Source: Candidatus Desulfobacula maris (lineage in GTDB: Bacteria > Desulfobacterota > Desulfobacteria > Desulfobacterales > Desulfobacteraceae). From it: a stretch of 34,240 nucleotides of DNA. Location of the stretch: the NCBI GenBank assembly GCA_014383445.1, contig JACNHV010000339.1:1-34240 (forward strand). The letters are read 5' to 3'. Of this stretch, positions 1 through 34,240 are shown in pieces (position 1 is the stretch's first letter; every line of letters begins with the position of its first letter). The position numbers and the translations under genes are program-made. The notes beneath the pieces are model-generated. The model made no database searches and was not told the origin of the DNA. It saw only the letters and a program-made list of their open reading frames with translations.

Positions 1-2
1 GG

Positions 3-854
3 GATGAACCCATTCATTTTTCAACAAGCGTAAAAGAAATGATTGATAAATTCAGGGAAATTCTTTTCCCCGGCTATTTTTCAAGTGAAAAAATTGACGG
101 GGCAAATCTTGTGTACAATTTAGGACAGGGCATATCCCAGCTTTATGATATTCTGTCAGAACAAATTATTCACGTGCTGAGACACGATTGCCTGCGGTAT
201 GGTCATGCATGCTCAGAATGTGAAGGCAGCGGCAATAAAGTTGCGCTGAAAGTTATCCAGGCTATTCCCAATCTTCGCGTATCCCTGGCTGAAGATGTAA
301 AAGGTGCCTACGATGGAGATCCAGCTGCAAAAAGTCATGATGAAGTCATTTTTTCTTATCCTGGCTTATTCGCCATCACGGTTTACAGGATTGCCAACAT
401 CCTATTCAAATTAGATGTTCCCCAACTGCCTAGAATAATGACGGAACATGCCCATAGCCTTACCGGGATTGATATCCACCCGGGTGCAAAAATAGGAGAA
501 CGATTTGTCATTGATCACGGAACAGGCGTTGTTGTGGGTGAAACCAGTGTTGTGGGCAATAATGTCAGGGTGTATCAGAATGTTACTATCGGCGCTTTGT
601 CGCTCCCCCGGAATGCTGGAGAAAAACTCAGGGGATCCAAACGGCATCCCACCATTGAAGACGATGTCATTATCTATTCTGGAGCTACCATCCTGGGAGG
701 AGAAACCACCATTGGTGCCCGGTCCGTTGTGGGGGGAAATGTCTGGCTTACCCATTCCGTTCCGCCGGACACAAAAGTATTTATGGAGTCTCCCAGCCTT
801 ATTTTCAAACACCAGGAAACCCAAAAGGAGCTAAACCATGAATACCAAGCCTGA
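3..854 (+). CDS. cysE: Serine O-acetyltransferase (CysE), 5' end cut by window edge
   Basis: Transfers acetyl from acetyl-CoA to L-serine, making O-acetylserine, the first committed step of cysteine synthesis in the cytoplasm. The C-terminal half is a left-handed beta-helix of hexapeptide repeats; the motifs GIDIHPGAKIG, DHGTGVVVGET and NVTIGALSLPR carry the catalytic His/Asp region and acetyl-CoA site. The N-terminal half (FPGYFSSEKIDG, LSEQIIHVLRHDCLR, DPAAKSHDEVIFSYPGLFAITVYR) matches the alpha-helical region of the longer, EpsC/plant-like CysE class. An ATG at 39 would give 271 aa, but the frame stays open to position 3 with family-like residues, so the true start is probably outside the window. 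The stop overlaps the next gene by 17 bp, so the two are translationally coupled. Confidence 0.93.
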   Translation, partial: DEPIHFSTSVKEMIDKFREILFPGYFSSEKIDGANLVYNLGQGISQLYDILSEQIIHVLRHDCLRYGHACSECEGSGNKVALKVIQAIPNLRVSLAEDVKGAYDGDPAAKSHDEVIFSYPGLFAITVYRIANILFKLDVPQLPRIMTEHAHSLTGIDIHPGAKIGERFVIDHGTGVVVGETSVVGNNVRVYQNVTIGALSLPRNAGEKLRGSKRHPTIEDDVIIYSGATILGGETTIGARSVVGGNVWLTHSVPPDTKVFMESPSLIFKHQETQKELNHEYQA

Positions 855-1764
855 TATCACAAAAACATGTGGCAATACCCCGTTGGTATATATCCGATCA
901 GCAAGCCTGGAAACCGGGGCTGACATATATGGGAAGCCTGAGTTTTTCAATCCTGCTTCCAGTGTAAAAGACAGAATTGGCCTTGCCATGATTGAAGATG
1001 CCTTTAAAACAGGAAAAATCAATTCTGAATCCACCATTGTCGAACCCACCAGCGGCAATACGGGTATTGCACTTGCCTTTGTTGCCCGGGTAAAAGGATT
1101 GAAACTGATTTTAACCATGCCTGAAACCATGAGCATTGAAAGGCGGCAGCTGTTAAAACATCTGGGAGCCACCCTTGTTCTTACCCCAGGCCCAAAAGGG
1201 ATGAAAGGGGCCATTGAAGAGGCAGAAAAAATTGTCCGGGAAACACCCAATTCGTTTATGCCTGACCAGTTTTCCAACCCAGCCAATCCTGAGATCCATC
1301 GGAAAACAACAGCACTGGAAATCTGGAATGATACAAATGGTAAGATTGATATCTTTGTTGCCGGCGTGGGTACGGGCGGAACGATTACAGGGGTGTCAGA
1401 AGTATTGAAACAGAAGAATCCAGATATAAAATCCGTAGCTGTGGAGCCTGCTGATTCGCCAGTTATATCCGGCGGAACCCCGGGGCCTCACAAAATTCAA
1501 GGTATTGGCGCGGGTTTCATCCCTGAAAATCTGAATGTGGATATTCTCGATGAAATCATTTCGGTTGAAAATGAACAAGCCTTTCAAGGGGCAAAAGATC
1601 TTGCCAAACAAGAAGGCATCCTCTGTGGTATTTCATCGGGCGCGGCCTTTCATGCGGCAAAGACCATTGCATCTCGTTCAGAGAATAAAGGAAAAACCAT
1701 TGTGTTTATCATCCCGGACACAGGGGAAAGATATCTGAGTACGGATCTGTTTAAAACGACCTGA
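838..1764 (+). CDS. cysK: Cysteine synthase (O-acetylserine sulfhydrylase)
   Basis: PLP enzyme that replaces the acetyl group of O-acetylserine with sulfide, giving cysteine. The family signature NPASSVKDRIG places the PLP lysine at K44. The TSGNTG loop (about 72-77) binds the substrate carboxylate, and GTGGTITG (about 177-184) binds the PLP phosphate. At 308 aa it has the usual length. AAAGGAG at 824-830 lies just ahead of the ATG, inside the end of cysE, so the pair forms a cysE-cysK operon. It converges with the HdrB-like gene; the two stop codons are only 9 bp apart. CysK versus CysM cannot be settled from sequence alone, although pairing with cysE favours the sulfide-using CysK role. Confidence 0.93.
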   Translation: MNTKPDITKTCGNTPLVYIRSASLETGADIYGKPEFFNPASSVKDRIGLAMIEDAFKTGKINSESTIVEPTSGNTGIALAFVARVKGLKLILTMPETMSIERRQLLKHLGATLVLTPGPKGMKGAIEEAEKIVRETPNSFMPDQFSNPANPEIHRKTTALEIWNDTNGKIDIFVAGVGTGGTITGVSEVLKQKNPDIKSVAVEPADSPVISGGTPGPHKIQGIGAGFIPENLNVDILDEIISVENEQAFQGAKDLAKQEGILCGISSGAAFHAAKTIASRSENKGKTIVFIIPDTGERYLSTDLFKTT

Positions 1765-1773
1765 ACCCAAACT

Positions 1774-2664
1774 TCAGGAGGAGATCAAGCCTCTTTTTTT
1801 CAGAAGGGGCACAGGATCTACTATATGCCGCGGAAACCATTTTTTCTGATCCTGGGCTCCCAAAGCCATTGAAAGCAATTCGGAAAAATGAAGAACTGGT
1901 ATGGGGTTTTCAAGGCTGCACCGGATTTCAAGATTAAGGTGACACATGGAACAGGCCGTTACCATACATTCTGCCCCGGCTTCCATGGCCTTGGATATAA
2001 TTTCATTTACAACCTTCTGGGCAACCTGAGGTTTTGCAACGGAAAGATATGTTCCGCAGCATCGTGATCCATATCCAAAAGAGATGGGGTCAGCACCCAG
2101 TCGTTTAAGGGTTTGCTCCATAATCCCGTAATAATTTTTTTCAAATCTTAAATCAGGGGGCATGGAAAGCATGCAGCCGTAATAGGGAGCAACCTTGAGG
2201 TTTTTTAATTTATCTTTGGGTTGGTCAATATAATCTTCAAGTCGAATTTTATTAATAATCTCAAAAAAATGGACAATTTCAAGATCTTCGTCAAACGGTT
2301 TTCCCCATAACTCTTCATACTCCTGCTTTAAGGCCTTATCTCTTTTAATCTTTAAATACATGGATTTTATCCTGATCAGGCAGCTTGGGCAGGCAATCAT
2401 TAATGGGATTCCCTTTGGCACCAGGGAAATGTTTCTCATGGGAAGATTTTTTGCCGCATCATGGTCAATACTGTGGGCAGATGATGACCCGCAGCAGTTC
2501 CAGTCTTCAAGTTCTACGAGCTCAATATTTACGCGATCACAAAATTTCAAAAGGGACATGGTGTTTTCATGCCCTGATGCTTTGAGTGAACATCCTGGAA
2601 AAAAAGAAAATTTTAATCTTTCTGACTGTTGGCTGTTTTCATTTTTTTCTGAAGATTTTTTCAA
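1774..2664 (-). CDS. HdrB-like heterodisulfide reductase subunit B family protein (CCG domains)
   Basis: Cytoplasmic iron-sulfur protein with two cysteine-rich CCG domains. The first has C25, C57-C58 and C92/C95 (FFPGCSLK, WNCCGSS, CPSC). The second has the matching set (YYGCMLS, SRCCGTY, CSMC). In HdrB such domains bind two non-cubane [4Fe-4S] clusters that reduce a disulfide. At 296 aa the length fits HdrB. The N-terminus overlaps the end of the HdrC-like gene by 26 bp, so they are co-translated partners. No HdrA or MvhD gene is visible, so the flavin/electron-bifurcating part must lie elsewhere or be absent. The real substrate is unknown; proximity to nifS/iscU suggests thiol or Fe-S chemistry, which is inference. 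Confidence 0.85.
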   Translation of the reverse strand: MKKSSEKNENSQQSERLKFSFFPGCSLKASGHENTMSLLKFCDRVNIELVELEDWNCCGSSSAHSIDHDAAKNLPMRNISLVPKGIPLMIACPSCLIRIKSMYLKIKRDKALKQEYEELWGKPFDEDLEIVHFFEIINKIRLEDYIDQPKDKLKNLKVAPYYGCMLSMPPDLRFEKNYYGIMEQTLKRLGADPISFGYGSRCCGTYLSVAKPQVAQKVVNEIISKAMEAGAECMVTACSMCHLNLEIRCSLENPIPVLHFSELLSMALGAQDQKKWFPRHIVDPVPLLKKRGLISS

Positions 2665-3175
2665 TAGCTTTTTTATCCTGAATTTTTGACGGTGTTAAAT
2701 CCAATTTTCGTTTTTTCAGCATTTTAAGACCAACCCCCATATCGCTGAAAAGATCCATTTTCTTGAACTTATACCGCATCATAATCTCAAGCTTATGGGT
2801 CCTCCCATATTTTTTGACCGTGTTCAATACTTCGGTATGAAAATTCATAATATCAGGTTCCGCAATTTTAACACCCTGTTCAATAGCCTTATGGCGAAGG
2901 CCGTCCATTACAGCAGGTATGTCTATTGCCATAGGACAGCAGCTGCTGCAGGTATTGCACCCCACACACACCCAGATGGTGGAACATTTTAATGCCTCCT
3001 CTTCCATTCCAAACTGGATAAGGCGGATAACAGCATTGGGGGCATAATCCATGCCCTCTATAAATGGGCAGCCATTTGCACAGGTTTTACAATGCAGACA
3101 GGAATTAAAATCAATCCCTGAACTTGCCTTGATTTCATCAACAAGGGTTTGACTCCCTCCATCCTGATTTATCAT
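2639..3175 (-). CDS. HdrC-like subunit with two [4Fe-4S] ferredoxin clusters
   Basis: A small electron-transfer subunit. Two classic 4Fe-4S binding motifs are visible: C26, C29, C32, C36 (CLHCKTCANGCPF) and C70, C73, C76, C80 (CVGCNTCSSCCPM), followed by a helical C-terminal region. This is the HdrC arrangement, which passes electrons to HdrB. At 178 aa it has normal length. Its start overlaps the end of the upstream cysteine desulfurase by 4 bp (ATGA-type junction), and its 3' end overlaps the HdrB-like gene, so it sits in the middle of one tightly packed transcript with iscU and nifS. Confidence 0.85.
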   Translation of the reverse strand: MINQDGGSQTLVDEIKASSGIDFNSCLHCKTCANGCPFIEGMDYAPNAVIRLIQFGMEEEALKCSTIWVCVGCNTCSSCCPMAIDIPAVMDGLRHKAIEQGVKIAEPDIMNFHTEVLNTVKKYGRTHKLEIMMRYKFKKMDLFSDMGVGLKMLKKRKLDLTPSKIQDKKAIEKIFRKK

Positions 3176-4344
3176 ACCATTTTTCCATCCTTCCAGAAGG
3201 GCGACATGTCTCTGAGCTTTTGAATCACAGGAACAAGGGTGGTGATGATTATATCCATCTCTTCCTTTGTATTATAATGGGACAGGGAAAACCGGATAGA
3301 ACCATGGGCTGACTTAAAGGGTACTTTCATTGCCATGAGTACATGGGAGGGATCAAGAGATCCTGATGTGCAGGCAGATCCTGAAGATGCACAGATTCCT
3401 TCACGGTCTAATAAAAGAAGGATGGATTCTCCTTCCACAGCATCAAACCCAATATATAATGTGTTTGGAAGCCTTTGCTCAAGATCTCCATTAACTGATG
3501 AACCGGGAATTTTCTCCAGAAGCCCTGTTTGAAGATAATCCCGAAGTCCCCTGACCTCGGTATTCATAATGGGCAGATTCTCTTTGGCAAGCTCGCAGGC
3601 CTTTCCAAGCCCGATAATGGATACTGTGTTTTCCGTTCCGCCACGACGTCCTTTTTCCTGGTGACCACCAATCAGGAGGGGCGAAAACTTGAATCCCTTT
3701 TTCACATAAAGCACACCAATCCCTTTGGGGGCATGTATTTTATGCCCGGAAAGAGATAACATGTCCACCCCAGCCTTTTTAACATCAATGGGAATTTTAC
3801 CGGCTGCCTGAACTGCATCAGTATGGAAAAGGATTCCCTTTTCCCTGGTTTTTTTTGCAATTTCTTCTATGGGAAACAAAACACCTGTTTCATTGTTCGC
3901 CCACATTAATGAAACAATGGCAGTGTTATCAGACATGCTTTTATACAATAGGTCCAGGTCTAAAAGTCCTTTTTTATCCACTGGAACAAATGTGACCTCA
4001 TACCCCTTTGTCTTTTTAAGATGCTGATAAAGGTTATTAATGGCAGGGTGCTCAACATTGGAAGTAATGATATGTTTTTTTTCAGGAAAGGCTATAAGGG
4101 CTGCATTAATGGCTGCATTATCACTCTCTGTTCCACAGCTTGTGAAAACAATTTCATCTGGATCAGCATTGATGAAATCGGCCACACGCTGTCTTGCCTC
4201 TTTTACCTTTTTGCCCACCTGATCTCCAAAGGTATGCATGGAAGATGGGTTGCCATATAATTCCCCAAAATAAGGAAGCATTTCTTCTATGACTTCATCT
4301 GCAACTTTTGTTGTTGCATTGTTATCCGTATATACTATTTTCAT
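3172..4344 (-). CDS. Cysteine desulfurase (NifS/IscS family)
   Basis: PLP enzyme that removes sulfur from cysteine as a persulfide for Fe-S cluster assembly and other sulfur transfer. The PLP lysine is K202 (LSLSGHKIHAPKG), with a PLP-stacking His in NVEHPA (H99). The nucleophilic cysteine is C325 in SSGSACTSG, the group I (NifS/IscS) loop. The 390-aa length is typical. It begins 9 bp after the scaffold gene and overlaps hdrC by 4 bp. Cysteine made by the neighbouring cysE/cysK genes would be its substrate. NifS versus IscS cannot be decided here; the partner scaffold is NifU-like. Confidence 0.93.
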   Translation of the reverse strand: MKIVYTDNNATTKVADEVIEEMLPYFGELYGNPSSMHTFGDQVGKKVKEARQRVADFINADPDEIVFTSCGTESDNAAINAALIAFPEKKHIITSNVEHPAINNLYQHLKKTKGYEVTFVPVDKKGLLDLDLLYKSMSDNTAIVSLMWANNETGVLFPIEEIAKKTREKGILFHTDAVQAAGKIPIDVKKAGVDMLSLSGHKIHAPKGIGVLYVKKGFKFSPLLIGGHQEKGRRGGTENTVSIIGLGKACELAKENLPIMNTEVRGLRDYLQTGLLEKIPGSSVNGDLEQRLPNTLYIGFDAVEGESILLLLDREGICASSGSACTSGSLDPSHVLMAMKVPFKSAHGSIRFSLSHYNTKEEMDIIITTLVPVIQKLRDMSPFWKDGKMV

Positions 4345-4353
4345 TTTTTAAAA

Positions 4354-4917
4354 TTATCCTTTAGCTTTAACGGATTCAAGAACCTCTTCAATCCTGTCCA
4401 GGCACTGGCCGCATCCGCCGCCGGCTTTTAAATAATTTGTCACATCCTCCGTGGTTTCAAGGCCGTTTGCTTTTACAGCATCAATTATCTCAAGATCGGT
4501 CACATCAAAGCATTCACAAACTATCTGGCCTGGTTTTGACAGAATCTGGACACCTCGAAAATTGGCAATAGCTTTTTTCAAAGCAGACTGCCCCATGACA
4601 GAACAATGCATTTTTTCTTTTGGCAGCCCTCCCAGATAATCTGAGATATCATCATTGGTTATTTTTGCAGCCTCATCAAGGGTCATTCCCTTAATAATCT
4701 CAGTCAAAGCTGACGAAGATGCTACAGCGCTTGCACATCCAAATGTCATAAAGGATGCATCCATAATTCTTTCATTCTTATTGACCTTTAAATATAGTCT
4801 CAATGCATCACCGCAATTTAAGGAACCTGTTTCACCAATGGCATTGGCTCCTTTAAGTTCTCCCACGTTCCTGGGTTTTAAAAAATGGTCTTTTACTTGA
4901 TCTGTATAATCCCACAT
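4354..4917 (-). CDS. Fe-S cluster scaffold, IscU/NifU N-terminal domain plus BFD-like [2Fe-2S] domain
   Basis: Scaffold on which the desulfurase builds Fe-S clusters. Residues 1-125 are the IscU/NifU_N domain with its three cluster cysteines C35 (LNCGDA), C61 (FGCASA) and C105 (MHCSVMG). Residues 130-180 form a BFD/NifU-central domain with C134, C136, C169 and C172 ([14 protein letters not shown]), expected to hold a permanent [2Fe-2S] cluster. The C-terminal thioredoxin-like NifU domain of full-length NifU is absent, so this is the short NifU variant common in anaerobes. It is the first gene of the nifS-hdrC-hdrB transcript, with AAGGAG upstream of the ATG and a promoter about 60-90 bp upstream. 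Confidence 0.92.
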
Positions 4918-4975
4918 AAATTTTCTCCTTAATCAAATTTCTAATAAATTTGAGTTGTTATTTAAATTTATTATA

Positions 4976-5003
4976 AAAATACTACAGCGTGGTAGAATGT
5001 CAA
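4976..5003 (-). promoter_or_regulatory. Promoter of iscU-nifS-hdrCB operon with an embedded dyad
   Basis: On the minus strand, TTGACA (5003-4998) and TATTTT (4981-4976) are 16 bp apart, a plausible sigma-70 promoter. The spacer and -10 edge contain a dyad, read on + as TACTAC-AGC-GTGGTA (4980-4994), with five of six arm positions matching. An operator placed there would block polymerase binding. Fe-S assembly operons are often controlled by Rrf2-type repressors, but I cannot match this dyad to a known consensus. Confidence 0.45.
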
Positions 5004-5043
5004 TAAAGACAATGCCTTTTTCTTGGCATTTTTTCTGACAAAA

Positions 5044-5146
5044 TTAGTCCCTTAATTCAAATCCACAGGCAGGGCATTTGCTATCCTGATCAATTGGGTA
5101 TTAATGACAGTATCCAGGATGGCAGCTCAAACCCTTTATATGGCAT
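5044..5146 (-). pseudogene. Frameshifted mini zinc-ribbon ORF downstream of the DUF2400 gene
   Basis: After AGGGA and an ATG at 5146-5144, the frame reads MPYKGFELPSWILSLIPN and then stops. One frame over, the sequence continues as IDQDSKCPACGFELRD and a stop (5046-5044), with a CPxCG zinc-ribbon knuckle. Removing one base from the CCC run (GGG on +, 5096-5098) would join both into one 34-residue peptide. It directly follows the DUF2400 stop on the same strand. It may be a decayed mini-gene or a sequencing error. I do not recognise the family. Confidence 0.3.
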
Positions 5147-5176
5147 ATAATCGTTCCCTATTTTTTTAAAGCTCCT

Positions 5177-5968
5177 TTATTTGTAACCATGGATAACATG
5201 ACTCAAATCATCCATGCTCAACCCTCTCCTGATACCAAACCGGGTCAGGCAAAAATCATATTTTACTGGATCTTGTCTTACAACCTGTTTAAAGCCCTGG
5301 GTAATTTCAAGGGCTGTTTTCATATCCAGACTTTTTCTTTTGGTAAATTCAAGCATAATCCCTATCTTATGCATATGTGTATCCAGAGGCACAATCAATA
5401 GTGAAGGGCTTATCTTTTCCCATCCTCCTGGATCCACCTGATCTTTTCTTACCATCCACCGCAAAAAAAGAAGACTTCTTTTGCAGGCGCTCTTCTTTTG
5501 AGGGTCTGCCAGAAGATGCCCTATATCTTTATTTCTATTCATCTGTTCAAAAAAAAAGACAAGCCCAGGTATTATAGTTTCATCTTCAGGTGACATTCCC
5601 TCATAAAAGCAGTTTTCAAGGGATGAAAACCTTTTTAAAACTTCCCTGATTCCCCATAAGAGGTTGACCAGGTGGGTACCCTTTGCAAACCTGTATTGAA
5701 AATTTTTAAAATCATTTGCCATATCTTTTTTTGTCTGGCCAATGAGATAATCAAAGGGGTTGGGGTCAAGTTTAGCAAGAACAGTCGCAACCGTTTCCAT
5801 AATCAACTCAACCCGTCCATAGGCAAGGCAGGCAGCGATAAATCCTGCAATTTCACGATTTTTTTTCTCAGGATAATCATACAGGAACAAAAGCGGATCA
5901 GGATTTATATACTCTCTTTTATTATATTGTGAATAGATTCGTTCCAGTTTGTCTTTTAAAAAAATCAT
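5177..5968 (-). CDS. TIGR02757 / DUF2400 family protein
   Basis: A 263-aa cytoplasmic protein matching the conserved TIGR02757 (DUF2400) family by its N-terminal INPDPLLFLYDYPEKKNREIA, the AGFIAACLAYGRVE segment, and the C-terminal block LLFLRWMVRKDQVDPGGWEKI then PLDTHMHKIG and DPVKYDFCLTRFGIRR. The family has a helical, HhH-like fold and no firmly assigned function. The DTHMHKIG segment resembles the helix-hairpin-helix region of DNA glycosylase-like proteins, which is only suggestive. It is transcribed away from the IclR gene and appears to be monocistronic except for the small frameshifted ORF behind it. Confidence 0.85.
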   Translation of the reverse strand: MIFLKDKLERIYSQYNKREYINPDPLLFLYDYPEKKNREIAGFIAACLAYGRVELIMETVATVLAKLDPNPFDYLIGQTKKDMANDFKNFQYRFAKGTHLVNLLWGIREVLKRFSSLENCFYEGMSPEDETIIPGLVFFFEQMNRNKDIGHLLADPQKKSACKRSLLFLRWMVRKDQVDPGGWEKISPSLLIVPLDTHMHKIGIMLEFTKRKSLDMKTALEITQGFKQVVRQDPVKYDFCLTRFGIRRGLSMDDLSHVIHGYK

Positions 5969-6051
5969 CTCTTTGTTTCAAACCATATGTATAATGATAA
6001 ACTTTTTGTCTCCCATGACAAATAAATGCAAATTCAAGTCCAGGCTATATC

Positions 6052-6092
6052 ATTTTTTCAAAAAAAAATATATTTACATTTTTTGAAAAAAT
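6052..6092. repeat. A/T-rich inverted repeat, 14-bp perfect arms
   Basis: Left arm ATTTTTTCAAAAAA at 6052-6065 and its exact reverse complement at 6079-6092, separated by 13 bp. It lies between two divergent genes. Such a dyad could be a regulator site or a bent, easily melted segment. The low complexity makes chance more likely than for the 25-bp palindrome nearby. Confidence 0.5.
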
Positions 6093-6152
6093 TACTTCAG
6101 ACTCCCAGAAAATCCAGTCTGTGATTTTTTTAAAAAGCTGTGAAAAAAGTCC

Positions 6153-6182
6153 TTGACAAGGTAAAAATGTTCTAATAAAGTT
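6153..6182 (+). promoter_or_regulatory. Putative sigma-70 promoter of the IclR gene
   Basis: TTGACA at 6153-6158 and TAAAGT at 6177-6182, spaced by 18 bp. The predicted start of transcription, near 6189, falls at the edge of the 25-bp palindrome, an arrangement typical of autorepression. Confidence 0.45.
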
Positions 6183-6189
6183 ATTCTAA

Positions 6190-6214
6190 ATTATGGAATA
6201 TTTTATTCCATAAT
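6190..6214. promoter_or_regulatory. 25-bp palindromic operator, likely IclR-family site
   Basis: A perfect inverted repeat with 11-bp arms (ATTATGGAATA and TATTCCATAAT) around TTT. A further half-site, TATGGAA, follows at 6214-6220. The core TGGAA...TTCCA resembles the operator recognised by E. coli IclR. It sits about 65 bp upstream of the IclR start and just downstream of the predicted promoter, so the encoded regulator is the obvious candidate to bind it. Assignment to this regulator is inference. Confidence 0.6.
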
Positions 6215-6280
6215 ATGGAATTTTATATTATACTCTATATCTTTAAACCAAAAGCCCGGTAATAAAATGATAGAGAAAAT

Positions 6281-7078
6281 ATGATAACTGGACAGATCCA
6301 AAAATCTGTGAAAAAAATTCCCTCCCGCCAGGGTGGAGCACAAAGCATTCGCCGTACCATTGACATTCTGCGCTCTGTCTCCAGATTCAATGAAACAGGA
6401 GCAAGACTGCATCAAATTGCGAAAGCAGTTGATCTTCCGCCGCCCACGGTTCATCGTATTCTGACTGTTTTACTGGAAGAAGAATTCTTATCCTTTGATT
6501 CTGCCGGTAAAATATATCATCTGGGGGCTGAATTATATTCTTTAGGGGCTGCAACCCAGCAAATTTCCCTCCGAGACCGCTACCGTACAACATTGCAACG
6601 GATCAGCGAGCAGACCGAAGATGGTACTTGCCTGGTTATTCCTTCCGGTCATGATGGTTTGTGCATTGATCAGAAACCAGGCAAATACCGCATTCAGGTG
6701 CTGGGATTTGATATTGGTGAACGACGGCTTCTCGGTATTGGAGCGGCTTGCCTGGCATTGCTCTCTTTTTTGCCTGAAAAACAAAGGGAAGATATTATTG
6801 CGGCCAATGCCCCCGGATATCTGAAATATTATGGAATTGAAGACAAAGACGTTAGATTATGGATCAAACAGACCCGAGAACTGAAATACGCAAACAGTAT
6901 CCATGTTGTCAGTACTGATTCCATAGGTGTAGGCGCTCCCATTTTTAATAAAAAGGGACAAGTTGTGGCAGCCATCAGCATGGCAGGTATTACCATCAGG
7001 ATGTCCAGGCAAAGATGCCGGGAAATAGCCAGTATCATCATGTCGGAAATTGCAGCCGTTGATCCGCCGCCAAATTAA
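6281..7078 (+). CDS. IclR family transcriptional regulator
   Basis: A DNA-binding regulator with the IclR layout. An N-terminal winged helix-turn-helix spans about 20-80 (SIRRTIDILRSVSRFNE, then LHQIAKAVDLPPPTVHRILTV), and a C-terminal GAF-like effector domain spans about 95-260 (SEQTEDGTCLVIPSGHDG, GERRLLGIGAACLALLSF, VVAAISMAGITIRM). At 265 aa it has normal length. It precedes, on the same strand, an amidohydrolase, a peptide ABC importer and an acyl-CoA synthetase, so it most likely senses the imported substrate or a product. The palindrome upstream suggests autoregulation. Confidence 0.93.
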   Translation: MITGQIQKSVKKIPSRQGGAQSIRRTIDILRSVSRFNETGARLHQIAKAVDLPPPTVHRILTVLLEEEFLSFDSAGKIYHLGAELYSLGAATQQISLRDRYRTTLQRISEQTEDGTCLVIPSGHDGLCIDQKPGKYRIQVLGFDIGERRLLGIGAACLALLSFLPEKQREDIIAANAPGYLKYYGIEDKDVRLWIKQTRELKYANSIHVVSTDSIGVGAPIFNKKGQVVAAISMAGITIRMSRQRCREIASIIMSEIAAVDPPPN

Positions 7079-7163
7079 GGAGATCCCATTAACGTCATGA
7101 ATTTAAAGACAGATAAAAGACATCAACATACCAGCGCATGTTTAATATGGGAAAAGGGATGCT

Positions 7164-8342
7164 ATGCCAGCCTGTCAAAATGAATTTAAACAATGGATTG
7201 CAGATCTCAGAAATGATTTCCATAAACACCCTGAACTATCTGGCAGTGAAACCATAACCACGCGGAAAATTTGTGAGGTGCTAAAACCACTGGATGCACA
7301 AGTTCTTACATTTTCAGATATGACTGGTGCTGTGGCTGTTTTCAAGGGTGAAGCACAAGATTCCCAGAAAGGCAGAACCATTGCCTTGAGAGCAGATATT
7401 GATGCATTACCTATCCAGGAAATGGTTAATAAAAACAATAAATCAATACATGCAGGAGTCATGCACGCCTGTGGACATGATGCCAACACAGCCATTGTTC
7501 TGGGTGTGGCAAAAAAAATCAAGGATACGGGTCTGCTTAAAAAAATCAATGGATCAATAAAACTTATTTTTCAACCTTCAGAAGAAAAATTAGGTGGTGC
7601 CAATGCCATGATTGAAAGGGGAGTCCTTGAAAACCCCCGGGTGGATCAAATTATTGCAGGGCATATGGACCCAAATCTGCAAGTTGGAACTGTGGGAGTA
7701 TTCACCTGCATCGGCCATGCTGCTTCAGATCCATTTGAACTTGTGATAAATGGGAAAGGAACCCATGGTGCCCGCCCCCATCAAGGAATTAATCCCATTA
7801 CAGCCGGCGCCGTTTTTGCGGCAAGCCTGGATTCGATTATTCCAAGGTATATCAGTCCGGACCAGCCGGCAGTGATCAGTGTGGGCACATTTCATGCCGG
7901 AGAGGCAGGAAATGTGATACCGGAACAGGCCATTATAAAAGGCTCTGTCCGCACCCACGATGAGGCGGTAAGAAGCAGGATTTTCAAGGCAATGGAACAA
8001 TTGGTTCAGGGGATTGACAACATGTTTGGAACCAGATGTGAACTTGTCTTTAAACCGGGTGCTCCCTTAGGGGTTAACGACAAAGAGGTATGCGAGTCCC
8101 TTTATACGGCAGCCGTTGACGTATTGGGAGCGGACAAGGTAAAAATCCTGCCTTTTATCATGGGCAGCGAAGATTTTTACTATTTTGCCCAGAAATGCCC
8201 TGGCGCCATAATGCGATTCGGGTGTGCAAGCCAGGAAAATGGCATCACCCAGCCTTTGCATTCCCCCTGTTTTGATCTCCATGAAGATGTGCTTGAAATT
8301 GGGGTTGACATATTATTCAAAGCTGTTGAAAATTTTTTTTAA
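7164..8342 (+). CDS. M20D family amidohydrolase (hippurate/N-acyl-amino-acid hydrolase type)
   Basis: Cytoplasmic metallohydrolase that cleaves the amide bond of N-acylated amino acids or related compounds. M20D motifs are present: HKHPELSGSE near the N-terminus, the HACGHD metal site (H101, C103, H105, D106), the EE pair at 140-141 (QPSEEKLGGA), H167 in AGHMDP, GKGTHGARPHQG of the dimerisation lid (H201), and MGSEDFYYF near the C-terminus. The cysteine-containing HxCGHD form is typical of this family. No signal peptide is seen. It follows the IclR gene by 85 bp and precedes a peptide-type ABC importer, suggesting it acts on an imported substrate. The exact substrate cannot be read from sequence. 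Confidence 0.9.
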   Translation: MPACQNEFKQWIADLRNDFHKHPELSGSETITTRKICEVLKPLDAQVLTFSDMTGAVAVFKGEAQDSQKGRTIALRADIDALPIQEMVNKNNKSIHAGVMHACGHDANTAIVLGVAKKIKDTGLLKKINGSIKLIFQPSEEKLGGANAMIERGVLENPRVDQIIAGHMDPNLQVGTVGVFTCIGHAASDPFELVINGKGTHGARPHQGINPITAGAVFAASLDSIIPRYISPDQPAVISVGTFHAGEAGNVIPEQAIIKGSVRTHDEAVRSRIFKAMEQLVQGIDNMFGTRCELVFKPGAPLGVNDKEVCESLYTAAVDVLGADKVKILPFIMGSEDFYYFAQKCPGAIMRFGCASQENGITQPLHSPCFDLHEDVLEIGVDILFKAVENFF

Positions 8343-8433
8343 AAAATGTATGTATTTTAGGGCATTAAAAGTTTAACAAAGTGTTAACAAAGATAGTTTG
8401 AAACAAAACAATTAATATCAGGAGGGAAGTGAA

Positions 8434-9978
8434 ATGAAGAAAAAAAGTATCAATTTATTGTCCATCTCGCTGTTCATTCTTATGTGTTTGTCATGTTTTT
8501 TACAGCCGGCCTTTGCCGGCAAAAAAGATGACACCCTGAATATCGCATTCAGTAAAGAGCTTGAAACCCTGGACCGGTATTTTAATACGGCCCGGGAAGG
8601 AATTGTTATTGCCAGGCATGCATATGACAACCTTTTATACCGTGATCCAGTTACCTATGAATACAAAGGGCTTCTGGCAAAATCCTTTAAATGGAATACA
8701 GACACGGAAATGGAAATTGTTTTAAGAGAAGGGGTTAAATTTCACAATGGCCAGGAATTAACGGCTGATGATGTGGCATATACCCTTAATTTTGCTGCAA
8801 ACCCGGACAATAAAGTCAAAACCCAGCGATATTCAGACTGGATTGACAAGGTTGAAAAAACAGGGACTTACAGCGTAAAAATCATGTTGAAAAAACCATT
8901 TCCTGCGGCTCTGGAATTTTTGTCCGGCGCTAACCCCATTTATCCCAAAGAATATTATTCATCCGTGGGCCCGGATGGCTTTGGGGTTAAACCCATTGGA
9001 ACAGGCCCTTACAAAGTGGTTGAGGTCATCCCTGGTCAGAAAGTTGTATTGGAAAAAAATGAAAACTATTTTAAGGACAGCCCCAAGGGCCAGCCTAACA
9101 TTGGTAAAATAGTCTGGAGGACCCTTCCCGAAGTCAATACCCAGATGGCAGAACTCATGACAGGATCCCTTGACTGGATCTGGCTGGTTCCACCGGATCA
9201 GGCTGTCAAGCTTGCCGAGATACCGACACTCACCGTTACACCGGCTGAAACCATGCGAATCGGTTACATAGTGTTTGATGCGGCAAACCGTTCCGGTACA
9301 GAACATGGCATGGACAATCCCTATGTGAACCTGAAAGTCAGACAGGCCATCAACCATGCCATTAACAGAGATTCCATTGCCAAAAACCTGGTAGGTGGGC
9401 AATCGCGTTCCGTCTATTCTGCATGTTTCCCATCCCAGTTCGGGTGTGAGCAGGATGTAAAACAATATGAGTATAATCCTGAAAAGGCTAAAAAACTTCT
9501 GGCAGAAGCAGGCTATCCTAACGGGTTTGAAACCACCCTTTACGGATACAGGAACCGAGACTTTGCCGAAGCCATGATTGGCGATCTTGCTGCAGTGGGC
9601 ATAAAGGCAAATCTGATGATAATGAAATATTCCGCACTCAGGGAAAAAGCCCGGGCCGGCAAGACCCAGATGCAGTTTTTAACCTGGGGTTCCTATTCCA
9701 TTAATGATGTATCTGCCATTGTCAGCCATTTCTTTGAATTTGAAGCAGATGATTTTTCAAGAGATCCCATGGTAAGGGATCTGCTCGTGGAAGCAGATAC
9801 ATCAATTGATACGGCCAAACGCAAAAAATTATATTCCCAGGCCTTGAAATTGATTGCAGATCAGGCATATTGGTGCCCCATGTTTACCTATGTATCCAAC
9901 AATTGTTATTCAAAAGATCTGGATTTTACACCCTATCCTGATGCAGTACCCAGATTTTTTCAATCCAAATGGAAATAA
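8434..9978 (+). CDS. ABC transporter substrate-binding protein, DppA/OppA family (SBP_bac_5)
   Basis: Periplasmic receptor of a peptide-type ABC importer. Residues 1-28 are a signal peptide (KKK start, hydrophobic core, PAFA cleavage site before GKKDD). It lacks a clear lipobox, so it is probably soluble rather than a lipoprotein. The mature part shows the SBP_bac_5 signature (LREGVKFHNGQELTADDVAYTL), PIGTGPYKV, and NLKVRQAINHAINRD. At 514 aa it has family size. A strong AGGAGGG ribosome site precedes the ATG. It heads a contiguous set of binding protein, two permeases and two ATPases. Ligand class (dipeptide, oligopeptide or other) is not decided by sequence. Confidence 0.93.
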   Translation: MKKKSINLLSISLFILMCLSCFLQPAFAGKKDDTLNIAFSKELETLDRYFNTAREGIVIARHAYDNLLYRDPVTYEYKGLLAKSFKWNTDTEMEIVLREGVKFHNGQELTADDVAYTLNFAANPDNKVKTQRYSDWIDKVEKTGTYSVKIMLKKPFPAALEFLSGANPIYPKEYYSSVGPDGFGVKPIGTGPYKVVEVIPGQKVVLEKNENYFKDSPKGQPNIGKIVWRTLPEVNTQMAELMTGSLDWIWLVPPDQAVKLAEIPTLTVTPAETMRIGYIVFDAANRSGTEHGMDNPYVNLKVRQAINHAINRDSIAKNLVGGQSRSVYSACFPSQFGCEQDVKQYEYNPEKAKKLLAEAGYPNGFETTLYGYRNRDFAEAMIGDLAAVGIKANLMIMKYSALREKARAGKTQMQFLTWGSYSINDVSAIVSHFFEFEADDFSRDPMVRDLLVEADTSIDTAKRKKLYSQALKLIADQAYWCPMFTYVSNNCYSKDLDFTPYPDAVPRFFQSKWK

Positions 9979-9990
9979 ACGGATAAACTC

Positions 9991-10908
9991 ATGTTGATAT
10001 ATACGTTAAAACGCCTGGGACTCGCCATAATTGTCATGATTACTGTATCCATGATCAGCTTTATGCTGTTAAGGGTCTCGGGCGACCCGGCCATCTCCCT
10101 GGCAGGAGAAGGTGCAAGCAGTGCAGAGATTGAATTTGTCAGGGAGCAATATGGATTTGACCGCCCCCTGATCATTCAGTATTTTGAGTGGGCCGGCAGG
10201 GCAATCCAGGGGGACCTTGGAAACTCAGCCTATGTAAAGCAATCCGTGGCACAGATGCTCAGGGAACGTATGGGAGTGACCATGACCCTGGGCATCTGTT
10301 CTCTCACCTTTGCCATGCTCCTGGCCATCCCCCTGGGGATGCTGGCTGCCATAAGGCCCAATACCTGGATTGACAGGCTTGCCCTGTCAATCTCCGTAAT
10401 GGGCCAGGCCATGCCTTCCTTCTGGTTTGGCCTGATTCTGATTATCTTTTTCGGGGTGTATTTAAGATGGCTTCCCATTTCAGGCTCTGATACCTGGAAA
10501 CATTTTGTCATGCCTACCATTGCTCTGGGATATTATGCCACCCCTGCCATCATGCGCCTGGTGCGTTCAGGAATGCTTGAGGTTCTGGCTTCGGATCATA
10601 TCAGAACAGCCAGGGCAAAGGGATTGAGATGGCCTAAGATATTATTTAAACACACCCTTAGAAATGCAATCATCCCCGTTGTTGCCGTTGCCGCGGTCCA
10701 GCTGGGGTTTATGCTGGGAGGATCCATTGTGATTGAAGCCATATTTGCCCTGAACGGTCTTGGGAATCTGGCATGGGTTTCCATCTCAAGATCAGATCTG
10801 CCCGTTGTACAGGCAATTGTTTTGTTTCTGTCCATCATCTATATTTTTCTAACCTTTATGGCAGATATTTTCAATGCGTTTCTTGACCCAAGAATCAGGA
10901 GTTCTTGA
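9991..10908 (+). CDS. ABC transporter permease, DppB/OppB family
   Basis: Inner-membrane permease of the peptide importer. It begins with the DppB-type MLIYTLKRLGLAIIVMITVS helix, followed by LLRVSGDPA and a long periplasmic loop. The EAA loop that contacts the ATPase is seen as DHIRTARAKGLRWPKILFKH, followed by TLRNAIIPVV. It ends in the typical FNAFLDPRIR. About six membrane segments are expected over 305 aa. It starts 12 bp after the binding protein and ends 3 bp before the second permease, within one operon. Confidence 0.93.
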   Translation: MLIYTLKRLGLAIIVMITVSMISFMLLRVSGDPAISLAGEGASSAEIEFVREQYGFDRPLIIQYFEWAGRAIQGDLGNSAYVKQSVAQMLRERMGVTMTLGICSLTFAMLLAIPLGMLAAIRPNTWIDRLALSISVMGQAMPSFWFGLILIIFFGVYLRWLPISGSDTWKHFVMPTIALGYYATPAIMRLVRSGMLEVLASDHIRTARAKGLRWPKILFKHTLRNAIIPVVAVAAVQLGFMLGGSIVIEAIFALNGLGNLAWVSISRSDLPVVQAIVLFLSIIYIFLTFMADIFNAFLDPRIRSS

Positions 10909-10911
10909 TCC

Positions 10912-11826
10912 ATGACACCCACACAGCAACAACAATTTGATTCCGGCCTGGGCCTGGATGTGGTGTTTCCCACACCCGGCCAGATCATGGGTCAGAGAAT
11001 GAAGACCCATAAAGGATTTATTCTTGGCGGTCTTATGGTTTTAATCGTTTTTATGATGGCAATTTTTGCCCCTTATATTGCCGGCCATGATCCCTATCAA
11101 CAGGATCTTTCCAAGCGGATGATATCCCCAATATGGAGTGAAAAAGGAACATGGGATCATCCTCTGGGAACGGACAATATGGGCCGTGATTATTTTGCAA
11201 GGCTGGTGTACGGGTCCCGCATATCCCTTTTGATCGGATTCTCGTGCATGGCCATTGCAGCAGTCATTGGTATCTCTCTCGGGCTTACAGCAGGGTATTT
11301 CGGAGGCCTTGCCGATTATATCGTCAGTTTTATCATAACGGTACGGCTTGCTTTGCCTGCCGTGCTGGTGGCGGTTGCCGTGGTGGCCCTCATCGGCGGA
11401 TCCACAAAGGTTGTCATTATGGTGCTGGGCTGCCTGATCTGGGATCGATTTGCTGTTATTTTACGGGCCACAACCCAGCAGATACGCGCCATGGATTATG
11501 TCCAGGCAGCACAGGCAGCAGGGTGTTCCGTTCTCTGGCTCATGATCCGCGAAATCATGCCCAATCTGTTTAACTCAATTGTCATTGTTGCCACCCTTGA
11601 AATCGGCAGGGCCATTCTTCTGGAAGCTGCCCTGTCTTTTCTGGGAATGGGAGTTCAGCCTCCAATACCTTCCTGGGGACTTATGATCTCGGAAGGAAAG
11701 GATTTAATGCTGTTTGATCCATACCTTGTCACCATACCGGGTGTAGCTCTTTTCTTCCTTGTACTTGGAATGAATCTTTTTGGAGATGGTTTAAGGGATG
11801 TAACATCCCCGGAGGGAAGATCATGA
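10912..11826 (+). CDS. ABC transporter permease, DppC/OppC family
   Basis: Second permease of the importer. The N-terminal cytoplasmic stretch leads to the first membrane helix (FILGGLMVLIVFMMAIFAPY). The OppC_N signature DHPLGTDNMGRDYFARLVYG follows, then the EAA loop (MDYVQAAQAAGCSVLWLMIR, EIMPNLFNSI). The C-terminus has FLGMGVQPPIPSWGLMISEG and NLFGDGLRDVTSPEGRS, standard for DppC. At 304 aa it has normal size. It overlaps the first ATPase gene by 4 bp, so the transporter genes are translationally coupled. Confidence 0.93.
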   Translation: MTPTQQQQFDSGLGLDVVFPTPGQIMGQRMKTHKGFILGGLMVLIVFMMAIFAPYIAGHDPYQQDLSKRMISPIWSEKGTWDHPLGTDNMGRDYFARLVYGSRISLLIGFSCMAIAAVIGISLGLTAGYFGGLADYIVSFIITVRLALPAVLVAVAVVALIGGSTKVVIMVLGCLIWDRFAVILRATTQQIRAMDYVQAAQAAGCSVLWLMIREIMPNLFNSIVIVATLEIGRAILLEAALSFLGMGVQPPIPSWGLMISEGKDLMLFDPYLVTIPGVALFFLVLGMNLFGDGLRDVTSPEGRS

Positions 11827-12881
11827 ATGCCCTGCTTGAAGTAAAAAATCTAAATGTAGATCTAAACCTTCCTGCTGGAGCCCTCCATGCGGTCAGGAAT
11901 GTCAGCTTCAGCGTACAAAAAGGAAAAACCCTCAGCCTTGTAGGTGAATCCGGGTGTGGAAAATCCATTACAGCCCTGGCAATCATGAATCTACTTCCCC
12001 CATCAGCCAGCTATAACGCAAAAAAAATGGAGTTTGAGGGCCATGATCTTTTAAAATTGAATGAAAAAAAAATGTCCAGGTTCAGGGGCGCAAAAATCGC
12101 CATGATTTTTCAGGAACCCATGACCTCTCTGGATCCCTGCTATACCATCGGGGATCAGCTCACAGAAGCCCTGACAGAACATAAACAGGTCAGCGCCAAA
12201 GAGGCTCTGAACCGGGCCGTCTTCCTGCTGGATAAGGTAGGAATAACAGGCGCAGCCTCCCGGCTCAAACAATATCCCCACCAGCTTTCAGGAGGTCTTC
12301 GACAAAGGATCATGATTGCCATGGGCCTTATGTGCGGGCCGTCTCTGATCATTGCCGACGAACCCACCACAGCCCTTGATGTGACCATCCAGGCCCAGAT
12401 TCTGCGGCTTCTTGCATCCATACAAAAAGAATTCAACATGGGTATGATCTTGATCACCCATGATCTTGGAGTAGTGGCCAGAATTGCCGATGATGTGGCT
12501 GTCATGTATTGCGGAGAAGTGGTTGAAACAGGGAATATTACCCAGATTTTTAATCATCCGATCCATCCTTATACCAGAGGGTTAATAGAGTGCATACCCA
12601 TTCCGGGCAAAACAAAACCCGGAGAGAAACTGGGTTCCATACCCGGGATTGTGCCCGCTCCTATTGGTGAGTTATGGGGCTGTTCTTTCAGAAACCGGTG
12701 CAGCCTTGCCACGGCTGAATGTGCAGACAGGGGTCTGGCACTGAACCACATATCAGACACACGATCATTTCGATGTATAAAACCCCCGAATGATATGCCA
12801 ATTGGTACACCAGACGAAAAACCAGATAAAAAAATGGGCAAGGCAGATCCAATGGCTATAAAAAAAGAGGAGAGGATCTGA
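11823..12881 (+). CDS. ABC transporter ATP-binding protein, DppD/OppD family
   Basis: First of two ATPases powering the importer at the inner face of the membrane. Walker A is GESGCGKSIT (41-50), the signature is LSGGLRQR, Walker B is LIIADEPTTALD, and the switch His is in LITHDLG. The C-terminal oligopeptide-transporter extension carries a cysteine set (GCSFRNRC, then TAEC and FRC), which in related Opp/Dpp ATPases binds a [4Fe-4S] cluster. The last about 30 residues are lysine-rich. Its final A is the first base of the next ATG (TGATG junction). Confidence 0.93.
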   Translation: MNALLEVKNLNVDLNLPAGALHAVRNVSFSVQKGKTLSLVGESGCGKSITALAIMNLLPPSASYNAKKMEFEGHDLLKLNEKKMSRFRGAKIAMIFQEPMTSLDPCYTIGDQLTEALTEHKQVSAKEALNRAVFLLDKVGITGAASRLKQYPHQLSGGLRQRIMIAMGLMCGPSLIIADEPTTALDVTIQAQILRLLASIQKEFNMGMILITHDLGVVARIADDVAVMYCGEVVETGNITQIFNHPIHPYTRGLIECIPIPGKTKPGEKLGSIPGIVPAPIGELWGCSFRNRCSLATAECADRGLALNHISDTRSFRCIKPPNDMPIGTPDEKPDKKMGKADPMAIKKEERI

Positions 12882-13846
12882 TGGCCGAATATGCTTTAAA
12901 GACGACAGATATCACAAAAACCTATCAGATCAGTGCCGGGATGTTTCTTGGCAAAAAAAAACTCACGGCCGTCAACGGGGTCAACCTGTCAATTCCCAAG
13001 GGATCCATTCTCGGACTTGTGGGGGAGTCAGGATGCGGTAAAACCACAATTGCCAAAATGATACTGGGGCTTGAAAAAAAAACCAGCGGCGAACTGTATA
13101 TTGGCGGAAAGAACATTTCATCCATGAGCCGCAAGCAGATTGCCAGAATCATTCAGCCGGTTTTTCAGGACCCTTATTCATCTTTAAATCCACGCAAATC
13201 CGTATCCAAGATTATCTCCCTGCCCTTGCGGGCACAAGGCCTTTCCAAAGGGGCTTTGGACATTGAACAAAAGGTGGATGAAATCATGGAGATTGTGGGA
13301 CTGGCAACCAGATTAAAACATAATTATCCCAATCAATTGTCCGGGGGCCAGCGCCAGCGGGTTGCCGTGGCAAGGGCGTTGATCATGCGGCCTGAGGTGG
13401 TGCTTTGCGATGAACCCACTTCTGCACTGGATGTTTCCGTCCAGGCCCAGATTCTGAATATGCTCCTGGATCTTAGATCAAAATTAAACCTGACCTATCT
13501 GTTCATAAGCCACGATTTGGCTGTGGTGGAACACATTGCCACCCATGTGGCAGTAATGTATCTGGGCAGGATTGTGGAACAGGCAAGCACTGAGGATTTG
13601 TTCAGCAATCCCTGCCACCCCTATACCCAGGCCCTTTTAGCATCTGTACTGACACCTGATCCATCCATGGGATTACCTGAAGTTCATCTGGGAATAGAAT
13701 ATCCCAACCCCATTGATCCGCCGTCAGGATGTACCTTTCACCCGCGATGTGTTAAACGCAAGGAAAAATGTTCTCAAATTGTACCTGAACCTGTTTTTAA
13801 ATCCGGCCGGCTTGTGGAGTGTCATTATCCATCCGATTTTTCTTAA
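12881..13846 (+). CDS. ABC transporter ATP-binding protein, DppF/OppF family
   Basis: Partner ATPase of the importer. Walker A is GESGCGKTT (48-56), the signature is LSGGQRQRVAVARAL, Walker B is VVLCDEPTSALD, and the switch region is FISHDLAVVEH. DppF-specific features are FQDPYSSLNPR after the Q-loop and a C-terminal cysteine set (GCTFHPRCVKRKEKC, VECHYP). At 321 aa it has family length. It is the last of the five tightly spaced transporter genes; 133 bp without a gene follow before the M20 hydrolase. Confidence 0.93.
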   Translation: MAEYALKTTDITKTYQISAGMFLGKKKLTAVNGVNLSIPKGSILGLVGESGCGKTTIAKMILGLEKKTSGELYIGGKNISSMSRKQIARIIQPVFQDPYSSLNPRKSVSKIISLPLRAQGLSKGALDIEQKVDEIMEIVGLATRLKHNYPNQLSGGQRQRVAVARALIMRPEVVLCDEPTSALDVSVQAQILNMLLDLRSKLNLTYLFISHDLAVVEHIATHVAVMYLGRIVEQASTEDLFSNPCHPYTQALLASVLTPDPSMGLPEVHLGIEYPNPIDPPSGCTFHPRCVKRKEKCSQIVPEPVFKSGRLVECHYPSDFS

Positions 13847-13979
13847 CTTAAAATAAATTATAAAATTCAAAATATGGAACCCATTCTAAATAGTGTTGGG
13901 ACAAAAACCTGTTTGAATATCTGGATTTAAACTTTTGTAATCAATAAAATTTTTTTTAAAAAACAAGGAATTTTAAAAA

Positions 13980-15395
13980 ATGAGCAGAAAAGGGGCAATA
14001 AGCCGAGCAGAACTATTTTTCGATGATGGATCATTTTTTTCACTCCTGTCCCAAAGGGTGGCCATCAATACGGGAAGCCGTGCCGATGACAGAAAACCCG
14101 GCATGCTGGAATATCTTGAACAAGAGATGATACCATCCCTTGAAACTATTGATTTCAAATGCCGGGTTGTCGAAAACCCTGAAGAGCCCTGTGCACCCTT
14201 TCTCATTGCCCATCGAATTGAGGATGAAACCTTTCCCTGTATTTTAATTTACGGCCATGGTGATACAGTCCCTGGTATGGATGATAAATGGAAAAAAGGT
14301 CTTTCTCCCTTTAAACTGACAAAAGACGGGGACCTTTGGTATGGCCGAGGAGCTGCTGACAATAAAGGACAGCATGCCATAAATATAGCAGCACTTGAAT
14401 GCGTTATAAAAGAGAAAAAAAAACTTGGGTTTAATGTCAAGGTGCTCATTGAGATGGGTGAAGAAGCCGGTTCTCCAGGACTGCATGCCATCTGTGAAAG
14501 GGAAAAAAAAGCTTTAAAGGCAGATGTTCTCATCGCCTCAGACGGGCCAAGGATAGATCCTGATACACCCACCATTTTCGGCGGCAGCAGGGCCGTTTAT
14601 AATTTTGACCTGAGTATTAATCTGAGGGAAGGCGGACACCATTCGGGAAACTGGGGCGGTCTTCTTGCCAACCCCGGCATCATCCTTTCCCATGCCATTG
14701 CCTGCATGGTGGATGCCAAAGGAAAAATTTTAATTCAAGCACTTCGACCTGAAAGCATTCCTCCTGGTATTAAAAAGGCCATTGATAAACTTACCATAAA
14801 AGGAGAAGGGGGCCCCAAAATAGATCCCCAATGGGGAGAGCCGGGCTTGAGCTCTGCCCAGAAGGTATATGGCTGGAGCACACTGGATGTGCTTGCCTTT
14901 GAGTGCGGAGATCCATCAGAGCCTGTCAATGCCATTCCGCCAAAGGCATGGGCAAGATGTCATATCCGGTTTCTTGCAGATTCAGATCCTGATACCTTTC
15001 TTCCGGCAATCAGAAAACATTTAGACGACCATGGCTTTTCCATGGTAAAAATTGAACCGGTTTCCAACAACTATGGACTTGCCACCCGCATGGACCCGGA
15101 AAACCCCTGGGTTAAGTTTACCACGGCGTCCTTTAAAACCACCCTTGAAAAATCAGGAAACCTGGATAAGGACGTTGCATTTTTACCCAATCTTGGGGGA
15201 ACATTGCCCAATGATGCGTTCAGCCATGTTCTGGGCCTGCCCACAATCTGGGTTCCCCATTCATATGGCGGCTGCAGTCAGCATGCCCCCAATGAACATA
15301 TTTCAGAAAAAATCACACGGCAGGGCCTGCAGCTGATGACCGGTCTTTTTTGGGATTTAACGGAAAACATGCATACCCTTTTCAAAGGAGAATAA
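13980..15395 (+). CDS. M20 family metallopeptidase (dipeptidase/deacylase type)
   Basis: A second cytoplasmic M20 metallohydrolase, of the ArgE/DapE/CPG2-like branch rather than M20D. The metal ligands are visible: H93 and D95 in LIYGHGDTVPGM, D127 in GRGAADNKGQHA, E161/E162 in EMGEEAGS, and a C-terminal His in SYGGCSQHAPNEH. The insertion around GEGGPKIDPQWGEPGLSSA is the dimerisation lid. At 471 aa it has the larger M20 size. The ribosome site is AAGGAA, 11 bp before the ATG. It lies 6 bp upstream of the acyl-CoA synthetase, so the two are co-transcribed. Probably it cleaves a peptide or N-acyl bond in the imported substrate. Confidence 0.87.
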   Translation: MSRKGAISRAELFFDDGSFFSLLSQRVAINTGSRADDRKPGMLEYLEQEMIPSLETIDFKCRVVENPEEPCAPFLIAHRIEDETFPCILIYGHGDTVPGMDDKWKKGLSPFKLTKDGDLWYGRGAADNKGQHAINIAALECVIKEKKKLGFNVKVLIEMGEEAGSPGLHAICEREKKALKADVLIASDGPRIDPDTPTIFGGSRAVYNFDLSINLREGGHHSGNWGGLLANPGIILSHAIACMVDAKGKILIQALRPESIPPGIKKAIDKLTIKGEGGPKIDPQWGEPGLSSAQKVYGWSTLDVLAFECGDPSEPVNAIPPKAWARCHIRFLADSDPDTFLPAIRKHLDDHGFSMVKIEPVSNNYGLATRMDPENPWVKFTTASFKTTLEKSGNLDKDVAFLPNLGGTLPNDAFSHVLGLPTIWVPHSYGGCSQHAPNEHISEKITRQGLQLMTGLFWDLTENMHTLFKGE

Positions 15396-15401
15396 GTTAA
15401 A

Positions 15402-16919
15402 ATGCGCTCTGTGGCAGAATTGTTAACAGATTGTTTTCAAAAGCACAGCAAAAAAACAGCCCTGTCCTTTTTCAGGGGCAATAGGATTGAGACCCGGATT
15501 TCGTTTCAGGATCTGGATGTGAATTCAACAAAAATGGCCAGCCTGTTTATAAAACAGGGGGTGAAAAAATCTGACAATGTTGTTCTGCTCCTTGATAAAT
15601 CACTTGTTTTTGTTGTTGCCCACATTGCCCTTCAAAAAATAGGGGCAGTGAGTGTGCCGCTGAATCCTGGATTTAAAAAATCTGAATTAACCTATCTGCT
15701 AAATGATGCAGCACCGTCTCTGGTTATCGTCAGCCCGGAGTTGGCAGGGATGATCAGACAGATTGACCCAACCGTAACCTGTATGGAAATAGACACAAAA
15801 ATTGCTTTCCAGGCACTGGATATCTTAAATTCCTGTTCCCGTGAACTGGAAAAAATATGCATAGTGCCTGATGATCCAGGCCTCATCATTTATACGTCAG
15901 GAACAACGGGCAATCCAAAAGGCGCTGTTTTGACCCAGAAAAACCTTGTGAATGATGCCAGCGATATTATTCGCATATGGGAGATTTCAGAATCTGATAC
16001 CTTATGCCATAGTTTGCCCCTTTTCCATGTCCACGGCTTATGTTTCGCCCTTCACACGGCATTGATTTCAGGATCGCATGTGATGCTGCTGGATCGGTTT
16101 GATCCAGACGTTGTTCTTGACATTTTAAAAGAGACCCGGCCAGGGCTTGCCTGCACAATTTTCATGGCCGTTCCGGCCATGTATTCAAAACTAATGGATG
16201 CGCTTCAGGGGCAAACCCCTTGTTTTGATCATATGAGATTGTGGACGTCAGGATCAGCTCCTTTGCCGGTCAAAGAATTTCAGCGGATAACCCAGGCCTT
16301 TGGAAAAGAACCTGTGGAAAGGGAAGGCATGTCAGAAACGGGCATGAATTTTTCCAATCCCCTGAAAGGGGAAAAAAAGCCGGGCTCCATCGGAATTCCG
16401 CTTCCCGGCGTTACAGTAAGAATTGTTGATCACAAGACATTACTGGATGCAGAACCCGGACAGACGGGTGAATTCTGGCTCAAATCAGACTCCATCATAT
16501 CCAGGTACTGGAAAAAACCCGAAGAAACGGCTATGACCTTTGAAAACGGATGGTTTAAAACAGGCGATCTGGGAAAAAAAGATTCAGACGGATATTATTA
16601 TCTGACGGACCGGCTAAAAAACATTATCATCACAGGAGGGGAAAATGTATCCCCCAATGAAATTGAGGGCGTAATCAACCGAGTTGATGGGGTTATTGAA
16701 TCATCCGTTCTAGGTATTTTTGATGAAAAATGGGGTGAAAAAATTGTGGCGGCTGTGGTTAAAACCCCGGCATCGGGTGATATCAACCGACAAATCAAGG
16801 ACACTTGCAAAGAACATCTCCATGACTGGAAATGCCCCAAACAAATCATCTTCATTAAAAAGCTGCCCAGAAATACTATGGGAAAAATCTTAAAAGAAGA
16901 TCTTAAAAAATTATTTTAA
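15402..16919 (+). CDS. AMP-forming acyl-CoA synthetase, malonyl-CoA synthetase (MatB)-like
   Basis: ANL-superfamily ligase that activates a carboxylic acid as acyl-AMP and then as acyl-CoA. The P-loop is YTSGTTGNPKG (164-174). The A5 region reads SETGMNFSNPLKGEKKPGS, followed by IGIPLPGVTVRI. The hinge is TGDLGKKDSDGYYYLTDRLK, and the catalytic lysine is K495 in LPRNTMGK. The SETGMN..SNP stretch and the KCPKQIIFIKKLPRN ending resemble MatB/ACSF3 (malonyl- or methylmalonyl-CoA synthetases) more than long-chain ligases, from memory of those families. Malonate-type specificity is inference. It is the last gene of the import locus. Confidence 0.82.
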   Translation: MRSVAELLTDCFQKHSKKTALSFFRGNRIETRISFQDLDVNSTKMASLFIKQGVKKSDNVVLLLDKSLVFVVAHIALQKIGAVSVPLNPGFKKSELTYLLNDAAPSLVIVSPELAGMIRQIDPTVTCMEIDTKIAFQALDILNSCSRELEKICIVPDDPGLIIYTSGTTGNPKGAVLTQKNLVNDASDIIRIWEISESDTLCHSLPLFHVHGLCFALHTALISGSHVMLLDRFDPDVVLDILKETRPGLACTIFMAVPAMYSKLMDALQGQTPCFDHMRLWTSGSAPLPVKEFQRITQAFGKEPVEREGMSETGMNFSNPLKGEKKPGSIGIPLPGVTVRIVDHKTLLDAEPGQTGEFWLKSDSIISRYWKKPEETAMTFENGWFKTGDLGKKDSDGYYYLTDRLKNIIITGGENVSPNEIEGVINRVDGVIESSVLGIFDEKWGEKIVAAVVKTPASGDINRQIKDTCKEHLHDWKCPKQIIFIKKLPRNTMGKILKEDLKKLF

Positions 16920-17205
16920 TCAACACTGGAAATCGCTTCTAAGATATTTTCAACCTATACCCATTCATTAGCAATACCCTGGGTACAAATTTTAATAAAT
17001 CTCATTGATCAAGAAAGATATGCAACAAATGTATCAATAAAACAATTTGAGATATCGCTGGAAAATGTATTTTCTATTTCGCTTGCTGCCGGTATATTCA
17101 ATAATAAAATTCCTTTGAACCGATAATTTATCTTGACTATATTTATTTTTGCATCTTAATATGACCACTTCATTTTTATCAATATATTTAAGGAGTAACA
17201 TCAAT
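16920..17205. other. Intergenic region before proC
   Basis: 286 bp of AT-rich sequence with no convincing gene. The only signal I support is a promoter near its right end (17133-17162). No strong terminator is seen behind the acyl-CoA synthetase gene. Confidence 0.5.
17133..17162 (+). promoter_or_regulatory. Putative promoter of proC
   Basis: TTGACT at 17133-17138 and TAATAT at 17157-17162, 18 bp apart. Transcription would begin near 17169, downstream of an alternative in-frame ATG at 17149, which supports the later proC start at 17206. Confidence 0.45.
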
Positions 17206-18063
17206 ATGCTGCAGGAAAAAAAGATAGGATTTATTGGAAGCGGAAATATGGGTGAAGCATTGATAAGCGGTTTGGTTCTTTCCAAGGCAGCAAAGCCTGA
17301 GAATATTATCTGTTCAGATATTTCAGAAGATACTTTAGAAGCAATTCAAAACAAATACAAAGTCTCAACAACAACAGACAATATTGAAGTGGCCAGAAAA
17401 TCTGAAATCGTTATCTATGCAACAAAACCCCAAATTTTAGGATCCGTCCTAAAAGAAACAGCCGTGGCACTTGACCAATCAAAGCTGATCATTTCCATTG
17501 CTGCCGGTGTTCCTTTGGCTGCCATTGCCTTAGGACTTCAAAAAGAACTTCGGCTCATCAGGGTCATGCCCAATATCTGTGCATTTGTAAAAGAAAGTGC
17601 CACAGCAATTGCAGCCGGTGAATTCGCTTCAAAGGATGATGTAGCCCTGGCACGAGCTATTTTTGATTCTGTTGGAAGAACCGTCTTTATCCAGGAAAAT
17701 GTACTCATGGACGCATTCACAGGATTAAGCGGCAGTGGTCCTGCCTATATCTTTATCATTGTTGATGCCATGGCAGACGCCGGTGTAAAAATGGGGCTGT
17801 CAAGAAAAGATTCGCTTTTTTTATCCACCCAGACGGTTCTTGGGGCGGCAAAGCTTTTGCTTGAATCAAAAGAACACCCGGGGCAGCTAAAAGACAGGGT
17901 AGCATCCCCTGGCGGGACTGCCATTGCCGGCATCCATACTCTTGAGCAGGGAGGGCTTAGAACAACCATGATCAATGCGATTGAAGCCGCTACCAAACGG
18001 TCAAAAGAACTGGGAGAGATGATGGTTAAAGATTTTATAAAAAACAATAACAAGAAAGACTAA
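17206..18063 (+). CDS. proC: Pyrroline-5-carboxylate reductase (ProC)
   Basis: Reduces 1-pyrroline-5-carboxylate to L-proline with NAD(P)H, the last step of proline synthesis. The N-terminal Rossmann motif is IGFIGSGNMGEAL (about 7-19). The ATKPQ and RVMPNICAFV segments and the P5CR signature LSGSGPAYIFIIVDAMADAG are present, as is the C-terminal VASPGGTAIAGIHTLE. The frame is open from an ATG at 17149, but AGGAG at 17191-17195 lies 10 bp before the ATG at 17206. The resulting 285-aa protein begins directly with the family N-terminus, so I use 17206. It appears to be a single-gene unit, ended by a shared hairpin. Confidence 0.95.
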   Translation: MLQEKKIGFIGSGNMGEALISGLVLSKAAKPENIICSDISEDTLEAIQNKYKVSTTTDNIEVARKSEIVIYATKPQILGSVLKETAVALDQSKLIISIAAGVPLAAIALGLQKELRLIRVMPNICAFVKESATAIAAGEFASKDDVALARAIFDSVGRTVFIQENVLMDAFTGLSGSGPAYIFIIVDAMADAGVKMGLSRKDSLFLSTQTVLGAAKLLLESKEHPGQLKDRVASPGGTAIAGIHTLEQGGLRTTMINAIEAATKRSKELGEMMVKDFIKNNNKKD

Positions 18064-18067
18064 AAAA

Positions 18068-18112
18068 GTTCAGGGCAGAAATTTAACATAGAATTGTATT
18101 TCTGCCCCGAAC
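18068..18112. terminator. Convergent terminator hairpin between proC and the DVU0772-like gene
   Basis: Inverted repeat with 15-nt arms, GTTCAGGGCAGAAAT (18068-18082) and ATTTCTGCCCCGAAC (18098-18112), with a single mismatch and a 15-nt loop. For minus-strand transcripts the stem is followed by TTTTTT, giving a good intrinsic terminator. In the + direction the T-run is missing, so termination of proC there may be weaker. Confidence 0.7.
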
Positions 18113-18153
18113 AATTGGCAAAGAAACTTCAAGGTGGAGTGATAAGTTAAGGC

Positions 18154-18507
18154 TTAAACTTCAAGTTCCCTTTTGAGCCAATCTCTTATATTACCTTCAA
18201 CGGCATATACACCCTTATACTGTCCGATTCCCTTCATAAACTCTGTTTCAAGGTTTTTTGGAAGTCTGAAATTTCCAAGATCCTCGGAATCAAATCCTCT
18301 TCTCCTGACCAGTATTAAGGTGGGCGGCTTTTTCCATGTATTAATCACAAAATACACGGTTTCGTTATTATTATCCCTTGAATTATAATAGGCCTGTGAT
18401 CTTAGCGGCCCCCACTCAAGATGAAGTGCAATGGCCTCTTCGGGTGTCATTTCCCAGTCCACTGAATTCACCAGATTGTAATTGTCTTTTATCTCATGAA
18501 GATTCAT
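18154..18507 (-). CDS. Small conserved protein resembling the DVU0772 family
   Basis: A 117-aa soluble protein with no catalytic motif that I recognise. Conserved-looking stretches are NLVNSVDWEMTPEEAIALHLEWG near the N-terminus, VYFVINTWKKPPTLILVRR in the middle and GQYKGVYAVEGNIRDWLK at the end. This pattern resembles the DVU0772 family of sulfate-reducing bacteria, from memory and not verified by search. The frame continues 11 codons upstream to a TTG, but GGAGG stands 6 bp ahead of the ATG at 18507-18505, so I choose that start. It lies on the minus strand at the end of the redox cluster, about 300 bp after the rubrerythrin gene. Function unknown. Confidence 0.7.
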   Translation of the reverse strand: MNLHEIKDNYNLVNSVDWEMTPEEAIALHLEWGPLRSQAYYNSRDNNNETVYFVINTWKKPPTLILVRRRGFDSEDLGNFRLPKNLETEFMKGIGQYKGVYAVEGNIRDWLKRELEV

Positions 18508-18801
18508 ATGCGCCTCCAGGGTTTCTTTGTATTTAGCCAAATCTTAAAAATACCTGAATCTTTAATACAGCAAATTGCGTGCCGATATTAGCTTCTTCAA
18601 AGAAAACACTTTAAATAAAGGAATTTAAACGATGGAAGCAAGGAAAACTTAGAAGGATAAAATAATTTTACGTGTGACCTTTATGTTATGGTACAGATAT
18701 GAGACATAATAAGCGAGTCATATGTGTATCGCCTATTTGCCAGATAGTGCTTGACCGAAAACCGCCAATTTTCCCGCTTTCGGTCAAGCACCAAATAAAT
18801 T
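18508..18801. other. Intergenic region between rubrerythrin and DVU0772-like genes
   Basis: About 290 bp without a supported gene. It contains a 14-bp-arm inverted repeat just behind the rubrerythrin stop and one isolated TGTGACCTTTA (18673-18683) that matches the core of the tandem repeat at 22966-23037. Confidence 0.5.
18747..18791. repeat. Inverted repeat, 14-bp perfect arms, copy of a dispersed motif
   Basis: GTGCTTGACCGAAA (18747-18760) and TTTCGGTCAAGCAC (18778-18791) flank a 17-nt loop, 10 bp after the rubrerythrin stop on the minus strand. No T-run follows. The arm, extended as TAGTGCTTGACCGAAAAC, is nearly repeated in reverse at 24700-24717 (TAGTGCCTGGCCGAAAAC). It may serve as an mRNA 3' end hairpin or be a REP-like element. 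Confidence 0.6.
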
Positions 18802-19377
18802 TTACCAGTTTTCACAAAGCAGTTCAAAAAACCCTGCCGGTTTCACACAGGCCGGGCACTTTTTCGGTGCAGCCTTTCCAGTATGGATATATCCGCAGCT
18901 CAGACATCGCCATACCATTTCTTCCTCTTTTTGAAAGACCCTGTCTGTTGCAATATTCCGGGCCAGCTCAAGATACAGTTTTTCATGATGCTTTTCAGCT
19001 ACAATAATATTGTTAAATGTATCTTGTGCCCTCTCAAATCCTTCTTCTTTGGCTACTATTGCAAATTTGGCATACATATCCTCACTGACATATTTTTCCA
19101 GGGCTGCTGCTGAAAGAAGATTGGCATGGGTATCCTTGATCACACCAGTGGGAAAGATCCATTTTATTTCAAGCTCTCCTGCGTTAAAAAATTTAAAAAA
19201 CCGCAACGCATGTTCAAATTCCTGATCCGCAGTTTCATTAAATATTTTTCCAATCTGGATAAATCCTTCTTCCATAGCTTTATCTGCAAAAAAATCATAC
19301 CGTGTTCTGGCCTGGGTTTCAGCCGCAAAAGAGGTATGAAGATTAATAGCTGTCCTGCTTTCCCTGAACTTAACCAT
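18802..19377 (-). CDS. Rubrerythrin
   Basis: Non-haem diiron peroxidase that reduces hydrogen peroxide in anaerobes. The ferritin-like four-helix part carries the carboxylate and His ligands (FAAETQARTRYDFF, ETADQEFEHALRFFKFF, IVAEKHHEKLYLEL). The C-terminus has a rubredoxin-like FeCys4 domain with two CxxC pairs (CLSCGY and CPAC), which supplies electrons. The frame begins with a GTG at 19383, but AAGAAGG is better spaced for the ATG at 19377, giving 191 aa, the usual size. It lies 14 bp behind the ferredoxin gene, so co-transcription is likely. Rubredoxin from the same cluster is a probable electron donor. Confidence 0.95.
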   Translation of the reverse strand: MVKFRESRTAINLHTSFAAETQARTRYDFFADKAMEEGFIQIGKIFNETADQEFEHALRFFKFFNAGELEIKWIFPTGVIKDTHANLLSAAALEKYVSEDMYAKFAIVAKEEGFERAQDTFNNIIVAEKHHEKLYLELARNIATDRVFQKEEEMVWRCLSCGYIHTGKAAPKKCPACVKPAGFFELLCENW

Positions 19378-19391
19378 AAGCACCTTCTTTT

Positions 19392-19583
19392 TTATTCTTC
19401 AATAATAATGGCCTCTGCACCACATTCAAAAGCTGCCTGACGAACGATGTCTTTCAGATTTTCAGGAATCTCATCCAGTTTAATGGTGGATTTTAACTGA
19501 TCTTCATCATACTCAAAAATTTCAGGACAAAGATCATTGCAGTTCCTGTCTCCCATGCACATTTTGCTGATCGTTACTTTCAT
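19392..19583 (-). CDS. Single-cluster ferredoxin with an Asp ligand (C-x2-D-x2-C-x3-C)
   Basis: A 63-aa ferredoxin. Its cluster motif is C9-MG-D12-RN-C15-NDL-C19-P, with the fourth cysteine C54 near the C-terminus (FECGAEAI). The second cysteine of the usual CxxCxxC is aspartate, as in Pyrococcus furiosus ferredoxin (CIGDAIC), where the cluster is Asp-ligated and can convert between [4Fe-4S] and [3Fe-4S]. A GTG lies 9 bp further upstream, but AAGGAG is well spaced only for the ATG at 19583. It sits between the VTT-flavoprotein gene and rubrerythrin, a plausible electron carrier for either. Confidence 0.88.
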   Translation of the reverse strand: MKVTISKMCMGDRNCNDLCPEIFEYDEDQLKSTIKLDEIPENLKDIVRQAAFECGAEAIIIEE

Positions 19584-19637
19584 TTTATACACTCCTTTTT
19601 TAAAATAATTTATTTACCATCTTACAACTTGCATAGC

Positions 19638-21809
19638 CTATTTCCGCATCCAGGCATGATATTTTCTGATCCATGCCAGTAATTTTTGGGGCGCATGTTT
19701 TTTTTTCCACAACCCGGCCGCATACTTATTAGCCTCGGCCATTGTAGGGTAAATATGAATTGTCCCTAAAATCTTATTCAATCCTATTCCATGCTTCATT
19801 GCAAGAACAAATTCTGCAATCACATCAGCAGCATGATTTCCCACAATGGTGACACCCAATATCTTATCCTTTCCCGGCACGGTCAAAACCTTTACAAATC
19901 CATGATTTTCAGAGTCTGCAATGGCCCGGTCAAGGTCATCAATCCCATATTTGACCATTTCATAATCAATCCCGGCAAATTTGGCATCTGTCTCATTTAT
20001 TCCAACCCTTGCCACTTCAGGATCAGTGTAAGTGGCCCATGGGATGGTGCTATAATCTACTCTGAATTTTTTAAACCTGCCAAACAGGGCGTTTACAGAA
20101 GAATACCAGGATTCGTGGGCGGCAGTATGGGTAAATAGATATCGGCCATGAACATCACCACTGCAATAGATATTGGGAAAATTGGTCTGTAAAAATTCAT
20201 TGGTTTCAATATGCTTAGTTCTGGTAAGTTCAATGCCAAGCTCCTCAAGGCCAAACCCTTTAACATTGGGGGTTCTTCCAAGGGCAATCAGGATCCTATC
20301 AAATGGGATCATAATTTGTTTTCCGTCATGATCACAAACCAATTGTTTTTGATCCCCTTGTTTTTCGTCTGGTTTTTCATCCTTGAAAACTTCAATGGCT
20401 TTGGCCGAATGATTCAAAAGGACCTCAATACCTTCTGCCCGGAATCTGTCTAAAACGATTTGGGCAGCATCAGGATCTTCTTTTTTCATTATCATCGAAC
20501 CCCTCTGGACAAGGGTTACCTTTGATCCCAGTCTTGAAAATCCCTGGGCAAGCTCACACCCTATCGGCCCTGCACCTAATACCAACAGGTTTTTTGGCAA
20601 AGTTCTAATATCCCAGATATTGTCCGAGGTAAGATAGCGTATCTGATCCAGTCCTGGCAGATCAGGAACCATTGGTTTTGCACCCGTGGCAACAATGATA
20701 TTTTTTGTGGTTAAAATTTTATCATTCACCTTTACTTCAAAAGGAGATACAATCTTTGCTCTGCCCTGGATACAATCCACACCCAACGTTGTATACCGTT
20801 CAATTGAATCATGGGGCGCAACTTTTTTAATAATGGATTGAATCCGTTCCATTATAGCGGCAAAATTAAAATCAATAGAAACCCTGTCAAACCCGAATTC
20901 TTTTGCTCTTCTGGTATAGGATAAAAGTCTGGCACTGGCAATCAAAGCCTTGCTGGGTACGCAACCAGTATTAAGGCAGTCTCCCCCCATTTTATGTTCT
21001 TCAATCAAAGCAACCTTTGCCTTGACAGCCGAGGCAATATAGGAAGCCACAAGCCCAGCCGCACCTGCGCCAATCACTACAAGGTTATAATCATAAACTT
21101 TCGGCTTTGAAAATTTAGAAAATACTTTTTGCTGTTTTACCATTGTTGTGAGCCGTTTTGCGATAATCGGGAAAATACCTAATAAAGCAAAGGAGAGAAT
21201 AATGTTCAACGATAAAATCTGGCTGATAGTTTCTATTTTTGCAAGCTGGGTTCCGGCATTGATAAATACAATGGTGACAGGAAGCATTCCCAGTTGCGAG
21301 ACAATATAAAAAACAGAGGTGCGAATGGTGGTAATACCCATTACAAGGTTGATCATAAAAAATGGAAACACAGGCACAAGCCTTAAGGTAAACAGATAAA
21401 ATCCACCCTCTTTTTCTATTCCCTTATTAATAGCAGCAAGTTTGGATGAAAATTTATGCTGGACCCAGTCTTTAAACATGTACCTGGAAACTAAAAAGGC
21501 TGAAGTTGCGCCCAGGGTGCTGGCAAAGGAGACAAGGATTGTACCGTATAAAACTCCGAACAAGGCACCACCCGCAAGTGTCATAATAGCAGCCCCGGGA
21601 AGGGATAATGCTGTCACAAGAATATAGACGGCCATATAAATTGCCATGGTCTGCGATTTATGATTAACATAATACTCATTAAAGGCATCAAGTTCATTTT
21701 TCATCCTTGTAAAAGAAAAATAATGATCCAGGTCAAACAAAAAAAATGTTAAAATCAACCCTGCTAAGGAAAGCAGAAGTACAATTTTAAATCCCAATTT
21801 TTTATTCAT
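19638..21809 (-). CDS. Fusion of VTT (TVP38/DedA-like) membrane domain and FAD pyridine nucleotide-disulfide oxidoreductase (MerA/Lpd-like)
   Basis: A 723-aa two-part protein. Residues 1-220 are a membrane domain with about five to six hydrophobic segments and the VTT hallmark RLVPVFPFFMINLVMG (143-158). From 240 on it is a soluble flavoprotein disulfide reductase. The FAD site is VVIGAGAAG (GxGxxG 247-252), and the redox-active pair is C278/C283 in GGDCLNTGCVPSK. The NAD(P)H motif is VLGAGPIGCELAQGF, followed by the C-terminal dimerisation domain. The HPT catalytic His of dihydrolipoamide dehydrogenase is replaced: HIYPTMAE has Y687, as in mercuric reductase-like enzymes. There is no N-terminal HMA domain and no vicinal C-terminal CC pair, so mercury reduction is doubtful. 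It is probably a membrane-tethered thiol/disulfide or quinone-linked reductase, 20 bp after the NDH-like gene. Confidence 0.88.
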   Translation of the reverse strand: MNKKLGFKIVLLLSLAGLILTFFLFDLDHYFSFTRMKNELDAFNEYYVNHKSQTMAIYMAVYILVTALSLPGAAIMTLAGGALFGVLYGTILVSFASTLGATSAFLVSRYMFKDWVQHKFSSKLAAINKGIEKEGGFYLFTLRLVPVFPFFMINLVMGITTIRTSVFYIVSQLGMLPVTIVFINAGTQLAKIETISQILSLNIILSFALLGIFPIIAKRLTTMVKQQKVFSKFSKPKVYDYNLVVIGAGAAGLVASYIASAVKAKVALIEEHKMGGDCLNTGCVPSKALIASARLLSYTRRAKEFGFDRVSIDFNFAAIMERIQSIIKKVAPHDSIERYTTLGVDCIQGRAKIVSPFEVKVNDKILTTKNIIVATGAKPMVPDLPGLDQIRYLTSDNIWDIRTLPKNLLVLGAGPIGCELAQGFSRLGSKVTLVQRGSMIMKKEDPDAAQIVLDRFRAEGIEVLLNHSAKAIEVFKDEKPDEKQGDQKQLVCDHDGKQIMIPFDRILIALGRTPNVKGFGLEELGIELTRTKHIETNEFLQTNFPNIYCSGDVHGRYLFTHTAAHESWYSSVNALFGRFKKFRVDYSTIPWATYTDPEVARVGINETDAKFAGIDYEMVKYGIDDLDRAIADSENHGFVKVLTVPGKDKILGVTIVGNHAADVIAEFVLAMKHGIGLNKILGTIHIYPTMAEANKYAAGLWKKKHAPQKLLAWIRKYHAWMRK

Positions 21810-21829
21810 TTATATTTTTGCCCATAAGA

Positions 21830-22951
21830 CTATAATACTTTTTCAATGGCTTGAAATTTCTTCATAAATTTGCGGTCAATATAATCTTTAATCATAAATG
21901 CAATTCTCCCGCCAAACACCAGCCATTTTTTCTTGAATATGCCAACTTTGCCGCCAACATTGAAAATCAAAAGATAGTCAGGCCCAGGATTAAATACTTC
22001 AAGCTCTCCTTGTTCAAGGCTTGCCATCAAGTTATGAAGCAGGACAGGATTTTGCCTGACTGCATATACACCAACCTTATCCAGAGGCTGATCCTTAAAA
22101 TAGATACAATCACCGCCGCCGAATATTTCAGGATATTTTTCACTTTGCAGGTATTTATTAACTAAAAGCCCTTTATCCGGCCCAACAGGCAGACCAGATT
22201 CCTCAAAGATGGTGGAAGGCTTTACACCCAGAGCCATGAAAATAAAATCTGTGGAAAATTTATCCCCCGTTTCAAGGCTGATTTCATCGGACTTGATCTG
22301 TTTTACATAACCTGTCTCAAAAATTTGAATACCTCTTTTGCCAAGGGTTGATATCACCCTTGATCTGATACTTTCGGGAAATCTTGCCATAAATTTTTTA
22401 CCGGCAAAAATATTAATATCCGGCATATGCTGGTTTACTTTTTTTGCCAGCTGCCAGACATTTCCAGCCACTTCCGCAGATGAAGGCCCGCCTCCTACAA
22501 TACTGACGATAATTTTTTTATGTAAAAACAATTTTTTTAATTTATCTGCAGCCTCCATTAGTTTTTCAATGGGTTTGACCGTGTAAATATTATCAGAGTC
22601 TTCAAGGCCTGCCTGCATGGGGACATAACTGCCCGCATTAAAGGAAACAACATCATAGGAAAATGTATGCCCTGTCCTGGTATAAATCTCTTTTTTATCC
22701 GGATCAATCCGAACGACTTTATCCTTTACAAAGATACCACCCTGTTTTTGAACCACATCCCTTGTGGCGAATCTGATATCGTCAGAACTGTAAGTCCCGC
22801 CCAGCATCCCGGGACCCATTCCGGAATAAAAGTGAAAAAAAGAAGGGCCGATCACTGTAACTTTAAACCCTTTTTCAACAAAAGAACCGATATTTTCAAG
22901 GGTCATCATGTGGGCATGGCCGCCCCCAATGAGTACAAGATGTTTTCTCAT
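21830..22951 (-). CDS. FAD-dependent pyridine nucleotide-disulfide oxidoreductase (NDH-2 / SelD N-terminal-like)
   Basis: A 373-aa flavoprotein. It opens with the dinucleotide-binding strand LVLIGGGHAHMMTL (GGG 9-11), and the FYSGMGPGMLGGTYS segment matches the oxidoreductase domain found fused to the N-terminus of some selenophosphate synthetases (SelD) and stand-alone NDH-2/SQR relatives. The second nucleotide site is VSIVGGGPSSAEVAGN, and the C-terminal FAD contact is IFGGGDCIYF. No redox CxxC is seen, so it is not a disulfide reductase in the strict sense. Its C-terminus is lysine-rich with a possible membrane-binding amphipathic stretch. AAAAGGAGAGGG precedes the ATG. Upstream lies an 18-bp tandem repeat and a selenoprotein gene. 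Confidence 0.85.
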   Translation of the reverse strand: MRKHLVLIGGGHAHMMTLENIGSFVEKGFKVTVIGPSFFHFYSGMGPGMLGGTYSSDDIRFATRDVVQKQGGIFVKDKVVRIDPDKKEIYTRTGHTFSYDVVSFNAGSYVPMQAGLEDSDNIYTVKPIEKLMEAADKLKKLFLHKKIIVSIVGGGPSSAEVAGNVWQLAKKVNQHMPDINIFAGKKFMARFPESIRSRVISTLGKRGIQIFETGYVKQIKSDEISLETGDKFSTDFIFMALGVKPSTIFEESGLPVGPDKGLLVNKYLQSEKYPEIFGGGDCIYFKDQPLDKVGVYAVRQNPVLLHNLMASLEQGELEVFNPGPDYLLIFNVGGKVGIFKKKWLVFGGRIAFMIKDYIDRKFMKKFQAIEKVL

Positions 22952-22965
22952 TTTACCCTCTCCTT

Positions 22966-23037
22966 TTACTTGTGACCTTTAGGTTACTTGTGACCTTTAA
23001 CCTGAAGGTCACGCGCAGGTTACTTGTGACCTTTTGG
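22966..23037. repeat. Tandem array of four 18-bp units (TTACTTGTGACCTTT), one inverted
   Basis: TTACTTGTGACCTTT occurs at 22966-22980, 22984-22998 and 23020-23034, that is at offsets 0, 18 and 54. The unit at offset 36 (23002-23019) carries the core inverted (AAGGTCAC). The result is also a dyad, GTGACCTT-N7-AAGGTCAC at 22990-23012, and an alternative one, AACCTG/CAGGTT at 22999-23021. It fills the gap between the selenoprotein stop and the ribosome site of the NDH-like gene, so it would be in the 5' leader or an internal promoter. Confidence 0.8.
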
Positions 23038-23038
23038 G

Positions 23039-23869
23039 TTAAAGACTGTCCATAAGTTTGCCCAGACTTGCCAGATGCACTTTTTCCTCATTGGCAATCT
23101 TATTGATAATATCCTTTGATTTCGCATTCTCAATTTTTGCAGACACTCTTTGATAAAGATCCAGGGCCTGTGCTTCTATTGACATGGCAAGAGAAATTAC
23201 ATCAATTTCAGAATTCAAGTCGGGATTAAAAAGATCAAGATATTCTCTTGTGGAAAGGCCACCTTCCAATGCCTTGTTTTCAACCATTTTTTCAAATTCA
23301 TCCCTGCTTGTTTCCCCATTGCTGATTTCATTGTATGCTTTATAAATAGACATCTGATGTTTTACTTCAATTTCAGATAATTTGGCAAAAAGATCTCTTA
23401 CTCGTTCATTTTTTGCTTCTATTTCCATGGAAATATAGAAATCGCACAACCCCTGTTCAAGGGAATAGGCTACCTTTAATATATCCTGGGGCTCTTCTTT
23501 GCCGGTGAAAAGATCCATTCCAAGATCCTGGGGGCCGATGGCAGTTTTGGCATGCCATGCCTTTATCCCGCCGGCGACATTAAACACTCGTTTAAACCCT
23601 TTTCCTGCAAGCATTTGCGCAGCAACACGGCTGCGCCCGCCAACAGCTCAGTAGACCAAAGTGGGTTTTTCAGGATCAAGTTCTTCAAGTCTGTCAGAAA
23701 GCTGGGGTAGAGGAATAAGCGTGGCTCCGGGAATATGGCTCTCCTGATATTCCGAGGGCTGCCTGACATCCAGGATGGTTATTTCTTCACCTGGATGCTG
23801 AGAAATATAGCTTTCAGTTTCATTAAAATCTATTGATTTAGCAGGCGTTAAAAACTGCATCCATTTCAT
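23039..23869 (-). CDS. Selenocysteine-containing rhodanese-ferritin-like (rubrerythrin) fusion protein
   Basis: One 276-aa protein is encoded if the in-frame TGA at 23650-23648 (codon 74) is read as selenocysteine. Residues 1-105 are a rhodanese domain (ITILDVRQPSEYQESHIPGA, then PTLVY-U-AVGGRSRVAAQ, then FNVAGGIKAW). The TGA stands exactly where the catalytic persulfide cysteine belongs (VYCxxGGRS). Residues 118-270 are a ferritin-like diiron bundle with ligands E138, E168/H171 (EVKH), E232 and E262/H265 (EKVH). Both halves are in one frame with no other stop, and both are well conserved, arguing against decay. A SECIS-like stem-loop follows the TGA. GGAGGAGT precedes the ATG. Likely role: sulfane-sulfur/persulfide or peroxide handling beside rubredoxin and rubrerythrin. 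Automatic annotation would split it in two (23648-23869 and 23039-23614). Confidence 0.87.
23617..23650 (-). promoter_or_regulatory. Recoded UGA and bacterial SECIS-like hairpin
   Basis: On the minus strand the TGA (23650-23648) is followed, 11 nt later, by a perfect 7-bp stem GCGCAGC / GCUGCGC (23636-23630 and 23623-23617) closing a 6-nt loop CGUGUU. The loop begins 18 nt after the UGA and has G at its second position. Both agree with the published bacterial SECIS model (loop about 16-37 nt after UGA, G among the first two loop bases) as I recall it. Confidence 0.8.
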
Positions 23870-23932
23870 ACATACTCCTCCTGGTTTGGTTTTATGCGTT
23901 GGCTAAAAGAGTTTATTCTCTAACGATCAAGC

Positions 23933-24112
23933 CTATCCAAGCGTCTTAAACGCCTTGGTACTAGCTCCACAGACAGGGCACTTCCAATCGTCGGGCAGAT
24001 CTTCAAATTTTGTTCCCTTTTCAATTTTTCCTTTTCTGTCTCCTTTATCAGGGTTATAAATATAACCGCAATTCGTAGTTTGACACTGATACATATCCTT
24101 TGGTTCGGCCAT
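23933..24112 (-). CDS. Rubredoxin with CX4C first knuckle
   Basis: A 59-aa one-iron electron carrier that is easily missed because of its size. The second knuckle and its lead-in are canonical ([16 protein letters not shown]45/C48). The first knuckle is C10-QTTN-C15[10 protein letters not shown], with four residues between the cysteines instead of two. A similar CX4C rubredoxin (Rd-2) is known from Desulfovibrio desulfuricans, as I recall. AAAGGAA precedes the ATG at 24112. It lies 63 bp upstream of the rhodanese-ferritin selenoprotein gene and is a natural electron donor for it and for rubrerythrin. Confidence 0.92.
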
Positions 24113-24273
24113 TTTAATTCCTTTCTTTTAAACCAATACGTCCATTTTGAAATTCACTCCCATATTTCTGTTTCATTTGCACTGCAAATCTGTCTCACGC
24201 CCATACATACACCTGAGGCCAAGAAGAAAAATGATACAATATTTTTTTTAAACGGAACCCAATAAAAATATTT

Positions 24274-24456
24274 TCATTCATCAACGTCCATGTCTTCTTC
24301 AACATCTGCATCCATTATCATCATGCACTCATGGCACTCAAGCTCAATATTGGGGACATCCCCATATCGTTTTATAATTTCCTGTTCAGACAGATGAGAA
24401 ACACCGGAACACCCACACTGTGGACAAGACGTTTTTATCCTGTATTTTTTTGTCAT
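24274..24456 (-). CDS. Small zinc-ribbon-like protein
   Basis: A 60-aa protein with two cysteine knuckles: CPQCGCSG near the N-terminus (C11, C14, C16) and CHECM around residue 41-45 (C41, C44). This is a zinc-ribbon or rubredoxin-like spacing. The tail is very acidic (DADVEEDMDVDE). GGAGG stands 6 bp before the ATG. It lies between two rubredoxin-type genes on the same strand. I do not recognise a named family. A structural zinc or an Fe(Cys)4 centre are both possible; the very acidic tail could mediate docking. Confidence 0.75.
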   Translation of the reverse strand: MTKKYRIKTSCPQCGCSGVSHLSEQEIIKRYGDVPNIELECHECMMIMDADVEEDMDVDE

Positions 24457-24500
24457 AATAACCTCCGGGTGTTTGAAATAATTAAGCCTTGTTGACTTTA

Positions 24501-24656
24501 TTACTTGATTTGAGGATCATTTGGTTTGCCTGCGCAATCAGGCGTATAGCAGGAATTATCAACAAAGGAACAATCGCTCTTGCAAGATGGACACTCTTCA
24601 GGCGGGGTATCGGCTTCAAAGGTATACCCGCATTTATCACATAACCAGCTAACCAT
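24501..24656 (-). CDS. Rubredoxin-like small protein with extra cysteines
   Basis: A 51-aa ORF with a clear AGAGGAG ribosome site 7 bp before the ATG at 24656. Residues 5-25 are a rubredoxin-like/rubrerythrin-tail iron site: C6-DK-C9-GYTFEA and C22-PS-C25. Three more cysteines follow (C29, C36, C41), in a pattern C-x6-C-x4-C not found in ordinary rubredoxins. It is the first gene of the minus-strand redox cluster. A longer overlapping frame at 24482-24715 is the shadow. The function is probably electron transfer; whether the extra cysteines bind a metal is unknown. Confidence 0.82.
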   Translation of the reverse strand: MVSWLCDKCGYTFEADTPPEECPSCKSDCSFVDNSCYTPDCAGKPNDPQIK

Positions 24657-24699
24657 AATTTTTCTCCTCTTTTTATAATTGCTACCTCAAAGTTTTCCT

Positions 24700-24717
24700 G
24701 TTTTCGGCCAGGCACTA
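24700..24717. repeat. Second copy (single arm) of the TAGTGCYTGRCCGAAAAC motif
   Basis: GTTTTCGGCCAGGCACTA on +, or TAGTGCCTGGCCGAAAAC on minus. It matches 16 of 18 positions of the arm at 18746-18763. It is upstream of the first gene of the redox cluster, while the other copy lies behind the rubrerythrin gene. Confidence 0.5.
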
Positions 24718-24849
24718 TTTATCTGATTCATTAATTTATCAAAATTTAATTCAAAAAACATGCCATATTTGTCTAAATTGTTTTTATCAAGTTATTTTAT
24801 ACCTTACCAACAAATTACAATTGGCAATCAAATACAGACGAACTCACCT

Positions 24850-26628
24850 TTATATCGGCCTTGTTTTTTCCTTAAACCAGGATGCCACATCCTTATCCAG
24901 ACTTGGGGACAATTTTTCATATACTTTGGCATGGTAGGTATTGATCCAGTCTTTTTCATCTTTGGACAACAAATTTGGGTCAATCAGATTGCGTTCAAAA
25001 TGACAATTGGTCAGGGTCTCAAATTTCATAAAAATCCCAAACTCATTTTCAAAAGCCTGATCCACAAGAATCATGTTTTCAAGCCTTATGCCATATGCGC
25101 CCTCTCTGTAAAGGCCCGGCTCATTGGTCAGCACCATGCCTTTTTCAAGTTTTACATCAACAGGATGGGGGCTTATCCTTGCCGGGCCTTCGTGAACACA
25201 CAAAAAAAATCCAACCCCATGTCCTGTACCATGACCAAAATCCATTCCCTGTTTCCATAAATACTGCCTTGAGAGCGTGTCAATCTGAAAGCCCTTGGTA
25301 CCTTTGGGAAACAAAGTTGTTGCCACTGCAATATGGCCTTTCAGCACCAGGGTATAATCTGTTATCTGCTGTTTTGAAGGCTCTCCTTGAAAAATGGTTC
25401 GGGTAATATCTGTGGTACCGGTAAGATAATTTCCCCCGGAATCTGTTAAAAACATCCCTGTATCACTAATGGCCACATTTGTTTCAAGAGTAGCTGAATA
25501 GTGACACATGGCTGAATGATCCTGAAAGGCCATGATGGGATCAAAGCTGTTATCAACAAACAAATCCTGTTTTTTTCGAAACCCATAAAGTTTATCAGCA
25601 GCAGAAATTTCAGTAATTCGCTCATCATCCGGCAGATGCTCAAGCCAGAAAAGAAAACTTACAACAGCCACGCCATCTTTTATTACAGTCTGCCTCAAAT
25701 GGTTGATTTCAATATCATTTTTTATGGTTTTCAGTGCAATGGCCGGATTGGAGTTTTCAATAATTTTACATTTTTTATTAATAGACTGGTAGAGCCGATA
25801 GTTTGTATTTCCAGGATCAACCAGAATGATTCCATCATCCTGGATTTTCAATAATGAAGCATATATGTCCTGGTAGTCAAGAATATCTATGCCATCCCGA
25901 TTCAACTCTCCTACAAGCGCATCATTCACTTTTTCTTTGCTGACAAACAAAAACACCTTTTCAGGGGCTATTAATACAAAGGCAATATTAACAGGGTTAG
26001 TATGAACATCCTTTCCCCGAAGATTCAAGGTCCAGGCGATATCGTCAAGGGTTGCCATTAAATGATATGATGCACCTAAAGCATCCATCTGCCTGCGGAT
26101 TTCCCTGAATTTATCACCACGGCTTTTTCCGGTATATTTTTCCGACAGGGAAAAAGCTTGTGAATTAGGCCTGACCGGCCGGTCTTTCCATAATTCAGTG
26201 ATAAAATCAATTCCCGTATTAAGACAAAGCCCTTTGGCCTCAATCTCTGCTGTCACCTTTTTTACATCAGCCATGCTAAACATATTTCCATCAATACCGA
26301 TGGTATCGCCGGACTTCAAAGTATCTGCCAGCCATTTCTCAACGGTGGGAACATCAGGTTCCCCCATTTTAAATAGTTCAAACAGTGAACCTGAGATCTG
26401 CTTTTCAGCCTGAAGATAGTATCTGAAATCGGTCCATAAGATGGCGTGTTCACTGGTAATAACAGATGTTCCGGCAGAGCCTGAAAACCCGGTGATCCAC
26501 TTTCTTGCCTGCCAGTGTTCGGCAACATATTCACTCTGGTGGGGGTCATTGCTTGGAATAATAACAGCAGAAATATTGCTGTCTCTCATCAATTGCCTGA
26601 TGCAATCTATTTTTTCATTTGTGTTCAT
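24850..26628 (-). CDS. Xaa-Pro aminopeptidase P (M24B family)
   Basis: Cytoplasmic dimetal aminopeptidase that removes an N-terminal residue preceding proline. It has the long three-domain APP form (592 aa): two creatinase-like N-terminal domains (1-155 and 156-315) and the pita-bread catalytic domain. The metal ligands are D396 (TDSGGNYLTG), D407 (TTDITRTI), H470 (GHGTGHGVGFF), E503 (TNEPGLY) and E517 (GIRLENM). All are present, so it should be active. It is monocistronic, with about 130 bp separating it from the redox cluster. Peptide turnover could link it to the peptide importer, but it is not in that operon. Confidence 0.94.
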   Translation of the reverse strand: MNTNEKIDCIRQLMRDSNISAVIIPSNDPHQSEYVAEHWQARKWITGFSGSAGTSVITSEHAILWTDFRYYLQAEKQISGSLFELFKMGEPDVPTVEKWLADTLKSGDTIGIDGNMFSMADVKKVTAEIEAKGLCLNTGIDFITELWKDRPVRPNSQAFSLSEKYTGKSRGDKFREIRRQMDALGASYHLMATLDDIAWTLNLRGKDVHTNPVNIAFVLIAPEKVFLFVSKEKVNDALVGELNRDGIDILDYQDIYASLLKIQDDGIILVDPGNTNYRLYQSINKKCKIIENSNPAIALKTIKNDIEINHLRQTVIKDGVAVVSFLFWLEHLPDDERITEISAADKLYGFRKKQDLFVDNSFDPIMAFQDHSAMCHYSATLETNVAISDTGMFLTDSGGNYLTGTTDITRTIFQGEPSKQQITDYTLVLKGHIAVATTLFPKGTKGFQIDTLSRQYLWKQGMDFGHGTGHGVGFFLCVHEGPARISPHPVDVKLEKGMVLTNEPGLYREGAYGIRLENMILVDQAFENEFGIFMKFETLTNCHFERNLIDPNLLSKDEKDWINTYHAKVYEKLSPSLDKDVASWFKEKTRPI

Positions 26629-27033
26629 GATTCAACCTTTTTATATGAAGCATACAATATTTTGAATCTTCCCCACAATTGTTTTTTATCAATTCATACA
26701 AAAAATGTCTACCATGACGTAAAAAACTCTAATGGGATTTTGTCATCTCGGCTACAGTTACACTTGGGGATAAAAAAATACAAGGTGCTATATATTGTGG
26801 TTGGTTGTTTTTGAATAAAAAGAGGACTGATAGAAGATGGTCCGGGGTCCTTATTTAACCTTACCTTTATATCCGTGTATTTTTTAAAGGCTCTGAGTCT
26901 TCATTCTCCTTTAATCAACTGAAGCCTGTCTTTTTTATTTTCAAACGGAAATTTTAATATCAATTTCAAATTTTTTTTATGTATTATAAGATAGACAATT
27001 TTCTTTTAATTTATCTTTTGAGGGAGACATATA
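26629..27033. other. Intergenic region between pepP and the DMT gene
   Basis: 405 bp between divergent genes, very AT-rich. I see no gene, hairpin with T-run or repeat that I would defend. Promoters for both neighbours must lie here but no clear -35/-10 pair stands out. Confidence 0.4.
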
Positions 27034-27468
27034 TTGAATCTATTGTATTTGGTTCTGGTTGCTGCAATTGGAGGGGTTGCCGTTACTTTTCAAGGACAAC
27101 TCATCGGCATTATAGATAAAAATGTAGGGACAGTTGAAAGCGTGTTCATAACTTACGGAGGGGGTGGACTTATTATCGGGATTGTCATGCTGCTCTTGAG
27201 GGGCGGAAATTTATCCTCCCTGCAAAGCATTCCCAATTATGTTTTTTTAACCGGTCCTTTAGGCCTGGTGATAATTGCAACCATCGGGTATAGTGTTCCT
27301 CGCCTGGGTCTTGTGACTGCATTCACAATTCTTGTTGCATCCCAGTTTATCATCGCCGCAGTCATTGATCATTTTGGTCTTTTAGGCGCAGATATACGCC
27401 ACATAAACCTTTCCCGTTTATCTGGCATCAGTATTATGCTCCTAGGCATCTGGTTGACAATTCGTTAA
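27034..27468 (+). CDS. DMT-superfamily half-size transporter (YdcZ / DUF606 family)
   Basis: A 144-aa inner-membrane protein with about five hydrophobic segments. The N-terminal helix YLVLVAAIGGVAVTFQGQL, with the GPLG and PRLGLVTAFTILVASQF segments and the closing GISIMLLGIWLTIR, match the DUF606/YdcZ branch of the drug/metabolite transporter superfamily, usually working as pairs. The start is a TTG at 27034 preceded by GAGGGAG at 7 bp; no in-frame ATG is better. The substrate is unknown. It stands alone, with a long perfect hairpin 88 bp after the stop. Confidence 0.85.
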   Translation: MNLLYLVLVAAIGGVAVTFQGQLIGIIDKNVGTVESVFITYGGGGLIIGIVMLLLRGGNLSSLQSIPNYVFLTGPLGLVIIATIGYSVPRLGLVTAFTILVASQFIIAAVIDHFGLLGADIRHINLSRLSGISIMLLGIWLTIR

Positions 27469-27911
27469 AAGTACTTTGCTGAATTCATTTAACTCAAGCG
27501 TTGCCGGAAGAGGAAGGGAATGTCGGTTAATAAAATCAGGTCATTCATCTCTGGTTCGCTATTTGTGCGGAAATGCCAGGATTGGCATTTCCGCACAAAT
27601 AGCGACTTATCAAAATATTTTCAATCTTCTAAATCGATCAAAGTCTTGCCTGGCTTGGGCTGCAATGCCCCTGGGTCAAATTCCACAGCGCTCGTGAGAA
27701 AAGCTGCTCAAGTCATAAAATGTTTTTGAAATACCCTGCTTTTAACAAAAATCGTCCTAATAGCCAATTCCCAAAATTATATAAAATTAACAGGCTCATA
27801 TATATTCAAGTTGAATTTAAGATACATTTAAAATAGATTGAGGCTAATGCAAATGGCAATAATCATATTTTTTTACAACGATAGTAAAATCCATGGAACA
27901 AGGAGGAAACT
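27469..27911. other. Intergenic region with a long perfect hairpin
   Basis: 443 bp. Besides the 50-bp inverted repeat at 27556-27605, the minus strand at 27634-27720 reads as a short protein-like string ending PGALQPKPGKTLIDLED and a stop, with a stop just upstream as well. This may be a remnant of a lost gene, but I cannot name it. Frames on + crossing the hairpin look spurious. Confidence 0.4.
27556..27605. repeat. Perfect 23-bp inverted repeat with 4-nt loop
   Basis: TCGCTATTTGTGCGGAAATG begins the left arm (27556-27578) and the exact reverse complement fills 27583-27605, with GGAT between. No T-run follows in either direction, so it is not a standard intrinsic terminator. Such a long perfect stem fits a small palindromic mobile element, two facing transposon ends, or a processed RNA. 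Confidence 0.85.
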
Positions 27912-28316
27912 TTGGAAGTTTTAAATTTCAAAGATTGTGAAGACGTAAAAATTGAGAAGTTCCCCTTTAAAGGAGAACAAAGGGATGTTGTGGGCACGAG
28001 CATAAGATGGTTATCCCGTTCTGGTGATGATGGTACAGGAAACCCGGAATACGGCCTGAGATATTTTACCATTCAACCAGGTGGTGAGATCCCTATCCAT
28101 AATCATTTTTATCATCAGACCATGTATTTTTTAAGCGGTGAATGCGAATGTTACCTTTATGATAACAAGACTGAAAAAAAACTTAAAACCTGTGTAACCG
28201 GACCAGGAGATTTTGTTTATATTCCAAGCATAGAAACCCATGGGATGAAGAATATTGGAAAAGGACCTGTTACTTTCCTTTGTTGCATAGCAAATGTATA
28301 CGAAAATGATGACTAA
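27912..28316 (+). CDS. Cupin domain protein
   Basis: A 134-aa single-domain beta-barrel (cupin_2) protein. The first motif is GGEIPIHNHFYHQTMYFLSG with metal ligands H63, H65 and probably H68; the usual glutamate position is Q69. The second motif is GPGDFVYIPSIETHGMKNIG with the conserved His. The start is a TTG at 27912 with AGGAGG 5 bp upstream; no ATG fits. It stands alone. Substrate or role (enzyme or small-molecule sensor) is not evident. Confidence 0.85.
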   Translation: MEVLNFKDCEDVKIEKFPFKGEQRDVVGTSIRWLSRSGDDGTGNPEYGLRYFTIQPGGEIPIHNHFYHQTMYFLSGECECYLYDNKTEKKLKTCVTGPGDFVYIPSIETHGMKNIGKGPVTFLCCIANVYENDD

Positions 28317-28919
28317 TAGCCATACGTCCGGTATTTTTCGGTAAAATTTTTAATCCGGATTATAGCCAGTAGGCCCGCTTCAACTTTTTATATTATCAAC
28401 TGTAATCTGGAAGAATGCCTGGAAATGATTCTCTCGGCCTATATAATGGAATTGAAATTTCGTTTCTGAAAAATCTCAAATACCATATGTAGTATTGCCG
28501 ATATTTTTTTAAAACCCCATACTATGACAAGTCTCCTCCGGTCAAATTTTGATTGCGGTCAGCACTGGAAAAAGAAGTCAACGCCTTTTGATTAAATGCA
28601 TACAGCGACTGTTGATAGACACATTAAACACCTTTTTACTATTTCAAAAATGATATGGTATATCCAACAATCCATACTACCTAAACGGTTTCTCATGGAT
28701 CGTTTCTAAATAACCGGCTCGACCGTGTGCATTTTGTTTGTTGAATATTCGTTCTATTTTTTTATATCTTTCTTTTAGGCCCCGAAAAGTGGAAAATAAC
28801 TCGAAAATCGAGGTGTTTTTCGAGATAATATACCCTAATTTCATCTGGTTGTCGTGGTCCGGCCCCTTTTAAATTAGTTTTAATCCGTTAGCTTGGGAGA
28901 CCTCTTAGACCTCTTTTTT
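28317..28919. other. Long intergenic region, no gene recognised
   Basis: 603 bp without a convincing coding frame on either strand. The one structural signal is CTCGAAAA...TTTTCGAG (28800-28824), with a nested CTCGA-AAA-TCGAG. Its composition differs from flanking genes and it could be a decayed gene or insertion element, but I found no recognisable protein fragment. Confidence 0.4.
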
Positions 28920-29822
28920 TTATTTCATCATGGCCGTAACAATACCATACGCGGCCATCATGTTACCAATTAGCGAACCATCTTTACGTGTTAAAAATTT
29001 TTTCTCAAGTGTTCTACTATCAAAATGTTCCGTCATCTTCAAACCCCGTTCATCCAAAAATATCCCGATTTTGCCTTCATCAATGGAAAATATAAACTTT
29101 TCATCTCCATATTGCTTTTTCATGATTTGAAGTATCTCTTTTACACCATACCAGTTATTTATCTCCCCTGACGGAATTGTAACAAGATAGTCGAACGCGA
29201 TGATGCTGTCAGAATTTGAAAACCGTGTAACCACTTCAAGGGTTCTGTCTACGGATGCCGGCTCAAGATACATGGTCACCCCTTCCCATATAAAAAGCGT
29301 TTTCAGATGGCGATCATACCCGGCTTTTTCAAGAACATCCGGTATTGATTCTTTGTTAAAATCTACAGACGTAAGCGTGACATGTTCAGGTATCCTTATA
29401 TTCGCTTTCTCAAGACATTTTTTTTTATTGTTCTGGGTTGAGAGGACATCCAACTCAATAATTCTGGTCGCATTGTTTAAATCAGCAAAGCGGAGAATCC
29501 TTGTATCATAACCTGCTCCCAGCAACACTATCTGGGGGAAATTATTGTTCAGTGCATCTTTAAACAGCCCGTCATAAAACGCCGTTCTTGCAATCATCAG
29601 TTCATCCATTCCCGGAATTATTTTTTTCAGCTTTGCTTTTACCAGGGACCTGATGAAAGTGAAGTTGAGTATAAACCGCTTGAATGAGGGCAGGAAAAAC
29701 CGTGACAGATGATCCGGTCCATGAATCTCATTGTTGTTAAATTCATGGTTTGCCAAAGCTCTGTGAAATGCTGCAAGCATGGCTGTTTTAGATGATTTTT
29801 GGTTATTATCTTTATGTGACAT
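28920..29822 (-). CDS. Class I SAM-dependent methyltransferase, TIGR00027 / leucine carboxyl methyltransferase-like
   Basis: A 300-aa methyltransferase of the LCMT/TIGR00027 type. Family marks are the N-terminal KTAMLAAFHRALAN, then IARTAFYDGLFKDAL, the SAM-binding loop IVLLGAGYDTRILRF followed by IIELDV, and LFIWEGVTMYLEPASVDRTL. The usual length is about 260-310 aa. AAAGGAA is 7 bp before the ATG. It lies downstream of the SRPBCC-like gene with 140 bp between. Natural substrates of this family are mostly unknown; several members act on carboxyl or hydroxyl groups of secondary metabolites. Confidence 0.87.
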   Translation of the reverse strand: MSHKDNNQKSSKTAMLAAFHRALANHEFNNNEIHGPDHLSRFFLPSFKRFILNFTFIRSLVKAKLKKIIPGMDELMIARTAFYDGLFKDALNNNFPQIVLLGAGYDTRILRFADLNNATRIIELDVLSTQNNKKKCLEKANIRIPEHVTLTSVDFNKESIPDVLEKAGYDRHLKTLFIWEGVTMYLEPASVDRTLEVVTRFSNSDSIIAFDYLVTIPSGEINNWYGVKEILQIMKKQYGDEKFIFSIDEGKIGIFLDERGLKMTEHFDSRTLEKKFLTRKDGSLIGNMMAAYGIVTAMMK

Positions 29823-29962
29823 TTAAAAATTCCTTTTTTTACCCTTTATCCCTGCCAACACTTAAATTAGCGGCTGGTGGCTGTTTGCAAAAACAATTGA
29901 TACGTTAAAAATAATCGTAACATTGAGGTGTTTCAAAAAGCGTCGCTGTGCACCAGTCCGAG

Positions 29963-30511
29963 TTAATTTGCTTTGTTAGCCATTATTTTAAGTGATTCAG
30001 ATTCATCTTTAATTATTTTTAGCATTTTTTTTCGAGTCAATCCACTAAATGGTTTTATCACTGACCAGTATAATCCAAATGTAAACTTGGTAATTGGCGC
30101 AACACACAGCACTCTGGTTTCAGTACTTACTTTTGTTCTATTTCCTTCCATTTCTTCGAATTGAAAGTTCCATACGACTTTTATCCATGGAGAAATGGAG
30201 TTATTAATAAATTCTTCATAACTTGGAATTTTTGCAATTTTAACCCTTGCCCAAAAACCAATTAAATTCTCATGTGGAAAATTCTCTTCAAGGTTTGAAA
30301 AACCGATATCGTTTATAAAGTTTTGTAAATTTAGTCTTTTTGTTGGTAGCCTGCGGAGTTTAAATAAAAATTTAATACTTTTTGATTTAGATAGGTCAAC
30401 GTCTTTTGCAATTTGATACACATTTTCAATTGGGTAATTTACCACTGTTTCATGGTATTCATTGAATGTGTATTGGGGCAGATACTTGTCAATTAGTGTT
30501 TTTTTTTGCAT
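29963..30511 (-). CDS. SRPBCC-like (START/polyketide-cyclase fold) protein, tentative
   Basis: A 182-aa soluble protein. The opening FNEYHETVVNYPIENVYQIAKDVDLSKSK, later IGFWARVKIAKIPSYEEF, WIKVVWNFQFEEMEGNRTKVSTETR and the closing FGLYWSVIKPFSGLTRKKML follow the usual SRPBCC layout: beta-alpha-alpha-beta start, central hairpins, long C-terminal helix. It would bind a hydrophobic ligand. The sequence is notably more AT-rich than the methyltransferase gene upstream of it. The start has no good ribosome site; a TATAAT ends 5 bp ahead of the ATG, suggesting a near-leaderless mRNA. Function is not known. Confidence 0.65.
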   Translation of the reverse strand: MQKKTLIDKYLPQYTFNEYHETVVNYPIENVYQIAKDVDLSKSKSIKFLFKLRRLPTKRLNLQNFINDIGFSNLEENFPHENLIGFWARVKIAKIPSYEEFINNSISPWIKVVWNFQFEEMEGNRTKVSTETRVLCVAPITKFTFGLYWSVIKPFSGLTRKKMLKIIKDESESLKIMANKAN

Positions 30512-30515
30512 TTTT

Positions 30516-30545
30516 ATTATACCGAATAAGATTAAATGTTGTCAC
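30516..30545 (-). promoter_or_regulatory. Promoter giving a possibly leaderless transcript
   Basis: On the minus strand GTGACA (30545-30540) and a consensus TATAAT (30521-30516) are separated by 18 bp. The ATG of the SRPBCC-like gene starts at 30511, about where transcription should begin. Confidence 0.4.
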
Positions 30546-30584
30546 ATCTTTTTGTGGCTGGACCGGACACCGCATTCCAGAGTC

Positions 30585-31595
30585 CTAAATTGCCTGCATG
30601 CCGACGAACGAACTGCCCGGCATCAGGTCTGAAATCCTGACGGTTGAAAAACCACTTTCCTTAAGCTGCTCCTGAAGTGTCGCAGAATCCGGCAGCGGCG
30701 TGACTCCCTGCATTGAGGCATTGGCCATGTTCAGATTTGCCGCTGCAAAATCAGCCATTTTCCCCTGCATTGTCATGACGATGGCAAGGGTTCCACCGGG
30801 AGCCAGCCTGGACCGAAGTGTTCTGAAAAGTTCCGGGCGCTGATCAACCGGAAAATAATAGATCAGGTTAACCAGGGTGATCAGGTCAAAACGGGGGATA
30901 TCATCCGGCAGGTCCCGGATATCCCCTTTGATTATCTCGAACCTCTCGGTCAACCCCCACTTTTCTATATTCTGCATGGCCTGTCCGGCCGCGGCGTCAT
31001 CGATGTCAATCCCCAGGCCGGACAGATCCGGGTTGATATGCATCATGCTTTTCAACAGAAGGCCTGATCCACATCCGATGTCTAAGACCCGTAATCCCGG
31101 GCCCTGGGGCACAATGTTCTGCAGAAAGGTTTTGATCAAAGGATCTGACAGTTTGGAAAACCTGGCAATAATATCCCCGGCTCGTTTCAGGTCATCACCC
31201 AGGTCGGCGCCTTTCATTCGAGCGGCGGCATAGCGGTATGAATTGTTGTAATAGGTGACATTGGCCTGAATCACTGCCGACAGGGTATCCCCATGTGCTC
31301 CGACCATGGCTTGCGATCTTTTCCCCTTGATACCATAAAGGTCGTTTTTGCAATTCAGCTCTTTTATAGAAATGCCAACTTTAAGCAAGGCATCCAGAAT
31401 GTCCAGGTTTTTAACCCCCAGCTTGTTAATCAGGTCATCCCTCGAACAAGGAATTTTCAGTGCATCAAGAAGGCCGGATTCAACTGCAGCATACAGAAAA
31501 TGATATCTGACCATCCCTTTAAAGTCTGAAAACACGGAAAAAAGCCCGGGTATTTTAAAAGTTTTGAAAAACGAATAGAAATATTTAAATTGCAT
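30585..31595 (-). CDS. SAM-dependent methyltransferase with N-terminal dimerisation domain (O-methyltransferase-like)
   Basis: A 336-aa protein. Residues 1-120 are a helical, winged-helix-like dimerisation region as in acetylserotonin/hydroxyneurosporene-type O-methyltransferases (YAAVESGLLDALKIPCSRDD, LGVKNLDILDALLKVG). From about 165, a Rossmann methyltransferase follows: motif I VLDIGCGSGLLLK, acidic motif LGIDIDDAA, motif II-like GDIRDLPDDIPRFDLITLVN. GGAGT is 7 bp before the ATG. It starts 18 bp after the TetR stop, so both share a transcript and the regulator probably controls it. Base composition is visibly more GC-rich than the next gene. Confidence 0.85.
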   Translation of the reverse strand: MQFKYFYSFFKTFKIPGLFSVFSDFKGMVRYHFLYAAVESGLLDALKIPCSRDDLINKLGVKNLDILDALLKVGISIKELNCKNDLYGIKGKRSQAMVGAHGDTLSAVIQANVTYYNNSYRYAAARMKGADLGDDLKRAGDIIARFSKLSDPLIKTFLQNIVPQGPGLRVLDIGCGSGLLLKSMMHINPDLSGLGIDIDDAAAGQAMQNIEKWGLTERFEIIKGDIRDLPDDIPRFDLITLVNLIYYFPVDQRPELFRTLRSRLAPGGTLAIVMTMQGKMADFAAANLNMANASMQGVTPLPDSATLQEQLKESGFSTVRISDLMPGSSFVGMQAI

Positions 31596-31613
31596 AGCAT
31601 TACTCCTTTGTCA

Positions 31614-32243
31614 TTATTGGGGTTGCCCGACACCTGTAAGAAGCTGTTCGAGCAGTCCTTCCAGCGTGCTGAGCATGGTTTTCACATCGATGTTGGGGCT
31701 GTTCAGCCCTTCATAAAGAACAATCAGATAGTGGGAGAAAAAAGCCCTGGCGCACAGCAGAGTGTCTGCCTCGGGCCGGATCTCATCTCTCTCTTTGGCC
31801 TGTTCCAGCATATCGCTGATCAGGAAAACGAATTCAAAGGCCTGGGTGGTCAATTTTTCTCCCCATTCTCCTTTTACAAACCAGAGTTCTTTTAACAATG
31901 TCCGGGACAGGTCGGGGCGCTTTGTATAATAGATGTAAAAAAAACGGGCAAGATGAAGAAACCGGTCACATACAGGGACTTCTTCGGGCATGCTTTTCAT
32001 GACGTCCGCCTGGGTTGCAGTTAGATCATCCAGTAACACGGCAATCAACAGGGACAATTTGTCCGGGAAATGGCTGAAAACCGTACCGACGCCCACTCCT
32101 GCCCGCAATGCGATTGCCCGCGTGGATGTTTTATCAAAGCCGAGGTCGTTAAAAAGATCCCGAGAGCTCTCCAGTATAATTTTGCGAGTATCTTCTTTTT
32201 GAGCTTGTCTCCGGTTTCCGATACTGGTTTTTTTATTTTCCAT
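31614..32243 (-). CDS. TetR/AcrR family transcriptional regulator
   Basis: A 209-aa repressor-type regulator. The N-terminal helix-turn-helix is complete: EDTRKIILESSRDLFNDLGF, then TSTRAIALRAGVGVGTVFSH and FPDKLSLLIAVL (about 15-65). The variable ligand-binding helices follow. A TTG lies 12 bp further upstream, but AAGG is spaced 5 bp before the ATG at 32243, which I prefer. It is co-transcribed with the methyltransferase gene behind it. Two matching palindromes 26-54 bp upstream are its likely operators, giving autorepression. Confidence 0.92.
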   Translation of the reverse strand: MENKKTSIGNRRQAQKEDTRKIILESSRDLFNDLGFDKTSTRAIALRAGVGVGTVFSHFPDKLSLLIAVLLDDLTATQADVMKSMPEEVPVCDRFLHLARFFYIYYTKRPDLSRTLLKELWFVKGEWGEKLTTQAFEFVFLISDMLEQAKERDEIRPEADTLLCARAFFSHYLIVLYEGLNSPNIDVKTMLSTLEGLLEQLLTGVGQPQ

Positions 32244-32268
32244 TTTTACCTTCAATAGTCGGGATTTA

Positions 32269-32297
32269 TGAACATGCTCATTAATTGAGCGTGCTCA
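32269..32297. promoter_or_regulatory. Pair of TetR-type operators
   Basis: TGAACATGCTCA (32269-32280) and TGAGCGTGCTCA (32286-32297) are two near-identical 12-bp palindromes, with starts 17 bp apart. The second extends to a 16-bp palindrome, ATTGAGC-GT-GCTCAAT (32284-32299). Their place directly before the TetR gene makes it the likely binder. Confidence 0.65.
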
Positions 32298-32422
32298 ATA
32301 TATCGAAAGCATATATTTAATGCAAGAAAAAAATGAAAAAGACTGCAGGTTTAAACCGGAGGTTCTTCACATCATATTATGTGGTTTTTTTGATTTGGTG
32401 GTATGGGGAATAACACTAAAAT

Positions 32423-32450
32423 TTGCGGTGAAACCCGCAACATTTTTTTT
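32423..32450 (+). terminator. Intrinsic terminator in the TetR-SigZ gap
   Basis: TTGCGG-TGAAAC-CCGCAA (32423-32440), then CA and TTTTTTTT. No gene lies upstream on +, so it would end a short transcript starting near the TetR operators or form part of a leader for the sigma factor gene. Confidence 0.5.
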
Positions 32451-32666
32451 GTTTAACATTTCTAAAAATAGCTTAACTCAGCTTCCAGTTTTTGGGGGAG
32501 GATCACCAAGCGCTTATAGACAAAGTAAACAGTATCAGATGTTAGTTTCGAATCAACTTTTTATATTGGAGTTGAATATTCCTGTCCTTGGTTGTACAAC
32601 ATCTAACAACTCTTTTCTATCAATACCATTGCTCTGAACTTCAGTTGTATTGTATAGTAATTCATT

Positions 32667-33227
32667 ATGACATCAATGGACTTACAAACCATCTATGACA
32701 CCTATTATGATCGGATGATCAGCTACATTCGTGGCAAGATCAATGATCCGCATCTAACTGAAGATATCTGTCAGGATGTATTTTTAAAAATTCAAAGTAA
32801 TCTGGATAAGCTCAATGATGAAACAAAGCTGGAAACCTGGATTTTTAAAATTGCCAAATTCACTGTTATTGATTTCTATCGTTCTAAAAAATCTGAACCC
32901 CTACCCGATTTGGTTAAAAGCGATGCTCAGATAGAAAAAAACATGGCCGTGGCCCAGGGAATTGATGCCATCAACGCCATCATTGATACTCTTCCGGACA
33001 AATATGCCCGAGTGTTAAAATTATTTAAACTGAAAGAGTTAACTGCCAGAGAAATCGCATCAGAAACCGGACTTTCCCTTTCTGCTGTCAAATCAAGGCT
33101 CCTTCGTGGCAAAGCCATGCTGAATGAAAAACTAAAGACCTGCTGTAACGTTCAATACAGCGCAGATGGATCTATATCTGATATCAATTGCACTGACAAT
33201 TACTCACGGATTATAAAACAACCATAG
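32667..33227 (+). CDS. ECF RNA polymerase sigma factor, SigZ-like
   Basis: A 186-aa extracytoplasmic-function sigma factor. Region 2 is LQTIYDTYYDRMISYIRGKI, then HLTEDICQDVFLKIQ and KLETWIFKIAKFTVIDFYR (about 5-73). Region 4 is IDTLPDKYARVLKLFKLKEL followed by TAREIASETGLSLSAVKSRL, LRGKAMLNEKL (about 108-153). The tail has a CC pair and a further Cys (KTCCNVQY, SDINC), as in SigZ proteins whose tail starts with CC. No anti-sigma gene is adjacent. No good ribosome site is seen before the ATG at 32667; an alternative ATG lies at 32676. The next + gene, about 90 bp later, encodes a TusA/DsrE-like protein, a possible regulatory or redox partner. Confidence 0.88.
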   Translation: MTSMDLQTIYDTYYDRMISYIRGKINDPHLTEDICQDVFLKIQSNLDKLNDETKLETWIFKIAKFTVIDFYRSKKSEPLPDLVKSDAQIEKNMAVAQGIDAINAIIDTLPDKYARVLKLFKLKELTAREIASETGLSLSAVKSRLLRGKAMLNEKLKTCCNVQYSADGSISDINCTDNYSRIIKQP

Positions 33228-33317
33228 AAATTGACCTGGAAATCAGTTTTTTGAATCTTTTCCATCTCCTTGTTCGACATACTTATTAAATTTAAACGAA
33301 CAGAAAGGAGATAAAAA

Positions 33318-34061
33318 ATGATTCGCAGTCTGATTGTAATTTTTCTACTCTTGACAGCCATCGGATGCGCCAGCACCAATCCCAGAGAAAAGGAGATGAA
33401 TATGACACCATTTGATGCAAGCACACCATTGGATATGACAGGTAAAACCATTACCCCCTATATTCTTTTTCATGCGGCAAAGCACCTTCAATCCATTGAA
33501 CCAGATGAAGTACTAATGATTGAAACCGATATTTTCAAAGCTATTGAAAGTGATATCAACGCATGGTGCAGAATGACCGGGCATCTATTGGAAAAGACAG
33601 AGATAAAAGAAAAATCTCAACTCTACTATATTCGAAAAGGTAAACCTGATCCAAATCAAAAATCGTTGGCCATGATTATATCCAGTACCTCTCTTGAAGA
33701 ATTATTGTCCCCACTGGGACTGGCACTAAGTGCGGCCATCAGTGGCAGACAGGTACACCTGTATTTTCAGGGGCCGGGAACCCGTCTTCTTAAAAACGGT
33801 TATACTGCCAGCCTGGAAGGGATATCCAAGCCTTTTACTGGGTTTGCCAAAAGCGGTCTTGAAAAGGCAGGGCATTTACCGGCAGAAAAAAAAATCCGTC
33901 AGTTAAAAGAACTTGGTGCCATCTTTTATATCTGCGGTGGCTCCATGGATCATTTCGGGGTAAAAGAAGCAGATCTGATTTTTGATGATATTGTCCAGGC
34001 TGAATATTTTACGATTCTTGAAGTGATGGAATCTTCTGATGTAATGATAATGCTACAATAA
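33318..34061 (+). CDS. TusA-like/DsrE-like fusion protein with lipoprotein signal and a second internal start
   Basis: A 247-aa protein from the first ATG. Residues 1-17 are a lipoprotein-type signal (RSLIVIFLLLTAIGC, lipobox cysteine C17). Residues 38-108 are a TusA/SirA-like domain: TPLDMTGKTITPYILFH, then VLMIETDIFKAIESDINAWC (W83-C84) and RMTGH. The CPxP sulfur-carrier cysteine is absent; the aligned position is I45 or T46. Residues 114-247 are a DsrE/DsrF-like domain with a candidate active cysteine C206 (FYICGGSMDHFGV). Two ribosome sites are present: AAAGGAG before 33318, and AAAAGGAG 6 bp before an internal ATG at 33402 (M29), which would give a 219-aa cytoplasmic form. Which is used cannot be decided here. 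Confidence 0.78.
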   Translation: MIRSLIVIFLLLTAIGCASTNPREKEMNMTPFDASTPLDMTGKTITPYILFHAAKHLQSIEPDEVLMIETDIFKAIESDINAWCRMTGHLLEKTEIKEKSQLYYIRKGKPDPNQKSLAMIISSTSLEELLSPLGLALSAAISGRQVHLYFQGPGTRLLKNGYTASLEGISKPFTGFAKSGLEKAGHLPAEKKIRQLKELGAIFYICGGSMDHFGVKEADLIFDDIVQAEYFTILEVMESSDVMIMLQ

Positions 34062-34240
34062 AAAAAGAATGCTGTTCTATTATTTATTGAACTCGGAAGA
34101 ATTGCTGCAGAAATTATTGATAATTTAGCCATTGGAAAATTATAGCTTAGATAGAAATACTAGCGTTTGTAGATGGTATATACAGCAGCGATTCTCGGTG
34201 AACGTGTAGTAAACTTATAAAAAATACATTCAGCACATTT
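34062..34240. other. Right-edge non-coding stretch
   Basis: 179 bp with no supported gene. In the frame of the preceding gene, after its stop, the sequence reads 25 more codons (ending ELGRIAAEIIDNLAIGKL) to a TAG. This could mean a formerly longer protein, but chance is as likely. Confidence 0.3.

Follow-up and report, generated by a model that had tools for sequence, protein, structure and literature searches.

A candidate selenocysteine-containing rhodanese–rubrerythrin fusion protein in Candidatus Desulfobacula maris and its relatives

In a 34,240-nt stretch of the genome of Candidatus Desulfobacula maris, most probably a sulfate reducer of the Desulfobacteraceae (contig JACNHV010000339.1 of assembly GCA_014383445.1; hereafter the window), we found a 276-codon gene for a rhodanese domain joined to a rubrerythrin-type diiron domain, in which UGA at codon 74 is almost certainly decoded as selenocysteine (Sec) through SelB, Sec-tRNA and a bSECIS hairpin. 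We favour Sec at this codon because several lines of comparative evidence agree. The features of the locus are collected in Table 1.

Table 1. Features of the fusion gene and its neighbourhood in the window
Feature	Position	Strand	Basis or remark
Predicted Sec-rhodanese–rubrerythrin fusion gene, 276 codons + TAA	23039..23869	-	ORF listing, translation, Pfam; ATG at 23869, TAA at 23041-23039
Codon 74, TGA, predicted Sec; residue 1 of the six-residue rhodanese loop U-A-V-G-G-R	23648..23650	-	Homologue alignment
Putative bSECIS hairpin, GCGCAGC-CGUGUU-GCUGCGC	23617..23636	-	Stem from 11 nt and apical loop from 18 nt downstream of UGA
Shine-Dalgarno-like AGGAGGAG of the fusion gene, 5' of ATG	23875..23882	-	
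Rhodanese domain, residues 28-108	23546..23788	-	Pfam, AlphaFold2 model, Foldseek
Rubrerythrin/ferritin-like diiron domain, residues 129-273	23051..23485	-	Pfam, ligand conservation, model
Rubredoxin, 59 aa	23933..24112	-	Directly upstream, co-directional; mainly in close relatives
FAD oxidoreductase, NDH-2 / TIGR03169-like	21830..22951	-	Directly downstream; conserved more than any other neighbour
VTT-domain + FAD disulfide-reductase-type protein	19638..21809	-	Downstream; mainly in close relatives
4Fe-4S ferredoxin	19392..19592	-	Downstream; conserved in close relatives
Classical rubrerythrin with rubredoxin domain	18802..19383	-	Downstream; conserved in close relatives

Reading frame and codon 74

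The first-pass annotation of this DNA had proposed a single frame interrupted only by TGA at the position of the rhodanese nucleophile, without naming the strand. It proved to be a minus-strand frame, with the TGA at codon 74 indeed its sole interruption. The ribosome site noted there is likewise present before the ATG, and the expectation that gene callers would report two broken genes came true with table 11, which splits the fusion into ORFs of 73 aa (23648-23869) and 191 aa (23039-23614). Further TGA-joined frames are also listed in the window. Between the fusion and FAD oxidoreductase genes (window 22963-23034), an 18-nt direct repeat (AGGTTACTTGTGACCTTT) occurs three times.

Codon 74 was TGA in 93, TGC in 50 and TGT in 21 of 164 homologues, with no other codon, and in this way the Cys/Sec exchange that had been named as a check was seen at this position. 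The 164 consist of 137 aligned homologues and 30 loci from a phylum-wide sample, less three repeats of earlier loci. The same picture was obtained in the two sets separately (TGA 81, TGC 39, TGT 17 and no other among the 137; TGA 15, TGC 11, TGT 4 among the 30 loci of the phylum-wide sample), though part of the 137 represent the same genome via two collections, leaving 131 distinct rows in the tree. Moreover, a scan of genome contigs for relatives gave 35 loci, 34 of which encode the fusion whole or partially, all 34 with TGA at codon 74. One locus with an apparent frameshift and more stops (L050) was excluded from the codon tally, and a distant match of the phylum sample that contains TAG (G425) is also outside it. 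In a distant paralogue (L148), the matched stretch opens with a stop codon, at the edge of the match.

These data bear on the simplest alternative, that the TGA is a genuine stop in a pseudogene, by sequencing error or between two separate proteins. Standard gene calling does yield two ORFs, but 93 homologues, drawn from many assemblies, share this TGA and have the protein conserved on both sides of it, no other in-frame stop occurs in 124 same-architecture copies, and the Cys forms are uninterrupted. A read error, which the first-pass annotation had listed as a way to be wrong, is ruled against because dozens of genomes show the same TGA independently. We therefore rejected the pseudogene, sequencing-error and two-gene readings on the comparative codon-74 data, and give them a negligible probability.

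When 291 genomes of the order were searched with a profile, 163 had matches at E <=1e-20, some with one internal TGA and some without, the weaker ones representing a distant Cys-only clade; in the phylum-wide sample, 84 of 395 genomes had matches at E <=1e-60. This distant clade of rhodanese–ferritin-like fusions (L144-L154, L156, L157) occurs alongside the Sec/Cys clade, in some cases within one genome. According to the tree, about 15 changes between Sec and Cys are needed, and at least six of them fall on strongly supported (starred) branches.

Putative bSECIS hairpin and Sec decoding machinery

The perfect 7-bp stem with a 6-nt loop, described earlier at 11 nt after the TGA, was recovered exactly, and its folding energy is -12.2 kcal/mol. 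The published bSECIS model gives a stem of 4-16 bp, a loop of 3-9 nt with G in the first two loop positions, a spacing of 16-37 nt and an MFE <=-7.5 (PMC13188914), and the hairpin of the fusion gene lies within every limit quoted there. When the region was recoded synonymously 20,000 times with the local codon usage, the 7 bp were kept in 0.01% and equal fold stability in 0.005% of the recodings.

Among homologues, 66 of 73 distinct TGA sequences keep a 5-bp core of the hairpin intact, versus 7 of 42 Cys sequences (Fisher 1e-15), and codon 83 (Ala83) is GCT in 67 of 73 versus 10 of 42 (Fisher 7e-14), both tests ignoring relatedness; with relatedness controlled, the association of hairpin and Sec rests on six independent pairs only and is not significant. 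The 48 nt that follow codon 74 differed little in mean folding energy between Sec genes (-18.5) and Cys genes (-17.1), and for this reason position-specific pairs were analysed. Core cells were paired in 98.1% of cases in TGA sequences, above 500 of 500 shuffles, versus 77.6% in Cys sequences, no better than shuffled. In addition, four TGA sequences carry a compensatory change of a C-G pair to A-U at the cost of replacing Ala by Ser. The exact core hairpin is missing from seven TGA genes. In three more distant TGA copies (L176, L182, L183), an apparent shifted alternative hairpin, GAGCC...GGCTC, replaces the core.

With regard to the decoding machinery, selA, selB and selC, which the first-pass annotation had advised to look for, are all present in the genome: selC (75 bits, anticodon TCA) as one canonical tRNA-Sec, selB with a match of 343 bits and selA with 597 bits. 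The selD gene is situated on a different contig from the fusion gene and has one in-frame TGA, making its product (L189) an independent candidate for a Sec protein. Co-occurrence of selC did not discriminate the Sec from the Cys form (tRNA-Sec in 45 of 54 TGA-form genomes versus selC in 35 of 41 Cys-form genomes), and is uninformative because the Cys-form genomes of the order mostly have selC too. SelB was found in six of the nine TGA genomes without tRNA-Sec, and the other three are MAGs of 69-89% completeness.

A shorter tRNA-Sec-like gene of about 92 nt, with anticodon TCA and 50-58 bits to RF01852, is present in several Desulfobacterales genomes (loci L191/L192 in one genome, L193/L194 in another, L195-L199 and L201-L203), in some of them alongside a canonical 98-nt selC. 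This gene may be an allo-tRNA or an additional decoder of UGA. Its presence in some relatives may speak for translation of the UGA as another amino acid, such as Cys by an allo-tRNA. On the other hand, the genome of the window has one canonical tRNA-Sec together with SelA, SelB and SelD, and the hairpin accompanies the TGA form, so that we regard another amino acid at codon 74 as very improbable.

Domains, gene neighbourhood and a possible function

Pfam recognised both halves of the protein, Rhodanese (PF00581; 3.4e-21, 76 bits versus a gathering cut-off of 22.2) and Rubrerythrin (PF02915; 8.5e-12, 46 bits versus a cut-off of 22.8). AlphaFold2, run on 95 family members, predicted two domains with confidence (mean pLDDT 88.9, pTM 0.84), an alpha/beta rhodanese followed by four long helices. 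The chain stops after the fourth helix, and a C-terminal rubredoxin domain is absent. The claim that the ferritin-like diiron ligands are intact held in the alignment of 95 sequences, where E138, E168xxH171, E232 and E262xxH265, the full E/ExxH/E/ExxH set, are invariant or at least 90% conserved. The classical rubrerythrin model NF045767 gave no match to the fusion protein. The 50 Foldseek matches listed were rhodanese-type, including 3tp9, 3iwh and 1gmx, and the sequence-profile search found no solved chain whose best stretch spans both domains.

Active sulfur-transferring rhodaneses have a six-residue loop with the nucleophile first and Arg, Thr or Ser last (PMC8533005). The loop of the fusion, U74-A-V-G-G-R79, fits this rule with predicted Sec first and terminal Arg. 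Most known selenoproteins are redox enzymes (2022 review) and the neighbouring genes encode redox proteins, both of which favour another role for this residue, namely a peroxidatic or reductase Sec in a seleno-peroxidase head on a diiron peroxidase. However, the loop retains the sulfurtransferase signature UxxGxR with G77, R79 and S80 invariant in the family alignment, and no second conserved Cys (UxxC or CxxU) was found near Sec in the family. A purely redox Sec is thus unlikely in our estimation.

We rather propose that the product is a rhodanese with a selenol nucleophile joined to a rubrerythrin-type diiron helical bundle. The selenol would take sulfane sulfur from polysulfide, persulfide or thiosulfate to give an Se-S intermediate, and the diiron domain would reduce peroxide (or O2) with electrons reaching it from NAD(P)H by way of the neighbouring NDH-2/NROR-like FAD oxidoreductase and, at the present locus, also rubredoxin. 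With both domains in one chain, a sulfidic but oxygen-exposed cell could remove peroxide and at the same time keep sulfane sulfur in check or re-reduce it, and selenium at the sulfur-carrying site may be harder to inactivate by oxidation.

The FAD oxidoreductase gene adjoins the fusion at no fewer than 62 of 81 Sec loci and 23 of 43 Cys loci, in most cases at a distance of about 100 nt or less and on the same strand; these counts are lower bounds, as flank length varies among loci. A deep Sec clade has no copy of the FAD enzyme close to the fusion, and rubredoxin, found at 26 of 81 Sec loci, is not a general neighbour. The FAD protein resembles NDH-2-type NADH dehydrogenases, with YjlD as its best PDB match. 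Sulfide:quinone reductases are also among its PDB matches, but this identity is disfavoured, since a single conserved cysteine, C282 in a GDC motif, is present in 79 of 79 copies and the catalytic pair is missing. Elsewhere in the window (1774-4917, minus strand), genes for a CCG-domain protein, a 4Fe-4S protein, a class-V aminotransferase (cysteine desulfurase-like) and a NifU/BFD protein form a cluster suggesting sulfur mobilisation or Fe-S assembly.

Two other functions were considered. The diiron domain might oxidise the sulfane sulfur borne by the rhodanese, as a diiron counterpart of the persulfide dioxygenase–rhodanese fusions BpPRF and CstB. Such fusions (5ve3, 5ve4, 5ve5) and the beta-lactamase-fold–rhodanese protein 3tp9 are among the closest solved rhodanese domains, and the sulfide:quinone reductase matches of the FAD enzyme point in the same direction. 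Nevertheless, sulfur oxidation seems rather improbable to us, as most of the hosts are anaerobes, the domain is of the rubrerythrin type and not a metallo-beta-lactamase fold, and the FAD neighbour lacks the cysteine pair. Alternatively, the fusion may serve selenium metabolism, with rhodanese-bound selenium (perselenide) being passed to selenophosphate synthetase and the FAD enzyme being kin to the NDH-like domain fused to SelD. The FAD neighbour does match TIGR03169 'Nterm_to_SelD' (3e-73, 247 bits, under the curated cut-off of 310), and Ndh-SelD fusions are common (PMC4561486, PMC2398784). However, selD is on another contig, Cys forms with the same FAD neighbour are widespread, and the diiron domain would be left unexplained; we find a role in selenium supply quite doubtful.

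A selenol persulfide carrier joined to a diiron peroxidase, as first suggested for this gene, may accordingly be described as fitting both the anatomy of the protein and its gene neighbourhood. For the mechanism as a whole, a Sec-rhodanese sulfur carrier coupled to NAD(P)H-fed diiron removal of peroxide or O2, we see an even balance of chances, the electron route and the coupling being parts deduced from domains and neighbours. Somewhat short of that stands the proposal that seleno-rhodanese and diiron centre share one chain so that Sec-bound sulfane sulfur is used or protected by peroxide/O2 chemistry with a dedicated NAD(P)H–FAD enzyme.

Relation to known systems and significance

Sec-containing rhodanese-like proteins of five forms are described in a 2026 review, forms 2 and 4 having the motif UxxG (PMC13188914). 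The fusion shares with these two a predicted Sec in a rhodanese-like domain and the motif (U-A-V-G), a comparison made by motif alone, and a rubrerythrin or ferritin domain is mentioned there for none of forms 1-5. The chain passed no NCBIfam model, scoring 37.5 bits with NF041203 (CxU Sec-rhodanese; cut-off 115) and 22.1 bits with NF045694/TsoB (cut-off 805). Domain fusions are a recognised kind of selenoprotein in the GOS survey (PMC2398784), and the 2022 review and the Sargasso and GOS surveys name rhodaneses and not such a rhodanese–rubrerythrin fusion. Going by these reviews, surveys and NCBIfam models, the Sec fusion is apparently undescribed, and it is possible that it has been listed before as a plain 'rhodanese'.

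The four-helix diiron ligand set is common to rubrerythrin and ferriperoxin, the latter being a rubrerythrin-like peroxidase (PMC3317640) that likewise has no C-terminal rubredoxin domain. Unlike them, the fusion has an N-terminal rhodanese with predicted Sec before the diiron domain, and its rubredoxin is a separate neighbouring gene. BpPRF (5ve3) and CstB also combine a rhodanese and an iron enzyme domain in one chain, but the fold of the iron domain and the domain order are different, and predicted Sec takes the place of Cys in the fusion. In NADH-dependent persulfide reductases / CoADR–rhodanese proteins (3nta, 3icr, 8a56), a rhodanese similarly operates together with an FAD NAD(P)H oxidoreductase, whereas here the FAD enzyme comes from a separate gene and has a single conserved Cys, and the system includes a diiron domain as well. 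The SelD-fused Ndh-like FAD proteins (TIGR03169) are the nearest named family of the downstream gene, which is itself unfused to SelD.

The fusion adds a domain architecture to the bacterial selenoproteome, one found in just over half of the sampled genomes of the order, including the distant Cys-only clade, and in about a fifth across the phylum sample. Ordinary annotation splits every predicted Sec copy into two ORFs. The repeated exchange of Sec and Cys within one orthologous family offers a natural series on the benefit of selenium at a sulfur-transfer site, and the link between a diiron centre and sulfane-sulfur chemistry can be tested directly. If the proposed mechanism is true, the fusion would represent a new selenoprotein family and a combined sulfur and oxygen-stress enzyme of anaerobes.
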